From Alistipes sp. (lineage in GTDB: Bacteria; Bacteroidota; Bacteroidia; Bacteroidales; Rikenellaceae): a stretch of DNA of 64,000 bases. The position numbers and the translations under genes were made by a program. Position 1 is the first letter of the stretch. Each line of letters begins with the position of its first letter. The stretch is taken from positions 62,001 to 126,000 of the forward strand of contig JAGATC010000019.1 in NCBI GenBank assembly GCA_017621455.1, given 5' to 3'. Of this stretch, positions 1-64,000 are shown in pieces. The notes beneath the pieces were generated by a model. That model worked only from the letters and a program-made list of their open reading frames with translations, was not told where the DNA came from and did no database searches.

Positions 1-749
1 AGTGGCAGCTGGTAGCATAACTCACCACCACCTATGCTCAAGGCTACGCACACGGCAAAGATAGCCATGGTGCCAAGCACCGCAACGGGTATATGCCATG
101 ATATAACCCTGCGCCACAAGAGATAGAGACCACCGAGGATGAGTGCCAACGCTGCAATCTCACCCATAGAGCCATTCATGTAGCCACTGAACATATCCAT
201 GAAGTTTACGTTGGTGAGATTCATGTTGCCAAGAACGATGTTACCCGCAGCGTCGTAGGTTGAGCCCTTAACCTCTGCCAACATTGTCGAGCCAGAGAGG
301 GCATCGGGCGCATGCGTCGTCCAGTCGGTCATCTGCACGGGGTAGGCTATAAGCAGGAAGATACGACCTGTAAGTGCGGGGTTGAAGGGGTTGCAGCCCA
401 AGCCGCCGAAGGTCATCTTACCCACGCCAATAGCGATGAGTGCACCGATGAGCACAATCCACCATGGAATACCCACGGGGAGGTTGAATGCAAGAAGGAG
501 GCCCGTAACGATAGCCGAAAGGTCGCCAATTGTTGAGCCTCGCTTAAGCAGAAAGCGTGAAATGAGATACTCGAACACCACGCAGCCAGCCACAGCCACA
601 GCGGTGATGAAGAGCACCCTCCAGCCCATAACATAGGCCGACACTGCGAGGGCGGGCATAAGCGCCAGGATGACGTCGAGCATTATTCGACGCGTAGTCT
701 CGCCACCATGGATATGTGGTGAGGGCGCTGCAAAAAGTCTGGTTGCCAT
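1..749 (-). CDS. rnfD: RnfD, ion-translocating oxidoreductase subunit D (3' end beyond window)
   Basis: Integral membrane subunit of the Rnf complex, which couples electron transfer between ferredoxin and NAD+ to ion pumping. The frame starts ATG-GCA-ACC (MATRLFAAPSPH) at 749 and stays open to base 1, giving about 249 residues. Several hydrophobic segments are visible. The motif LSGSTML near residue 152 fits the S-G-x-T site at which RnfD/NqrB proteins carry covalent FMN, with Thr155 as the expected attachment residue. It lies 21 bp after rnfC on the same strand; rnfG, E and A are expected beyond the left edge. The family assignment is secure; the C-terminus is unseen. Confidence 0.93.
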   Translation of the reverse strand, partial: MATRLFAAPSPHIHGGETTRRIMLDVILALMPALAVSAYVMGWRVLFITAVAVAGCVVFEYLISRFLLKRGSTIGDLSAIVTGLLLAFNLPVGIPWWIVLIGALIAIGVGKMTFGGLGCNPFNPALTGRIFLLIAYPVQMTDWTTHAPDALSGSTMLAEVKGSTYDAAGNIVLGNMNLTNVNFMDMFSGYMNGSMGEIAALALILGGLYLLWRRVISWHIPVAVLGTMAIFAVCVALSIGGGELCYQLP

Positions 750-770
750 TATAGTATGCTTTTTATTTTA

Positions 771-2126
771 TTACTTCTTATTGTTATTAGCGGCCGCGCG
801 TGCGCGTATGTTGGTCATCACCGTCTGCTTACCAATCCGTATGTAGTCCAACAGAGGAAGGTACGAGGGGCATGTGTACGAGCAGCAGCCACACTCGATG
901 CAGTCCACCGTGTTATGCTCCTCGGCCATATCCCACTTCTGCAACTTAGCCAACTTCGAGAGGATGTAGGGCTCAAGACCCATAGGACACGCCTCGACGC
1001 ACTTACCACACTTGATGCACTGCAACTCCTTGCCACGTGCTGCCTCCTTGCCCGAGAGTACGGTAAGACCCGAGCAACCCTTGATGAGTGGTGCTGTGAT
1101 GTCTACCACGGCGCGACCCATCATAGGACCACCATTTAGTAGCTTAACATCACCCTCGGGGATGCCCGCGAGCTCGAACAGACGGCTTACGGGAGTACCA
1201 AAGCGAGCCAAGTAATTATGCGTGGTTTTGAGGTGCTTACCCGTTACCGTCACAACGCGCTCGATAAGGGGCTTATTCTTCTGCACTGCCTCGTAGATAG
1301 CCACCGCTGTAGATACGTTACATACCACAGCACCCACCGATATAGGCAGTGCTGGTGGGGGTGCCACCTGACGACCCGTCACGGCAGCGATGAGCTGCTT
1401 CTCACCACCCTGTGGGTAGCGCATCTTTAGAGGCATGACCTCGATGCCAACGTAGTTGTCGCGCTTGATGACCTCACGGATGTGAGCTATAGCGTCGGGC
1501 TTGTTGTTCTCCACGCCGATAACCGCACGCTTAACACCCACGGCGCGCATTACTATCTCCACGCCTGTGAGCATCATCTCCGTGCGCTCGAGCATCGTAC
1601 GGTAGTCCGACGTAAGGTAGGGCTCGCACTCCACGCCGTTGATAATGACTACCTCGGCCTTCTGACCATCGGGAATCGAGAGCTTGACATGTGTGGGGAA
1701 CTGCGCACCGCCAAGGCCCACAATACCCGCATCCTTAATCTTTGCTACGATCTCCTGGGGTGTTAGCGTGCACTCGCGCTTATGCTCCGGTGTGCGGTCG
1801 ATGGTATCCACCCACTCGTCGCCCTCGCGCTTGATGACAACCATCATCCGTCGTTGTCCCTGACCGTTGGGGTAGGCATCAACAGCAGTCACCGTACCCG
1901 AGATGGGTGAGTGAATGTTTGCCGACACGAAGCCCACGGCCTGACCTATAAGCTGACCCGTAAGTACCTTGTCACCCTTCTGAACCACAGGTGTTGAGGG
2001 TGCTCCTATATGCTGTATCATGGCAATCTTCGCCTCGTCGGGAAGCTCCAACACCTCGATAGCCTTATCCTTGCTCCACTCTTTATTGTCGTGCGGATGA
2101 ATACCGCCTATTGGGAATGTTCTCAT
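771..2126 (-). CDS. rnfC: RnfC, NADH/electron-input subunit of the Rnf complex
   Basis: Peripheral cytoplasmic subunit that exchanges electrons with NAD(H) through FMN and iron-sulfur clusters. The 451-residue protein opens with the typical MRTFPIGGIHPH N-terminus. It has a central nucleotide/FMN-binding region rich in glycine (IVGLGGAQFPTHVKL) and ends with two 4Fe-4S motifs, CIKCGKCVEACP near residue 370 and CIECGCCSYTCP near 409. The length matches short Bacteroidota RnfC forms that lack the long Ala/Lys-rich tail of enterobacterial RsxC. It starts 5 bp after rnfB ends, so the two are co-transcribed. Confidence 0.96.
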   Translation of the reverse strand: MRTFPIGGIHPHDNKEWSKDKAIEVLELPDEAKIAMIQHIGAPSTPVVQKGDKVLTGQLIGQAVGFVSANIHSPISGTVTAVDAYPNGQGQRRMMVVIKREGDEWVDTIDRTPEHKRECTLTPQEIVAKIKDAGIVGLGGAQFPTHVKLSIPDGQKAEVVIINGVECEPYLTSDYRTMLERTEMMLTGVEIVMRAVGVKRAVIGVENNKPDAIAHIREVIKRDNYVGIEVMPLKMRYPQGGEKQLIAAVTGRQVAPPPALPISVGAVVCNVSTAVAIYEAVQKNKPLIERVVTVTGKHLKTTHNYLARFGTPVSRLFELAGIPEGDVKLLNGGPMMGRAVVDITAPLIKGCSGLTVLSGKEAARGKELQCIKCGKCVEACPMGLEPYILSKLAKLQKWDMAEEHNTVDCIECGCCSYTCPSYLPLLDYIRIGKQTVMTNIRARAAANNNKK

Positions 2127-2131
2127 ACTCT

Positions 2132-3028
2132 CTACTCTGTTTTAGCGGTTTTAGGCTCTGCTACTGTCTCGGTCTTGGGTGCTGCGGGGGCAGCCTTAGG
2201 CTCGAGGGCCAAACGCTCCATGTTGACGATATGTATAGCGCCTGTTGGGCACTCGTTAACACACTTGCGGCACAATTTACACTTCTCAGGGTCGATATAT
2301 GCCAAGTAGTTATCCACAGTGATGGCTCCGAAGGGACACACCTTAGCACACTTACCACAGCCTATACATCCCGCCTTACATGCCTTCATAACCACCGAGC
2401 CACGGTTCTTCGAGCGGCAAGCGACATATATAGCGCGGTTTTTAGGCCACTTCTTACGCAACTCGAACAGTCCCTTAGGGCAGGCCTTAACACAGGCGCC
2501 ACACGCCGTACACTTGTCTGGGTCTACCTCAACAAGACCTGTCTCCTCGTTAATGTGCAACGCGCCAAACTTACAAGCATGCACGCAGTCGCCATAGCCA
2601 ATACAGCCAAAGGCACATGCCGACTCACCGACATAGAACGTGTTTACCACAGCACAACTCAGCGCACCGTCGTAGTGGTTGACCTTGGGTCGCTTCTCGC
2701 AGGTGCCACCGCAACGCATCGTAGCCACCATAGGTGACTTCTCGGCAGCAGCCTTACCCAAATACCCGGCGATAGACTTCATCACCTCGCCACCAGCCAC
2801 GGGGCAGAACAACGAGCTGATGTTATCGCGCGTAACCAAGGCCTCCGACATAGCACGGCAGCCCGCGAAGCCACAGCCACCGCAGTTAGCACCAGGAAGC
2901 ATCTTCTCCACCTCGTCGATGCGTGGGTCCTCTTCGACCTTAAACTTCTGCGCTACGAAATAGAGGATTACAGCCAACAACACACCCAAAACACTGAGTG
3001 TCAGCACTGTAAATACTAAAGTGTTCAT
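2132..3028 (-). CDS. rnfB: RnfB, ferredoxin-interacting Fe-S subunit of the Rnf complex
   Basis: Membrane-anchored electron-entry subunit that takes electrons from ferredoxin. The 298 residues show an N-terminal membrane anchor (about 3-25) and the RnfB Fe-S motif with CGGCGFAGC near residue 49. A Cys-rich domain and several ferredoxin-type CxxCxxCxxxCP motifs follow (CTACGACVKACP, CIGCGKCAKVCP, CRKCVNECP). The tail after about residue 275 is Ala/Pro/Lys/Glu-rich and probably disordered. Its ATG overlaps the rseC stop as ATGA, a sign of translational coupling. Confidence 0.96.
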   Translation of the reverse strand: MNTLVFTVLTLSVLGVLLAVILYFVAQKFKVEEDPRIDEVEKMLPGANCGGCGFAGCRAMSEALVTRDNISSLFCPVAGGEVMKSIAGYLGKAAAEKSPMVATMRCGGTCEKRPKVNHYDGALSCAVVNTFYVGESACAFGCIGYGDCVHACKFGALHINEETGLVEVDPDKCTACGACVKACPKGLFELRKKWPKNRAIYVACRSKNRGSVVMKACKAGCIGCGKCAKVCPFGAITVDNYLAYIDPEKCKLCRKCVNECPTGAIHIVNMERLALEPKAAPAAPKTETVAEPKTAKTE

Positions 3029-3444
3029 AACTCTTTTATAATTGTAAATTTTATTTTTCTGTCAAACATACGTCGCGCAAGGTATAGCCCAACGTAGTAG
3101 AGCACGATAGCCGCCATAGAGCTAATGGCAGCGACTATATCCTCGTAACCAAGTGCATTAACGCCAAAGAGCACGGCCAGGAGGACAACCAGAGGCACAA
3201 CGTAGCTCCAAACAACCGAGATAACTCCCATACGACTATGCTCCAGGGCCACAATAACGCGCTCACCCACTGTATAATCCTCGGCATAGGCCGTCTCTAC
3301 CACAATCTCGCGCTTCTCGCCACGCTCGCCGCAGATGCCCTTTGCATGGCAGCCTGCACAAGCGCTCTCGGGTTTTACCGCAACGACAACCTTTCCTTGC
3401 TCGATGCGCTCAACAACACCCTTATGTTGCAACGTAGGGTGCAT
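3025..3444 (-). CDS. rseC: RseC-family protein (SoxR-reducing system / Rnf-associated)
   Basis: Small membrane protein of the RseC/MucC family, commonly first in Bacteroidota rnf operons. The sequence shows a soluble N-terminal part with the cysteine cluster CAGCHAKGICG and two C-terminal membrane spans (roughly residues 72-93 and 103-125). A start at 3444 (MHPTLQHKG) is preferred to the upstream ATG at 3456, because the upstream ATG lies inside the nadE 3' end while 3444 is 2 nt after the nadE stop. It probably supports assembly or redox maintenance of the Rnf/Rsx complex. That role is inferred from family and context. Confidence 0.85.
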   Translation of the reverse strand: MHPTLQHKGVVERIEQGKVVVAVKPESACAGCHAKGICGERGEKREIVVETAYAEDYTVGERVIVALEHSRMGVISVVWSYVVPLVVLLAVLFGVNALGYEDIVAAISSMAAIVLYYVGLYLARRMFDRKIKFTIIKEL

Positions 3445-3446
3445 GG

Positions 3447-5033
3447 TTAGTCGCAATAGTGGTTAACCAATGGCATTAGCCACTCGTGACCAAAGGCGCA
3501 TGGCGATAGGCGCAACACTGGAGGGAACTGATAGCGCTTCTTCTCGTTCTCCATCACCATCTTATGTATCTTCTCCACAACGGCTGAGTCGAAGCCCGCG
3601 TTGATTATCTCCTCGCGGTGCTGCTTCTTCTCAATCATACGGAATAGGATGGCGTCGATAACCTCGTAGTGAGGTAAGAAGTCGCTATCCTTCTGGTTGG
3701 GACGCAACTCCGACGATGGCTCCTTGTCGATGATAGCATCGGGGATAACATCGCCATAGGTGGCATTGATATAGCGTGCAAGGTCGTAGATTTCACCCTT
3801 GTAGAGGTCACCCGTAGGGCTAAACGTACCCGCCGTATCGCCATAGAGTGTACACCAGCCGAGGGCATTCTCGCTCTTATTCGACGAGTTCAGAAGCATA
3901 TAGCCGGTCTTGTTTTGTAGGGCCATAAGCATCGTGGTACGGATACGTGTCTGAATGTTCTCCTCCGTGGCATCGAACTCCGTGCCGCCGATTACGGGCT
4001 GCAGAGTGCCTACCATTGCGTTGTATGCCTCGATAATGGGCAATACGCTATACTCCACGCCGAGGTTTTCAGCCAGACGCTTTGCATCCTCCACACTGTC
4101 GTTAGGCGTAAAGGGCGAGGGCATTAGCAGCACGCGCACATTCTTCCTACCCAAGGCACCCACAGCGATGCAGGCAACTACAGCCGAGTCGATACCGCCC
4201 GAGAGACCCACACAGGCCTTAGTGTAGCCATTCTTGTGGAAGTAGTCGCGCGTACCGAGACATGCCGCCTCGTAGACCATACGTGTGCGGTCGTTGTAGG
4301 TGGTAAAGGGGACATCGAAGGGCTTATTCTCCGCTTCGGTATCGAAGATGCGTATATCCTCCTTAAAGCTATCGAGCAACATAACCAAGCGACCCTCGCG
4401 GTTAAGGATACCCGACGTACCATCGTAGACAATATCGCCCGAGCCACCCACCTGGTTCATAAGGATAAGGTTGGTACCCTCGGTGAATGCCAAGCGGCTC
4501 ATCTTGTCGAAACGACGTGTCATGATGCCCTTACCATAGCGGCGTGCGTTGATAGAGATGATAGCATCGATATCCTCGTCGATTTCGTCCATGCGACTGA
4601 GGTCGTCACCAACAACCACCTTGAGGTTATTATCCTTGATGTGGAGGGTCTGGCTACCAATCGATGAGCCTACGATGTAGCCCATCTCGCGACGTGCCGT
4701 AACATAGCGCTTGCCTATATACTCGATGTTACCGTTAGCATCGATATAAGCAGCAGCACTAATGGGGCCCTCGGCCGTAAGGTAGGGGCTACCTACGATG
4801 GCTGCAATGCCACGGCAGTGGTTTGCAATATTTTCCACAGCCTCCTCGCACAACGTGAGGAAGGTAGTCTTGGTAAGCAGACCATAGGCAGGTGTACCCG
4901 ACACCGCAAACTCTGCAAACACTACGAGGTCGGCGCCGAGGCTCTTGGCACGTTCAATAGCATCAATGATTTTGTTGGTGTTGGACTTGATGTCGCCAAC
5001 GGTGAAATTGAGCTGTGCTAATGCAATCTTCAT
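3447..5033 (-). CDS. nadE: NAD+ synthetase with N-terminal nitrilase-like domain
   Basis: Makes NAD+ from nicotinate adenine dinucleotide, ATP and an amino-group donor. The 528 residues comprise a nitrilase-like domain (1-245) and a synthetase domain with the P-loop SGGIDSAV at 278-285. The start at 5033 (MKIALAQLNF) is chosen because the 34 upstream codons look non-coding and contain the promoter. In the nitrilase domain Glu41 (FAEFAVSG) and Lys108 (IGKRY) match two catalytic residues. The usual cysteine of the VxxCEDxW motif is glycine here (VVVGDDLS, Gly142). The enzyme may therefore use free ammonia, or an ammonia channel without glutaminase chemistry. First gene of the nadE-rseC-rnf transcript. 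Confidence 0.93.
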   Translation of the reverse strand: MKIALAQLNFTVGDIKSNTNKIIDAIERAKSLGADLVVFAEFAVSGTPAYGLLTKTTFLTLCEEAVENIANHCRGIAAIVGSPYLTAEGPISAAAYIDANGNIEYIGKRYVTARREMGYIVGSSIGSQTLHIKDNNLKVVVGDDLSRMDEIDEDIDAIISINARRYGKGIMTRRFDKMSRLAFTEGTNLILMNQVGGSGDIVYDGTSGILNREGRLVMLLDSFKEDIRIFDTEAENKPFDVPFTTYNDRTRMVYEAACLGTRDYFHKNGYTKACVGLSGGIDSAVVACIAVGALGRKNVRVLLMPSPFTPNDSVEDAKRLAENLGVEYSVLPIIEAYNAMVGTLQPVIGGTEFDATEENIQTRIRTTMLMALQNKTGYMLLNSSNKSENALGWCTLYGDTAGTFSPTGDLYKGEIYDLARYINATYGDVIPDAIIDKEPSSELRPNQKDSDFLPHYEVIDAILFRMIEKKQHREEIINAGFDSAVVEKIHKMVMENEKKRYQFPPVLRLSPCAFGHEWLMPLVNHYCD

Positions 5034-5101
5034 ATTTGGTTTTCTAAAAAAATCGCGCTTAAAATATTGGCTCCTATACCATAGGTATAGTAACTCGGCG
5101 G

Positions 5102-5109
5102 CAAAGGTA
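5102..5109 (-). promoter_or_regulatory. -7 promoter box of nadE-rseC-rnf
   Basis: TACCTTTG on the minus strand matches the Bacteroidota TAnnTTTG -7 box. It lies 69 nt upstream of the nadE ATG and just behind the divergent kinase promoter, so the two units share a 150-bp control region. No clear -33 TTTG is visible. Confidence 0.6.
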
Positions 5110-5126
5110 GTAAAAAAATATGGAAA

Positions 5127-5159
5127 TTGTACCACATATCCGTTTTTTTATTATCTTTG
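5127..5159 (+). promoter_or_regulatory. Promoter of the Ser/Thr kinase gene
   Basis: A TTG at 5127-5129 and TATCTTTG at 5152-5159, 22 nt apart, resemble the Bacteroidota -33/-7 pair. The start codon follows at 5187. Confidence 0.6.
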
Positions 5160-5186
5160 CTGTAGAGTGGCAAACAAATTACAATC

Positions 5187-6839
5187 ATGACCCAAGAAGA
5201 ATTCATCAAACGCTACACCTACGACCCCGTAAACGACCTACTCGGCGAGGGTGGTTTTGGGCGTGTCTTTCGCGCCTACGACAACTACGAGCACGAATAC
5301 GTAGCAATCAAAATACAGCCAGTTGACCCCAAATGTCCAGAGATTCGACTTCGTAACGAGGTGCAAAAAGTACAACAATACGTACACAAGAATATCTCGC
5401 GCTACAAGGCGTGGTACACCTTTAGCGACTATCGTGGCGAGACCGATGTTGCCATCATGAAGTTCTACAACGATGGCAGCCTCGACAAGCTTATCGCCAA
5501 GCATAACCTCCCGATGGAGGTGCGTCATGGTCTGCTCGTCGAAATTCTCGAGGGCATAGCCTTTCTACACAGCCAGGGCATCATCCACCGCGACCTTAAG
5601 CCTCAAAACATACTTATTGTCGAGCACGACGGACACTACACCCCGCTTATCACCGACTTCGGCATATCGAAACAGTTAGCCGAGAACGAGAGTTCGGCCG
5701 TAAACAACTCAATCCTTGGAGGCACCCGAGCATACGCCTCACCCGAGCAGATGGCAGAGCACTCAATACGCAAAAATACCGACCTTTGGAGCTTCGGCAT
5801 CATTGCATATCAGATGTTTACAGGGGCGCTACCATTTAATAGTGGAGCCTTCTCGCCCTCCAGCGAGGAGGGTCGCCAGGAGCACTTCCGACAGATGACA
5901 TCGGGCACTCTGCCAAAGGGCATTGAGCATATTCCCGAGCCATGGCGAGGGATAATACGTAGCTGCCTCCAGGTGGATAACATACGACGTGTGCAGCATG
6001 CCGAGGATTGCTTGGCGATGGTGGGACTTAAGGCGTTTGCTCCAGGCATCGTAAAGAGTTCGGACGATACCGTGCGCGAAGAGCCACGACCACAACCTAA
6101 GCCACAGCCAAGACCCCAGCCCAAGCCCCAACCCGCGGGTGATAACGATACAAAGAGAGGAGGCAGCCTGCGCCTAATACTCTTTGCGTTGCTCTTTATC
6201 GTTGGTGCAGGACTTGGCGCATACGTCTCGCTAAGTGGCGACGATAGCACGACACCCTCAACACCACCACCCGCAGAGCCTGCAATAGTCAACGAAGTTA
6301 GTGAAGCAATTGAGGTAAGTGAGTTCAGTGATAAATCGGTGGCAGAACCCGCAAGCTTCTCTGTTGGAGACTACTACAACGCAGGCGGAATTAAGGGCAT
6401 TGTGATAGAGACAGACGGCACATCGGGCACTGTAATCAGCATGCACGAGACAGATGCATCATGGTGTAGCTCAGCAGTATGGAACTCGTTCGACCTTGCG
6501 CCAGTGGGTACAACGAGCAAATCTAACGGCCAGGAGAATACCGACAAGATGCGCAACCGTAGTGACCTTGATGGCTACTATGCCTTCGAGTGGGCGATAG
6601 CTCGTGGCGACGGCTGGTATCTACCTGCCATATTCGAGCTTGAGAGAGTTGCCGAGAACTTCGACGCCGTAAATAGAGGCCTCTCAGAGCATGGTGGCAC
6701 CGCACTTAAGAGAGGCTGGTACGCTTCGTCGACCGAGAAGGACAAGATGAATATGTATCTCTACGACTTCAATCAATGGAACTATTACTCGATGAGTAAG
6801 GATATGAGTTGTTGCGTGCGTGCATTCCATAAATTTTAA
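5187..6839 (+). CDS. Transmembrane eukaryotic-type Ser/Thr kinase with C-terminal extracytoplasmic domain
   Basis: Cytoplasmic kinase domain at residues 12-285: glycine loop GEGGFGRV (20-27), VAIK Lys42, HRDLKPQN with catalytic Asp136, DFG 157-159 and activation segment GGTRAYASPEQ. All catalytic residues are present, so it should be active. A Pro/Gln/Lys-rich linker (300-317) leads to one membrane span (about 327-349). A roughly 160-residue exported domain follows, beginning FSVGDYYNAGG and containing GWYLPAIFELE and CCVRAF. This resembles DUF1566/FISUMP-like C-type-lectin-like modules rather than the PASTA repeats of Gram-positive kinases. It probably senses an envelope ligand and phosphorylates cytoplasmic targets; the substrate is unknown. 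Monocistronic, closed by a terminator. Confidence 0.9.
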   Translation: MTQEEFIKRYTYDPVNDLLGEGGFGRVFRAYDNYEHEYVAIKIQPVDPKCPEIRLRNEVQKVQQYVHKNISRYKAWYTFSDYRGETDVAIMKFYNDGSLDKLIAKHNLPMEVRHGLLVEILEGIAFLHSQGIIHRDLKPQNILIVEHDGHYTPLITDFGISKQLAENESSAVNNSILGGTRAYASPEQMAEHSIRKNTDLWSFGIIAYQMFTGALPFNSGAFSPSSEEGRQEHFRQMTSGTLPKGIEHIPEPWRGIIRSCLQVDNIRRVQHAEDCLAMVGLKAFAPGIVKSSDDTVREEPRPQPKPQPRPQPKPQPAGDNDTKRGGSLRLILFALLFIVGAGLGAYVSLSGDDSTTPSTPPPAEPAIVNEVSEAIEVSEFSDKSVAEPASFSVGDYYNAGGIKGIVIETDGTSGTVISMHETDASWCSSAVWNSFDLAPVGTTSKSNGQENTDKMRNRSDLDGYYAFEWAIARGDGWYLPAIFELERVAENFDAVNRGLSEHGGTALKRGWYASSTEKDKMNMYLYDFNQWNYYSMSKDMSCCVRAFHKF

Positions 6840-6861
6840 CATTAACACGCTGACAATAAGT

Positions 6862-6896
6862 AAAATAAGACCGACACATATCGGTCTTATTTTATT
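6862..6896. terminator. Bidirectional terminator between kinase and Omp85-like genes
   Basis: An 11-13 bp stem (AATAAGACCGA / TCGGTCTTATT) with a 6-nt loop, flanked by A-rich and T-rich sequence. It lies between convergent genes and can serve both. Confidence 0.85.
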
Positions 6897-6909
6897 ATAA
6901 CTTATCAAA

Positions 6910-8100
6910 CTAAAAGGCCTCGGTGTACCCCACTACAAAGGCACTACATCCCTTACCCATGCCATAGTCGACACGCACCAACGAGGTGGGCGAGAAGTAC
7001 CACCTTAGACCCACGCCGTAAGTAGGCAGCAGCTTACTCCACGCCGCAATATCACCCTTAGAGAGTGCCGTGCCGCAGCCTCCCCAGCCAGCCACAACAA
7101 GCCCCTCCCATACGCGCTGGCGTAGCTCTAACTGCACCGCAACCAAGCTATTACCATTGAAGCGTCCACGATAGTAGCCACGCATGCGGTTTTCGCCACC
7201 GAGCTCTCCACGCAACATCCAGGGGGTATTGTCGGAGTGGTGCTCGCCATAAATATCCAGCGCCAGGAGTCCCCCACGCCACAGGGGCTGATAGTAGTCG
7301 AAGGTGATGCTCACAGTGTGCAGCGTATGACCGTAGGTACCCAGCATCTTAGGACGCATCATATAGGCGATGTGGAGATATAGACCACGCCTCTTGTTGA
7401 CATCCTCCGTACGGCATGTCGAGTAGCTCAGATTTACCCCGACGCCAGCGCCCGAATAGCGGCTTTCGAGGGTGCCAATAATAGCCTCAGCACGCTCATC
7501 CATTCGCCTTATATCATCGTGCAGATAGTCAGCACTGACACCAATGGTTAAGTTATTGGTTAGCCGATAGTTATAGCTAAAATAACCACTAAATCGTTGC
7601 GATGTGTACTCACCGCGCCGATTCTCCAGCGACGTAGCAAAATCGAGACCGTAGATATAGGTTGGCTCGAAGCCAAACGAGCCACCATAAGTAAACCTAT
7701 GGCGTCCATCATCGAGTTGGTTTACACCGTCGAGCATAAGCGTATAGCACCCCTTGAGCGAGGCCATGGCACGCAACGACAGCGAGTGTGACGTCGTAAC
7801 GCGAGGCGTGCGGTAGTGCATGGTAGCCACCGCCGAGAGGCGCCATCCTGTATTTTCGGAGTAGGCAGGAGCTCCCACAACCGAGAACTTAACCCTGCGC
7901 GGGTCATCCGCCGAGAGTGTGAGGTATCTATTAAGACGAAGACCAAGCCCCTGACTACCCATCTGGGCATCAGTGGCTTGGTCTATAGGGGTATAGGTGT
8001 ATGCGACAGTATCAGCCTCTATAATAGCATGCTCGGTAACCTGTGCCGAGAGTGTGACACATAGTAGCAGTGCTATGGCCGTGAGCGTGCCGCGTAACAT
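6910..8100 (-). CDS. Omp85/BamA-type outer-membrane beta-barrel protein without POTRA domains
   Basis: The 396-residue protein has a signal peptide (about 1-20, ending SAQ) followed by alternating amphipathic beta strands typical of an outer-membrane barrel. The segment GGENRMRGYYRGRF near residue 310 matches the conserved loop-6 (V/M)RG(Y/F) signature of the Omp85 surface-antigen (D15) family. The C-terminus ends in Phe, as expected for a barrel. There is no room for POTRA repeats, so it is not BamA itself but one of the short Bacteroidota D15-like barrels of unknown substrate. It lies 8 bp after the thioredoxin-fold gene, in the same transcript. Confidence 0.72.
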   Translation of the reverse strand: MLRGTLTAIALLLCVTLSAQVTEHAIIEADTVAYTYTPIDQATDAQMGSQGLGLRLNRYLTLSADDPRRVKFSVVGAPAYSENTGWRLSAVATMHYRTPRVTTSHSLSLRAMASLKGCYTLMLDGVNQLDDGRHRFTYGGSFGFEPTYIYGLDFATSLENRRGEYTSQRFSGYFSYNYRLTNNLTIGVSADYLHDDIRRMDERAEAIIGTLESRYSGAGVGVNLSYSTCRTEDVNKRRGLYLHIAYMMRPKMLGTYGHTLHTVSITFDYYQPLWRGGLLALDIYGEHHSDNTPWMLRGELGGENRMRGYYRGRFNGNSLVAVQLELRQRVWEGLVVAGWGGCGTALSKGDIAAWSKLLPTYGVGLRWYFSPTSLVRVDYGMGKGCSAFVVGYTEAF

Positions 8101-8108
8101 CTACTCGC

Positions 8109-8633
8109 TTAGCGCAATTTATCGGCAGCCTCAAGGAAGCGCTGCTGCTCCTCCTTCGACATCTCGCCCTTGCTGATGTAGACAAGCTCACCAGCCTTGT
8201 TTACCAGCAAGATAACAAACTTATCGTTACAGTCGCCCAGACGCCATGCGCTCGACACCCAGTGGTCGGGGTCGCAGAGGATGGTAGCGCCATTCTTCGC
8301 CGTACGCGACGCCGCAAGCTGACGGATTACTGAGTTGGGCACAGGGTACCACGAATCCTTAAGGTTGATGATACCAAAGCCCTCGATATTGGGGCCTGCA
8401 AGGCGCTTGGTGCGCTCAATCTCGCTGATGAAAGCATCGTTCTGCTTGGGGACATCGGGGTCCACATAGAAGATAAGAAGGTTCTTCTCGCCCCACCATG
8501 GTAGACGAGCCTTCTCTGCATCGAGATCCTGCACCTCAACGTTACGCACACGGCGAGGCAGTGACTGAGCCTCAGCGCTGAACGAAAAGAGCATCGAGGC
8601 AGCAAGGAATAGAAGTAATGCTTTAGTTTTCAT
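8109..8633 (-). CDS. Secreted protein with thioredoxin-like fold, function unknown
   Basis: 174 residues: signal peptide 1-22 (SAEAQ) followed by a region reading like a thioredoxin/peroxiredoxin fold (NLLIFYVDPDVPKQ, then a KFVILLVNKAGELVY strand pair). No CxxC motif is present; the two cysteines (ILCDP and GDCND) are far apart. It resembles YtfJ-type periplasmic proteins in layout, but that is a weak comparison. Probably periplasmic and non-redox, or with an unusual active site. First gene of a two-gene unit with the Omp85-like barrel. Confidence 0.6.
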   Translation of the reverse strand: MKTKALLLFLAASMLFSFSAEAQSLPRRVRNVEVQDLDAEKARLPWWGEKNLLIFYVDPDVPKQNDAFISEIERTKRLAGPNIEGFGIINLKDSWYPVPNSVIRQLAASRTAKNGATILCDPDHWVSSAWRLGDCNDKFVILLVNKAGELVYISKGEMSKEEQQRFLEAADKLR

Positions 8634-8693
8634 TGTTATTTTATACTATTAAACGTTTTACTAAGAGATATTGTTTGTGCCACTTATGTGTGA

Positions 8694-8701
8694 CAAAGGT
8701 A
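8694..8701 (-). promoter_or_regulatory. -7 box for the thioredoxin-fold/Omp85 unit
   Basis: TACCTTTG on the minus strand, 60 nt upstream of the ATG at 8633, matches TAnnTTTG. Confidence 0.5.
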
Positions 8702-8831
8702 AGTAAAATATCGTTATATGGTTACTGCATTAATGCTACAAAACGAACAAATGTTGTCCTAATCACGCAACTATTCAACCAAATAGCATATTTCTTAAAT
8801 GAAACAGCGCTGCATGTTTCCCAAAAAATGT

Positions 8832-8839
8832 TATATTTG
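8832..8839 (+). promoter_or_regulatory. -7 box of the LMW phosphatase gene
   Basis: TATATTTG ends 21 nt before the ATG at 8861 and supports that start over upstream in-frame codons. Confidence 0.55.
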
Positions 8840-8860
8840 CAAAACAAATACCAAAGTGAC

Positions 8861-9337
8861 ATGAAGCAACGTATACTATTTGTCTGCCTCGGAAACATCT
8901 GTCGCTCACCTGCGGCAGAGGCTATGATGCAACTACTCGTCGAGCGCTACGGACTCACCGACAGTGTGATATTAGACTCGGCGGGAACCTACGGAGGACA
9001 TAGCGGTGAGCGCTCCGACCCACGCATGCGCCGTGCTGCCGAGGCGCGTGGCATACCCATGACACACCGTGCACGCCAGGTTAAAGAGGAGGACTTCGAC
9101 CGCTTCGACATGATCATCGCCATGGACGATAACAACTACGAGGCACTCTTCCGCCTCGCACCCAACCGCGATGCTCACCAGAAGATATATCGTTTTCGCG
9201 ACTTTTTGCGCCACCACCCCAACTGGTCATATATCCCCGACCCCTACTACGAGGGGCATGAGGGCTTCGAGCTTGTACTCGACCTGTTGGAAGATGGCTG
9301 CACAACGCTCATCGAGGAGCTAAAGCAGCCGAGATAG
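8861..9337 (+). CDS. Low-molecular-weight protein-tyrosine phosphatase
   Basis: 158-residue acid-phosphatase-type LMW-PTP that removes phosphate from phosphotyrosine (or phosphoarginine) proteins. The P-loop C-x5-R is CLGNICRS with nucleophile Cys9 and Arg15. The general-acid motif is DPYY with Asp127. The upstream frame is open for 76 more codons, but the start MKQRILFVC fits the family and follows a -7 promoter box. It stands alone between two promoters and a terminator. No matching tyrosine kinase is adjacent; the Ser/Thr kinase 2 kb away is not an obvious partner. Confidence 0.93.
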   Translation: MKQRILFVCLGNICRSPAAEAMMQLLVERYGLTDSVILDSAGTYGGHSGERSDPRMRRAAEARGIPMTHRARQVKEEDFDRFDMIIAMDDNNYEALFRLAPNRDAHQKIYRFRDFLRHHPNWSYIPDPYYEGHEGFELVLDLLEDGCTTLIEELKQPR

Positions 9338-9386
9338 ACCGACTTGTGGGAGTGATATAACGCAGATATAAATGCAGATATAAATA

Positions 9387-9434
9387 AAATAACGAGACCG
9401 ACCAAAATTGCTTTTAGTCGGTCTCATTATTTTG
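9387..9434. terminator. Bidirectional terminator between LMW phosphatase and rpmH
   Basis: The stem GAGACCGAC / GTCGGTCTC is extended by AAAATAA / TTATTTT around one mismatch, with a 14-nt loop. It sits between convergent genes. Confidence 0.85.
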
Positions 9435-9498
9435 TAGATACATTCTACATAATCTACACCATCTGGGTGGACTACTTAGCCCCTACCCTACGGTGAGA

Positions 9499-9660
9499 TT
9501 AGTTGTACTTAAATGTTGCCTCGTCTGATACAGTCAACTTCTTGCGACCCTTTGCGCGACGTGCAGCCAACACCTTGCGGCCATTGGCAGTAGCCATTCT
9601 CTGACGGAAACCGTGCTTGTTGATGCGCTTACGGCGAGAAGGCTGATAAGTTCTTTTCAT
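9499..9660 (-). CDS. rpmH: 50S ribosomal protein L34
   Basis: Too short for many gene callers: 53 residues, [17 protein letters not shown] at the start and [10 protein letters not shown] near the end, the invariant L34 pattern. An in-frame ATG two codons upstream (9666) is possible, but MKRT is the usual start. Unlike the classical rpmH-rnpA-oriC arrangement, no rnpA or dnaA lies next to it here. Confidence 0.97.
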
Positions 9661-9742
9661 TGCCATAGTACTATCTGTTTTTTATTGTTTTGTTCGTATC
9701 AATAATGACTTTAGCTCCAAATAACGCTTCTTATGCGAGGTG

Positions 9743-9750
9743 CAAAGGTA
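9743..9750 (-). promoter_or_regulatory. -7 box of rpmH
   Basis: TACCTTTG on the minus strand, about 83 nt before the rpmH start. The leader between them shows no obvious strong structure. Confidence 0.55.
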
Positions 9751-9864
9751 CAACCTTTTTTTTGAAATGCAAATATTTCTGAAAAAATAATTTGTTTTTC
9801 ACCTAAATACAGGGCGTTATTACAGCTTATTCATAATTCAAATCTTATATTGAAGTTATTATCC

Positions 9865-10416
9865 TTAATCCTCGAAGAGGTTTATTTCGCCGCGCTCGAC
9901 CTTGCCATAGAGGGCTGCCAGCTCACCAATGGCGGGCGAAATCACCGCCAACGTATCCTCGATAGCTCTCTCGCCACCTCCCTTAATACGGTAGAGCATA
10001 GCGGCATAGAGTGCTCGGAAGCATAGCTCCGTATCGCTAATATCGCTGTTGTCCATAATGTTACGCAGGCGTGGTAGCTCCAGTGCCAAGCGCGAGTAGG
10101 TCACACGATAGTGCTCACCCACGGGTAACTTCATAAGCTGCAAGTGGAGATTATGTAGGTCGGCAACGAGGTGTAGCGTATGGTCGATATGCCCCTGCTC
10201 TTGTTTGCCCTCCTTTTGCAGCAGCTCCACAATCTGCATATACCAATTAAATATATTCTCCTTCTGCTGCTCATCTGCCCCCTCGATGCGCGAGACAAGG
10301 GTCGTGTATATAGCCTCGGGGCTAAATTGCAGGGCGCGCAGCAGGTCCTCCACCTGCCAAAGGTAGAGGATATACTCGGCGATATTCTCGCGGCGTTTTT
10401 GTAGTGCTATAAGCAT
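9865..10416 (-). CDS. DUF4924 family protein
   Basis: 183-residue, mostly helical cytoplasmic protein recognised as the Bacteroidota-specific DUF4924 family from MLIALQKRRENIAEYILYLW, the central EGKQEQGHIDHT and the C-terminal GKVERGEINLFED. No catalytic motif is apparent and the function is unknown. Its ATG abuts one arm of the palindromic element at 10424-10603, so if transcribed from upstream the mRNA leader would contain that long hairpin. Confidence 0.85.
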   Translation of the reverse strand: MLIALQKRRENIAEYILYLWQVEDLLRALQFSPEAIYTTLVSRIEGADEQQKENIFNWYMQIVELLQKEGKQEQGHIDHTLHLVADLHNLHLQLMKLPVGEHYRVTYSRLALELPRLRNIMDNSDISDTELCFRALYAAMLYRIKGGGERAIEDTLAVISPAIGELAALYGKVERGEINLFED

Positions 10417-10423
10417 AGGGGAT

Positions 10424-10603
10424 GTTCTATAAATTAGTATTTATATTTGCGTTCTGAGAGATTCCTGTTTCGGTCGCTTTTGAATTTATTGTGGTATATT
10501 TCTAATTTTTCCTCAGTTACAATGCTTGCATTGCGCCATTCGGAAGAAATTAGAAATCTCCTTACAATAATTTTCAAAATCGTCTCGACCTAATTTATAG
10601 AAC
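10424..10603. repeat. MITE-like imperfect palindrome
   Basis: A perfect 14-bp terminal inverted repeat GTTCTATAAATTAG at 10424-10437 and 10590-10603 bounds the element. A second inverted pair lies inside: ATTTCTAATTTTTCC at 10498-10512 against 10542-10557. The centre is CAATGCTTGCATTG. Between the pairs the arms still align (CTTTTGAATTTATTG against ATTTTGAAAATTATTG), with about 30 extra bases in one arm. The whole piece is thus one long degenerate palindrome with no ORF. No clear target duplication was found. Confidence 0.65.
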
Positions 10604-10616
10604 CTTCCCATAACTA

Positions 10617-11888
10617 TTATAACCAGTCGTTAGCATTAAACGTACTCTTGGGTGCGTTGGGCACATTCTCAAAATATGTGAAGCCAGTGATGCGCTCAAG
10701 CTCCTCGATAGAGATAATATCCTTTGCCTGTGGCGTGTGTCCCTTGTCCTGCTCGTGCGAGATGACAAAGGCGGCACACTGCAACTCCGATGCCGAGCAA
10801 TCCTTCACGCTCTTGCCGGTCGAGCCGCTCTTGGTGCGAAGCAGGGCGTAGTAGAACATCGTTGGGCGCGACACATCCGAGCGACCACCAAACGAGATCT
10901 TCTGGGGCGTGCCCGTGTTGCCATACTTGTCGGTGTAGTTATCGAAGTAGCAGCCGATTACGGTGTAGAGCGTATCGCGACAAACAAGGCCGTCGATATG
11001 GTCCTCGAGGTTGTTCCACGCGCCACCACCCGTGTTGAACGTGTCGGAGTACTGGGGAGCTATGTTCGAGAAGTAAAATACCTGCTTATTGGTCTCTGTC
11101 GACGAGGTGCGCTCCGCCGAGCCGAGCATATGACCATTGTTGCAGCCGCTGTTGGCATCCTTACGCACATACTGGATGTTTGAAGGTATCTGCGGATCCT
11201 GCGTATAGGCATCTGTGCGGTTTGCCGAGCCCTCGTACATCGAGTGACGTGGTGCCGCTACCCATACGGGGCAGTGGTGCTCCGACGAGAAGCATACAGT
11301 GTAGTTACGCGCACGGCCACTGCGCTGGGCATTCTGCTCCGAGCCGCCACAGAGGTGGTGAGCATAGTAGTAGGTCGTGTTCTTGTCGTCGCGACCATCA
11401 CCATTAGCATCAAACTCGATAGGTAGCTCATACCATCCCATGCGATAGGTCTTACCTCCCGTGGGGTCAGGGGTTGGTTCGGGCTCTGGCTCCGGTTCCG
11501 GTTCGGGTTCTGGCTCGGGTTCTGGCTCGGGCTCGGGCTCGGGCTCCTCGCCCTCAGCAAGAGTCTTAAATGTGCCACCCACAACATTCCACACATCACC
11601 CACGGCGTACACCACAACGCGATATTCGTATGTTCGGTTGGGCTTCAAGCCATCAATATCTACCGAGAATACGCGGCCAAGCTCAGCCCTATGGAACTCA
11701 TTCTCAACCATAAAGCCCACGCGCTCAACCTTACTAAAGTCCGAGGCGTTGATGGTAGCCTCCAAGGTTACCGCCGTGGTAGTAATGTTTGTTGCTTCGC
11801 TATCGACGACGCGACAAACAAAATCCTCCTCCTTGTCACACGCCACGCCTATAAGCGCAACGATAAGGAGAGTTAGTAGCTTTCTCAT
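10617..11888 (-). CDS. Lipoprotein with FN3-like domain, EP-repeat stalk and NUC1-type nuclease domain
   Basis: 423 residues. Lipobox IGVAC (Cys17) predicts a surface or periplasmic lipoprotein. Residues about 25-110 form a fibronectin-III-like domain, followed by about a dozen Glu-Pro dipeptides as a rigid stalk and a C-terminal DNA/RNA non-specific endonuclease domain. The usual DRGH motif appears as NNGHM, keeping the catalytic His. The downstream FSNIAPQ and W-NNLE segments match the metal-binding Asn/Glu region. It probably degrades extracellular nucleic acid. It is last in cdd-rluA-dtd-nuclease, 2 bp after dtd, a salvage-flavoured neighbourhood. Activity is uncertain because of the altered Asp/Arg. 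Confidence 0.85.
   Translation of the reverse strand: MRKLLTLLIVALIGVACDKEEDFVCRVVDSEATNITTTAVTLEATINASDFSKVERVGFMVENEFHRAELGRVFSVDIDGLKPNRTYEYRVVVYAVGDVWNVVGGTFKTLAEGEEPEPEPEPEPEPEPEPEPEPEPEPTPDPTGGKTYRMGWYELPIEFDANGDGRDDKNTTYYYAHHLCGGSEQNAQRSGRARNYTVCFSSEHHCPVWVAAPRHSMYEGSANRTDAYTQDPQIPSNIQYVRKDANSGCNNGHMLGSAERTSSTETNKQVFYFSNIAPQYSDTFNTGGGAWNNLEDHIDGLVCRDTLYTVIGCYFDNYTDKYGNTGTPQKISFGGRSDVSRPTMFYYALLRTKSGSTGKSVKDCSASELQCAAFVISHEQDKGHTPQAKDIISIEELERITGFTYFENVPNAPKSTFNANDWL
11470..11552. repeat. Hexanucleotide tandem repeat encoding the Glu-Pro stalk
   Basis: Imperfect GGCTCG/GGTTCG hexamers in tandem, minus-strand (EP)n. In-frame hexamers can change copy number without frameshift, altering stalk length. 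Confidence 0.8.
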
Positions 11889-11890
11889 TG

Positions 11891-12343
11891 TTATTCTCTA
11901 TTTTTTGAATCAATCCAAATAGTAACGGGCCCATCGTTCGTGAGCTCTATCTGCATATCAGCGCCGAAACTACCCGTTGCCACATTGCGACCGAGTGTCG
12001 CCTCCACCATCGTCACAAACTCCTCATAGAGGGGCTTTGATATAGCCTCGGGAGCAGCCTTAATCCACGAGGGGCGGTTACCCTTCTTGGTCATGGCATG
12101 GAGCGTAAACTGGCTCACGATCATCACCTCGCCCGCAACATCCTCCACCGAGCGGTTCATAACGCCCGCCTCGTCGTCGAAGATGCGTAGCTGCACGAGC
12201 TTCTTCGTTAGCCACTCCAAGTCCTCCTTAGTCTCGTCGTGGCCTACGCCCACAAGCACTACAAGACCGCGACCTATCTCACTAAATACCTCGCCCTCGA
12301 TGCGACACCTCGCCTGGGTGACCCTCTGAATCAGTAGTCTCAT
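11891..12343 (-). CDS. dtd: D-aminoacyl-tRNA deacylase
   Basis: Hydrolyses D-amino acids (and glycine) mischarged on tRNA. 150 residues starting MRLLIQRVTQA. The family motifs SQFTL (active-site Thr) and NDGPVTIWID are intact. The start at 12343 overlaps the rluA stop as ATGA; the nine upstream codons are inside the neighbouring gene and were discarded. Confidence 0.95.
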   Translation of the reverse strand: MRLLIQRVTQARCRIEGEVFSEIGRGLVVLVGVGHDETKEDLEWLTKKLVQLRIFDDEAGVMNRSVEDVAGEVMIVSQFTLHAMTKKGNRPSWIKAAPEAISKPLYEEFVTMVEATLGRNVATGSFGADMQIELTNDGPVTIWIDSKNRE

Positions 12344-13032
12344 TGCTGTGCCTCCTCGAAGAATGACCACAGACTGTCGCCCTTGGGCGTGGGTGCTGTT
12401 ACCGAGATGGGCTTACCACCCACGGGGTGTAGAAACTCCACACGGCGCGAGTGCAGCGAAATGCCACCATCCTTATTCGAGCGCTTGGCGCCATACTTCA
12501 AATCGCCCTTAATCGAACAACCTATTGCCGAGAGCTGTGCACGTATCTGGTGGTGACGACCCGTCTTAAGGTCTACCTCTACAAGCGTGTAGTTAGTCGA
12601 GGCGCCGAGTACCTTGTAGTCGAGAAGCGCCTCCTTACCATCGCCCTTGGGCTTGAGGTGTGCGTGCGAACGGTTAGTCTTGGCATTGCGCACAATCCAG
12701 TGGCGTAGCGAGCCCTCCTCCTCTGCGGGGCGATTCTCGGTTATTGCCCAGTAGGTCTTACGTATCTGCTTCGAGCGTATCATCTCGTTGAGACGAGCCA
12801 GCGCCTTCGATGTCTTGGCGAAGACCACAGCGCCACTCACGGGGCGGTCGATGCGGTGTACCACGCCGAGGAATACAGCACCAGGCTTATGGTCGCGAAT
12901 CTTAATCATCGCCTTTATCTGGTCCTCGATAGCTTCGGTGCCATCGGGATCGCTCTGCACGAGGTCGCCAACATGCTTATTCACTACGATAATGTGGTTA
13001 TCCTCGTAGAGTATGTCGTTGATAGTAAACAT
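12340..13032 (-). CDS. RluA-family rRNA/tRNA pseudouridine synthase
   Basis: 230-residue pseudouridine synthase with the RluA catalytic motif VHRIDRPVSG (Asp in HRIDR), KTYWAI and LKTGRHHQIRAQL. There is no N-terminal S4 domain, so it is a short RluA-like enzyme. The exact uridine target cannot be told from sequence alone. Translationally coupled to dtd and 1 bp after cdd. Confidence 0.92.
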   Translation of the reverse strand: MFTINDILYEDNHIIVVNKHVGDLVQSDPDGTEAIEDQIKAMIKIRDHKPGAVFLGVVHRIDRPVSGAVVFAKTSKALARLNEMIRSKQIRKTYWAITENRPAEEEGSLRHWIVRNAKTNRSHAHLKPKGDGKEALLDYKVLGASTNYTLVEVDLKTGRHHQIRAQLSAIGCSIKGDLKYGAKRSNKDGGISLHSRRVEFLHPVGGKPISVTAPTPKGDSLWSFFEEAQQ

Positions 13033-13033
13033 A

Positions 13034-13489
13034 TTACAACTTAAAGGTAAAGGGCAACAACTTCTCGGCGCTGTCTACAACAGTGGCCGTACGTGCACCC
13101 GACATAATGACACGTATGGGGCTCTGCTGCCTGCGCTCCACGTCGACAATGACCTGGCGGCACTGGCCACATGGGTAGCACTCACGCTCCGAGGGGTTTG
13201 ATGCTATGGCAAGCGCCTCAATGGCATCGTCTGCGAAGTTTGCCTCAACGTAGAAGAGTAACGAACGCTCGGCACATAGACCCGCGGGGTAGACCTCACT
13301 CTCGAAGTTCGAGGCATGGAGCGTGCGGCCACTCTTAAGGCGCACAGCAGCACCTACATGAAAGTGCGAATAGGGGGCATTTGCCGTGGCGGTAGCAGCC
13401 TCAGCCTCGGCAACAAGTTTACGATCACACTCCGTAAGCTCCGCAATGGAGTCGTAGTGCTCATAGCTTATGTCAAGGGTACGTTTCAT
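13034..13489 (-). CDS. cdd: Cytidine deaminase
   Basis: Zinc enzyme of pyrimidine salvage, cytidine/deoxycytidine to uridine. The 150-residue tetrameric type: substrate strand YSHFHVGAA, zinc motif CAER (Cys ligand and catalytic Glu) and PCGQCRQ with the two other Cys ligands. The start MKRTLDISYE at 13489 is preferred over one 12 codons upstream, which would fall on the promoter. First gene of a four-gene operon. Confidence 0.95.
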   Translation of the reverse strand: MKRTLDISYEHYDSIAELTECDRKLVAEAEAATATANAPYSHFHVGAAVRLKSGRTLHASNFESEVYPAGLCAERSLLFYVEANFADDAIEALAIASNPSERECYPCGQCRQVIVDVERRQQSPIRVIMSGARTATVVDSAEKLLPFTFKL

Positions 13490-13522
13490 ACGCGATATAT
13501 ATATAAATATAGGTTCAGTCTG

Positions 13523-13530
13523 CAAATATA
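13523..13530 (-). promoter_or_regulatory. -7 box of the cdd operon
   Basis: TATATTTG on the minus strand, 34 nt before the cdd ATG. Confidence 0.55.
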
Positions 13531-13577
13531 ATCAAAAATTATGAAAAATTATGAAAAACCGAGCAACAAAGAGTATA

Positions 13578-13609
13578 TTTGGAGTTTTAGAAAATTTTTA
13601 TTATCTTTG
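13578..13609 (+). promoter_or_regulatory. Promoter of the metY-metX-hom operon
   Basis: TTTG at 13578-13581 and TATCTTTG at 13602-13609 are separated by 20 nt, the ideal Bacteroidota -33/-7 arrangement. Transcription should begin near 13615, leaving a leader of about 230 nt before metY. Confidence 0.8.
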
Positions 13610-13639
13610 CAAAACCAACTACTACTTACTACTACCTGT

Positions 13640-13726
13640 ATGCAAAGGAGCAACGACATACGAGTTATGACAATTGAGGCGATGGTGTGTGCCTCAAAGC
13701 GTTGTTCTATGCGAATGTGCCGTTAG
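13640..13726 (+). CDS. Putative Met/Cys-rich leader peptide of the met operon
   Basis: A 28-codon ORF begins about 25 nt after the predicted transcription start. It holds five Met (positions 1, 10, 15, 24, 26) and three Cys (17, 22, 27), far above the background for either residue. Sulphur-amino-acid codons in a short ORF upstream of a homocysteine-synthesis operon are what ribosome-mediated attenuation would need. No homolog is known to me and translation is unproven. A random ORF remains possible. Confidence 0.5.
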   Translation: MQRSNDIRVMTIEAMVCASKRCSMRMCR

Positions 13727-13819
13727 GCACTACGATACCTTTTGTGCAACCACGGTCGCACACTTCTCCAAACCATACCATTTTTAAGATGTATTCCACA
13801 AGGAATACTCCATATTTTG
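13689..13819 (+). promoter_or_regulatory. Candidate attenuator region of the met leader
   Basis: GGCAC at 13726-13730 can pair with GTGCC at 13717-13721 (tight hairpin over the leader stop codon) or with GTGCC at 13689-13693 inside the leader ORF, two exclusive states. Downstream, TGTGC/GCACA (13743-13747 / 13758-13762) and GTATTCC/GGAATAC (13791-13797 / 13802-13808) form further hairpins. The last is followed by CCATATTTTG, a weak terminator-like tail. No SAM-I, SAM-II or other riboswitch core was recognised. Confidence 0.45.
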
Positions 13820-13844
13820 TTAATTGTAATAGAGATATAATGCC

Positions 13845-15128
13845 ATGAAGGACAAGAAGTTACATTTCGAGACCATTCAGATACACGGTGGTTACCATGT
13901 AGATGCATCGCAGTCGCGCGGCATCGCTATCCACCCCACCGCAGCATATCACTTCCCCACGTGTGAATATGCCGCCAACCTATTTACACTGAGCGAGCCA
14001 GGCTATATCTACACACGCCTGCACAACCCCACCACTGCGGCATACGAGGAGCGCATCGCGGCACTCTATGGCGGTGTGGGAGCCCTCTCCACAGCATCTG
14101 GAATGTCGGCGATATTGCTCACCGTCACGGCCTTAGCTAAGGCGGGAGATAACATCGTTGCCTCGCCCTACCTCTACGGTGGTACACACAACCAGTTCGT
14201 CATCTCGCTTCGCAACCTCGGCATCGAGTGCCGCTTGGCTAAGAGCGATGCGGCGGAGGATATGGCGGCACTAGTCGATGATAAGACACGTGCGCTATTT
14301 GCCGAGTCTATGGGTAATCCCACATGCCGAGTGATTGACATTGAGGCACTTGCCCACGTGGCACACAGCAACCGCATACCTCTCATCGTCGACAATACGT
14401 TTGGCGCGGGTGGCTACCTATGCAACCCCTTCGAGTGGGGCGCCGACATCATCACCGACTCGGCGACAAAGTGGATCAACGGCCACGGCACAGCCATGGG
14501 TGGCATCATCGTCGATAGCGGTAATTTCGACTGGCGCGCATCGGGTAAGTTTCCACAGATAGATGGCCCCTCGGAGGGTTACCATGGTCTCAACCTATGC
14601 GATGCATTTGGCAATCAAGCCTTTATCGTAAAGTGTCGTGTGGATGGCATGCGTGACTTCGGCTGCTGCCCCTCGGCATTCGACGCCTACCTGATGTTAC
14701 TCGGCTTGGAGACCCTATCGTTGCGTGTTAAGCACGAGGTGGAGTCTACGTACAAGCTCGCCGAGTACTGCCGCAACCACCCCAAGGTTAAGAGTGTCAG
14801 CTTCGTAGGCTTCGAGGACCACCCCAGCCACGAGCTTGCCAAGAAGTACTTCCGCTTTGGTGCAGGTGCCGTGATGACCATCGAGCTTGAGGGCGACTTA
14901 GAGTCGACCGTGAAGTTCGTCGAGAGCCTCAAGCTATCTGGCAATATGACGATGATTGGCGACTCCATCACCGTTGTTACACACCCCGCATCTACAACAC
15001 ACAAGCAGCTCTCGGACGAGGCTAAGCGTGCCGCGGGCATCACACCCACGCTGCTACGCATATCACTCGGTTTGGAGAATGTCGAGGATATCATCGCCGA
15101 CTATGAGGAGGCGCTCAGCAACATCTAA
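13845..15128 (+). CDS. metY: O-acetylhomoserine sulfhydrylase (aminocarboxypropyltransferase)
   Basis: PLP enzyme that makes homocysteine from O-acetylhomoserine and sulfide. The 427 residues fit the Cys/Met-metabolism PLP family. Evidence includes YTRLHNPT, the SGMSAI substrate loop and the PLP-binding Lys209 in DSATKWINGHG. Length and N-terminus (LHFETIQIHGGY) match MetY rather than the shorter MetB/MetC. It sits first in the operon, followed by metX, the enzyme that makes its substrate. Confidence 0.95.
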   Translation: MKDKKLHFETIQIHGGYHVDASQSRGIAIHPTAAYHFPTCEYAANLFTLSEPGYIYTRLHNPTTAAYEERIAALYGGVGALSTASGMSAILLTVTALAKAGDNIVASPYLYGGTHNQFVISLRNLGIECRLAKSDAAEDMAALVDDKTRALFAESMGNPTCRVIDIEALAHVAHSNRIPLIVDNTFGAGGYLCNPFEWGADIITDSATKWINGHGTAMGGIIVDSGNFDWRASGKFPQIDGPSEGYHGLNLCDAFGNQAFIVKCRVDGMRDFGCCPSAFDAYLMLLGLETLSLRVKHEVESTYKLAEYCRNHPKVKSVSFVGFEDHPSHELAKKYFRFGAGAVMTIELEGDLESTVKFVESLKLSGNMTMIGDSITVVTHPASTTHKQLSDEAKRAAGITPTLLRISLGLENVEDIIADYEEALSNI

Positions 15129-15140
15129 CGACAGCCAACG

Positions 15141-16157
15141 ATGAGCAAACTATATCGACATAGCGAGCCCTTCGAGTTGGAGTCGGGAGCGACACTCCCA
15201 GAGTTGGAGATTGCCTACGACACCTTTGGCACACTTAACGAGGCAAAGGATAATGTCATCTGGGTATGTCACGCCCTAACGGCAAACTCCGATGTTGCCG
15301 ACTGGTGGCCACATACGGTGGAGCAGGGCAAGTTTCTCGACCCCGAACGCTACTTCGTCGTCTGCGCCAACTTCCTCGGCTCGCACTACGGCACGACATC
15401 GCCACTTACCGAAAACCCTGCAACGGGCAAAAAGTGGTACTACGACTTTCCGCAGATTACGGTGCGCGACATGGTACGTGCCCACCAACTGCTGGCCGAT
15501 GCTCTCGGCATTGAGCGCGTTAAGCTGCTCATTGGCAGCTCGATAGGCGGCTTCCAGTGTATGGAGTGGGCGATAATGGAGCCGGAGTTTATGGAGTCGT
15601 TGGCTCTCATTGCCACCACTACTTGTTCCGAGCCATGGGCTGCGGCCTTTAACGAGTCGCAGCGTATGGCCATTCGCCTCGACCCCACGTGGGGCGAGGA
15701 GCGCGACGATGCAGGACTCGACGGCATGGCCGTAGCACGCTCCATAGCCCTCATAAGCTATCGTGGAGGTGCTGCCTACAACGCCACACAGCAGGAGGCA
15801 AACCCCACGGAGGCATCGTTTGAGCGCCGAGCGCACACATATCAGCAGTATCAGGGAGAGAAGCTACGTCGCAGGTTCAATGCCATGTCGTACTACCGCC
15901 TATCCGAGGCTGTCGACTCGCACAACATTGCGCGTGGCAGGGGAGGCATCGCCGAGGCTCTGCATCGCATCGAGGCACGCACGCTCATTGTCGCCATATC
16001 GTCGGATATACTCTTCCCGCCCGAGGCACACACGCCACTTAGGCAGCACATCGCGCGCAACGAGTACCACCTCATCGAGTCGGAGTTTGGCCACGACGGC
16101 TTCCTTGTAGAACACGAAAAACTAAACACGATAATACAAAACTTCTTAAACCAGTAA
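15141..16157 (+). CDS. metX: Homoserine O-acetyltransferase
   Basis: Acetylates homoserine with acetyl-CoA, supplying MetY. The 338-residue alpha/beta-hydrolase has WVCHALTANSDV, NFLGSHYGTTSP and the nucleophile elbow GSSIGG (Ser134). The C-terminal FGHDGFL supplies the catalytic His, and SSDILFPP precedes it with the catalytic Asp. Starts 12 bp after metY. Confidence 0.95.
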   Translation: MSKLYRHSEPFELESGATLPELEIAYDTFGTLNEAKDNVIWVCHALTANSDVADWWPHTVEQGKFLDPERYFVVCANFLGSHYGTTSPLTENPATGKKWYYDFPQITVRDMVRAHQLLADALGIERVKLLIGSSIGGFQCMEWAIMEPEFMESLALIATTTCSEPWAAAFNESQRMAIRLDPTWGEERDDAGLDGMAVARSIALISYRGGAAYNATQQEANPTEASFERRAHTYQQYQGEKLRRRFNAMSYYRLSEAVDSHNIARGRGGIAEALHRIEARTLIVAISSDILFPPEAHTPLRQHIARNEYHLIESEFGHDGFLVEHEKLNTIIQNFLNQ

Positions 16158-16163
16158 TAACCT

Positions 16164-17348
16164 ATGAAACAGCTTAATATAGGCCTTTTTGGCTTCGGTA
16201 ATGTGGGACACGGACTCTACGACGTGCTTAAGCGTATCGACTCAAAGAGTGTAACCATCCGCCACATCTGCGTGCGCGACATAAATAAGGAGCGCGGAGT
16301 AGACGCCAAGTTCACATCAAACCCCGACGACATCTTCAACGACCGCGACATCAACCTCATCGTCGAAGTTATTGACGACGCCGAGGCTGCATACGAGATT
16401 GTGAAGCGTGCGCTCAAGATGCGCATACCCGTGGTTTCAGGCAACAAGAAGATGCTTGGCCACCATCTGCCCGAGCTTATCGACCTTCAGGAGCAGTACA
16501 ACACAGCCCTTCTGTACGATGCCTCGGCATGTGGCTCAATCCCCGTAATCCGCAACCTCGAGGAGTACTACGACAACGACCTGCTCACATCGGTAAAGGG
16601 TATCCTCAACGGCTCGTCGAACTTCATCCTCTCGAAGATTTTCAACGAGAAGATGGGCTATAAGGAGGCACTTAAGCTGGCGCAGGACCTCGGCTTTGCC
16701 GAGAGCAACCCCACACTCGACATCGACGGCTGGGATTCACTTTACAAGCTGATTATCGTCACCATTCACGCCTTTGGCGTATATGTAGCACCCGAGGAGA
16801 TACTCACCTACGGCATCTCGACAATGAACGACTCGGACATCCGCTTTGCTCACGAGAAGGAGCGCCGCATTAAGCTCGTAGCACATGTCGAGAAGGTCGA
16901 TGACAGCAAGCTAATCATGTGCGTGTTGCCGCAGCTTATCTCGCGCAACAAGTACATCTACAGCGTGGAGGACGAGTTCAACGGCGTGGTAATCAAGGGC
17001 TTATTCTACGACAAACAGTTTATGTTTGGTCGCGGTGCTGGTGGTCACCCCACAGGCTCAGCCGTGCTTAGCGACATCACCGCTTGTGGCTACAACTACC
17101 GCTACGAGTATAAGAAGCGTAACGACTCGGTGCTACCATGCTACTCTACCGACCACGCGTTCCGCATCTACTTCCGCTATAAGACGGCCGAGGAGCGCAA
17201 CCTGCTAAAGTTCGAGAACATCCGCGAGCAGTACACCTCGGAGGAGTTTAGCTACATCATTGGCGATGTATCTATCGCCAACCTCAAGGCACACCAGGAG
17301 GAGCTACGCACGCCAAACTGCTTCGTAGCGGCCTATCCGTTGGACTAA
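16164..17348 (+). CDS. hom: Homoserine dehydrogenase
   Basis: Reduces aspartate semialdehyde to homoserine with NAD(P)H. 394 residues: Rossmann motif GLFGFGNVGHG at 8-18, catalytic-domain motifs GILNGSSNFIL and DGWDSLYKL (catalytic Lys), and GAGGHPTGSAVLSD. No aspartokinase fusion; whether the C-terminal 90 residues form an ACT-like regulatory region is unclear. Placed 6 bp after metX, completing the route to homocysteine. Confidence 0.93.
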   Translation: MKQLNIGLFGFGNVGHGLYDVLKRIDSKSVTIRHICVRDINKERGVDAKFTSNPDDIFNDRDINLIVEVIDDAEAAYEIVKRALKMRIPVVSGNKKMLGHHLPELIDLQEQYNTALLYDASACGSIPVIRNLEEYYDNDLLTSVKGILNGSSNFILSKIFNEKMGYKEALKLAQDLGFAESNPTLDIDGWDSLYKLIIVTIHAFGVYVAPEEILTYGISTMNDSDIRFAHEKERRIKLVAHVEKVDDSKLIMCVLPQLISRNKYIYSVEDEFNGVVIKGLFYDKQFMFGRGAGGHPTGSAVLSDITACGYNYRYEYKKRNDSVLPCYSTDHAFRIYFRYKTAEERNLLKFENIREQYTSEEFSYIIGDVSIANLKAHQEELRTPNCFVAAYPLD

Positions 17349-17384
17349 CGGAGAGATTAGCATGAACATATAAATAGAGAAAAT

Positions 17385-17410
17385 GGGGCATTTGTGCCCC
17401 TTTCTTTTTA
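17385..17410 (+). terminator. Terminator of metY-metX-hom
   Basis: GGGGCA / TGCCCC stem with a 4-nt loop followed by TTTCTTTTT, a classical intrinsic terminator. Confidence 0.92.
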
Positions 17411-17418
17411 TGGGTGCG

Positions 17419-17449
17419 TTGCATATAACAAAAGTTATTACTACCTTTG
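17419..17449 (+). promoter_or_regulatory. Promoter of prfC
   Basis: TTG at 17419-17421 and TACCTTTG at 17442-17449, 20 nt apart. It lies just behind the met operon terminator. Confidence 0.65.
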
Positions 17450-17476
17450 CCGCCTGAATTTTATACGTTTACCACT

Positions 17477-19060
17477 ATGGCGCTTATTGACGAGATTACA
17501 AAACGACGCACATTTGCCGTTATCGCACACCCCGATGCCGGTAAGACAACACTTACCGAGAAGCTACTCTTGTTCGGTGGTGCTATCCACGTGGCTGGTG
17601 CCGTGAAGAGCAACAAGATTAAGAAGGGCGCTACGTCGGACTTTATGGAGATCGAGCGTCAGCGTGGTATCTCGGTGGCAACATCGGTGATGGGCTTCGA
17701 GTACAAGGATGTCAAGATTAACATCCTCGACACCCCTGGTCATGAGGACTTTGCCGAGGATACCTACCGCACACTAACGGCCGTAGACTCGGTAATCATC
17801 GTTATCGACGGAGCGAAGGGTGTCGAGACTCAGACACGCCGCCTCATGGACGTGTGTCGCATGCGTAAGACTCCCGTAATCGTCTTTGTCAACAAGCTCG
17901 ACCGCCCCTCGAAGGATCCATTCGACCTCTTGGACGAGGTGGAGCGCGAGCTCAAAATCAAGGTGCGCCCCTTGGCCTTCCCCATCTCTTCGGGCGACAC
18001 GTTCAAGGGCGTATACAACATTTACGAGAAGAACCTCTCGCTATTTACCTCGGACGAGCGACAGACAGCCGACGCCTCAACCGTAGACATCAACGACCTC
18101 GCATCAAAGGAGATTGAGACCTACATCGGTGAAAAGTTTGCTACGCAGCTTCGCGAGAATATCGACCTTGTGGAGGGCGTCTACGATGAGTTCAGCCGCG
18201 AGGACTACCTACGTGGTGAGCTTGCTCCCGTATTCTTCGGCTCGGCGGTTAACAACTTCGGTGTCAGGGAGTTGCTCGAGTGCTTCATACGCATTGCGCC
18301 ATCGCCACGTAATGCCACGACCGAGACACGCTTAGTGGAGCCATCGGAGGCCAAGCTTACGGGCTTTATCTTCAAGATACACGCCAACATGGACCCCAAC
18401 CACCGCGACCGTATCGCCTTTATGAAGATATGTTCGGGACGCTTCGAGCGTAACAAGAACTACCTACATGTGCGTAGCGGCAAGCAGCTTAAGTTCTCGT
18501 CACCCACAGCCTTTATGGCTGAGAAGAAGTCGGTTATCGACGAGGCCTTCCCTGGCGACATTGTGGGTCTGCACGACACGGGAACATTCATGATTGGCGA
18601 CACGTTCACCGAGGGCGAGAAGCTTAAGTTTACGGGCATACCATCGTTCTCGCCCGAGCACTTCCGCTATATCGAGAATGCCGACCCCATGAAATTCAAG
18701 CAGTTGGCCAAGGGTATCGACCAGCTTATGGATGAGGGTGTGGCTCAGCTCTTCACCTCGTCGCTCAACGGCCGCAAGATTATCGGCACGGTGGGTGCAC
18801 TGCAGTTCGAGGTTATCCAGTACCGCTTAGAGCACGAGTATGGCGCCAAGTGCCGCTGGGAGCCCATCTCGATACACAAGGCCTGCTGGATAGAGTCTGA
18901 CAACGAGGCACAGCTCGCCGACTTCAAGCGCCGTAAGCATACTAATATGGCCGTGGATAAGCATGGTCGCGATGTGTTCCTTGCCGACACAAGCTATGCC
19001 TTGGCCTTGGCTCAGGAGAACTTCAAGGATATACGTTTCAAGTTTACGTCTGAGGTATAA
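17477..19060 (+). CDS. prfC: Peptide chain release factor 3
   Basis: Translational GTPase that recycles RF1/RF2 from the ribosome. 527 residues: P-loop AHPDAGKTT (17-25), switch motif DTPGHEDF and specificity motif NKLDR, then the RF3 middle and C-terminal domains ([23 protein letters not shown]). The start [11 protein letters not shown] at 17477 is used; the ten upstream codons overlap the leader and lack conservation with RF3. Confidence 0.96.
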
Positions 19061-19083
19061 CGTCTGATAATCTGACATTTATA

Positions 19084-19422
19084 GTGGGTAAGAAGGGTAT
19101 CATATCGAGCTTTGTGATGTTGATGGTGTTGCTGTTGAATCTAACAGCAACCACCCTCTTTATACATAGCCACTATGTCGATGGTCAGAAGGTCACTCAC
19201 TCGCACTTCTATGCCGGCCCAGCGGCAGAGCACTCCCACTCAAAGAGTCATATTCTCTACCTCGACGACTCGCTACAGTGCGATGCGATACTTGCGGAGG
19301 TTGTGCGTTGCGACAATGTCACAACCATCGCCCACATCATAGATTACAAGCCCCTACTCACAGAGGTTACAGAGCCTGATTGTGTTGTAGTTTCACTGCG
19401 TGCGCCACCTGCCGTGGCATAA
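19084..19422 (+). CDS. Small His-rich exported protein upstream of the TonB receptor
   Basis: 112 residues with a GTG start (GTG-GGT-AAG-AAG). A hydrophobic N-terminus (about 5-28) acts as signal or anchor, then comes a histidine-dense stretch with HSHYVDG, HSHFYAG and HSHSKSH, eight or more His within 40 residues. This suggests metal binding (Zn, Cu, Ni or Fe). It is 24 bp after prfC and 98 bp before the TonB receptor, in the same direction. It may hand metal to that receptor or sense it. No named family recognised. Confidence 0.65.
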   Translation: MGKKGIISSFVMLMVLLLNLTATTLFIHSHYVDGQKVTHSHFYAGPAAEHSHSKSHILYLDDSLQCDAILAEVVRCDNVTTIAHIIDYKPLLTEVTEPDCVVVSLRAPPAVA

Positions 19423-19450
19423 TATTCCCAGCACAACTTACTATTAATCA

Positions 19451-19471
19451 CCATGTATCGTCGATACGTGG
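19451..19471. promoter_or_regulatory. 21-bp palindrome ahead of the TonB receptor
   Basis: CCATGTATCG-T-CGATACGTGG is a nearly perfect 10-bp inverted repeat with one central base, 50 bp before the receptor ATG. It could be an operator (for example for a metal regulator) or a small mRNA hairpin; no matching regulator gene is nearby. Confidence 0.4.
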
Positions 19472-19520
19472 CGCGGTTATTTACAGTGAAACTTTAACAC
19501 ACAAACCAGACTTTTAATCC

Positions 19521-21872
19521 ATGAGACTTTTATATACACTACTACTCATTTTCATGCCCATCGTGGCGATGGCGCAGACCACAACCGACACCCCCACATC
19601 TCCCAACGTCGAGATTGTAAACCGCAAGCCTAACACAAACTCCGACTCTAACATCTTTGGTCACGTGCTCGACGCCCGCACCAAGGAGCATATCCCCTAC
19701 GCTACCGTGGCCCTTAAGGGCACAACCATAGGCTGTGCTGCCAACGGCACGGGCCACTACATCCTAAACAACCTCCCCATAGGCGAGCAGACAATAGTTG
19801 TATCGGCCATAGGCTACGAGACTGTAGAGTTGGATTTCACCATCGAGCGCGAGACATCCATCGAGGTAAACATCGTGCTATACGAGTCGCAGACACTCGT
19901 CGATGAGGTGGTTGTCTCGGCAACACGCAACGAGACCAACCGTCGTAAGACCTCGACCATCGTAAACGTGGCATCATCGAAGCTCTTCGAGGGTACGGCT
20001 GCAGCAAACCTCTCCGAGGCTATGAGCTTCCAGTCGGGTCTGCGCGTGGAGAACACCTGTGGCAACTGCGGTGCTCCACAGCTACGCATCAACGGCTTGG
20101 AGGGTCAGTACTCGCAGATTCTGCTCGATAGCCGCGCCATATTCTCCTCTCTCGCCGGTGTCTACGGCCTCGACCTTATGCCTGTGGCTATGGTTGAGCG
20201 CGTGGAGGTAATACGCGGTGGCGGCTCGGCACTCTTCGGTTCGAGCGCCATTGGCGGCGTGGTAAACATCATCACCAAGGACCCCGTGCGTAACACCCTC
20301 TCGCTCTCGAACACCACCAACTTTATGGAGGATGGCACGCCGGACATCAACACCTCGCTCGGTGGCGCCTTCGTCTCGGACGACTATAAACTCGGTGCTT
20401 ATGTCTTTGGTCAGGTGAAGAACCGCGGTGCCTACGACCGTAACGACGACGGCTTCTCGGACCTCACCAAACTCAACTCACAGACAATAGGCTTCCGCGC
20501 CTACTACAAAACCTCGGCACACTCGCGCCTAACGGCTGAGTATCACCATATTCACGAGTTCCGCCGTGGTGGCGACAACCTCGACGAGGCACCACACATG
20601 GCTATGATCTGCGAGCAGCTCGACCATAACATCGACGGTGGTGGCCTAAAGTTCGACTTCTTCCCCAACGTCAAGCACCGCCTCTCGGTATACGCCTCGG
20701 CACAGGGCATCGGCCGCTCGAGCTACTTCGGCACCGATATGAACCCCGATGCCTATGGCACAACCTCAGACCTCACGCTCGTAGGTGGCGCACAGTATAC
20801 GCTCGGCTACAAGGCGGGACTACCCTCGGAGCTCACCGTGGGTGCCGAGTACAACTACAACCACCTCGACGACATCTACCACGCCACGGAGCGTCACCTG
20901 AAGCAGACGACCTCGACATACGGCATCTTCGCGCAGAACGAGTGGAAGAGCGACAAGATTAACATCCTCATCGGCTTCCGCCTCGATAAGCACAATATGA
21001 TCGATAGACCTATCTTCGCACCCCGTGCCAATGTGCGTTATAGCCCCATCGAGAACCTCGGCCTACGCATATCATACTCAAGCGGTTACCGCGCGCCTCA
21101 GGCCTACAACGAGGACCTACATATCGACGCCCTCAACCACTCGGTGTCGATTATCGAGATCGACCCCAACCTACGTCCCGAGTTCTCGCACTCGTTCAGC
21201 GCCTCGGCCGACTACTACCATACGTTTGGTCGCCTACAGACCAACATCCTCGTCGAGGGTTTCTATACCATGCTCGACGATGTCTTCACGCTCGAGAATA
21301 TCCGCGAGGAGACCGACTCGGAGGGCAACAACTTCATCTACAAGCAGCGCCGTAATGCTGCGGGAGCACGCATCGGAGGCATCACCGCCGAAGTGAAGCT
21401 CGGCATACCTCACATCTTTGATGTGCAGCTCGGCTACACCTTCCAGAAGAGCAAGTACGTGGAGCCCGAGCAGTGGAGCGAGGATGTCGTGGCACAGCGC
21501 ACAATGTTCCGCTCACCCGACCACTACGGCTACCTCAACTCTAATTTCTATATCACCAAGCAGCTTAACGCCTCGCTCTTCGGCACATTCACAGGCCCTA
21601 TGCTTGTGCAGCACGCTGCCTACACCGACATCCAGGGCGTGGAGCACCCCGACTCGGAGGTAGTGACCCCCTCGTTCTGGGACTTCGGCTTGAAGGTGGG
21701 CTATACGTTCCGCCTCTCGAATGTGGTGAACTTGGAGATTAACGCAGGTGTCAAAAATATCTTCGACTCTTACCAGAAGGATATCGATATGGGCGCAGGT
21801 CGCGACTCGGCATATATCTATGGCCCCTCGCTCCCCCGCACCTACTTCTTCGGCGTGAAGCTATACTTATAG
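19521..21872 (+). CDS. TonB-dependent outer-membrane receptor with carboxypeptidase-like N-terminal domain
   Basis: 783 residues: signal peptide (1-18, AMAQ), CarboxypepD-regulatory-like domain (about 44-125), TonB box region and plug (about 130-250, with EVIRGGGSALFGSSAIGGVVNI shared by vitamin/metal receptors), then a 22-strand-type barrel ending KLYL. The plug has ENTCGNCG, a CxxC placed before the conserved RINGLEG; this pattern is typical of Bacteroidota receptors of the BtuB/iron-type branch, not of SusC. With the His-rich partner, a metal or metal-chelate substrate is likely. The exact ligand is unknown. Confidence 0.88.
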   Translation: MRLLYTLLLIFMPIVAMAQTTTDTPTSPNVEIVNRKPNTNSDSNIFGHVLDARTKEHIPYATVALKGTTIGCAANGTGHYILNNLPIGEQTIVVSAIGYETVELDFTIERETSIEVNIVLYESQTLVDEVVVSATRNETNRRKTSTIVNVASSKLFEGTAAANLSEAMSFQSGLRVENTCGNCGAPQLRINGLEGQYSQILLDSRAIFSSLAGVYGLDLMPVAMVERVEVIRGGGSALFGSSAIGGVVNIITKDPVRNTLSLSNTTNFMEDGTPDINTSLGGAFVSDDYKLGAYVFGQVKNRGAYDRNDDGFSDLTKLNSQTIGFRAYYKTSAHSRLTAEYHHIHEFRRGGDNLDEAPHMAMICEQLDHNIDGGGLKFDFFPNVKHRLSVYASAQGIGRSSYFGTDMNPDAYGTTSDLTLVGGAQYTLGYKAGLPSELTVGAEYNYNHLDDIYHATERHLKQTTSTYGIFAQNEWKSDKINILIGFRLDKHNMIDRPIFAPRANVRYSPIENLGLRISYSSGYRAPQAYNEDLHIDALNHSVSIIEIDPNLRPEFSHSFSASADYYHTFGRLQTNILVEGFYTMLDDVFTLENIREETDSEGNNFIYKQRRNAAGARIGGITAEVKLGIPHIFDVQLGYTFQKSKYVEPEQWSEDVVAQRTMFRSPDHYGYLNSNFYITKQLNASLFGTFTGPMLVQHAAYTDIQGVEHPDSEVVTPSFWDFGLKVGYTFRLSNVVNLEINAGVKNIFDSYQKDIDMGAGRDSAYIYGPSLPRTYFFGVKLYL

Positions 21873-21895
21873 TTGTTATGCATAATAGCATATCT

Positions 21896-21937
21896 GGCGG
21901 CAGTCTTTATTTCGAAGGACTGCCGCCTGATTTTTTT
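21896..21937 (+). terminator. Terminator of the TonB receptor gene
   Basis: 10-bp GC stem GGCGGCAGTC / GACTGCCGCC, 12-nt loop, then TGATTTTTTTT. Confidence 0.92.
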
Positions 21938-22331
21938 TGTATCTTATCAAACAAAACCTTCGTGAGAGTTGTTTGTAAAAAAAATATTTTTTACTTTTGT
22001 GTGAGTATTAACAACAAAACAGATTAATGCCTATGGTTAAATAACAGACAATAGGGACATATAAACATAAAAAGCGTTAGCTTATATTTCGGGAAATTGA
22101 AACTTCGACACTTTCAACATTGCACCCAAGGAATAAAGTTTGACGCTCACATCATTCTATGGTGTGGGCTTTATTCCGTATATATGGGTGCACAGGTAGT
22201 CGAAGACCTCAATTTCCAATATAGGGTAATTTAGTCCGCACTTTTTTTGTTTTCCCACTTTCACATAGCAAACACCATATTGGGGCGGACATATTCTAAT
22301 AATATAAAACACATTAAACACTTTTTGAATT
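21938..22331. other. Non-coding upstream flank of the AT-rich island
   Basis: About 390 bp without a credible gene. It holds the long three-stem hairpin at 22092-22217 and a GTCCGC/GCGGAC pair (22234-22239 and 22285-22290). An AT-rich stretch just before the first island gene has no clean TAnnTTTG promoter. Confidence 0.6.
22092..22217. ncRNA. 126-nt extended hairpin, candidate structured RNA or mobile palindrome
   Basis: Three nested stem sections. P1: GGAAATTGA/TCAATTTCC (22092-22100 with 22209-22217) and CTTCGAC/GTCGAAG (22103-22109 with 22199-22205). P2: TGCACCCA/TGGGTGCA (22121-22128 with 22185-22192) and GGAATAAAG/CTTTATTCC (22130-22138 with 22169-22177). P3: CTCACATCA/TGGTGTGGG (22146-22154 with 22160-22168) with a 5-nt loop. 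Over 40 pairs in 126 nt cannot be chance. Whether it acts as RNA (leader of the following genes, or independent) or as DNA is unknown. Confidence 0.6.
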
Positions 22332-22568
22332 ATGAAAAAGATCTTATTATTATTGGCTATTTGTATTTGTGCTGTGTCATGCGGTTCAAACACAAAAAAA
22401 ATATGCGATAGATGCCATGGAACTGGCATATGTCAAGCATGTGACGGAGACGGTATTTTTACAGTTGGTAACAACATTACAGGGGAATGGGAAAACTCAT
22501 TCTGTCATAGTTGTGGGACTAGTGGAAAATGTTCAGAGTGTGGAGGTTCTGGATGGGTTAATGATTAA
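22332..22568 (+). CDS. Small lipoprotein with DnaJ-type zinc-ribbon repeats
   Basis: 78 residues: lipobox AVSC (Cys17), then the zinc-finger motifs CDRCHGTG, CQACDGDG, CHSCGTSG and CSECGGSG. These are the CxxCxGxG repeats of the DnaJ central domain. As a free-standing lipoprotein it has no J domain. It may bind zinc or act in exported protein folding. Codon use is AT-rich, unlike the flanking genes. First of four small genes in an apparently imported island. Confidence 0.75.
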   Translation: MKKILLLLAICICAVSCGSNTKKICDRCHGTGICQACDGDGIFTVGNNITGEWENSFCHSCGTSGKCSECGGSGWVND

Positions 22569-22583
22569 TAACACACACTAACT

Positions 22584-23030
22584 ATGAAAAAGTTATTTTT
22601 AATTTTTGCAGCAGTTTTTGGATTACATACAATATCAAGTGCTCAGTCTGCAGATATTAGTGACATTTGGTTAGAGCATAATGTTATGTATTCTGGCTTT
22701 AATTGTATAGCAATTCATCTCGAATGTTCAGTAGAGGATATGCAAGGGAAAACGGTGAACATCGCCGCGTATTTTTTCGATGATGATGACAATGCTATTA
22801 AAGCACCTTATGGTGCGCCAGCTCAATTTAGAAGTTCAAATGGACAATTGTGCGTAGGTGTAAATGTGCGCGTAGCCTATGAATCAGCATATTGGGAAGA
22901 TTGTGTACTATATATCCCATATGGAACATTCCCTTATTCTGGGTCATATCAATGTGCCGCTCAAATATCACACTCTATGTACGGGACATTAGCTGTATCA
23001 TCTTCAGAATATTTCGAGGTTTATAAGTAG
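22584..23030 (+). CDS. Exported hypothetical protein of the AT-rich island
   Basis: 148 residues with a signal peptide (1-20, ISSAQ) and a beta-rich body (SAYWEDCVLYIPYGTFPYSG, then QCAAQISHS). Three cysteines remain after cleavage. Layout suggests a single immunoglobulin/C2-like beta-sandwich, but I recognise no family. It is 15 bp after the zinc-ribbon lipoprotein and shares its AT-rich codons, so the two are likely co-transcribed and co-inherited. Confidence 0.7.
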   Translation: MKKLFLIFAAVFGLHTISSAQSADISDIWLEHNVMYSGFNCIAIHLECSVEDMQGKTVNIAAYFFDDDDNAIKAPYGAPAQFRSSNGQLCVGVNVRVAYESAYWEDCVLYIPYGTFPYSGSYQCAAQISHSMYGTLAVSSSEYFEVYK

Positions 23031-23098
23031 AATAGAGTCTAATCTTCACAAGAGGTTCGATAAATTAAAGTTATGTTTAATTTAAAAACGTTTTTGTT

Positions 23099-23251
23099 AT
23101 GAGAACACTATTAGCCATACTATCATTTTTTATTCCTATCATTGGTGTAATTGTTGGCTTTGCGAGAAAAGAAGAGGAGGATGTGCGAATCTACTTCGGT
23201 TGCGCAGCATTAGGCTTTTTCTTTAATGTTATATTCTTGCTTTTAATGTAA
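23099..23251 (+). CDS. 50-residue two-span membrane protein
   Basis: Short ORF MRTLLAILSFF...VIFLLLM with two hydrophobic segments (about 4-20 and 33-49) joined by a charged ARKEEEDVR loop. An A-rich tract precedes the ATG. Layout (two spans, 50 residues) recalls DUF-type small membrane proteins or superinfection/toxin-like peptides, but nothing specific can be claimed. Confidence 0.5.
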   Translation: MRTLLAILSFFIPIIGVIVGFARKEEEDVRIYFGCAALGFFFNVIFLLLM

Positions 23252-23338
23252 AAGCATTATATAAGTAGTTGATATGTTTATTCAACAAAGATATCAACGT
23301 TATCAACTACTTAACATTTATATTAAAATTTAGCAATT

Positions 23339-23563
23339 ATGGGTAATTTTATACGAACTTTTGGGGTGCTGGGCAATGAATTCGGATTTGAGTTCTTATT
23401 TTTTTGCATTATCATCGCTGCTATCGTAGCATTTGTGGTTACAGCTGGTGTATTTGGAGTATTTATGCTTATAGGTAAAGAAGACAAGAAAGATGTTATC
23501 CCTGGTACATTTGTGGTTGTTGGTTTTCTTACATTATTTATACTACTTTTAACGGGTTGTTAA
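23339..23563 (+). CDS. 74-residue two-span membrane protein
   Basis: Hydrophobic spans at about residues 18-46 and 54-73, with a KEDKKD loop between. The C-terminus is LLLTGC, a terminal Cys, which is unusual. AT-rich codons match the three preceding small genes. No family recognised. Last gene of the island; about 690 bp of non-coding, hairpin-rich DNA follows. Confidence 0.55.
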   Translation: MGNFIRTFGVLGNEFGFEFLFFCIIIAAIVAFVVTAGVFGVFMLIGKEDKKDVIPGTFVVVGFLTLFILLLTGC

Positions 23564-23630
23564 CACTTAAGAGACAAAAATGGGGAAGTAAATACAGTTG
23601 AACCGAAGTTTCCCAACTGCCGCCTATTCT

Positions 23631-23693
23631 CCAGAAACAAATTCATTAATACTTTTGTGGAGCGCAGCAAAACACCTTTTATAAACTACTAAC
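23631..23693. repeat. First copy of a CCAGAAACAAATTC ... ACTACTAAC repeat
   Basis: CCAGAAACAAATTC at 23631-23644 and ACTACTAAC at 23685-23693 recur in the same order at 23937-23950 and 23958-23966. Both copies follow an ACTGCCGC hairpin arm. The copies bracket about 245 bp. Confidence 0.55.
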
Positions 23694-23880
23694 GTTCGCA
23701 GCAGGCGAGGGGTGACCGCAGGGTGTTGTGTGGCGCGACATCGTAGATGTGTGGCTGATTTGGCAACAAGTCAGCCATATTTATATGAGGTGCTTGGTGG
23801 CAAAGCAGACACATTGGATGCGAAGCATCTGCCCACACAATACACAAGACAAGTCATCCGAGCCGCCACCGAATCGTCAT

Positions 23881-23966
23881 AGTTTTTACAGAAATAAAAA
23901 AGAACGAGCGGGAGTCTCACGACTGCCGCTCGCCTTCCAGAAACAAATTCTGTAAAAACTACTAAC
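23881..23966. repeat. Long hairpin with second CCAGAAACAAATTC copy
   Basis: Outer perfect 13-bp arms AGTTTTTACAGAA (23881-23893) and TTCTGTAAAAACT (23948-23960) enclose an inner stem CGAGCGG-g-AGTC / GACT-g-CCGCTCG (23905-23932) with loop TCAC. On the minus strand the inner stem is followed by a T-rich run, so it could terminate minus-strand transcription, though no minus gene lies to its right nearby. Confidence 0.6.
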
Positions 23967-24030
23967 CCAAACTTAAATTATTCAGCTAAAGTGGCTTTGC
24001 GGATATTATGGTCTGCAGAGCCACTTTGTT

Positions 24031-24130
24031 GTCAGAATAGCGTAGATACAACGCTCGGCAAAATTCGAGACGATGGGCTCTGCTAAAACGTACTACCCTT
24101 CGGTCTTAAAAGTTGTATAGCAAGAGCTAA
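24031..24130. repeat. Degenerate copy of the 124-bp palindrome family
   Basis: TAGATACAACGCTCGGC at 24043-24059 is identical to the corresponding segment of the array units at 32.0-32.3 kb. It is preceded by the GTCAGAA box and followed by ATTCGAG and GATGGGCT. The inner and right halves are decayed. Confidence 0.55.
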
Positions 24131-24233
24131 TTTTAGGCATGCGAAGCTCGAAAAAGCGGAGTTTACTAAAGCGTAAATGAGCATTTTGAGAGCGAGCAAA
24201 ACGCCAAAGTAGCCTTGGTATACAACTTTTTAT

Positions 24234-24241
24234 TATCTTTG
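24234..24241 (+). promoter_or_regulatory. -7 box of the MATE gene
   Basis: TATCTTTG ends 10 nt before the ATG, implying a very short leader. If the true start were further downstream the leader would be longer. Confidence 0.5.
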
Positions 24242-24251
24242 CGGCTCGATT

Positions 24252-25634
24252 ATGAGACTGCACCAATATACCCCCTACTACAAGCGCCTACTGAAGCTTG
24301 CTCTACCCGTTGTCGTAGCACAGGCAGGGCAGCTGACCACGCAGTTTGCCGATACGGCAATGGTGGGTAACTACGGGGGTGATGATGCTGTGCCTTTAGC
24401 TGCCGTATCGCTCGGCAGCTCACTCTTTCTGCTGATATACCTCGCCGCGTTAGGCTTGGCTCTCGCCATTACACCCCTTGTTGGCGAGCACTACGCACGT
24501 GGCGACAGACGTATGGTGGGCCACTTATTCCAAAACGGCATAGTCTACTCACTCGCCATAGGCGTTATCGGCACCATTATGGCGGTGGCACTGCGCCCCT
24601 TTATCGGCGTATTGGGCGAGTGGATGTCGAGTCCCGGGCAGAGTGTCAAGGCGGTTGCTGAGATGGCACTACCCTACTACGATATGCTCGTGTGGAGCAT
24701 CATCCCGCTGATGATATTCCTCGCCGTGAAGCAGTTCCTTGAGGGCATAGGCAACACCAAGATAGCGATGTGGATAACGCTCGGCGGCAACGTGGCAAAC
24801 ATTGCTCTAAACTACATCTTCATCTTTGGCAAGTGTGGTGCCGAGGCTATGGGTGCCGAGGGTGCGGGCTTAGCCACGCTCCTATCGCGCGTGGGGCAGA
24901 TGGCGGCGATAATTGCACTATTCTTCCTATGGCCACGACTACGTATCTATCGCACATTCTTCGACCGCAAAGCCCTAAAATACAGCCATATAGTGGCGCT
25001 AATGAGGATTGGTTGTCCTATCTCGTTCCAGATGGTACTGGAGTCGGCAGCCTTTATTCTCACTTCAATCCTCGCTCTAAAGTTTGGCGAGGTGGCAGCG
25101 GGCTCGATGCAGGTGGCATTCAGCATCGCCAACATAGCCTGGATGATTACCGTCGCCGTAGGCTCGGCAGCAACCATCCTCGTATCGCACATCTACGGCA
25201 GTGGTGAGATGCATAAGCTGCGTCCCACAGTGACTGCAACGTACCACTTAGGTCTGCTGTGGGCTACGGTTATGGCCATCATCTTTGTCGTGTTCCGCAC
25301 ACCTATAGCCTCCGTATTTACTGATAATGTGGAGGTTATAACCCTCACGGCAGAGCTGATGTTGCTTATTGCCATATACCAGTTCTCAGATGCCGTGCAG
25401 GGACTATCTATCAGCATGATGCGAGGCTTGCAGGATGTAAAAATTATCATGCCCATAGTGCTCTCAAGCTACCTTCTACTCAACATTCCGATAGGCGTAG
25501 CCCTCGCCTTTATGTTCGACATGGGGTGTCACGGCTTAGTCGTAGGCCTTATTGTGGGACTAACCAGCGCCGCGGCGATGACAGCACTACGCCTACACTG
25601 GCGAGTAAAGCGAGCATCCACCCTATCACTTTAG
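24252..25634 (+). CDS. MATE-family efflux transporter
   Basis: 460-residue inner-membrane antiporter with 12 predicted spans in two homologous halves. The N-terminal LALPVVVAQAGQLTTQFADTAMVG segment and the YGGDDAVPLAAVSLG helix are typical of NorM/DinF-type MATE exporters. Such pumps extrude cationic drugs or metabolites using Na+ or H+. The substrate cannot be told. Stands alone with its own promoter. Confidence 0.93.
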   Translation: MRLHQYTPYYKRLLKLALPVVVAQAGQLTTQFADTAMVGNYGGDDAVPLAAVSLGSSLFLLIYLAALGLALAITPLVGEHYARGDRRMVGHLFQNGIVYSLAIGVIGTIMAVALRPFIGVLGEWMSSPGQSVKAVAEMALPYYDMLVWSIIPLMIFLAVKQFLEGIGNTKIAMWITLGGNVANIALNYIFIFGKCGAEAMGAEGAGLATLLSRVGQMAAIIALFFLWPRLRIYRTFFDRKALKYSHIVALMRIGCPISFQMVLESAAFILTSILALKFGEVAAGSMQVAFSIANIAWMITVAVGSAATILVSHIYGSGEMHKLRPTVTATYHLGLLWATVMAIIFVVFRTPIASVFTDNVEVITLTAELMLLIAIYQFSDAVQGLSISMMRGLQDVKIIMPIVLSSYLLLNIPIGVALAFMFDMGCHGLVVGLIVGLTSAAAMTALRLHWRVKRASTLSL

Positions 25635-25734
25635 TGATTGTCGCGCTAAATGTAGCCCCAATTCTACCATTCAGTCCTCGAATACGACCATTCAGCAGGG
25701 GAAAACTACTATTTATTAAAAAACTTTAAAAAGA

Positions 25735-25766
25735 TTTCCCCATCTCAAATATTTGTCGTATATTTG
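25735..25766 (+). promoter_or_regulatory. Promoter of the glycogen synthase/phosphorylase gene
   Basis: TTTC at 25735-25738 and TATATTTG at 25759-25766 with 20-nt spacing. The leader of about 130 nt contains a TATCC/GGATA hairpin. Upstream, ACCATTCAG occurs twice about 20 bp apart. Confidence 0.6.
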
Positions 25767-25902
25767 CACGTTGATTTACCATACCCTAAACTATCCGTAA
25801 CTTTTTGGATATTAAGCAGGTTTAATATCGGCTAACAACCGACAATAACGACCCGCATAAAGGGTGATCGAGATGAAATAATTTTTGTAATAAAAAACGA
25901 AT

Positions 25903-28900
25903 ATGAGTAATGTAAATTTGACACCCGACTATTTGTTTGAGGTTAGTTGGGAGGTGTGTAACAAGGTGGGCGGTATCCATACCGTTATCGCCTCGAAGGC
26001 GCACACCGTAAAAAGCGAGATGGGCGATAAGTACATCACTATCGGCCCCGACTTCTCGTTCGACGCTGCTAATCCCGAGTTTAACGAGGACCAGACACTT
26101 CTCGCTGCATGGCGCGAGACGCTATACAACCAGGGCGTACGTGTACGTATCGGCCGCTGGGCTATCGACGGCAGCCCTATCGCCATCCTTATCGACTTCA
26201 AGTCGTTCATCCGCGAGAAGGATAACATCCTTAAGCAGCTATGGGAGTCATACCACGTAGACTCGTTGTCGGGTCAGTGGGACTATGTTGAGCCCGTATT
26301 GTTCGGTCACGCTGCAGGTGTGGTAATCGCATCGTTCGCTGAGACCTTCTGCCAGCACTCTGATAAGATTGTGGCACACTTCCACGAGTGGATGGCGGCT
26401 GCAGGTTCGCTCTATCTTCGCGACAATGCCCCCTACGTAGCAACCGTATTCTCAACACACGCAACAGTTATGGGCCGTTGCATCGCGGGTAATCGTCTAC
26501 CCCTCTACAACGACCTTCACAAGTTCAACGCCGACGAGCTTGCACGCCAGTTCAACGTAATGGCTAAGCACTCTTTGGAGAAGTCGGCAGCAACATACGC
26601 TGATGCCTTCCTCACCGTTAGCGACATCACCGCAAACGAGTGCCGCTACCTTCTCGGCCGTGAGGTAACACGCATCACCCCTAATGGCTTCGAGAATGGC
26701 TTCGTGCCCGCTGAGGATAAGCTCGCCAAGGTACGTGAGACATCTCGTCGCAAGATGCTCGACGTAGCACGCGCCACTTGGGGCTACAACTTCGCAGAGA
26801 ACACACTCATCGTAGGCACAAGCGGCCGCTATGAGTTCCACAATAAGGGTATCGACGTATTCCTCGAGTCACTCAAGCAGCTCGCCACAAGCAACATCGA
26901 CCGCGATGTGTTGGCTGTAATCGCTGTGCCCGCAGGCAACCTTGGCGCTCGTGAGGACTTGGCTCAGCACCTCGCTGATGCTAACAACGCCATCGACCCC
27001 GCTGAGAAGCGCTACCTCACTCACTACCTCGAGTCTCCAGCATGGGACCAGGTATCGCAGAGCATCGAGGGTAGCATCCTCTCTACCACAGCATCACGCG
27101 TGAAGGTTCTCTTCGTGCCCACCTACCTCAATGGCAACGACGGCATCTTCAACCTCCCCTACTACGACATGTTGGCAGGTGTTGACCTCACCATCTTCGC
27201 ATCATACTACGAGCCATGGGGTTACACTCCTCTCGAGTCGGTAGCATACGGTGTACCTACGGTGACTACCACACTTGCAGGTTTCGGCATGTGGGTTGCA
27301 AAGCAGGCAAACCACAACGGCGTGGATATCGTACGTCGTGACGACTACAACACACGCGAGGTGGTACTCCAGATTACGGACATCATCAAGCGCTACATGG
27401 ATATGAGCGACGAGGCCTTGGCTGAGGCACGTAAGGCTGCAGCCGAGATCTCAGCAACAGCTCTCTGGAAGCGTCTCTTCAAGGAGTACAAGCAGGCATA
27501 CGAGGAGGCTATCGACAACTCGGTATCGCGTACAAACCGTGTACTTATCGACGGTGGTGGCCGTGCTGAGCAGATCAACTTCGTACGTCAGCAGCTCACC
27601 TCAAACCGTCCTTCATGGCACCGTTTGATGGTAGAGAAGGGTATTCCCGAGCGCTTAAAGCCCCTCGAGGAGCTCTCACGCAACTTGTGGTGGTGCTGGA
27701 CGGTGGCTGCTCGCGACTTGTTCGAGTCGGTAGATGAGGAGCTCTGGGTAAAGGTTGACCGCAACCCTATCGCACTTCTCGACAAGCTCTCAGCATCGCG
27801 CTGCGAGGAGCTCTGCGCAGATAAGGACTTCCTTAAGCGCATGGATGCTGTATATAAGGAGTTTACCGAGTATATGGCAGAGAAACCATCGCCCGAGCAC
27901 GCAAAGGTGGCTTACTTCTCTATGGAGTATGGTTTGCACTCATCGTTGAAGATCTACTCGGGTGGTCTCGGTATCTTGGCTGGTGACTACCTCAAGGAGG
28001 CATCAGACCGCAACGTACCTATGGTCGCTGTAGGTCTCTTGTACCGCTACGGCTACTTCACACAGCGTCTCTCGGCACAGGGTGCTCAGGAGGCTACTTA
28101 CGAGGCACAGAACTTCTTCAAGCTCCCCATCTCGCCCGTGCGTGACGAGTTCGGCAACTGGGTGACAACACAGGTGGCTCTGCCTGGCCGTACGCTCTCA
28201 GCACGCGTATGGAAGTGCCAGGTGGGTCGTACCGACCTCTTCTTGTTGGATGCCGACTATGAGGCTAACCTCGAGGAGGATCGTCAGGTGACATACTACC
28301 TCTATGGTGGTGACTGGGAAAACCGTCTCAAGCAGGAGATCTTGCTCGGCGTGGGTGGTATCCGTGCCCTCGTGAAGATGGGCATCAAGCAGGAGGTATA
28401 CCACTGCAACGAGGGTCACGCAGCCTTCATCGGCGTGGAGCGTATCCGCAACCTTATCGCTAAGAAGCACCTCTCGTTCTCGGAGGCTATGGAGGTTATC
28501 CGCTCATCGTCACTCTTTACTACACATACCCCCGTGCCCGCAGGTCACGATGCATTCCCCGAGTCGATGATTCGTCAGTATATGTCGCACTACCCCGACG
28601 TATTGGGTATCACCTGGGATCAGTTCATCAACCTCGGTAAGACCAACCCCAACGACCCCAACGAGAAGTTCTCGATGTCGGTACTCGCATGTAACCTCTC
28701 ACAGGAGGTAAACGGCGTATCATGGCTCCACGGCGAGGTGTCGAAGGATATTCTTGGCAACATGTGGCCCGGCTACTTCAAGAACGAGCTACATATCGGC
28801 TACGTTACCAACGGTGTTCACTTCCCAACATGGGTAGCATCGAACCTCCGTCGTCTCTATGCCAAGTACTTCGGTGACGCCTTCTCGGGTCACACCTACA

Positions 28901-30147
28901 ACATCCCCGAGTGGCAGAACGTACACAAGATCGACGACAAGGAGCTCTGGGCAGAGCGTATGTTCCTCAAGGAGCGCCTTATCAAGACTATCCGCAAGCG
29001 TTATAGCGATCCTACACAGGTGCGTCTACAGTCGCCCCGACAGATGGTTCAGGTTACCGAGAGCATCAAGCCCGACGTGCTTACCATCGGTTTTGCTCGC
29101 CGCTTCGCTACATACAAGCGTGCATACCTTCTCTTTACCAACCTCGAGCGCTTGTCGGCGTTGGTAAACAACAAGGAGCGCCCCGTGCAGTTCATCTTCG
29201 CAGGTAAGGCTCACCCCAACGATAAGCCCGGTCAGGACCTTATCAAGCGCATCGTTGAGGTGTCGGCAATGCCCGAGTTCGTAGGTAAGATTGTCTTCTT
29301 GCAGAACTACGACATGGAGCTTGCACGCCGCATGGTACAGGGCGTTGACGTATGGCTCAACACTCCTACCCGTCCTTTGGAGGCTTCGGGTACATCGGGC
29401 GAGAAGTGCGTGATGAACGGTGTAATGCAGTTCTCGGTACTCGACGGCTGGTGGGTTGAGGGCTACAGAGAGGGTGCTGGCTGGATGCTTCCTATGGAGC
29501 GTTCGTATGCCGATCAGCGCTTCCAGGATGAGCTCGACGCCGAGATGATATACAACACCATCGAGGAGCAGATCGTGCCTCTCTACTACGATCGTGCCGA
29601 GGATGGCGTGCCTCACCGCTGGGTGAATGCCGTGAAGAAGTGCGTGGCAGACATCGCCTCGAACTTCACCACAAACCGCATGCTCATCGACTACGAGGAG
29701 CGCTTCTACAACAAGCTCGCAGCACGTAAGGGTCTTATGTTGGACAACAACTACCTCATGGCGCGCCAGATTGCAGCATGGAAGCGTAAGGTGTCGGCAG
29801 CATGGGATAATGTCAACATTATCGACGTTAAGCGTGCCGAGATTGAGTCGGAGGCAATATATGTGGGCAAGAAGTACCACTTCGAGCTTACCATTGACCT
29901 CGCAGGCTTGGCTAAGGAGGACATTGGCGCTGAGTTGGTTGTAGCTACACAGATTGAGGCTGGCCAGGCAGCTAATGTTGTCGAGACACGCCGCTTGCAT
30001 GTTATTGCCGAGGAGGGTAACACCGTAACTCTCGCATTGGACTACGCACCTGAGCACACAGGTATGTTCGATGTAGCATTGCGTGTGTTCCCAACTAACG
30101 ACAAGCTCGAGCACCGTATGGACTTTGCACTTGTTAAGTGGGCATAA
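25903..30147 (+). CDS. Fused glycogen synthase (GT3) / alpha-glucan phosphorylase (GT35)
   Basis: 1414 residues. The N-terminal half (about 1-545) is a GT3, eukaryote-like glycogen synthase: FEVSWEVCNKVGGIHTV start, HFHEWMAA and YYEPWGYTPLES. Residues about 580-1310 are a bacterial-type alpha-glucan phosphorylase with its N-terminal DUF3417-like part (LSRNLWWCWT), YFSMEYGLH, HCNEGHAAF, TTHTPVPAGHD and the PLP site EASGTSGEK (Lys1168). A C-terminal beta module follows. One polypeptide can thus both lengthen storage glucan and release glucose-1-phosphate. The fusion is characteristic of Bacteroidota. GlgB, the branching enzyme, is 10 kb away. Confidence 0.93.
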   Translation: MSNVNLTPDYLFEVSWEVCNKVGGIHTVIASKAHTVKSEMGDKYITIGPDFSFDAANPEFNEDQTLLAAWRETLYNQGVRVRIGRWAIDGSPIAILIDFKSFIREKDNILKQLWESYHVDSLSGQWDYVEPVLFGHAAGVVIASFAETFCQHSDKIVAHFHEWMAAAGSLYLRDNAPYVATVFSTHATVMGRCIAGNRLPLYNDLHKFNADELARQFNVMAKHSLEKSAATYADAFLTVSDITANECRYLLGREVTRITPNGFENGFVPAEDKLAKVRETSRRKMLDVARATWGYNFAENTLIVGTSGRYEFHNKGIDVFLESLKQLATSNIDRDVLAVIAVPAGNLGAREDLAQHLADANNAIDPAEKRYLTHYLESPAWDQVSQSIEGSILSTTASRVKVLFVPTYLNGNDGIFNLPYYDMLAGVDLTIFASYYEPWGYTPLESVAYGVPTVTTTLAGFGMWVAKQANHNGVDIVRRDDYNTREVVLQITDIIKRYMDMSDEALAEARKAAAEISATALWKRLFKEYKQAYEEAIDNSVSRTNRVLIDGGGRAEQINFVRQQLTSNRPSWHRLMVEKGIPERLKPLEELSRNLWWCWTVAARDLFESVDEELWVKVDRNPIALLDKLSASRCEELCADKDFLKRMDAVYKEFTEYMAEKPSPEHAKVAYFSMEYGLHSSLKIYSGGLGILAGDYLKEASDRNVPMVAVGLLYRYGYFTQRLSAQGAQEATYEAQNFFKLPISPVRDEFGNWVTTQVALPGRTLSARVWKCQVGRTDLFLLDADYEANLEEDRQVTYYLYGGDWENRLKQEILLGVGGIRALVKMGIKQEVYHCNEGHAAFIGVERIRNLIAKKHLSFSEAMEVIRSSSLFTTHTPVPAGHDAFPESMIRQYMSHYPDVLGITWDQFINLGKTNPNDPNEKFSMSVLACNLSQEVNGVSWLHGEVSKDILGNMWPGYFKNELHIGYVTNGVHFPTWVASNLRRLYAKYFGDAFSGHTYNIPEWQNVHKIDDKELWAERMFLKERLIKTIRKRYSDPTQVRLQSPRQMVQVTESIKPDVLTIGFARRFATYKRAYLLFTNLERLSALVNNKERPVQFIFAGKAHPNDKPGQDLIKRIVEVSAMPEFVGKIVFLQNYDMELARRMVQGVDVWLNTPTRPLEASGTSGEKCVMNGVMQFSVLDGWWVEGYREGAGWMLPMERSYADQRFQDELDAEMIYNTIEEQIVPLYYDRAEDGVPHRWVNAVKKCVADIASNFTTNRMLIDYEERFYNKLAARKGLMLDNNYLMARQIAAWKRKVSAAWDNVNIIDVKRAEIESEAIYVGKKYHFELTIDLAGLAKEDIGAELVVATQIEAGQAANVVETRRLHVIAEEGNTVTLALDYAPEHTGMFDVALRVFPTNDKLEHRMDFALVKWA

Positions 30148-30197
30148 ATAATCTCATGTGATAGCGGTGCTACTGCATCGCTTTCATAAAAGTAATA

Positions 30198-30245
30198 CCC
30201 CGTGGGCTGTACGTCAGAGTACGATTCCACGGGGCATTCTTTTCT
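30198..30245 (+). terminator. Terminator of the GT3-GT35 gene
   Basis: CCCCGTGG / CCACGGGG stem (30198-30205 with 30227-30234) with an inner GTAC/GTAC helix, followed by CATTCTTTTC. Confidence 0.85.
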
Positions 30246-30298
30246 ACCCTGAATTCCACCAAGCCTCACAACTACCCACTAAAAAGTATTACATACTA

Positions 30299-30328
30299 TT
30301 GTAATTATCAAATATTTGCGTATATTTG
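30299..30328 (+). promoter_or_regulatory. Promoter of the FN3 lipoprotein gene
   Basis: TTG at 30299-30301 and TATATTTG at 30321-30328 with 19-nt spacing. The ATG is 57 nt further on. Confidence 0.6.
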
Positions 30329-30385
30329 CACGCTAATATTCTGAAAACAAGACACATTAAAATAACACATTAAACTATTCACACA

Positions 30386-31813
30386 ATGAAAAACCTATTT
30401 AACACACTTCTCGCAGGCGTTGTGGCGCTTATGTTCATCGGCTGCGAGGATGCAGGCAAGGAGAAGATTGAGGGACAGCTCGCTACTCCCGAGTTTACCT
30501 GCACGGTAGATGCCAACACCATTATGGTATCGTGGGAGGCCGTAGAGGGTGCTGCCTACTACGAGATTACTCTCTCAAACAAGGCTACCGAGAAGACCGA
30601 CAAGACCGTACACCGCTTCGAGGACCTCGAGTACAACACCGAGTACACCGTAAAGCTTCAGGCAATAGCAACCGATGAGTCAAAGAACTCGCAGGTAGCA
30701 AGCCAGAAGGTTAAGACCGAGGAGCTTCTTTCGTTTCAGTACCGTGAGTGGTATCCCAAGAATGGTGCTGCCGCTTCTGCCATCTCGAACAATGGTCGTT
30801 GGGTTGTTGGTGGTAACGACCGCGCGGGCTTTGTGCTCGACCTATCTAAGGATGAGATGGTAGAGTTTGCTGGTGCTGAGTTCTCCGATGTTGCTGACGA
30901 TGGTACTGCCGTAGGTGCAAGCTTCGAGAATAACGCCGATGGTAACGCTGCATTGCTCGTTGGTGATAAGATGGTTGAGATAGACCTTTCGTCTATTGCC
31001 GTAAAGCATGGTATGAGCTGCTGTACGGGCATTACACCCGATGCGACCTATATCGTAGGTTGGTTCTGGGAGTACGACGAGGCTAACTCATACTTCGCAC
31101 AGCAGTATGGCTCTGTTATTCCCTTCTGCTACGATGTGCTTAAGGACCGCGTGACTGTTCCTACCGAGGGCGAGCGTATCTACAACGAGAATGCTGCAAC
31201 AGCCATTAAGGCAGTTGCTCCCGACCGTACATTGCTCGGCTACCAGCAGTCTCAGGGTATCCACTCTATCGTGTGGGCAGACGAGAACACTCCTTACGAG
31301 TATGTTCTCTTCGAGTACAATGATAGCTATGAGCCTGTATTCAGCCTCGGTGATACACAGAACCTCTTCTCGCAGAGTGGTCGCTACATCTACGGCAAGG
31401 CTACCGACTTCGTTAATGGTCAGGCGGTAATTCCTGCCGCTTATGACCGCGAGACCAAGGAGCTATACACCTTTACTGGTGGTTCTGTGACTGCTATGTC
31501 GGATCAGGGTATTGTCTTTATCAACGACGCCCCCTACTACCTCGGTACTACCTCGTATGTTGTGGACATTACCAAGGGTGAGCCCTACGAGCAGGTTCCT
31601 TTCGAGGAGTGGATCTTCGACACTCACAAAGTAGACATCGCGTCGTTCCACCCATCTACAGACGAGACAGATGGTGACAGTATATACTTGGAGGCTATTA
31701 TTATGATCGGCGTATCGGAGGATGGCACTAAGTTCCTCGGTATCACCAACACAAATCAGGGTTGGATGACCCTCGTTGTAGACATCAACGGCCAGCCTAC
31801 ACCACAGCAGTAA
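30386..31813 (+). CDS. Lipoprotein with FN3 domain and a beta-propeller-like repeat region
   Basis: 475 residues. Lipobox FIGC (Cys20) predicts lipid anchoring. Residues about 33-115 form a fibronectin-III domain (TIMVSWEAVEGAAYYEI). The remainder carries recurring short blades such as AISNNGRWVVGGND, GITPDATYIVGWF, SQSGRYIYGKA and VSEDGTKFLGI. These resemble HAF/WD-like repeats (ISxxGxxVxG) found in extracellular beta-propellers. Function unknown; probably surface binding. Strong promoter and terminator; monocistronic. Confidence 0.7.
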   Translation: MKNLFNTLLAGVVALMFIGCEDAGKEKIEGQLATPEFTCTVDANTIMVSWEAVEGAAYYEITLSNKATEKTDKTVHRFEDLEYNTEYTVKLQAIATDESKNSQVASQKVKTEELLSFQYREWYPKNGAAASAISNNGRWVVGGNDRAGFVLDLSKDEMVEFAGAEFSDVADDGTAVGASFENNADGNAALLVGDKMVEIDLSSIAVKHGMSCCTGITPDATYIVGWFWEYDEANSYFAQQYGSVIPFCYDVLKDRVTVPTEGERIYNENAATAIKAVAPDRTLLGYQQSQGIHSIVWADENTPYEYVLFEYNDSYEPVFSLGDTQNLFSQSGRYIYGKATDFVNGQAVIPAAYDRETKELYTFTGGSVTAMSDQGIVFINDAPYYLGTTSYVVDITKGEPYEQVPFEEWIFDTHKVDIASFHPSTDETDGDSIYLEAIIMIGVSEDGTKFLGITNTNQGWMTLVVDINGQPTPQQ

Positions 31814-31833
31814 TAGACCGATGTAAAAATAGT

Positions 31834-31870
31834 ATAGGGGGCTATCCAACGTGGATAGTCCCCTATTTAT
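31834..31870 (+). terminator. Terminator of the FN3 lipoprotein gene
   Basis: ATAGGGG / CCCCTAT and CTATCC / GGATAG stacked stems with a 5-nt loop, then TTATTATT-like sequence. Confidence 0.85.
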
Positions 31871-31937
31871 TAGTGATTAGGAGGATGGCTGTGCACCAAG
31901 GTTGGTAGCACCACCATAAACTCTCAAAAGTCCGCTT

Positions 31938-32361
31938 GATGAGATAATTCAGCATGCATAGATAGATGATGCCTTATCACTACGCTTTGTAGTCAGAAGG
32001 CATTAGATACAACGCTCGGCAAAAAAAATGCGGATGGGCTGTACTATAGCGTACTGCCCATTCGCATTTACTTTTGTTAGCGGCAGCAGATGCTACCTTA
32101 TCACGACTCTTTGTAGTTAGAAGGCATTAGATACGACGCTCGGCCGATTTCAAGACGACAATGGGCAGCACTAATGTGCTACCCATTGATATGATAATCG
32201 TTAGCGGCAGCAGATGCAGCCTTGTCACGACTCTTTGTAGTTAGAAGGCATTAGATACAACGCTCGGCGAATTTCGAGGCGATGGGCTGTACTATAGCGT
32301 ACTGCCCATTGCTGAGATAATTCGTTAGCGGAAGTAGATGATGCCTTATCACTACAAAGAC
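31938..32361. repeat. Tandem array of 124-bp imperfect palindromes (three full units plus one partial)
   Basis: Units begin CTTTGTAGTYAGAAGGC at 31985, 32109 and 32233, an exact 124-bp period. The last ends GCCTTATCACTACAAAG at 32343-32359, and a partial right end precedes unit 1 (31938-31984). Each unit folds on itself: outer arms pair, with the two same mismatches in every copy (AGTGATAAGG against CCTTCTRACT). The shared 17-mer TAGATACAACGCTCGGC opens the middle arm, and an inner ATGGG...CCCAT hairpin tops it. Inner pairs differ between units but stay complementary (GTAC/GTAC in units 1 and 3, AGCAC/GTGCT in unit 2). The array starts 2 nt after the TAG stop of the PII-like gene. No ORF inside. 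It fills most of the 548-bp gap 31814-32361. Confidence 0.9.
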
Positions 32362-32655
32362 CTACATGCACTGCGTAATATCCCACACAAACGCACGCGA
32401 GCCCTGCTGCTTTGTGGTAAAGTCTATCTCGCGCACTGCCTCCAATAGCTCCTCAACCTTGTGGTCCTCGACGATGGCAAGGATAGAGGTATTCATTGAG
32501 GGCCATGCGTGTGTGCCATAGTGAGGCTCACCATCGTAGGTGCCACGACCCTCGGTGAGTGCCCAACGTGTAAAGCCACGAACACCATGATCGTCGAGCA
32601 TCTTATTCACTCGGTCGGTAAGTGCCTGGTTGTATGATAGAAAGAATGCTTTCAT
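32362..32655 (-). CDS. PII-like protein associated with RND efflux (PG0541 family)
   Basis: 97 residues, MKAFFLSYNQALTDRVN... with a beta-alpha-beta layout ending FVWDITQCM. It matches the PG0541 group of small PII-like proteins, which follow RND pump genes in Bacteroidota (Porphyromonas PG0538-0541 order: TolC, MFP, RND, PII-like). It likely binds a small ligand and regulates the pump post-translationally; this is inferred. It lies 62 bp after the RND gene, last in the operon, and its stop codon abuts the palindrome array. Confidence 0.85.
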   Translation of the reverse strand: MKAFFLSYNQALTDRVNKMLDDHGVRGFTRWALTEGRGTYDGEPHYGTHAWPSMNTSILAIVEDHKVEELLEAVREIDFTTKQQGSRAFVWDITQCM

Positions 32656-32717
32656 CGCTTAAAGTTATTTATTGTCGGCGGACGTATGCCCGCCGACTAT
32701 TGTTAATGTTAATCTAC

Positions 32718-35700
32718 TTACTGGTTCTTCTCCATCTGCTGGCGGATGAATGCCTCGTCCTGAGCATCGCGTGCTGCCTTACGACGTGCACGACGCTCCT
32801 TAGAGCCCTCGAGCATAGCGTAGAGCGAAGGCACGATGAAGAGAGTGATGATGGTAGACATCAACAGACCGCCCACAACGGCGATACCCATAGGCTGCCA
32901 TGTCTCCGAACCCTCACCGATACCAAGTGCCATAGGCAACATACCGAGTATGGTGGTGAGCGATGTCATCAACACAGGGCGCAGACGGCTCTTACCACCC
33001 TGGATAACGGCGTCAGAGATTGACGTACCACGCTCGACGAGCAGGTTCATGTAGTCCACCATCACGATACCGTTCTTAGTAACAATACCCACAAGCATGA
33101 TGGCACCGATAAGAGCGATAATCGAGAGCGGAGTGTTTGTCATCCACAGTGCGATGAATACACCCGACATAGCGAATGGGATGGTAAACATGATGATGAA
33201 TGGGTAGACGAGAGACTCGAACTGTGTAGCCATCACGATGTATACCAAGATGATGATAAGAATCAAAAGTACACCGATATCCGAGAATGCCTCACCCTGG
33301 TCCTCGATAGAACCACCAATCTCAAGAGTTAGACCTGCGGGCACCTCATAGTCAGCAAGCATAGCCTCAACCTCGGCAACAGCATCACCAAGAGCTACAT
33401 CTGCACCCACCGAGCCCTCGACAGTGATGATACGCTGACGGTTCTCACGCTCAATCTCAGGTGACGCATACTCCTCAGAGATGGTAGCCACCTCCTTAAG
33501 CTTAATAGGCTGACCCATAGAGGTGTAGAGCACGATGTTCTCGAGGTCCTCGATATTCTCGCGATATGACTCATCGTAGCGTACTACAATGTCGTACTCG
33601 TCACCATCCTCACGATACTTAGCGCACTCGAAACCATAGATACGGTTACGAACAAACTGCGCCGCTGAGGCTGAATTCATGCCGTAGTATGCGAGCTTCT
33701 CACGGTCGAAGCGTACGTTAAGCTCGGGCTCGAGGTCCTCACGTGAGAGCTTAACGTCACGCATGGTACCAAGCTGTGACATGAGACCCTGAAGCTCCTT
33801 AGCCGTAGACATAGCATCGTCCATGTTGTGGCCAAAGACCTTAATATTCACGGTACTTGAACCCGACATACCACCCTGCTGGCCACCAGGAATCACCTGA
33901 TACTCAATAATCTCGGGGATATAGTCGTAGTTAGTCTGGTTGTACTCGCTAATGTTATCCTGGATAGCCTGCAAGTCGGCACGCAACTCATCCGAAATCT
34001 CGAAAATCGAAGGACGCTCGATATCCGAACGACGAGGCATACGCAGGTTGAAGTTGATAAGGTGCGAGCCCGTAGTCTGCATCGCTGCAAAGGCGTTATT
34101 TGCAGAGTTCTCACCGGCAGAGGTACTTACCATGTGGATGTAGGGGTACTTCGTATTGAGCAACGAGTCTATCATGCGAGCCACCTTCGTTGTCTGGTCT
34201 ACGTGGGTATTCTGAGGCACCTTGACGGTCATAGAGATACGCGCATTATCAGAAGGTGGGAAGAACTCCGTAGGCACCTGGCTCACGAGCAACAACGACA
34301 CGCCGAAGACTGCCATAAGTACCAATGTAGCACTCTTACGCCACTTAACCACAAAGCGAAGCATCTTCTCATAGATGTTATCGAGCCAGATAAGGAACTT
34401 ATCGATAGGCTTATACACGATACCGATGCCCTTGTAGGTGTGGGCACCACCATCGAGCTTAAGCAGATATGCCGAGAGCATAGGCGTAAGCGTAATTGCC
34501 GCAGCGGTACTTACGCAGACTACGATGGTTACAATCCAACCGAGCTCTCTAAAGAGGATACCCGACATACCAGGAATCATCGTAAGAGGCATAAACACGG
34601 CAACAACAACCAACGTAGTGGCGATAACCGACAACCACACCTCGTTCGTAGCATAGATTGCCGCCTCCTTAGGCTTCGAGCCACGCTCGATGTGTGTAGT
34701 AATGTTCTCCAACACCACAATCGCGTCATCCACAACCATACCGATAGCGATAGATAGCGCCGAGAGCGAGATGATGTTAAGCGTAGAACCTACTGCATAG
34801 AGGTAGATAAAGGCACAGATAAGCGAGATGGGGATGGTCAAGCAGATGATGAACGTAGCACGCCAACGACCAAGGAAGAACATCACCACCAAGATTACGA
34901 AGATGAAGGCGAACATGATGGTCTCGGCCAACGAGTTGATGGCATTCTTAATCTCCTGCGACGACTCGAAGATGGTCTCTACCTTACAATCGGGTGGAAG
35001 TGTAGGGATAATCTCCTCGAGCTTCGCCTGCACATCCTCGATAATCTGTACCGAGTTAGCACCTGTCTGCTTCTGCACAAGGATACGCACACCTGGACGA
35101 CCATTGATGCGCTCATCCATGGTCTTCTCCTCGAGCGTATCTTTAATCTCGGCAACATCCGAGAGCATGACAGTACGGCCATTCTGATTCGAGATAACGA
35201 TATCGAAGAGCTCACGGCTATCGTCAAACTCGATATCGGTCTTTACGTTAAACGTCTGATTACCAAGGTCAAGCTTACCTGCTGGGATGTTGATATTCTC
35301 GGCAGCAATAATCTGACCGAGCTGCTCAACAGTAAGGCCGTATGCCTCAAGCTTCTTGGGGTCGACATTTACCTGCACCTCACGCTCACGAGCACCAACA
35401 ACGGCAACAGAACCGATGCCGTTAATACGGTTAAGCTCGTTAACCACCTTGTCGTCAAGAATCTTGTAAAGTGCATTGTAGCTCTCGTCTGCCGTAACTG
35501 AGAGCATCATAACGGGAATCATCGAAGATGAGAACTTCATAACTGTGGGGAACTCCACATCCTCGGGGAGCAACGACTGTGTGCGGCTCACGACATCACG
35601 CACATCGTTCGTAGCCTCCGTCAGATCACATCCATATTCAAATTCGAGTGTGATCATAGAGACGTTGTCCGACGACTTCGATGTAATCTTATCAAGGTTA

Positions 35701-35924
35701 TCCACCGAGTTGAGCTGGTCCTCCAGCACTCGGGTGATGTTGGTCTCGATATCCTCGGCATTACCTCCTGGATACATCGTGATAACACTGATGTAGGGCA
35801 CCTCGATATCGGGATACTGGTCGATGCCGAGCTTGCTCACCGAGAACAAGCCAAAGACAATGACCGCTATAAATATTAGCGCGGTAGAGATCGGTTTTCG
35901 TACCGCCGATTCGTAAATTTTCAT
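32718..35924 (-). CDS. RND-family efflux pump inner-membrane transporter (AcrB/MexB type)
   Basis: 1068 residues, MKIYESAVRKPISTALIF start, with the expected 12 spans and two large periplasmic loops. Motifs include YPDIEVP, the GMVVDDAIVVLENI span-4 segment carrying the Asp-Asp proton relay, and GIVTKNGIVMVDYMN in the second half. It uses proton motive force to export drugs, detergents or metabolites through the MFP and TolC partners encoded upstream. HAE-1 type rather than metal-specific, judged from the DD relay. Confidence 0.95.
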   Translation of the reverse strand: MKIYESAVRKPISTALIFIAVIVFGLFSVSKLGIDQYPDIEVPYISVITMYPGGNAEDIETNITRVLEDQLNSVDNLDKITSKSSDNVSMITLEFEYGCDLTEATNDVRDVVSRTQSLLPEDVEFPTVMKFSSSMIPVMMLSVTADESYNALYKILDDKVVNELNRINGIGSVAVVGAREREVQVNVDPKKLEAYGLTVEQLGQIIAAENINIPAGKLDLGNQTFNVKTDIEFDDSRELFDIVISNQNGRTVMLSDVAEIKDTLEEKTMDERINGRPGVRILVQKQTGANSVQIIEDVQAKLEEIIPTLPPDCKVETIFESSQEIKNAINSLAETIMFAFIFVILVVMFFLGRWRATFIICLTIPISLICAFIYLYAVGSTLNIISLSALSIAIGMVVDDAIVVLENITTHIERGSKPKEAAIYATNEVWLSVIATTLVVVAVFMPLTMIPGMSGILFRELGWIVTIVVCVSTAAAITLTPMLSAYLLKLDGGAHTYKGIGIVYKPIDKFLIWLDNIYEKMLRFVVKWRKSATLVLMAVFGVSLLLVSQVPTEFFPPSDNARISMTVKVPQNTHVDQTTKVARMIDSLLNTKYPYIHMVSTSAGENSANNAFAAMQTTGSHLINFNLRMPRRSDIERPSIFEISDELRADLQAIQDNISEYNQTNYDYIPEIIEYQVIPGGQQGGMSGSSTVNIKVFGHNMDDAMSTAKELQGLMSQLGTMRDVKLSREDLEPELNVRFDREKLAYYGMNSASAAQFVRNRIYGFECAKYREDGDEYDIVVRYDESYRENIEDLENIVLYTSMGQPIKLKEVATISEEYASPEIERENRQRIITVEGSVGADVALGDAVAEVEAMLADYEVPAGLTLEIGGSIEDQGEAFSDIGVLLILIIILVYIVMATQFESLVYPFIIMFTIPFAMSGVFIALWMTNTPLSIIALIGAIMLVGIVTKNGIVMVDYMNLLVERGTSISDAVIQGGKSRLRPVLMTSLTTILGMLPMALGIGEGSETWQPMGIAVVGGLLMSTIITLFIVPSLYAMLEGSKERRARRKAARDAQDEAFIRQQMEKNQ

Positions 35925-35991
35925 CTATATTGAGTTTTTAGTATGACGTAGGTCGTGCAACTAACGTTAGCTTTGACTATCTTATCGGGGG

Positions 35992-37050
35992 TTACTCCTC
36001 TACCACTGCGGGCTGCTCCGTAGCCACGGGGGCATCGTTTACAACCTCCACAGCCTTGCCGTCCATAAGACGTGCGAACGATGAGGTGGCAACAACCTCA
36101 CCCGCCTGAAGACCATCGGTAATCTCAATCATGTCACCCACACGGCGACCATCGGTAACGAAACGATACTCAGCTACACCATCCTTGATAACGTAAACGT
36201 AGCGCTCTGAAGAGCCAATCTGCTTCTGCAAAGCATAGTCGGGAATCATGACACTCTCGCGGGTACCCATCTTGAATGTCGCGCGAGCGTACATGCCAGG
36301 GCGAAGCTTAAGCGATGAGTTAGGGATGGTTATCTCCACGCCAAAGGTACGTGTGCGGGCGTCGAGTGCAGGGTTAATGCGCGATACCGTACCCTCGAAC
36401 TGCTCACCAGGGAAGATGTCAGCCTCGATGGTAACCTTATCACCAACCTTTACGCTGGTAAAGTACTGCTCCGAAACATTGGCCATAACCTTTAGTTTGT
36501 CGATCTGCATGATGTGGAGGATAGGCATCGATGCAAACAAATCACCATCCTCGAAGTTACGTGCTGTAACAACACCCGAAATGGGCGACTTGATGGTTGA
36601 GTTCTTGCGAAGGTTCTCCACAACCTCACGCTGAAGGTCGAGCGTATTCTTCATCTGAATGAGCTGCTGGTCAGAGATACCACCAGCCTCGTGTACGGGG
36701 ACCATACGATTGTAGTTATCCTCGGTAGTTGCGAGGTTAAGCTCCTGCTGCTTGAGGGTGGTCTGGTCGAGAATGACGATTGTCTGACCTGCCGACACCT
36801 TATCGCCTACGTCAACAAGGATGCGGTCGATATGCAAGCCCTGCGCTGCGGGGGTGATGTCGTTCTCCTTAAATGCCATAATCTCCGAGGTGTAGGTCTC
36901 ATCTACGCTGACCGTATGTACCTCGGCAACAGTGGTCTTAATGGTCACAGCGGTCTGCTCCGCAGCTGGGGTCTCGCTCTTGCTTGTGCTATTCGAGTTG
37001 CAGGCAACAAGAGCCACAGCCATAAACATAAACATTAAACTCTTCTTCAT
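35992..37050 (-). CDS. RND efflux periplasmic adaptor (membrane fusion protein)
   Basis: 352-residue lipoprotein: lipobox ALVAC (Cys17), lipoyl-like half motifs (GLHIDRILVDVGDKVSAGQTI and KSPISGVVTARNFEDGDLF), a short coiled coil between them, and a beta-barrel domain with LRPGMYARA. It bridges the inner-membrane pump and the outer-membrane channel. The C-terminal tail is acidic and short. Confidence 0.95.
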   Translation of the reverse strand: MKKSLMFMFMAVALVACNSNSTSKSETPAAEQTAVTIKTTVAEVHTVSVDETYTSEIMAFKENDITPAAQGLHIDRILVDVGDKVSAGQTIVILDQTTLKQQELNLATTEDNYNRMVPVHEAGGISDQQLIQMKNTLDLQREVVENLRKNSTIKSPISGVVTARNFEDGDLFASMPILHIMQIDKLKVMANVSEQYFTSVKVGDKVTIEADIFPGEQFEGTVSRINPALDARTRTFGVEITIPNSSLKLRPGMYARATFKMGTRESVMIPDYALQKQIGSSERYVYVIKDGVAEYRFVTDGRRVGDMIEITDGLQAGEVVATSSFARLMDGKAVEVVNDAPVATEQPAVVEE

Positions 37051-37101
37051 ATCTATTTCTCTTTATTATTGTTATTCTTTAAGTGTGTTGTAGATTTATG
37101 G

Positions 37102-38454
37102 TTACTCGATGCTATCCTTACCCAACGCCTTCTCGTACTCGGCATGTGCGGCAAGATAGTCGTAGATAGACTGCGAATAGCTCAACTGTGCCTGTGTCAT
37201 AGAGAGCTGCGCGCTGTTAAGCTCGAGGATGGTACCAGCACCCGCCTCGTAGCGTGTAAGCGAGATGGCATAGGCCTTCTCAGCCTGGAGCACGGTCTCG
37301 GCATTTGCCAACATCGACGAACGAGCCGTGAGTAGGTTGTTCACAGCCTGCTGAACCTGCAAACGTACACCCTGCTCAGCATAGCTGCGCTGAAGCTCAA
37401 GCTGTGCACGCTGATTACGCACCTCGCGAAGCTGATTTGTCTTCTTCAGACCTGCGAAGATGGGGATGTTAATCTGCGCACCAACATTGATAGGATACTG
37501 CCACCAGAACTTCGACTGCTCGGTAGTGGTTGTTGCGCCGGCGCCACCGCCCATACCGCCACCCATGAGCTTGCTAAGGTCGCTATGCTCCTGGCCGATA
37601 TACGAGATCTGACCAAAGGCAGCGATTGTCGGCATACGTGTAGTCTGTATAAGCTTCTCCTGGTGCTCCAATAGGTCGAGCTGAAGGTCGAGGGTGCGGA
37701 GTGTAGAGTTGTTTGCAAGGTCTACATCATAATCCGAGCCCAACAGTGCCATATCCTTAAAGTCATCGAGCGTGCCTACAACCTCGATGTCTACATCCTC
37801 AGGTATCGACAGATACATCTTAAGCTGGAGCTTGGTGATGTCGATGCCGTTCTTAATCTGGATAATCTGGGGATCGAGGTTTGCGCGCTGCACCTTAGCT
37901 GTGATGTAGTCATACTCAGCAGCAAGACCATTATTGTAGAGGTCCTCAGTGTTCTTAACTACGCGATCGGTGGTTGTAGCGGCCTCCTCCAATACGGTGA
38001 GAGACTGCTCGGCAAGCAACACGTTGTAATATGCTGCGCGTACCGCTGCGATAAGGTCGATACGATTAGCGCGTGCGCTCTCTACGGCCATCTCCATCTG
38101 TGTGCGGTTCATCTTCGCCTGGCGATAAACCGAGGGCACAAACAGTGGCAACGATACGGTACCCGCCACGTTGAAGGTGTTCTTACCGCCGAACGAAAGG
38201 TTCTCGGCCATCTCCTGGCGGCGAATAGCCAAGGAGTACTGTGCCGAAGCATCAATCTGAGGATAGAGCGACGATAGAGTCTGCTTACGAACATAGTCGT
38301 ATCTCTCTATCTCCAAGTTAGCCACCTGAACGGTGGGGTTCTCGCTGAGCGCCATCTCAATCGCCTCATCCAACGTTAGCGTCAGCGTCTGCTGTGCCTC
38401 GGCAACCGAAAGTATGCCAAAGCATAAGCAAAGTGTCATTAATAACTTTTTCAT
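37102..38454 (-). CDS. TolC-family outer-membrane efflux channel
   Basis: 450 residues with a signal peptide (about 1-20, VAEAQ) and the two repeated helical hairpins of TolC (LDEAIEMALSENPTV at the start and RYEAGAGTILELNSAQLSMTQAQL near the end). A Gly/Met-rich loop (GGGMGGGAGATTT) interrupts the second repeat. Outer-membrane exit duct for the adjacent RND pump. Confidence 0.95.
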   Translation of the reverse strand: MKKLLMTLCLCFGILSVAEAQQTLTLTLDEAIEMALSENPTVQVANLEIERYDYVRKQTLSSLYPQIDASAQYSLAIRRQEMAENLSFGGKNTFNVAGTVSLPLFVPSVYRQAKMNRTQMEMAVESARANRIDLIAAVRAAYYNVLLAEQSLTVLEEAATTTDRVVKNTEDLYNNGLAAEYDYITAKVQRANLDPQIIQIKNGIDITKLQLKMYLSIPEDVDIEVVGTLDDFKDMALLGSDYDVDLANNSTLRTLDLQLDLLEHQEKLIQTTRMPTIAAFGQISYIGQEHSDLSKLMGGGMGGGAGATTTTEQSKFWWQYPINVGAQINIPIFAGLKKTNQLREVRNQRAQLELQRSYAEQGVRLQVQQAVNNLLTARSSMLANAETVLQAEKAYAISLTRYEAGAGTILELNSAQLSMTQAQLSYSQSIYDYLAAHAEYEKALGKDSIE

Positions 38455-38486
38455 TTTTGTATAATTTTGTTGTTTATTTCATTAAC

Positions 38487-39104
38487 CTAAATGTTGTTAA
38501 AGTACTTCTTGGTGCAGCCATCTATCACGCGCTGACCCTCCACGGTGCAGAGACCTCGGATGAAGACCAGCAATGAGTAGGACATCATCGCCACAAGCTC
38601 GTTAGATGGGCGCTCCTCGTCAAGCGTATTGACAAGCACGCCATGTACAGAGTGGTGCAATACCTCCGCTGCGAACTTAATATTCACACTCTGCTCGAAG
38701 TAACCACACTCTATGCAATTTGCAATCCAGCGTGTTAGGTCATCCATCGACTTTGCCTGTGCTCCTTGCTCCAAACGCTTGTATACCGAGGGGTAGAAAC
38801 GACGAATGTTGCGTCGTATGCGTCCCGCAACCGATGCACCATCAATCATATCACGCAAGCATATCACCATAATCTCTAAGGGGTTATCGACATCGGAAAT
38901 CTGCTTCATACGACGTAGACGAGCCTCCTCTGAGTGGTGGTAGATACTCTGATAGATAAGCTCCTCCTTATCTTCAAACAACTCGTAGAGGGTTCGTTTG
39001 GATATGCTTAGCTCCTGCGCAATGTCATCCATGCGTACAGCCTTGATACCCTGCTCAACGAACATCTTCGATGCATGGTGGATAATAATCTCTCGCTGTG
39101 TCAT
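38487..39104 (-). CDS. TetR-family repressor of the efflux operon
   Basis: 205 residues: N-terminal helix-turn-helix (FVEQGIKAVRMDDIAQELSISKRTLYELFEDKEEL, about 14-48) and a ligand-binding helical domain. It is first in the operon it probably controls. Its own promoter region is short, so autoregulation by binding near 39105-39140 is likely but not shown. TetR sites are usually palindromic; the inverted repeat just upstream looks like a terminator instead. Confidence 0.93.
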   Translation of the reverse strand: MTQREIIIHHASKMFVEQGIKAVRMDDIAQELSISKRTLYELFEDKEELIYQSIYHHSEEARLRRMKQISDVDNPLEIMVICLRDMIDGASVAGRIRRNIRRFYPSVYKRLEQGAQAKSMDDLTRWIANCIECGYFEQSVNIKFAAEVLHHSVHGVLVNTLDEERPSNELVAMMSYSLLVFIRGLCTVEGQRVIDGCTKKYFNNI

Positions 39105-39128
39105 CTTGTTTTACACTTTTTCAGTGCG

Positions 39129-39136
39129 CAAATATA
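39129..39136 (-). promoter_or_regulatory. -7 box of the tetR-efflux operon
   Basis: TATATTTG on the minus strand, 25 nt before the TetR ATG. Confidence 0.6.
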
Positions 39137-39141
39137 CACAG

Positions 39142-39175
39142 AAAACCCGAAAAACAAAAAAAGTTTTCGGGTTTT
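39142..39175 (-). terminator. Terminator of the glgB unit, adjacent to the tetR promoter
   Basis: 12-bp stem AAAACCCGAAAA / TTTTCGGGTTTT with a short A/T loop. On the minus strand it follows the gene at 39225-40154 and directly precedes the next promoter. Confidence 0.75.
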
Positions 39176-39224
39176 ATACCTATTTTATTTAATTAGGCTC
39201 TATATAGACTAATTTCGGGCGACC

Positions 39225-40154
39225 TTAATCATCGCCACGAGTAGTGTAGCGCACATCGTAGTCGCCAGTACTACGGAACGAGACGCTCTCGACCCTCTCG
39301 CCAGGGATTATAGCCAAGATACGATACTCGTTGTCGGCAGCAAAGAACTCCACAACAGCCAGCAGCTTAATGGGGTTATCATCGCGCGTGATGCCAAATA
39401 CAACAACGCTCTCCTTATCCTTATCCTTATCGAAGTTAGTAACGCTCTCAACCTCAACACATACTCGCGGGCCATCCACCTCAGCACCAACAACATAGGC
39501 GATATTTGCCGCAGCTATGCGCCACTTACTTTTTGAGTACTGTTTCTTAGCCTCCTCCGTAGGTAGTATATGCTGATTCATGATGTCGTACATCTGCTTC
39601 GATGCCACAAAATCCATGCTCACATAGCCCATATATTCGCCCTCGACAGGCTTACTCAAACCACCACCGAGATACTGCACCTTTGCCCAGTTATCCTCAA
39701 GCGGCTCAAGCACCAATAGCTCCACGCCATAGTCCATATTATTCTTGACGTAGGAGTCTTTCTGGTAGCGCGGAAGATTACAGATGCCGAGATGCGGTGT
39801 AGCGACAACATAGACATGCTCACCCACCTCATAGGATTGACGATACCAATCGTGACGATTCACGCACAGCTCAGTGGTGCGGAACTTATAGCGGTCAATG
39901 CCGAGCATGCCGACGCTATCCGCCGCAAAGTAGTCGTTGAAGTCGGGCCATGCACCATAGTCGAACTTCAGGCGATTGTCCTCTTCTCCGAGTGGATTTT
40001 TAGGCACCAACTGCTGTACAACATCCTCATTATAGGTGTTTTCAGCATCTGGCACGCACATAATTCCGATGCCCACACCAGCAGCTACGAGGAGCGCCAC
40101 AATCGCCACAGCGATGATTGTCGTTTTACGACTATTATTTGTCTCTTTCTGCAT
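39225..40154 (-). CDS. Membrane-anchored hypothetical protein following glgB
   Basis: 309 residues: one N-terminal membrane span (about 12-33), then an extracytoplasmic part with a possible SH3-like section (EVGEHVYVVATPHLGI) and a basic/acidic repeat KDKDKES near residue 245. No family recognised. It starts 9 nt after glgB in the same transcript, yet its exported topology makes a direct glycogen role unlikely; the link may be operon-only. Confidence 0.65.
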   Translation of the reverse strand: MQKETNNSRKTTIIAVAIVALLVAAGVGIGIMCVPDAENTYNEDVVQQLVPKNPLGEEDNRLKFDYGAWPDFNDYFAADSVGMLGIDRYKFRTTELCVNRHDWYRQSYEVGEHVYVVATPHLGICNLPRYQKDSYVKNNMDYGVELLVLEPLEDNWAKVQYLGGGLSKPVEGEYMGYVSMDFVASKQMYDIMNQHILPTEEAKKQYSKSKWRIAAANIAYVVGAEVDGPRVCVEVESVTNFDKDKDKESVVVFGITRDDNPIKLLAVVEFFAADNEYRILAIIPGERVESVSFRSTGDYDVRYTTRGDD

Positions 40155-40162
40155 AGGTTAGT

Positions 40163-42217
40163 TTACTCTTCCCACTTCAAAACCACACCCGTACGTGAGG
40201 TGTTATACATATTTATCGTATAGTACTCCGAGCCATCCTCGGCCTTGTGCGTCGTAGTGAAGTGCTCACTCTTGACATCGGCGCGGTCGTGACCACCAAA
40301 GCGCTTCTCATCCGACGAGAAGAGAACGGTGTACTTTCCAGGCCATGGCACGTTTAGCCTATAGTCGGGGATAGATGCCGTGGGGTGCCAGTTGATGACA
40401 AAGAGTAGCCCCTTATGCGAGTAGACCATAGTCTTATTCGCCTCGTCCATCATGTGGTTGTAGGGGTAGCCGTCACCCAAGACACCATACTCCTTAACTG
40501 CAGCAATCATAGCCTTGTCGAACTCGGCGAGGTAGGAGTAGCGTAGGAAGCCATTCTCCGAGAGTGACCACTGACGACGTGCATGCTTATACGACCAGCC
40601 ATTGCCCTCGCGTGGGAAGTCTATCCACTCGGGGTGACCAAACTCGTTACCCATAAAGTTGAGGTATGCCTCGCCACCTGTTGTGATGGTGAAAAGTCGT
40701 ATGAGCTTATGTAGCGCCATACCGCGGTCGATGATAAGGTTTTCAGAGGCGCGATCCATCGAGAAATACATCTCCTTATCCATCAGGCGGAAAGCGAGGG
40801 TCTTATCGCCTACCAACGCCTGGTCGTGCGACTCGGCATAGGCCACGGTCTTAACCGAGGGCAGACGGTTGGTCATCACAGACCACATCTCCCATATATT
40901 CCACTCATCGTCGCTCTTCTCCTTGAGTATCTTAATCCAGTAGTCGGGTATAGCCATACCCAAGCGGTAGTCGAAGCCCATACCTCCATCCTCGGGTTTC
41001 ACGCACGAGCCTGGCATACCGCTCACATCCTCAGCGATGGTGATGGCATCGGGGCGCAGGTCGTGGATAAGCTTGTTGGCGAGCGTTAGATATACAATAG
41101 CATCGCGATTTACGCCCTCATCGAAGAAGCGCTCGCGGCAGTCGAACTCGACATACCCGTGGTGGTGATATAGCATAGATGTTACACCATCGAAGCGGTA
41201 GCCGTCGAAGTGGAACTCCTCCAACCAATATTTCACGTTAGAGAGCAGGAAGTGCTCAACCTCGTGCTTGCCGTAGTCGAAAATCATAGAGTCCCAATAC
41301 TGCTGATAGCCAGCGTCGCCCTCCTTAGAATAGTGGTGCTTCGAGCCATCGAGCTCGTTGATGCCCTCGTCGAAGTTTTTAACGTAGTGGGCGTGTACCA
41401 AGTCCATAATCACCGCTATGCCGAGCTCGTGAGCACGGTCAATCATCGAGCGCAGCTCCTCGGCAGTGCCAAAGCGTGACGATGGGGCAAAGAAACTCGA
41501 GACGTGGTAGCCAAACGAGCCGTAGTAGGGGTGCTCGGCGATGGCCATAAGCTGCACAGCGTTGTAGCCCGCCTCCTTAATGCGTGGCAGGATGTTATCG
41601 CGGAACTCGGTGTAGGTGCCTACACCCTCGCGCTCCTCAGCCATACCAACATGCGCCTCGTAGATAAGCAACTCACCCACCTTAGGTGCGCGGAAGTCGT
41701 CATTCTTCCAGTCGTAGGGCTTATCAACGACGAACTGTGCGGTATAGTTCTTGGTCTCTTCGTCCTGCACCACGCGCTTGGCATAGGCGGGGATGCGGTC
41801 GCGCCAGCCGTTGTGGCCGTGAACGTGTATCTTGTAGAGCGAGCCATCTACGAGCCTTGCCCCATACATCGCATCGGGGAGGAAGATGCTCCACACACCG
41901 TCGCGATTACGGTCGAGGCGCAGCTCGGTGCGCTGCCATGAGTTGAAGTCGCCGAAGATGTAGACATCCTTGGCCTCGGGTAACCACTCTCTAAACCACC
42001 AACCCTTCATCGCCTCGTCGCGCTGCCAGCCGTAGTAGCGGTGACCGTTGGCATAGTCTACAATCGATCCTGCGGCACGCTCTATGTCGGCTAAACGGCT
42101 TAAATACATATCATGACGACGCTGAATCTCACCCTCTACGGGCTGCAACCACTCATCCACTGCAACGATTGGTAGTTGAGTTTTTTGCTCATTCAACAAA
42201 GATTCTTGCTCTTTCAT
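40163..42217 (-). CDS. glgB: 1,4-alpha-glucan branching enzyme, eukaryote-like GH13 type
   Basis: Introduces alpha-1,6 branches into glycogen. 684 residues: N-terminal CBM48 domain (FREWLPEAKDVYIFGDFNSW), GH13 barrel with YRFDGVTSMLYHHHG (catalytic Asp in FDG) and TIAEDVSG (catalytic Glu), and a C-terminal beta domain. Length and the SMLYHHHG motif match the GH13_8 eukaryotic-type rather than the E. coli GlgB branch. It complements the GT3-GT35 enzyme at 25.9-30.1 kb. Confidence 0.95.
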   Translation of the reverse strand: MKEQESLLNEQKTQLPIVAVDEWLQPVEGEIQRRHDMYLSRLADIERAAGSIVDYANGHRYYGWQRDEAMKGWWFREWLPEAKDVYIFGDFNSWQRTELRLDRNRDGVWSIFLPDAMYGARLVDGSLYKIHVHGHNGWRDRIPAYAKRVVQDEETKNYTAQFVVDKPYDWKNDDFRAPKVGELLIYEAHVGMAEEREGVGTYTEFRDNILPRIKEAGYNAVQLMAIAEHPYYGSFGYHVSSFFAPSSRFGTAEELRSMIDRAHELGIAVIMDLVHAHYVKNFDEGINELDGSKHHYSKEGDAGYQQYWDSMIFDYGKHEVEHFLLSNVKYWLEEFHFDGYRFDGVTSMLYHHHGYVEFDCRERFFDEGVNRDAIVYLTLANKLIHDLRPDAITIAEDVSGMPGSCVKPEDGGMGFDYRLGMAIPDYWIKILKEKSDDEWNIWEMWSVMTNRLPSVKTVAYAESHDQALVGDKTLAFRLMDKEMYFSMDRASENLIIDRGMALHKLIRLFTITTGGEAYLNFMGNEFGHPEWIDFPREGNGWSYKHARRQWSLSENGFLRYSYLAEFDKAMIAAVKEYGVLGDGYPYNHMMDEANKTMVYSHKGLLFVINWHPTASIPDYRLNVPWPGKYTVLFSSDEKRFGGHDRADVKSEHFTTTHKAEDGSEYYTINMYNTSRTGVVLKWEE

Positions 42218-42239
42218 AGAATTTTTGGTTTATTTTTAG

Positions 42240-42247
42240 CAAAGATA
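42240..42247 (-). promoter_or_regulatory. -7 box of glgB
   Basis: TATCTTTG on the minus strand, 23 nt before the glgB ATG. It mirrors the POT -7 box, with the two boxes 13 nt apart. Confidence 0.6.
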
Positions 42248-42260
42248 TAAAAAATCTTCG

Positions 42261-42268
42261 TATCTTTG
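42261..42268 (+). promoter_or_regulatory. -7 box of the POT transporter gene
   Basis: TATCTTTG, 63 nt before the ATG. Together with the glgB box it forms a perfect inverted repeat GCAAAGATA / TATCTTTGC, so the two promoters face away from each other and overlap. Confidence 0.6.
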
Positions 42269-42331
42269 CCCAATGTGAGTTGTTAATTAAATAACAAAAC
42301 AAATTTATATATTAACTAAAATTTTTCATTT

Positions 42332-44314
42332 ATGTTCAAAGGACATCCTAAAGGTCTTTATGCTTTAGCACTTGCCAACACTGGTGAGCGCTTCGGCTAC
42401 TACACGATGTTGGCGGTTTTCGCGCTCTTCCTTCGCGAGAACTTCGGTCTTGACAGCGGTACTGCGGGTGCCATCTACTCTACATTCCTCGGCTTGGTTT
42501 ACTTCATGCCGTTGATTGGTGGTATGATGGCTGATAAGTTCGGTTTCGGCCGAATGGTTACCACTGGTATCTTGGTTATGTTTGGCGGTTATCTGCTACT
42601 CTCTGCACCTCTTGGTGGCGACACCATAGCAATGGTTGCTATGATGGCAGCGTTGTTGCTTGTATCGGTAGGTACTGGTCTCTTCAAGGGTAACTTGCAG
42701 GTTATGGTTGGTAACCTCTACGACGATCCTAAGTATGCCGACAAGCGTGACTCAGGTTTCTCGCTCTTCTACATGGCTATCAACGTAGGTTCGTTGTTTG
42801 CACCTACAACTGCTGTAGGTATCAAGAACTGGGCTGAGACATCGCTTGGCTATAGCTCTAACGATGCTTACCACTTCTCATTCATGGTAGCTTGCGCAGC
42901 GTTGGTTATCTCAATCCTTATCTACTACATCTTCCGTCCTACATTCCGTCATGTCGAGGGTGGTAAGAAGAAGGGTGAGACAGCAGCTCAGGTTGAGGAT
43001 AACCTCACTCCTGCAGAGACTAAGCAGCGTATCGTAGCTCTTTGCCTTGTATTTGCCGTTGTTATCTTCTTCTGGATGGCATTCCACCAGAACGGTTTGA
43101 CCCTCACATACTTCGCTGATGAGTTCACCGCAACTAACGCATTTGGTTTCGACACCATGTTGTTCGACGTATGGAACCTTGCACTTATCATCGTTGCTGT
43201 TTACGCTACATTCTCTATCTTCCAGTCAGATAGCGCTAAGGGTAAGCTCTTCTCGGGTGTTTTGGCATCGGGTGTTTTGGCATTCCTTGTTTACCGCGCT
43301 ATGGGCATCGAGCCTAACGCTGAGATCGCAGTTGCAGCACCTATCTTCCAGCAGTTTAACCCCTTCTATGTTGTAGCATTGACTCCCGTTTCGATGGCTA
43401 TCTTTGGTTCGTTGGCTAAGAAGGGCAAGGAGCCTTCAGCACCCCGTAAGATTGCCTTCGGTATGTTGGTTGCCGCTATCGGCTTCGCAATCATGGCATT
43501 CGGCTCACAGGGCTTGAATACTCCTAACGAGCAGCAGCGTGCTATTGCTTTCAACAAGGCTGAGGATTTCGCAGCAAAGTGCTACACTATTGCTCCTAAT
43601 GTTGACGCTTTGAAGGAGGCTGACGGCAAGGCTAATGCTGACATCAAGGCTGCTCAGGACTTCATGGGCAAGCTCAACGATAAGACTCGTCCCGTATTTA
43701 CTGATGTTTACAACGCTGCATGCGTAATCGCTGCTGCAGAGGCTCCCGCCGTTGAGGAGGTTGCAGTAGTTGAGGAGAACACTGAGGTTGTTGAGGCTCC
43801 CGTTGTTAAGGAGAACACAGAGGCTACTGAGACTGCAGTTGCAACTCCCGAGCAGAGCGCTGAGCAGACTGCTGTAGCTGAGGAGACCGTGGTTGAGGAG
43901 ACTGCAGAGGTTGTTGAGGCTCCCGAGGTGGTTGAGGTAGTCGAGACATCTTCTGCAGCGGTTGCTGAGGCTCAGGCTACATTGGATGCAATCAAGGCTG
44001 ACACTAAGGAGGAGACTCGCACATCACCTTACTGGTTGATCTTCACCTACTTGATTCTTACATTTGCTGAGCTCTTGCTCTCGCCAATGGGTATCTCGTT
44101 CGTATCGAAGGTTGCACCTCCAAAGCTCAAGGGTCTTATGATGGGTGGTTGGTTCGTGGCTACCGCTATTGGTAACTTGCTTGTTGCTGTTGGTGGTTTC
44201 CTCTGGGCAGGTCTTCCATTGTGGAGCGTATGGACAGTATTTATCGTACTCTGCTTGCTCTCAGCGTTGTTCATGTTCGTGATGATGAAGCGTTTGGAGA
44301 GCGTAACAAAGTAG
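42332..44314 (+). CDS. POT-family proton-coupled peptide transporter with acidic low-complexity insert
   Basis: 660 residues of the POT/PTR2 branch of the major facilitator superfamily. The N-terminal NTGERFGYYTM helix matches the ExxERFxYY proton motif, though the first Glu is Asn here. Core PTR2 helices continue to about residue 430. Residues about 465-565 are an inserted Glu/Val/Ala/Thr-rich repeat region (EEVAVVEEN, VVEEN-like units). The last four spans (PYWLIFTYLILTFAELLLSPMG) follow. It imports di/tripeptides with protons. The insert should lie in a loop between spans; its side is undetermined. Confidence 0.92.
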   Translation: MFKGHPKGLYALALANTGERFGYYTMLAVFALFLRENFGLDSGTAGAIYSTFLGLVYFMPLIGGMMADKFGFGRMVTTGILVMFGGYLLLSAPLGGDTIAMVAMMAALLLVSVGTGLFKGNLQVMVGNLYDDPKYADKRDSGFSLFYMAINVGSLFAPTTAVGIKNWAETSLGYSSNDAYHFSFMVACAALVISILIYYIFRPTFRHVEGGKKKGETAAQVEDNLTPAETKQRIVALCLVFAVVIFFWMAFHQNGLTLTYFADEFTATNAFGFDTMLFDVWNLALIIVAVYATFSIFQSDSAKGKLFSGVLASGVLAFLVYRAMGIEPNAEIAVAAPIFQQFNPFYVVALTPVSMAIFGSLAKKGKEPSAPRKIAFGMLVAAIGFAIMAFGSQGLNTPNEQQRAIAFNKAEDFAAKCYTIAPNVDALKEADGKANADIKAAQDFMGKLNDKTRPVFTDVYNAACVIAAAEAPAVEEVAVVEENTEVVEAPVVKENTEATETAVATPEQSAEQTAVAEETVVEETAEVVEAPEVVEVVETSSAAVAEAQATLDAIKADTKEETRTSPYWLIFTYLILTFAELLLSPMGISFVSKVAPPKLKGLMMGGWFVATAIGNLLVAVGGFLWAGLPLWSVWTVFIVLCLLSALFMFVMMKRLESVTK

Positions 44315-44337
44315 TATACGCTTAAACCATACTAACG

Positions 44338-44377
44338 AATATAGGCTGTTCCGTTTGGAGTAGCCTATATTTTTTGT
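44338..44377 (+). terminator. Terminator of the POT gene
   Basis: ATATAGGCT / AGCCTATAT stem with a 14-nt loop followed by TTTTTTG. Confidence 0.9.
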
Positions 44378-44486
44378 ATAGAGGGGAAAGGGTAACCAAC
44401 AAACTAATATAACATCAGTAAGAAAACCCTGCGAGGAACAGATAATCCTAACGGTCGCCGAGTGTACAACATCATCTACTGGACAC
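44378..44486. other. Non-coding, nothing recognised
   Basis: About 110 bp between two hairpins within the 428-bp gap 44315-44742. No ORF, promoter box or repeat copy was recognised here. Confidence 0.4.
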
Positions 44487-44526
44487 AAACACACACGGGT
44501 AGGTTTTTACCTACCCGCGCGTGTTT
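44487..44526. terminator. Strong hairpin between the POT gene and palindrome elements
   Basis: AAACACaCaCGGGTAGGT / ACCTACCCGcGcGTGTTT with a TTTT loop, an 18-nt arm with two mismatches. It could terminate the incoming minus-strand ABC transcript. Confidence 0.6.
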
Positions 44527-44542
44527 ATCTTCTCTCTTCCTA

Positions 44543-44627
44543 TGATTGAGAGGCCGAGCATGGCCCTTTATCATTTCTAATAATTTGAAGTCAGAAGGGC
44601 AACATGACATTGATTTACCCACGACCG
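44543..44627. repeat. Broken copies of the palindrome family
   Basis: TGATTGAGAGGCCGAG at 44543-44558 repeats the right part of the full element. CCCTTTATCA then abuts AATTTGAAGTCAGAAGGG, the left end of another copy that fades by 44627. Confidence 0.7.
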
Positions 44628-44754
44628 AATTTGAAGTCAGAAGGGGTTAGGCTTGGTCTCGACATGAAATTAGCCCGGATGGGACATACTATGCGTATTT
44701 CCCATTCGGGCTAATGATTGAGAGGCCGAGAATAACCCCTTATCACTTCAAATT
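44628..44754. repeat. Full 127-bp palindrome of the same family, overlapping the ABC permease stop
   Basis: Outer arms AATTTGAAG (44628-44636) and CTTCAAATT (44746-44754) enclose the GTCAGAAGGGG / CCCCTTATCAC boxes. These have the same two mismatches as the array at 32 kb. The inner stem is 14 bp (TTAGCCCGgATGGG / CCCATtCGGGCTAA) with an ATAC/GTAT top. The right arm includes the last codons and stop of the minus-strand ABC permease, so gene end and element are fused. Confidence 0.85.
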
Positions 44755-46017
44755 TAGCCAGCGCCACAGCTCTCGCCACGACGGTCGCTTCCCGTGCATA
44801 AAGATACCCACACGGAAGATGCGTGCTGCAAACCATGTGACAAAGATAAACGAGATGTAGAGCAGAAGCAGTGAGACGACAATCTCCCAGGTGGGGATAC
44901 CAAAGGGCACACGCGCAATCATAACAATGGGCGCGGTGAATGGGATAATCGACGCCCAGAATGCTATGGGTGAGTTGGGATCGTTAAAGACGGTCATCAT
45001 GATGATAATAGAGAGGATTATAGGCATCATGATGATGGTGTTATACTGCTGACCTTCCTGCACAGAGTCTACGGCAGAGCCCGCCGCAGCATAGAGTCCC
45101 GCATAGAGCAAGAAACCACCAACCACAAAGGCCAAGAGACAACCAAAGAGCATCGTTACGTAACCCGTATCACCTATGGTACCCATAATTGACTGCATCA
45201 TAACATCGTTGGTAGCCACAAGCTCCTCGCTAAATAGCATAGGCACAAGGTAGTTAGAGGCGGCAATCACCAAGAGTGCCCAGATGGCAATCTGCGTAAC
45301 GGCAACAAGGGCGATACCGAGAATCTTACCCATCATAATCTGGAAGGGCGTGCAGCTGGTGACCATAACGTCGATAACGCGACTCGCCTTCTCCTCAACA
45401 ACCGACGTAAGCACCATCTGACCATAGATGATGATAATCATATAGAGCAACATACCCAGGACAATGCCGAGAATATAGTTTATATCCGACGAGGTGCTCT
45501 CCATCGACGCCTCCTCGCCTGTGCCGTCGTTGGCAAACGTAGCAAGCCCCACGCGCGTACTTAACGAGTCGAGGATACGATAGTCGATGCCATAGCTCTG
45601 GAGCTTCTGGCGGTTGACAATGTCGCTAAGCTGGTTTGTGATGGTCTCCTCGATCATTATCGACGACGACTCGTTTGTAATAAGCTGCACCGAGTCGGGG
45701 TGTTCAATCTCGCTACCTATATATAATATGCCGAACACTCCACTATCTTCGCCATAGGTGCTACACACCTCGCGCTTCGACATATCACTTCTCTCGAACA
45801 TTACCTCGGGTGTAGAGACCAACTCATCCGCCACCCATCCCGAGCGGTCGACGACAACCACCCTCTTCTGCTCGCTTGTGCCATAGAGCATAACGAGTGA
45901 GGGGGCAATCATCAGTGCCACCATAAAGAGGGGCATGAGCAACGTCGTAACTATAAACGACTTCTTACGTGCGCGTTCTGAGAACTCGCGCATGATTATT
46001 AACCACATCTTTCTCAT
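44743..46017 (-). CDS. ABC-2 type exporter permease (NatB-like)
   Basis: 424 residues from MRKMWLIIMREF; an in-frame ATG eight codons upstream would overlap the ATPase and was not chosen. It shows an N-terminal span, a large extracytoplasmic domain (about 45-180) and a cluster of five or so C-terminal spans, the NatB/YhaP layout. With the ATPase 10 bp upstream it forms an ATP-driven exporter, possibly for Na+ or a small molecule; the substrate is not set by sequence. Its final codons form part of a palindromic repeat. Confidence 0.88.
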   Translation of the reverse strand: MRKMWLIIMREFSERARKKSFIVTTLLMPLFMVALMIAPSLVMLYGTSEQKRVVVVDRSGWVADELVSTPEVMFERSDMSKREVCSTYGEDSGVFGILYIGSEIEHPDSVQLITNESSSIMIEETITNQLSDIVNRQKLQSYGIDYRILDSLSTRVGLATFANDGTGEEASMESTSSDINYILGIVLGMLLYMIIIIYGQMVLTSVVEEKASRVIDVMVTSCTPFQIMMGKILGIALVAVTQIAIWALLVIAASNYLVPMLFSEELVATNDVMMQSIMGTIGDTGYVTMLFGCLLAFVVGGFLLYAGLYAAAGSAVDSVQEGQQYNTIIMMPIILSIIIMMTVFNDPNSPIAFWASIIPFTAPIVMIARVPFGIPTWEIVVSLLLLYISFIFVTWFAARIFRVGIFMHGKRPSWRELWRWLNLK

Positions 46018-46027
46018 AGTCACTGCG

Positions 46028-46954
46028 TTATAATGTGCCATTCACGGCACGGATGAATATATCGTTCATTGAGGGTATCACCTCGCTTATCGAGCGCAGA
46101 CCGCATGTGTCGTTAAGGCGGCTGATGACGCTACGCACATCCTCATCCTTCGGGATGAGAATCTTTGCCTCGCGGTAGCCTCCCACAACACCACGGCTCT
46201 CGCCAAGGAGCGATGCTATGCCCTCGGTTGCCGCCGTAAACTGCTCATCATTCGACGCGTATATCACATTGAAGGTGTTGCCTCCCGCCTCACGGCGTAT
46301 CTCCTCAACCGAGCCAGAGAGGATGTTATGCGACTTATTTATAAGCGTGATATGGTCGCAAATCTCCTCCACCGAGGCCATATTGTGCGTCGAGAAGATG
46401 ATGGTTGCGCCACGGTCACGCAGGCCCAATATCTCCTGCTTGAGCCTATCGGCATTTATGGGGTCGAAGCCCGAAAATGGCTCGTCGAAGATTAGCAGCT
46501 TGGGCTCATGCACCACGGTAGATATGAACTGCACCTTCTGCGCCATACCCTTAGATAGGTCCTCCACCTTACGATTCCACCAGTCGGCAAGCTCCAGACG
46601 CTCAAACCACCCCTTTAGGCGAGCCTCAGCATCACTCTTACTCATACCCTTAAGGCGGGCGAAGAACATCGCCTGCTCACCCACGCGCATCTTCTTATAT
46701 AGACCTCGCTCCTCGGGCATATAGCCGATGTGGAAGATATCCTCTTCGGAGATTACCTTACCATCCAACAAAACACGTCCCTTGTCAGCAAGCGTGATGC
46801 GTGTGATGACACGTATCAGCGTAGTCTTACCAGCACCATTGGGGCCAAGCAGTCCGTATACAGCACCACGAGGCACCGACAACGACACATCTTCGAGCGC
46901 CTTATGTCCCGTATAGCTCTTCGAGACGTTTTCCACTTTTAAAATTGTATCCAT
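46028..46954 (-). CDS. ABC transporter ATP-binding protein (NatA-like)
   Basis: 308 residues: Walker A GPNGAGKTT near residue 37, signature LSKGMAQKV, Walker B LLIFDEPFSGFDP and a C-terminal DUF4162-type extension (about 225-308), usual for ATPases paired with ABC-2 permeases. Drives export through the permease encoded next. Starts 11 bp after the beta-galactosidase gene. Confidence 0.93.
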   Translation of the reverse strand: MDTILKVENVSKSYTGHKALEDVSLSVPRGAVYGLLGPNGAGKTTLIRVITRITLADKGRVLLDGKVISEEDIFHIGYMPEERGLYKKMRVGEQAMFFARLKGMSKSDAEARLKGWFERLELADWWNRKVEDLSKGMAQKVQFISTVVHEPKLLIFDEPFSGFDPINADRLKQEILGLRDRGATIIFSTHNMASVEEICDHITLINKSHNILSGSVEEIRREAGGNTFNVIYASNDEQFTAATEGIASLLGESRGVVGGYREAKILIPKDEDVRSVISRLNDTCGLRSISEVIPSMNDIFIRAVNGTL

Positions 46955-46965
46955 CGCTGTATCAA

Positions 46966-50681
<3,716 letters not shown>

Positions 50682-50683
50682 AG

Positions 50684-51244
50684 TTATATCAATTCAAGAT
50701 GTTCTACGAGTATTTTTATGCCGATGGAGATAAGTATGATGCCGCCCACGATGCCTGCCTTGGAGCCGAGACGTGAGCCAAAGACACTACCAAGATATAT
50801 GCCTACGGCCGAGAGTAGCATGGTAACGATGCCGATAACCGCCACCGACGTCCAGATGTTGACATTAAGAAATGCCATCGAGATACCTACGGCCATGGCG
50901 TCGATGCTCGTGGCGATGGCCATCAGTAGCATGGTATTAAAGCCGAAGTCGTCGTTCTGCTTCTCCTCGTCGCCCCACACCGTCTCACGAATCATATTTA
51001 GGCCGATAATCAACAATAGACCAAAGGCTATCCAGTGGTCGACGCTTACGACATACTCTGCGAAGCTGCTTGCAAGTAAGTAGCCTATTACGGGCATAAG
51101 TGCCTGGAAACCACCGAACCACACACCAACCATAAGAGCGTGGCGCGGGCGCACGCACTTAAGCGTGATGCCCTTGCCGACAGATACGGCAAAGGCATCC
51201 ATAGCCAAACCTACGGAGATAAGTAGTAGTTCGATTACTCCCAT
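50684..51244 (-). CDS. mntP: Manganese efflux pump MntP
   Basis: 186-residue, six-span exporter with the family aspartate motif GLAMDAFAVSVGKG near the N-terminus and its repeat SIDAMAVGISMAF in the second half. The Asp residues in MDAF and IDAM bind Mn2+. The start at 51244 (MGVIELLLISVGLAMDA) is chosen; the open frame runs 39 codons further into the GH53 gene and is not used. Bacterial mntP is often under an Mn riboswitch, but here it is embedded in an operon with no leader space. Confidence 0.92.
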   Translation of the reverse strand: MGVIELLLISVGLAMDAFAVSVGKGITLKCVRPRHALMVGVWFGGFQALMPVIGYLLASSFAEYVVSVDHWIAFGLLLIIGLNMIRETVWGDEEKQNDDFGFNTMLLMAIATSIDAMAVGISMAFLNVNIWTSVAVIGIVTMLLSAVGIYLGSVFGSRLGSKAGIVGGIILISIGIKILVEHLELI

Positions 51245-51251
51245 AGTGTAG

Positions 51252-52223
51252 TTATTGATTATAGTCATCGAGCGCAGTAGTTGCTGCTCCCGACTCATCA
51301 AAGAGTTTACCCCACTGCGGAGAGGTTGCCTCCCAGATAAAGGTGCCACGGCCAAGGCCATCGGGCAACGAGCGCACGATGCGGTCGATGGCGAGGTAGT
51401 GGTCGCGATACTCCACCACGATAAGCGGCTTCCTATACTTCACTACAAGGGCATTAGCATTAGCCTCAAGCTCCTCAAGGGTGCCATGCCACTCGGGATA
51501 GTACGACTGACCAATAAGGTCATAATCAACACCATACTTAGCCATGGCGTCGAAGAAACGCTCCGACTCCTCGGCCTGACCACCCAGCGCCACGTGAATC
51601 ATGACCTCAGCATCGGGGGCATACTCCCTCACGGCGCGCACACCCTCTTTTAGCAGCCCACACAAGCCCTCAAATGAGTGACGCACAGAGCCATAGGGCC
51701 AAAGCATGCCGTTGCTCACCTCGTTACCCACCTGCACCATATCGGGGAGTGTGCCCTGTGCCTTAAGAGCCTCAAGCACCTCCTTGGTGTGGGCATAAAC
51801 CGCGGCACACACCTCGTCGTATGAGTAGGTCTGCCATGCCTGAGGCATAATCTGCTTAGCAGGGTCTGCCCAGTTGTCCGAGTAGTGGAAGTCCAAGAGG
51901 AAATACATGCCTGCATCCTTGATGCGCTTCGCCATAGCGAGCGTATGCTCTAAGTCGCAATAGCCATCGCGCTGCGAGTAGCCGAGCTCCGAGCGTGGAT
52001 TAACGAAGATACGTAGGCGAATGTAGTTAAATCCGTTGTCGCGCATAATCTCTATGGCATCACCCGCGACACCACCATCGCTGAAGGTCGTACCACGATC
52101 CTCCTGTGACTGTAGCCATGAGATGTCTGCACCCACAGCGTAAGGCTTTTCGATAGATACCTGTGCCGTTACACCCGATATGGTAAGTAGTGCAAGGGTT
52201 AGCAACAAATAGATTCGTTTCAT
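51252..52223 (-). CDS. Arabinogalactan endo-beta-1,4-galactanase, GH53
   Basis: 323 residues with a signal peptide (1-20, GVTAQ). (beta/alpha)8 enzyme: GADISWLQSQEDRG start, IRLRIFVNP, acid/base Glu in QVGNEVSNGMLWP and nucleophile Glu in IVVEYRDH. It cleaves beta-1,4-galactan chains of pectin into oligosaccharides, the substrate for the GH2 beta-galactosidase in this operon. Confidence 0.93.
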   Translation of the reverse strand: MKRIYLLLTLALLTISGVTAQVSIEKPYAVGADISWLQSQEDRGTTFSDGGVAGDAIEIMRDNGFNYIRLRIFVNPRSELGYSQRDGYCDLEHTLAMAKRIKDAGMYFLLDFHYSDNWADPAKQIMPQAWQTYSYDEVCAAVYAHTKEVLEALKAQGTLPDMVQVGNEVSNGMLWPYGSVRHSFEGLCGLLKEGVRAVREYAPDAEVMIHVALGGQAEESERFFDAMAKYGVDYDLIGQSYYPEWHGTLEELEANANALVVKYRKPLIVVEYRDHYLAIDRIVRSLPDGLGRGTFIWEATSPQWGKLFDESGAATTALDDYNQ

Positions 52224-52234
52224 AGCTGTATAAA

Positions 52235-53080
52235 TTACTGATTAGCAAACTTTTTTAGTGTGGCAATCTCCTCTGGCCAGCGAGCCACATCGGGAGTCTC
52301 CAGAATAAGTGGGATGTTATCGAAGCGCGAGTCCGAGGCGATATAGCGGAAGCACTCCCACCCTATCTCGCCATCACCGAGTGGCGCATGACGGTCGATA
52401 CGGCTACCCAAGGGGCGCATGGCATCGTTAAGGTGCATGCCTCGCAGATATTTGAAGCCTACCACCTCGTCGAACTCCGCAAAGGTGGCATCGCACGCCT
52501 CCTTGGTACGTAGGTCGTAGCCCGCAGCAAAGGCGTGGCACGTGTCGATGCAGACACCCACACGGCTCTTATCCTCCACACGGTCGATGATGTGCTTAAG
52601 GTGATAGAAGCTAAAGCCGAGGTTCGAGCCCTGACCTGCAGTGTTCTCTATTACGGCGATAACCCCTTTCGTCTGAGCTAAAGCGATGTTTATAGACTCG
52701 GCGATGCGGTCGAGAGACCCCTCCGTAGTGATGCGATTGAGGTGACTACCAGGGTGGAAGTTGAGCCTATCGAGACCCAGTCGCTCACAGCGACGCATCT
52801 CCTCAATAAACGACTCGCGCGACTTTGCCAAGCCCTCCTCGTCGGGGTGGCCGAGGTTAATTAAGTAGCTATCGTGGGGAAGGACCTGCGATGCCTCGTA
52901 GCCCGCCTCGCTCATTGCAGTCTTAAACTTATCAATTTGCGCCTCGGTGAGTGTGGGTGCAAGCCACTGACGCTGATTCTTAGTAAATAGTGCAAAGGCC
53001 GTAGCCCCAATATCTTTGGCCTCACGTACGGCATTCTCTACGCCGCCCGCAGCGCTGGTGTGTGCTCCAAAATATTTCAT
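52235..53080 (-). CDS. nfo: Deoxyribonuclease IV (endonuclease IV)
   Basis: 281-residue AP endonuclease of base-excision repair with a TIM barrel and three zinc sites: [10 protein letters not shown] start, [53 protein letters not shown] and the C-terminal LILETP. First gene of the operon that continues into the galactan and export genes; its promoter is divergent with the DUF3078 gene. Confidence 0.96.
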
Positions 53081-53117
53081 AGTATAGCCATTTTCAATTG
53101 TTTTGATTTATCATAGG

Positions 53118-53125
53118 CAAAGATA
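53118..53125 (-). promoter_or_regulatory. -7 box of the nfo operon
   Basis: TATCTTTG on the minus strand, 38 nt before nfo, 22 nt from the opposing box of the next gene. Confidence 0.6.
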
Positions 53126-53147
53126 CAAAAAATTATGAAAAGATTAT

Positions 53148-53155
53148 TATCTTTG
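53148..53155 (+). promoter_or_regulatory. -7 box of the DUF3078 gene
   Basis: TATCTTTG, 56 nt before the ATG, on the opposite strand to the nfo box. Confidence 0.6.
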
Positions 53156-53210
53156 CAATTGTAAATAACAATCCCGATATAAGAATAAACTATAAAACCA
53201 CATAATTATT

Positions 53211-54290
53211 ATGAAGAAGTTCTATTTAACCCTAACTCTTGCCATCTTCACCACAGTGGGTGCTATGGCACAAGTATCTATGGACGATGTAAACACTGGC
53301 ACGGAGAATCCAACATTCGACAACAACCTTAAACAGCAGGAGCTTAATGCTGACTATGTTTCGGAGGGCGAGCTTCGTGCCGCACGCATAGTAAAGCGCA
53401 AGGAGCACAACACCATCGACTTCTCGGCAAACCTACATGGCTCACTTACAGCATATAGCAAGTCGTGGCAGGCATCTGGCGACAATGCCGTAACCATTTT
53501 GGCGAACATCAACTTCTTGCACACATACAAGAAGGGTAAGTTCACGCTAACGAACAACGCATCGGCTAAGTTTGGCTACAACAACATGAAGACCGACCTT
53601 GGTGACGGCGTACAGAAGGGCGTATGGTTTAAGAATGTCGACGAGATTGTGCTCTCTACAGCACCACAGTGGGACATGGTCAAGAACTGGACCTATGGTG
53701 CTAATGTTAAGTTCCGTACGCAGTTTGCTCCTGGCTACTCGGCACGTGGCGATAAGCAGAAGGGTGCGCAGCGCGTATCTAACTTCATGGCTCCAGGCTA
53801 CCTCGACGCATCACTCGGTTTCACCTACGTGCTACCCTCGGAGAAGTTCCCTCTTAAGGTAAACCTCTCACCCATAGCTATGAGCGCCACCTACCTTGAG
53901 GACGAGAACCTATCTAACCGTTATGGTGTACCTGAGGGTCACCGCTCGAAGTATGAGGGAGGTCTTTCGGTTCAGCTCGACTTCGACAAGACATGGGGTA
54001 AGAATGGCTGGTTGCGCTATCGCACAACAGCATACTCGTTCTACGGTTGGATTACCGACCTATCGGCTATGGCCAAGTTCGAGCCTGCAGAGTTGGAGGA
54101 TGGCACTATGTCAAAATATGAGCATGTGGTGCCCACCGTTCGTTGGGAGAACACCATCGACATCAAGGCGACAAAGTATATCTCAACACAGATTTACTTC
54201 CAGCTCTACTACAACAAGGCTGAGATCAACAAGCTACAGGTGTCGTCGATGCTTAGCGTAGGTCTCACCTATACATTCAAGAACAAGTAG
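53211..54290 (+). CDS. DUF3078 outer-membrane protein
   Basis: 359 residues: signal peptide (1-20, GAMAQ), then alternating beta strands ending VGLTYTFKNK, as expected of a barrel. The DUF3078 pattern is recognisable from WQASGDNAVTILANINFLHTYK, FGYNNMKTDLGDGVQK and PVRWENTIDI. The family is Bacteroidota-restricted and its role unknown. Expressed from its own promoter, divergent from the nfo operon. Confidence 0.88.
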   Translation: MKKFYLTLTLAIFTTVGAMAQVSMDDVNTGTENPTFDNNLKQQELNADYVSEGELRAARIVKRKEHNTIDFSANLHGSLTAYSKSWQASGDNAVTILANINFLHTYKKGKFTLTNNASAKFGYNNMKTDLGDGVQKGVWFKNVDEIVLSTAPQWDMVKNWTYGANVKFRTQFAPGYSARGDKQKGAQRVSNFMAPGYLDASLGFTYVLPSEKFPLKVNLSPIAMSATYLEDENLSNRYGVPEGHRSKYEGGLSVQLDFDKTWGKNGWLRYRTTAYSFYGWITDLSAMAKFEPAELEDGTMSKYEHVVPTVRWENTIDIKATKYISTQIYFQLYYNKAEINKLQVSSMLSVGLTYTFKNK

Positions 54291-54343
54291 TAGATACTAA
54301 TCATCACCTTTGGGCGTTAGCATAGAAAACCCCAATATAGTCT

Positions 54344-56050
54344 ATGTCGAAGAGGAGATTTTTGAACATCACCACACTACTGACGACGCTGGCAGCAGTG
54401 GCGATTGTAGGTGTAACCCTATGGCTTGGTATAGGCATAGGACGCAGCAACGAACTGGCATATATCAATGAGCTACAGGCCTCTATTGACGAGTGCAATG
54501 CCACCATTGAGGCCCGTAATAGAGCCACCGTGGATGGCTACTATAACAGCGATGACAAGCTCCTACAGACTATCGCCGTTGTTAACGACTTCTATGTCGA
54601 CCCCATTAAGCTTGATACCATCTACGAGAAGGCCATACCGGCACTTCTCTCGGAGCTTGACCCTCACTCGGAGTATATCCCCGCCAGGATGTTCTCTGCG
54701 GTTAACGAGTCGCTCGAGGGCGAGTTCGACGGCATAGGCATCGTCTTTAACGCCTCCACCGACACCATCACGGTGCTTAGCGTCATACCTCAAGGTCCCT
54801 CTGCCAAGGCGGGTGTGCGCCCTGGTGACCGCATCGTGAAAATCGACGGCAGAGATGTGGCGGGCCAGAAGCTCCCCCAGGACTCTATGGTGCGCCTTAT
54901 GCGTGGTCCCCGAGGCTCGCATGTCCAGCTCTCGATAAAGCGTGCATCGCTCGACCATCTGGTGGATGTGGATGTTACACGTGCTGCCATCGAGCTACAC
55001 AGCATCGAGACCTCGTTTATGCTCGACCGTGAGGCGAAGATTGGCTATGTGCGTCTGTCGCAGTTTGCCCGCACCTCACATGACGAGATGCGCAAGGCGC
55101 TCACAGCACTTCAGACCGAGGGTATGCGTGGCGTTGTCATCGACCTACGCGGCAATGGTGGTGGCTTCCTCGACCAGGCGATACTCATCGCCAACGAGTT
55201 CCTCCCCGCCAAACGACTTATCGTATATACCGAGGACCGCTTTGGCCAGCAGATTAAGGAGTATAGCCACGGCAATGGCAGCTTCACCGACATTGAGATT
55301 GCGATACTTGTGGATGAGACAAGTGCCTCGTCGAGCGAGATTCTGGCAGGTGCCATGCAGGATAACGACCGTGGTGTTATTATCGGCCGCCGCACCTTCG
55401 GCAAAGGTCTTGTGCAGTCGCAGATACCCTTCTCGGATGGCTCGGCGATACGTATTACCGTGGCACGCTACTACACCCCCTCAGGACGCTCCATTCAGCG
55501 CCCATACACCAATGGTGACGAGATGGCCTACCACATGGATATAATAGACCGCTACAACCGCAATGAGTTCTTCACGGCAGACTCCATACACTTCGACGAG
55601 TCGCAGAAGTTCAAGACACGCGGTGGTCGTACCGTCTATGGCGGTGGTGGCATTATGCCCGACATCTTCATGCCCCTCGACACTATGGGCATGAGCGACT
55701 ACTATAACCGCGTGTGGAACACTAACGTGCTCTACCGCTACACCATGGAGTACACCGACCGCCATCGCAGCGCTATGGACAACATAACCACCCTTGCGGA
55801 GCTCGACTCGTTGCTCAACAGCAGCGATCTTGTTGCCGACTTTGTGGCCTATGCCGAGCGTAATGGTGTGGAGACCGACAAGGAGGGTCTTGAGATCTCT
55901 CGCGATGTTATCGAAGCACAGCTCCGCGCCTATATCGGCCGTAACGCCATGGACGACGAGGCAGGCTTCTACTATAACATCTACGCTATTGACAAGACGT
56001 TGCAGCGCGCCGTGAAGGAGCTACGCACCAAGATAAATAAGAAGAAGTAA
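54344..56050 (+). CDS. S41-family C-terminal processing peptidase
   Basis: 568 residues: N-terminal membrane anchor (about 9-31), a cap region, PDZ domain (about 120-215) and the S41 core. The catalytic region is TSASSSEILAGAMQD near residue 326 with Lys354 in TFGKGLVQ (Ser/Lys dyad); the PDZ region contains GPSAKAGVRPGDRI. It cleaves exported proteins at or near their C-termini in the periplasm. Starts 53 bp after DUF3078; the short gap without a TAnnTTTG box hints at read-through. Confidence 0.92.
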   Translation: MSKRRFLNITTLLTTLAAVAIVGVTLWLGIGIGRSNELAYINELQASIDECNATIEARNRATVDGYYNSDDKLLQTIAVVNDFYVDPIKLDTIYEKAIPALLSELDPHSEYIPARMFSAVNESLEGEFDGIGIVFNASTDTITVLSVIPQGPSAKAGVRPGDRIVKIDGRDVAGQKLPQDSMVRLMRGPRGSHVQLSIKRASLDHLVDVDVTRAAIELHSIETSFMLDREAKIGYVRLSQFARTSHDEMRKALTALQTEGMRGVVIDLRGNGGGFLDQAILIANEFLPAKRLIVYTEDRFGQQIKEYSHGNGSFTDIEIAILVDETSASSSEILAGAMQDNDRGVIIGRRTFGKGLVQSQIPFSDGSAIRITVARYYTPSGRSIQRPYTNGDEMAYHMDIIDRYNRNEFFTADSIHFDESQKFKTRGGRTVYGGGGIMPDIFMPLDTMGMSDYYNRVWNTNVLYRYTMEYTDRHRSAMDNITTLAELDSLLNSSDLVADFVAYAERNGVETDKEGLEISRDVIEAQLRAYIGRNAMDDEAGFYYNIYAIDKTLQRAVKELRTKINKKK

Positions 56051-56052
56051 CT

Positions 56053-56286
56053 ATGAATCGACTATTAGGCTGGCTCTTAGCCATCATCGCCCTTGCCATT
56101 ATAGTATTTGCTGTTATGAACTATGGCAACTACTCCTCTATGTATTTCGACGAACAGGATGTAACAAGTGCCTCAGATACCGAAATCTCGGATATAAGTC
56201 CTATGGGAGAGGATGCTCCCAGTGAGGATACATCCCTATCCACGAACGATACAACAGCTACTACGAGCGCTGACATAATAGAATAG
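56053..56286 (+). CDS. Small single-span membrane protein
   Basis: 77 residues: N-terminal hydrophobic span (about 4-22), then an acidic Ser/Thr-rich tail outside or inside the membrane. Starts 2 bp after the S41 protease, so the pair is likely co-translated and the product may act with that protease. No family recognised. Confidence 0.6.
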   Translation: MNRLLGWLLAIIALAIIVFAVMNYGNYSSMYFDEQDVTSASDTEISDISPMGEDAPSEDTSLSTNDTTATTSADIIE

Positions 56287-56316
56287 AATTACCTCTACGA
56301 GCTGATATTAAGTTAT

Positions 56317-56366
56317 AAAAATATGAGAGTGACTAAAATTAAGTTAGTCACTCTCATATTTTTAGC
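56317..56366. terminator. Bidirectional terminator between S41 unit and lipoprotein cluster
   Basis: AAATATGAGAGTGACTAA / TTAGTCACTCTCATATTT, an 18-bp perfect stem with a 7-nt loop and flanking A and T runs. Confidence 0.92.
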
Positions 56367-56377
56367 TGGTTCTACAA

Positions 56378-58318
56378 CTATCTTACTGCAACGACCTTGC
56401 CCGAACTACGATCAACTACCACAGCCTGAGCACGTGTCGATGAGTTGAGCTTGTCGATAAGCTCCTCGGCCGACTTGCCCTCGCTTGGTGCATATTGGAT
56501 AACCTCCGAACGCCACATTGGTGTAACATCACCCTTGTGGTCGAAAGCTGCCGCACAGAGATAGTAGGGCATATTATACGATGCAGTCTTTGTGATAAGA
56601 GGCTCGCAGGTATAGAATAATAGGTCGAAGAAGATAAGGTCCTCGCCTAATTCATTGTATGTCGGAACATCGACAAACAGTGTGAAAATCTCAGGTGTAG
56701 GAATATCGGTCTTTACCTCAATCCACATCAAGAAGTACTCGTCATCAGGCATACCTGCACAGTTGCCAAAACGCACTGGGTCAAGCGCCATAGCCTCCGA
56801 GATAATGTAGGGGCCACCGTAGTTAACCTCAGAGATAGCTACCTCGCACTCGCCCTCATCGTCGGTGGTGAAGATGTGCTTGAATACGGGGGTGGTAACG
56901 ATGCCTCCACTATATCCGAATGCTATTACAACATATTCTGTTGAGGGGTAGAGCGAACTCATATGCGAGCTGATAGGACCTCTAAACTCATAGGCCCAAG
57001 AACGAAATTCTCCAAGAACAGCCTCACGAAGGTCATCATCGGTGAAGTTAGGCTTCATATACTCCGTAGGTGTGAAGAGCATTATGTATGTTTCGTCATC
57101 TACCGATGGGGTAATCTTAAGGTCACAGATGCGCACATAGCTCTCCACCTCAATCTCAATAGTCATATCCGATGCCGTAACCTTGTCGGTAGAGAAGTTT
57201 ACGATGACAGGCTCCGATGTCATCTGATAGTGGCCGTCAACCATCTCCAAGGCGTAGATTACAGCAGTATAGAGTGTATATGACATAAGTTCGCGCTCAA
57301 CTGTTGCTTCGCCCTTATGGCAGAATAAATCGAGGATGCGCTCCTCGGTGATGCCTCCCGCAAGGTTGTTGCAGTATAGATTTATCCATGTGTGTGCCAC
57401 AAGGTCGGCATACTCCTCTTCCGACATTTCGCCGTTGGGGTCAAAGTATTGCTCCTCGTTGTAGCCGAAAATCTGCATTGTGTAGTAGCCATCGTAGCCC
57501 TTTGGCGAGATGTTGAAAGCTACATTTGCACCATCTACGCTGTACTCTACATCAAAGTCGATGGTTCGGCGCTCTGCCAACGGGGGCTCAATCATACTCC
57601 AAGCAATGCTGGTAATCATCTCACAGTCGTCCTCCGCCTCGTTGAACTTCACGCCATAAGCGTAAATCACCGACTGCTCGCCGGGACGAATACCAGGCCA
57701 AGCAGCGCGTGTTTTACCCTGGAAGAGAACCTTGTTACGCTCCATGTACTGCTTGAGCGATATGCCATCAAACTCGGCACCTCGCTTGAAGTAGAACATA
57801 TCGTCATCAAAGAGTGCCTCGGCTGTAAGCAGGTTGTTATCAAGGAAATAAGACAGGTCTGATTTGTACATAACATAGTACATCTCAGGGTCTACGGGTG
57901 TAACTGCTGTGATGCACGAATTACCCGTAAGCTCCTCGATAACAACAGATATTGCCTCAGGCGCTGCTGCCTCCTGCTTTACGCTGAGCATGATGCTCTC
58001 GGCGCTCTTGTAGCTGACTGTAACCTCTGCTGTTCGCTCTGCACCCTCGTTAGCTACAACTCTGATTTTGATGTTGCCCGCCTCGGCTGCGATGCTCTCA
58101 ATCCACTCGGCATCGTAGTCAAACTTTAGCTCCTCGCCCTCTATGGGGTTTGCGATAGAGTAACGTACGGTGTAGTCGCCACCCTCGGCCTTGACGCTGA
58201 GGTTTCGTGTGGCAATGGCAATCTCAGATGCCTCGCCCTCGGGCGCAGGCTTTTCACACGCAGTGAGCGCAAGGAGTGCCACTGCGAGCAAAGAATATAA
58301 TTTCGAAAATCTCTTCAT
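56378..58318 (-). CDS. Surface lipoprotein with BACON-like Ig domain
   Basis: 646 residues: lipobox LTAC (Cys21), then one BACON-type immunoglobulin-like domain (about 30-115; pattern AEGGDYTVRYSIANPIEG ... VSYKSAESIMLSVKQEA). A large beta-rich region of unknown fold follows (about 120-600). No catalytic motif seen. Together with the two genes upstream it forms a same-strand set of related lipoproteins that probably bind glycans or host molecules, inferred from the BACON context in Bacteroidota. Confidence 0.75.
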   Translation of the reverse strand: MKRFSKLYSLLAVALLALTACEKPAPEGEASEIAIATRNLSVKAEGGDYTVRYSIANPIEGEELKFDYDAEWIESIAAEAGNIKIRVVANEGAERTAEVTVSYKSAESIMLSVKQEAAAPEAISVVIEELTGNSCITAVTPVDPEMYYVMYKSDLSYFLDNNLLTAEALFDDDMFYFKRGAEFDGISLKQYMERNKVLFQGKTRAAWPGIRPGEQSVIYAYGVKFNEAEDDCEMITSIAWSMIEPPLAERRTIDFDVEYSVDGANVAFNISPKGYDGYYTMQIFGYNEEQYFDPNGEMSEEEYADLVAHTWINLYCNNLAGGITEERILDLFCHKGEATVERELMSYTLYTAVIYALEMVDGHYQMTSEPVIVNFSTDKVTASDMTIEIEVESYVRICDLKITPSVDDETYIMLFTPTEYMKPNFTDDDLREAVLGEFRSWAYEFRGPISSHMSSLYPSTEYVVIAFGYSGGIVTTPVFKHIFTTDDEGECEVAISEVNYGGPYIISEAMALDPVRFGNCAGMPDDEYFLMWIEVKTDIPTPEIFTLFVDVPTYNELGEDLIFFDLLFYTCEPLITKTASYNMPYYLCAAAFDHKGDVTPMWRSEVIQYAPSEGKSAEELIDKLNSSTRAQAVVVDRSSGKVVAVR

Positions 58319-58325
58319 AGACTTA

Positions 58326-60287
58326 TTAGTTTACAGATGTGGGTAGTGGACCAGCAAACTCGATGATACGACCGTCGAGCGTTACAAAGCGGGCATTGTA
58401 GGTATATGTGCCGTCGCCATTATCGGTGTACTCAAAGGTATAGTCCTCGTTGTTGATGTCAATCTTTGTGTCGTTGTAGTTGATATAAGGCATATAAATC
58501 TTGCCACTATCAAGGTTGAAGACCAACTCGTTCTCCACCTCGTCGTAGAAGTAGAAGAAGAGCCCTGAGAAGCCTGCGTCTACCAACTCAACATAGGTGG
58601 GGGTATAGTCGAGCTTTGTACCTGCAAGTTGCTCATAGTTGTAGCCACTGACAGCGCCTGTGTAGTTGATGGTATAGTTACCACCATTGTATACCCACTC
58701 TATCTGGAAAGATGCCGTTTTGTTGTCGAAATCGTTTAGAACAACCACATTAGCTGATGTAATCGTGCCAAATTCATCACCGTGGCCATGCTCGCAATAG
58801 TTGAGTGTCATTGTGCCATCTTCGGTAGAGTATACGCCATCGGGAATGGGCATACTTACCTCAATATCCGAATGCTTGAAGTTGAACTTGTGGCCTAATA
58901 GCTCATCGTACCAGAAGATAATCTCCTTCTCGCCTACCTTGTCGTAGTAAACACTGGCGCTCGACACCTCGACAGCTGTCACCGAGCCGTCGCTGGTATT
59001 CTTATTATAGTCGAAGCCTATCACCGTGCCTGTCCAAAGAATGGTGTAGATAACATCGTTGTATGTCCAGGCAATGTCGAAGCGTGTCTGACCATTCGAT
59101 GTAAGAGCCTCGAGCGATGCGTTGAGCATCTTGCCATTTAATACGCCATACTCGTGGTAGCAGTAGCGCTTGCTGAGTGTGCCATCTGCCATTGAGTACA
59201 TACCGTTGGGGATATAGCCACCGCTAAGGTCTGCAAATATGTCGAATACATAGACTGTGTTGTCCTTAGTTGTGAAGTGCAACTCAAACTCGCCGCCATA
59301 GTCGTGCACCATCTGCACACGGTCAATCACAACCTCGACAGTCTCGGTTGTTGCCTGCTTGGCAGCCTGAGTGATAGCAATCTCGCGAGCCTCTACACCG
59401 AGGTACTCTACCTTGATGATTGCCTCACGGGGCTCAGGGCTCTCGTTGGCTGCTGCCTGAAGCTTAATAGCGTAGGCCGTAGCGCTCACTGTTAGCCAGT
59501 TAGCCTCTGTGGTGAGTTTGAGCTCCTCGCCTTCGATAGCGTTCTCGATAACATAGCTTATCGAGTACTCGCCACCCGAAGCAGCTACCTCCAACTCGCT
59601 GTTGCCGATAATAAGTTCTGGACGCATACGAGCCTCCTGCTTAACCTTGAACTCTACGCTCTCAGCCCCCTCGTAGGCTACCGAAACCACAGCCTCGCGG
59701 CTCTCGAACGCCTCGTTTACGGCCACAACAAAGCTGATAGCGCCAGCCTCTGCCTTAAGCTCCGAAATCCACTCGGCATCGGTTGTTGCTACAGGCTCAA
59801 CGCCCTCCGCAGCATTCTCCACGCTGTATGCTACGCTGTAGTTACCACCTTCGGCGCTCGCCTCAACGGTCGACTCCTCGATGCCAAGCACGGGGGCATC
59901 GGGGCTAACGGGTGTTGCGCCCAACTGCTTCACGCTTACCGACTTAACGATGTTATCGTAGCGCACCTCAATGGTTGCCATACGACTATTCTAACTCTCG
60001 TTAAGGGCAACAACAAGGGCTATCCTGCCATCTGTAGCGTAGCTGTTCTCGTTCTCCGTAATCCAGTCGGCCTCGGTTGTTGCCATTACTGTAGCGCCCG
60101 CCTTGGGATTCTCGATAGTGTACTCAATTACAAGCTCGCCACCCTCGGCCGCAAGCTCTACAGATGCCTCAGAGGTAACCTCAAACTTAACAGGCTTTGG
60201 CTCCTCTACATTGGGGTTATCGCAGGCTACAAATGCCAACGACAGTGCCACAACGAGCAATGATAGTTTAGAAATAAGATTTTTCAT
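58326..60287 (-). pseudogene. BACON-repeat lipoprotein interrupted by an in-frame TAG
   Basis: One continuous frame of 653 codons split by a single TAG at 59993-59991. The upstream 98-residue piece has the lipobox AFVAC and most of a BACON domain, ending VVALNES. After the stop the same frame reads NSRMATIEVRYD. Aligning the other BACON repeats (NEAFESREAVV, NESPEPREAII) shows the TAG replacing a residue inside a strand loop, with no shift. Two more BACON repeats and three roughly 100-residue beta modules follow. A 551-residue product from the internal ATG at 59981 would lack any export signal. A recent nonsense mutation or rare read-through are the options. Confidence 0.8.
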
Positions 60288-60318
60288 AATATTTAGGTAT
60301 GTTGTGTTCTTTATTAGG

Positions 60319-60326
60319 CAAAGATA
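60319..60326 (-). promoter_or_regulatory. -7 box of the split lipoprotein gene
   Basis: TATCTTTG on the minus strand, 32 nt before the ATG at 60287; the promoter appears intact, consistent with recent inactivation. Confidence 0.55.
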
Positions 60327-60369
60327 GAAAAATAGTTGTCAATTTGCAATTTTTCAGGGTAAAAAAGGG

Positions 60370-60518
60370 ATGAAAGGGACGGGAGAGATGGGAGAGACGG
60401 GAGAGACGAAAGGGACGAGAGAGACGGGAGAGACAACAACGAAGTCGGGTATCACCTTTCTCTGTTGTCTCTGTTGTCTTTGTTGTCTCTTCCTCTCTGC
60501 CCTCTCCCTCCCCCCCCG
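60370..60518. repeat. 9-nt tandem repeat block, copy 1
   Basis: Purine-rich 9-mers of the form GAGACGGGA run into GAGACAACAACGAAGTCGGG, followed by pyrimidine 9-mers of the form TGTTGTCTC and a poly-C run. GAGACAACA can pair with TGTTGTCTC across the GTCGGGTATCACC centre. The second half matches the block at 61171-61303. Confidence 0.8.
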
Positions 60519-60560
60519 AAAAAAAAATCGGAGCCTCCCGCGAAGGGAAGCTCCGAAAAG
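60519..60560 (-). terminator. Terminator of the four-helix-bundle gene
   Basis: CGGAGCcTCCC / GGGAaGCTCCG stem (60529-60555) followed on the minus strand by nine T. Nearly identical to the terminator at 61304-61345. Confidence 0.88.
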
Positions 60561-60564
60561 GCTA

Positions 60565-61116
60565 TTATTTACGATTCTTTAGTCTTATGGCTGTCATATT
60601 CTCGCGAAAGCCACCCTCTTTTGAGAAATTATCGCATACTCGGTCTATGTATTTTGTGGTTAGCGATATCGCCTGCTTAATAAGTATGATAACCATATTT
60701 GCTATCGTGCTGTCGGGGCGACTCTCGGCAAGCTCTATAAAGTATTTTGGATCATTGTGTTCTACAGCTAATTTGGCCATCGTTGATGCCTCTTCGGAGT
60801 AATCTTCCCATTGTCGCATATTGTGCACACGCAGATAGTCTCTATAATCTTCAAGCAACTCTAAATGACTTCCTCTTGCAATATTAAACAACTTTATGCC
60901 ACTCTCTTTTGATGTCGCCATATCAGCGTGCCCCTCCACTATATTCTGTTTCCCCGAGCGCGCCGCTTGTACCATTTGGTCGAATGTGCGGTCGCTCTTG
61001 GCAATGAAGCGATTGCAGAAGTGGTATGTAAGGTCGTAGATAATAACCGCCTTTTGGTAGCAAAGGAGTTTTTCGTAATTTGAGTTCCAAATTATTTTGT
61101 TATTGTCTACTGTCAT
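60565..61116 (-). CDS. Four-helix-bundle protein with suffix domain
   Basis: 183 residues, start MTVDNNKIIWNSNYEKLLCYQKA at 61116; the 16 upstream codons contain the promoter and were dropped. The S23/IVP-like four-helix bundle motif ARSGKQNIVEGHAD is present, and the C-terminus GGFRENMTAIRLKNR matches the conserved end of the four-helix-bundle suffix family. Relatives occur as rRNA intervening-sequence proteins and near retroelements (Avd), but this variant's function is unknown. It sits between two copies of the same terminator and 9-nt-repeat block, as if inserted as a cassette. Confidence 0.85.
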   Translation of the reverse strand: MTVDNNKIIWNSNYEKLLCYQKAVIIYDLTYHFCNRFIAKSDRTFDQMVQAARSGKQNIVEGHADMATSKESGIKLFNIARGSHLELLEDYRDYLRVHNMRQWEDYSEEASTMAKLAVEHNDPKYFIELAESRPDSTIANMVIILIKQAISLTTKYIDRVCDNFSKEGGFRENMTAIRLKNRK

Positions 61117-61133
61117 TGATAGCTTATTTTCTG

Positions 61134-61141
61134 CGAAGATA
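61134..61141 (-). promoter_or_regulatory. Weak -7 box of the four-helix-bundle gene
   Basis: TATCTTCG on the minus strand, one mismatch from TAnnTTTG, 17 nt before the chosen ATG. Confidence 0.4.
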
Positions 61142-61170
61142 ATCATTAAATCGCTAAAAACCAATTTTTA

Positions 61171-61303
61171 GTGAGAAAAGAGACGAAAGGGACGAAAGAG
61201 ACAACAACGAAGTCGGGTATCACCTTTCTTTGTTATCTCTGTTGTCTTTGTTGTCTTTGTTGTCTTTGTTGTCTCTGTTGTCCCTGCCTCTCTGCCCCCC
61301 CGC
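61171..61303. repeat. 9-nt tandem repeat block, copy 2
   Basis: Same order as copy 1: GAGACGAAAGGGACGAAA, then GAGACAACAACGAAGTCGGG, five or six TGTTGTCTT 9-mers and a poly-C run. It has more pyrimidine repeats and fewer purine repeats than copy 1, so repeat number varies between copies. Confidence 0.8.
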
Positions 61304-61345
61304 AAAAAAAATCGGAGCCTCCCGCGAAAGGAAGCTCCGAAAAGG
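61304..61345 (-). terminator. Terminator of the 3'-terminal surface-protein gene
   Basis: CGGAGCcTCCC / GGAaGCTCCG stem (61313-61339), followed on the minus strand by eight T. It duplicates the terminator at 60519-60560. Confidence 0.88.
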
Positions 61346-61373
61346 TTTAGGTCGTGAGACCTATATATATCTA

Positions 61374-64000
61374 CTATTCGTAGATCTGTGCAGTGTAAGT
61401 GAAGTGGTACCAGTTACCATCACCTGCCTTGAATGTAGCATCAAAAGTAAGATTACCACCACCATTGTCGGTTACAACAACTGTGATATTGGTAATATAA
61501 TCGCCATGTGACTTGCAGTACATTCCAGACAAGCCACTATCCAAAGTGTAAGTACCTGCAGTAATAGGACTTGCCAAGAAGTCGATGTCTACGAACTTAC
61601 CGTTGGTCTCGTCATAGTAGAAGCCAATCTCGTGCTCACCAGCACCTGCTGTACCACCATGGAGTGTGAAGTGTGATGAGATAGTAAGCTCAGTTACATC
61701 AGTGGGCTGCTCGGGCTCGGGCTCTACATACTCACTTGGAACAACCAAACCCTCAACAGCACCCTCATAAGTACCCTGGATAGCACCAAGATTATCAGTT
61801 ACAAGATCAACCTCAAACTTATAAGCACCGTTTGACTCTGAAACTACTACAGTACCCTCAAGTATGATAGCTTTTGCGCCATCCTTTTCAGCATAGGTAT
61901 AAGTCTTTGAAGCGTCGTAGTAAATGCCACCGCCAGCAGTCTGAACATTATAAGTACCCTCTGGCAAGAAGTTCTTGTCTGCATCCTGGCAGTTATAGAA
62001 GTTCAAACGAAGCTGAAGACCAGCATCATCATAGAGATTGATGTAGAAATCACCAAAACCGCTTGAAGCCTCAAGGAGTGAAGATGTAAATACTATACCA
62101 GCGTCATCGCCACCCTCACCAGGAGTAGTAGCGCCCGCGCCAATGTAGTTAACCTCGGTAGTAGGAAGCTGAGCCTGGATGTTGATCTCAGTGCCATCAG
62201 ACAAGGTAGCGATAACAACATAGTACTTCTCGCCAGCCGCGCAGTTATAGTCGCTAGGCTGCTGAGTCTGGATTGAGGTGTAACCCTCAACTACAGTACC
62301 ATCTGCCTTTGTGAACTTGGTTGTCCACTCATCACTCCAATCGTTGGTCTGGCAATAGTGGTAGATAACCTCAAAAACTGCACCCTCTGCATCATACAAC
62401 CAGAAAGCATACTCTGAATCGTTACCGTTGTACTCGTAACCGTCGAAGTAGAGATCCAACTCAGCGCGTACGGGAGTGAAACCTGCAGCAGGCTCATCGC
62501 CACCCTCGCCGGGAACATATACATAGTCAACAGGACCATTCTCGCCACCAACAAGCTTCAAAGTGATCTTGTCAGCTGCAACAATCAACTTAGAGTAGTA
62601 GTAGTAGGTGTCAGAGATGATAGAGAAACCTGCCCAGCTTGAGTACATAACATCAGGCTGGTTGTAGCAGTAGTCGTAAGTACCCTCGATGATAGAACCA
62701 TCGGCGTTGCAGTATGCATAGTAGATATTGATAGTGAACTCGTTGCCATCCTCAGTCTTTACGAGATATACATACTCACCACCAGTTGTAGAGTCATCGC
62801 TGTCGGCGACATCCCAGTATTGACCCAAGTACTCGAACGATGTGATAGCAACCTCAGGAGCAGGAACTGGAGCGAACTCCTTCTCAGCGTATACATACTC
62901 ACCAGCAGCGTTGATAGCTACGATGCAGAGGTAAGCAGGATATGTAGGCTTGTACTGTGAAGCCTCGCAATAAGTATTGTAGCCACCAAGTGTATACATC
63001 GTCTCGTACTCCATAATCTCCAAAGCACGGTCAGCGGGAACCTCAGCTGGTGATGAGTAGTAAGAGTAGTAGTAAGCAACAACCTCCTCACCGAAGTAAG
63101 CGCTAACATTGAGGCTATTCTCGGTCATAGTAACAACCTCGTAGGTGATACCTGCATCGAAAGTACCCTCAGTCAAAGATGTAGTCTCGAATGTGCCGAA
63201 CAAGTATACATTCTCATTAACAACCTGGTGCTGGAAGATCTCCATCTCGTTAGCAGCATTGAAAGGATATACGAAGAAGTGGTACTTAGTGCCAGGATTG
63301 ATACCAGGAGCCCACTCGGTCAAAGATGACTCAGCAAGTGAAGAGAGAGTAACTATCTGGTCAACGAAGTCGCCAGAAACAACAGCACCAGCGCTTGTTA
63401 CGCCGTAGCTCTGGATAAGCATAGGAATAAGAGCCTCTACTGAGTCAGCAACGCCCTGCTCAACATACATATTAAGCTCAGCATCAGAGTACCAACCAAT
63501 TACATAGTACTGGTAGCCAGCCAAAGAGAGAGTATAAGAAGCGTCGTTCCAAGTAGCAGAATCAGCTACATACTCAGCCTCAACAAGGGTCTTCTTGTAG
63601 TTAGCCATAACTGCGCCCTTCAAAACGGGGTGCTCCGCATAGTTAACCATCTCGCCCTCCAAAGATACGAAGATGATATACTCCTTACCATACTCGAATG
63701 TGTAAGTAGGCCAGAAAGCACCTGCAAGAGTCTCAACAGAGAAGTTGTAAACCTCCTTCTCGGTTACGCCCTCCTGGTACTGCTGAAGCTCGATAACATT
63801 GCTCAAACCTGTAGAACGCTTTGTTGAAGCAACATTTTCGGTGTACTCAGACATCCAGTCGTCCCAGTTGTCGGTGAATGACTTGTCACCATACTGAGCA
63901 TAAACCTCAGCGGGGATAACACCAATGTAGAAATCAGCGAAATCAGTGAACTTCTCACCGAAGTAGTTGGTCTGCTCGTAAGCTACAGTGTTCTCAAGAG
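61374..64000 (-). CDS. Large surface protein of repeated beta modules (5' end beyond window)
   Basis: At least 875 residues; the frame is open to base 64000, so the M at 63854 is not the true start (upstream codons read FTDNWDDWM). Tyr-, Thr- and Gly-rich, with several roughly 100-residue beta modules separated by Gly/Glu/Pro linkers (VPGEGGDEP, EPEPEQP). The modules share G-x-Y turns (EGTYDYC, EGTYNVQ, AGTYTLD) with the three modules of the split lipoprotein downstream. Probably the lipid-anchored lead gene of this surface cluster. No enzyme motif seen. Confidence 0.7.
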   Translation of the reverse strand, partial: LENTVAYEQTNYFGEKFTDFADFYIGVIPAEVYAQYGDKSFTDNWDDWMSEYTENVASTKRSTGLSNVIELQQYQEGVTEKEVYNFSVETLAGAFWPTYTFEYGKEYIIFVSLEGEMVNYAEHPVLKGAVMANYKKTLVEAEYVADSATWNDASYTLSLAGYQYYVIGWYSDAELNMYVEQGVADSVEALIPMLIQSYGVTSAGAVVSGDFVDQIVTLSSLAESSLTEWAPGINPGTKYHFFVYPFNAANEMEIFQHQVVNENVYLFGTFETTSLTEGTFDAGITYEVVTMTENSLNVSAYFGEEVVAYYYSYYSSPAEVPADRALEIMEYETMYTLGGYNTYCEASQYKPTYPAYLCIVAINAAGEYVYAEKEFAPVPAPEVAITSFEYLGQYWDVADSDDSTTGGEYVYLVKTEDGNEFTINIYYAYCNADGSIIEGTYDYCYNQPDVMYSSWAGFSIISDTYYYYSKLIVAADKITLKLVGGENGPVDYVYVPGEGGDEPAAGFTPVRAELDLYFDGYEYNGNDSEYAFWLYDAEGAVFEVIYHYCQTNDWSDEWTTKFTKADGTVVEGYTSIQTQQPSDYNCAAGEKYYVVIATLSDGTEINIQAQLPTTEVNYIGAGATTPGEGGDDAGIVFTSSLLEASSGFGDFYINLYDDAGLQLRLNFYNCQDADKNFLPEGTYNVQTAGGGIYYDASKTYTYAEKDGAKAIILEGTVVVSESNGAYKFEVDLVTDNLGAIQGTYEGAVEGLVVPSEYVEPEPEQPTDVTELTISSHFTLHGGTAGAGEHEIGFYYDETNGKFVDIDFLASPITAGTYTLDSGLSGMYCKSHGDYITNITVVVTDNGGGNLTFDATFKAGDGNWYHFTYTAQIYE

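Follow-up and report, generated by a model that had tools for sequence, protein, structure and literature searches.

The metY-metX-hom operon of an Alistipes genome is preceded by a short ORF, rich in methionine codons and conserved in its ending, which probably serves as a cis-acting, ribosome-mediated methionine sensor for the operon. Methionine genes are usually described under the control of SAM riboswitches, T-boxes or repressors, and in Bacteroidetes the control of genes by leader peptides has, to our knowledge, been little explored. Here, we analyse the leader within a window of 64,000 nucleotides (the whole stretch examined, from contig JAGATC010000019.1 of assembly GCA_017621455.1) and compare it with upstream regions from its genus, its order and a larger collection of species; we rate it as a new variant of leader-peptide control that is unexpectedly linked to SAM-I riboswitches.

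As the original prediction had described from the window alone, a 28-codon ORF lies 5' of the three genes (Table 1) and encodes a peptide, MQRSNDIRVMTIEAMVCASKRCSMRMCR*, with eight sulphur-containing residues, five Met and three Cys. The promoter claimed ahead of it is also found and is of Bacteroidetes type, fitting what we take to be the -33/-7 promoter consensus of this phylum, whereas a scan for sigma-70 promoters gave chance-level sites only. The leader ATG lies 38 nt past the start of the -7 box in the window, and a TAnnTTTG box precedes 65 of the 66 leaders compared, its start being mostly 25-32 nt before the leader ATG. Among the genes, the metX assignment appears clear from its best profile match even though this falls under the cut-off. 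The original prediction had set its proposal against a known riboswitch, and none is detected in the window at Rfam gathering thresholds, where zero families match, SAM-I (RF00162) included; four sub-threshold matches to the leader at a permissive threshold were taken as chance, and the source genome has no RF00162 aptamer. It does contain a gene for Rho. Some way upstream, on the minus strand at 10617-11888, the window encodes a protein that by eye combines a long Glu-Pro repeat with a following nuclease-like domain.

Table 1. Features of the leader region and operon, in window coordinates
Feature	Position	Strand	Basis
Promoter, Bacteroidetes type: TTTG (13578-13581), 20 nt, TATCTTTG (13602-13609)	13578..13609	+	sequence
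Leader ORF, 28 codons and TAG (13724-13726)	13640..13726	+	sequence; in-frame Met codons
Invariant 22-nt block ATGCGAATGTGCCGTTAGGCAC: last five codons, stop, P1 3' arm	13709..13730	+	pattern scans
Hairpin P1, GTGCC-GTTA-GGCAC, holding the leader stop codon	13717..13730	+	100% paired in 66 leaders
Hairpin P2, loop CACG in the window	13743..13762	+	covariation
Unpaired stretch rich in C and poor in G, candidate site for Rho loading	13763..13790	+	suggestive
Last hairpin before metY, unconvincing as a terminator	13791..13808	+	followed only by TCCATATTTT
metY, O-acetylhomoserine aminocarboxypropyltransferase	13845..15128	+	TIGR01326, 551.7 bits (cut-off 495.1)
metX-like homoserine O-acyltransferase	15141..16157	+	top match TIGR01392, 344.5 bits (cut-off 500)
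hom, homoserine dehydrogenase	16164..17348	+	NF004976, 299.7 bits (cut-off 205)

A main indication that the leader is read by ribosomes comes from the phase of its methionine codons. The comparison set comprises 67 distinct leaders at <85% identity, drawn from 79 distinct occurrences, with three rows left out of some counts (L044, which is the G095 coding match; L079, incomplete; and L107, which lacks the promoter box). Between the start codon and the conserved block described below, ATG codons in 65 leaders are found in frame (161/1336) rather than in the other two frames (9 and 0; Fisher 2e-67), which themselves contain 79 and 58 stops. These Met codons crowd into the ten positions that precede the block; two codons ahead of it, for example, 32 of 64 leaders have Met. 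The supply of methionine or cysteine had been put forward as the signal, and only the methionine half of that claim stands on the comparative evidence: Cys codons show no in-frame enrichment in the leaders (33 in frame, 95 and 57 out of frame), and cysteine was rejected as the sensed residue on that ground. Single changes in close leader pairs are non-synonymous in 89 cases and synonymous in 50, the peptide being free outside its last codons, and a stricter codon-substitution test on 37 pairs gives a third-position excess (62/75/95) so weak that the peptide upstream of the block seems not to be conserved as such. Since the peptide varies freely there, coding is inferred mainly from the Met-codon phase together with the kept stop, which stays in frame, with its hairpin closed, in both indel variants (MRMCL-TAG in L006 and MRMCR-TAA in L192). 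The comparisons support a leader ORF that is conserved and translated-looking, with methionine presumably read through its codons, and we conclude from these sequences that it is codons, chiefly AUG, rather than a long peptide, that would matter. A further short motif, ACATA (13656-13660 in the window), holds a fixed place 16-20 nt past the start of the leader, with A at +18 in 58 of 65 leaders, and recurs at about +15, in a different frame, in the sister attenuator leaders considered later; it resembles a signal at the level of nucleotides, close to the start codon.

The leader ends in a 22-nt block, ATGCGAATGTGCCGnTAGGCAC, composed of the last five codons, the stop codon and the next four bases, and read as MRMCR-stop. 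Conservation of the leader ORF, on which the earlier proposal depended, is borne out by this ending: at up to three mismatches the block is found in 66 of 180 genus genomes, or 65 once G095 is set aside, its three-mismatch match lying within a longer coding frame, and the reversed pattern matched one of the genus genomes. A scan of a collection of 84,980 species for the exact block, with any base permitted in the third position of CGA, returned 77 stretches, all from records with Bacteroidales names. These are mostly Alistipes, Tidjanibacter and other Rikenellaceae assemblies, the remaining carriers being Candidatus Avirikenella, one assembly labelled Muribaculaceae and three Prevotella species. 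In 75 of the 77, metY is the long ORF that comes next, the exceptions being one stretch at a contig edge (L144) and one, from Prevotella corporis (L146), followed by something else. Across 393 genomes of the order, the block pattern gave, besides the window, only four matches at two to three mismatches and no further real case, while a covariance model of block plus P2 gave eight more weak matches (E 0.08-0.94) that we take as chance because MetY, MetX and Hom were not found there by tblastn. On the MetY tree, the block occurs in the deepest branches, where MetY is 51-53% identical to that of the window, and its absences are scattered.

Constraint on the block is tight. Among the 79 distinct pooled occurrences, 74 vary only at the loop base N, three have GGCGC and two are otherwise different, namely L006 with MRMCL and L075 with QRMCR. 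The third base of CGA is A in 77/77 stretches though any base was permitted, and the codon is rare, accounting for 8 of the 189 Arg codons in nine window genes; its invariance may reflect an extra constraint on the RNA or on slow reading of the codon. Two of the Prevotella carriers, P. brunnea (L110) and P. ihumii (L128), fall among Rikenellaceae in the MetY tree, which suggests horizontal transfer. Their shortest ATG-started leader is MMRMCR, but the open frame extends upstream of this ATG (...SKNIVLCSTF in L110), so translation may begin at a codon other than ATG. The P. corporis sequence diverges from the leaders of these two species after about position 7025, as if an insertion or rearrangement had severed the block from metY.

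A peptide whose last five residues are nearly invariant while the rest is free, and which in Prevotella can be as short as MMRMCR when counted from an ATG, could also be read as an arrest peptide, with the C-terminal MRMCR stalling the ribosome at the stop codon on a small molecule (methionine, SAM or homocysteine) much as TnaC does with tryptophan. We consider this unlikely. The constraint is also at the nucleotide level, extending to a synonymous base that never varies, the MRMCL and QRMCR variants occur, and arrest predicts neither that Met codons are enriched ahead of the block nor the canonical attenuator of the sister species.

Beyond the ORF, what is conserved in leaders of the window type is a fixed order of elements: MRMCR-stop, a hairpin over the stop codon (P1), a short spacer and a second hairpin (P2). 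In 66 leaders the sole change in P1 is U-A to U-G, in three of them. P2 is present in 64 of 66, with two-sided changes in all seven of its pairs and 104 double-change cells against 36 in shuffled and 23-42 in slid alignments; its usual loop is a YACGN-type pentaloop, 43 of 44 pentaloops fitting [CT][AG][CTA]GN. The spacer is mostly 12-13 nt (35/64; range 8-18). The window leader folds with an unremarkable energy (z -1.5), and a search by eye for pairing of AUGCGA or the P2 loop with other parts of the leader found nothing consistent.

This arrangement differs from the switch first envisaged, in which GGCAC at the leader stop (13726-13730) would pair with either of two GTGCC segments, one inside the ORF (13689-13693) and one at its end (13717-13721). 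The motifs are there, but the alternative is not conserved: a competing GTGCC within the ORF is found in only 2 of 65 leaders, upstream partners for GGCAC occur in 6 of 66 against 8.9 in shuffles, and no mutually exclusive pairing is common to all leaders. Termination at the last hairpin before metY likewise finds no backing, as this hairpin lacks a U-tract; the hairpins at this position differ among relatives, and a T6 run before metY is present in only 12 of 64 leaders. Of the proposed attenuation layout, then, the putative ribosome-read methionine leader is retained and the canonical alternative hairpins are not, being seen instead in 19 sister loci. Directly 3' of P2 the RNA is rich in C and poor in G, the best 40-nt excess of C over G having a median of 10 across leaders, a value reached by 7% of GC-matched control stretches, and this is suggestive of a Rho loading site.

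A classic attenuator could nevertheless be built if GGCAC, the 3' arm of P1, paired alternatively with a downstream GUGYC segment. A third hairpin (P3), often GUGYC-GRCAC and often with GUGUC as its 5' arm, does follow P2 directly in 23 of 66 leaders, and a downstream partner for GGCAC exists in 27 of 66 against 9.25 expected by shuffling, a count inflated by related sequences since it comes mostly from one clade. Most leaders, that of the window included, are without it, and no U-tract follows P3, so we do not think this reading likely. It is, in our estimate, still less probable that block, P1 and P2 together form a structured RNA element, either a riboswitch or a protein site, to which the ORF is incidental. 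The invariant nucleotides down to the third base of CGA, the covarying P2 with its conserved loop and the spacer of mostly 12-13 nt would all fit such an element; the Met-codon phase and the stop kept in indel variants point to translation, and no Rfam family matches.

Methionine sensing by the window leader is supported by the presence of a canonical methionine attenuator at the same place in sister species. Among 42 upstream regions surveyed in genomes that gave no match to the block pattern (L022 and L025 included; L192 carries a variant block), 19 have a terminator with a U-tract. In the 18 of these sister loci where the leader is complete, a Met-rich ORF, for example ...MMMVMCMCNRFRRV-stop, precedes the terminator. 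The Met codons of these sister leaders are again in phase (110 in frame against 7 and 1), and GCCGG, the partner of the terminator 5' arm, always begins 8 nt ahead of the leader stop codon (18/18). One such leader, folded with and without the GCCGG strand, switches between antiterminator and terminator. The layout is that of a textbook methionine attenuator, in which methionine starvation would stall the ribosome upstream and thereby allow the antiterminator to form.

In five close relatives (L184-L188, MetY at least 90% identical), metY instead lies 37-50 nt behind a similar promoter without any leader, and the leader is thus dispensable in the sense that some close relatives do without it. 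One assembly (G118) has two metY genes, one with a leader and one without, on contigs C48 and C65 (L059 and L184), for which contamination is possible. That metY can sit right behind its promoter would fit the view that the leader is no more than a short, unregulated ORF in an ordinary 5' UTR, a reading made most implausible by conservation over deeply split MetY lineages, the Met-codon phase, the covariation of P2 and the genuine attenuator that sister species carry in this position.

The putative ribosome-read methionine leader has a wider context in other Bacteroidales, where a SAM-I aptamer lies upstream of metY in 16 of 40 regions examined; in the genus of the window, SAM-I is found in 1 of 180 genomes. 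We analysed 84 distinct aptamers out of 87 sequences (30 best-scoring loci, 40 chosen plus-strand places, 16 metY regions and L107), which are part of all SAM-I places listed. Downstream of these 84 are 54 leader ORFs, nine shorter ORFs, seven large genes and 14 cases with no ATG within 25 nt. An ATG falls 9-16 nt past the aptamer in 63 of 84, compared with a mean of 19% in windows of equal width further down. The 54 leader ORFs, of 12-65 codons, are packed with methionine at their ends: Met rises from 1.0% in the earlier part to 16.1% over the last 12 residues, with smaller rises for Arg (10.7% against 4.3%) and Cys (6.6% against 2.7%); ATG is found 115 times in frame against 15 and 9, and Met accounts for 2.5% and 3.2% in antisense control ORFs. 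CGAATG is kept near the end of 13 of the 54, some with window-like MRM endings, and hairpins at the stop codon are commoner than in shuffles (43% against 18% at score 12). One locus (L107) carries a SAM-I aptamer (60.5 bits) and a complete MRMCR block together. Given that SAM-I is almost absent from the genus, the window leader is best seen as a remnant after presumed aptamer loss, an aptamer-less descendant. At seven loci (L275, L280, L293, L298, L303, L312 and L313) a large gene, presumably related to methionine synthase MetH by its N-terminus, starts 11-20 nt past the aptamer, a geometry that would suit a translation-controlling SAM-I riboswitch in Bacteroidales.

The preferred mechanism for the methionine leader can be set out as follows. 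Close to the mRNA 5' end, ribosomes would translate the short ORF, and the Met codons in its last ten or so positions, with AUG-CGA-AUG before the stop, would tie ribosome progress to charged Met-tRNA; both steps have comparative support. The rare, invariant CGA may then slow the ribosome at a decision point, P1 being covered while the ribosome is stalled over the final AUGs or occupies the stop codon, and folded after release. With methionine plentiful, release would expose the C-rich downstream RNA and transcription would end, with Rho as the most likely factor since there is no conserved intrinsic terminator; a ribosome that stalls over the closing codons of the ORF would block termination and allow metY-metX-hom to be transcribed. 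Ribosome-mediated control by methionine is well supported by the comparisons, and the output step, perhaps through Rho, is a proposal. Codon sensing alone does not account for the invariance of CGA or for the P2 loop. Comparative support extends to placing the leader in a Bacteroidales family that often has a SAM-I aptamer directly upstream, and the geometry suggests that the aptamer can gate leader translation; the Rikenellaceae type would have lost it, and one Alistipes lineage has the intrinsic-terminator attenuator instead. We tentatively extend this to a two-input device in Bacteroidales, a possibility to which we lean rather less than halfway, in which SAM-I gates leader initiation and the end-packed Met codons read Met-tRNA charging, the Rikenellaceae leader being its aptamer-free descendant, with a 22-nt ending constrained as both peptide and RNA and with no intrinsic terminator. 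Under such a scheme the operon would be fully on only when SAM and methionine are both low.

Several known systems share parts of this design. Attenuators of the trp/his type, and the ilvB uORF of Corynebacterium (PMC11109978), likewise place a short ORF rich in codons for the product before a biosynthetic operon. The sister Alistipes leaders share with the trp/his type the antiterminator and intrinsic terminator, whereas the window leader has no intrinsic terminator, would read methionine and has a fixed MRMCR-stop with the stop inside a hairpin. The SAM-I riboswitch precedes the same gene in related families with a similar Met-rich leader ORF at a fixed distance, but the window lacks its aptamer, as do 179 of the 180 genomes of the genus. 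A B12 riboswitch of Mycobacterium tuberculosis is also combined with a short ORF whose translation has an effect on the gene downstream, with termination-reinitiation named in a section heading; ligand and phylum differ, and the abstract makes no mention of product-amino-acid codons (PMC11260477). For Bacteroides thetaiotaomicron in general, sORFs reminiscent of leader peptides are noted in PMC7366714. The literature searched, which took in few subscription papers or preprints, yielded no codon-reading methionine attenuator. If the proposal is true, SAM-I joined to a Met-codon leader would form a natural AND gate that responds to a pair of related metabolites; the series found over one gene (aptamer with leader, leader alone, leader with terminator, and none) would allow the stepwise evolution of RNA regulation to be traced.

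Mycobacteria reportedly have poly-cysteine leaderless ORFs, which like the Alistipes leader carry a codon run for a sulphur amino acid and differ from it in the use of cysteine and in the leaderless start. Among the ORFs that follow SAM-I aptamers, two (L297 and L307) end in poly-cysteine, SLCCCCCCC and SFCCCFCCC.
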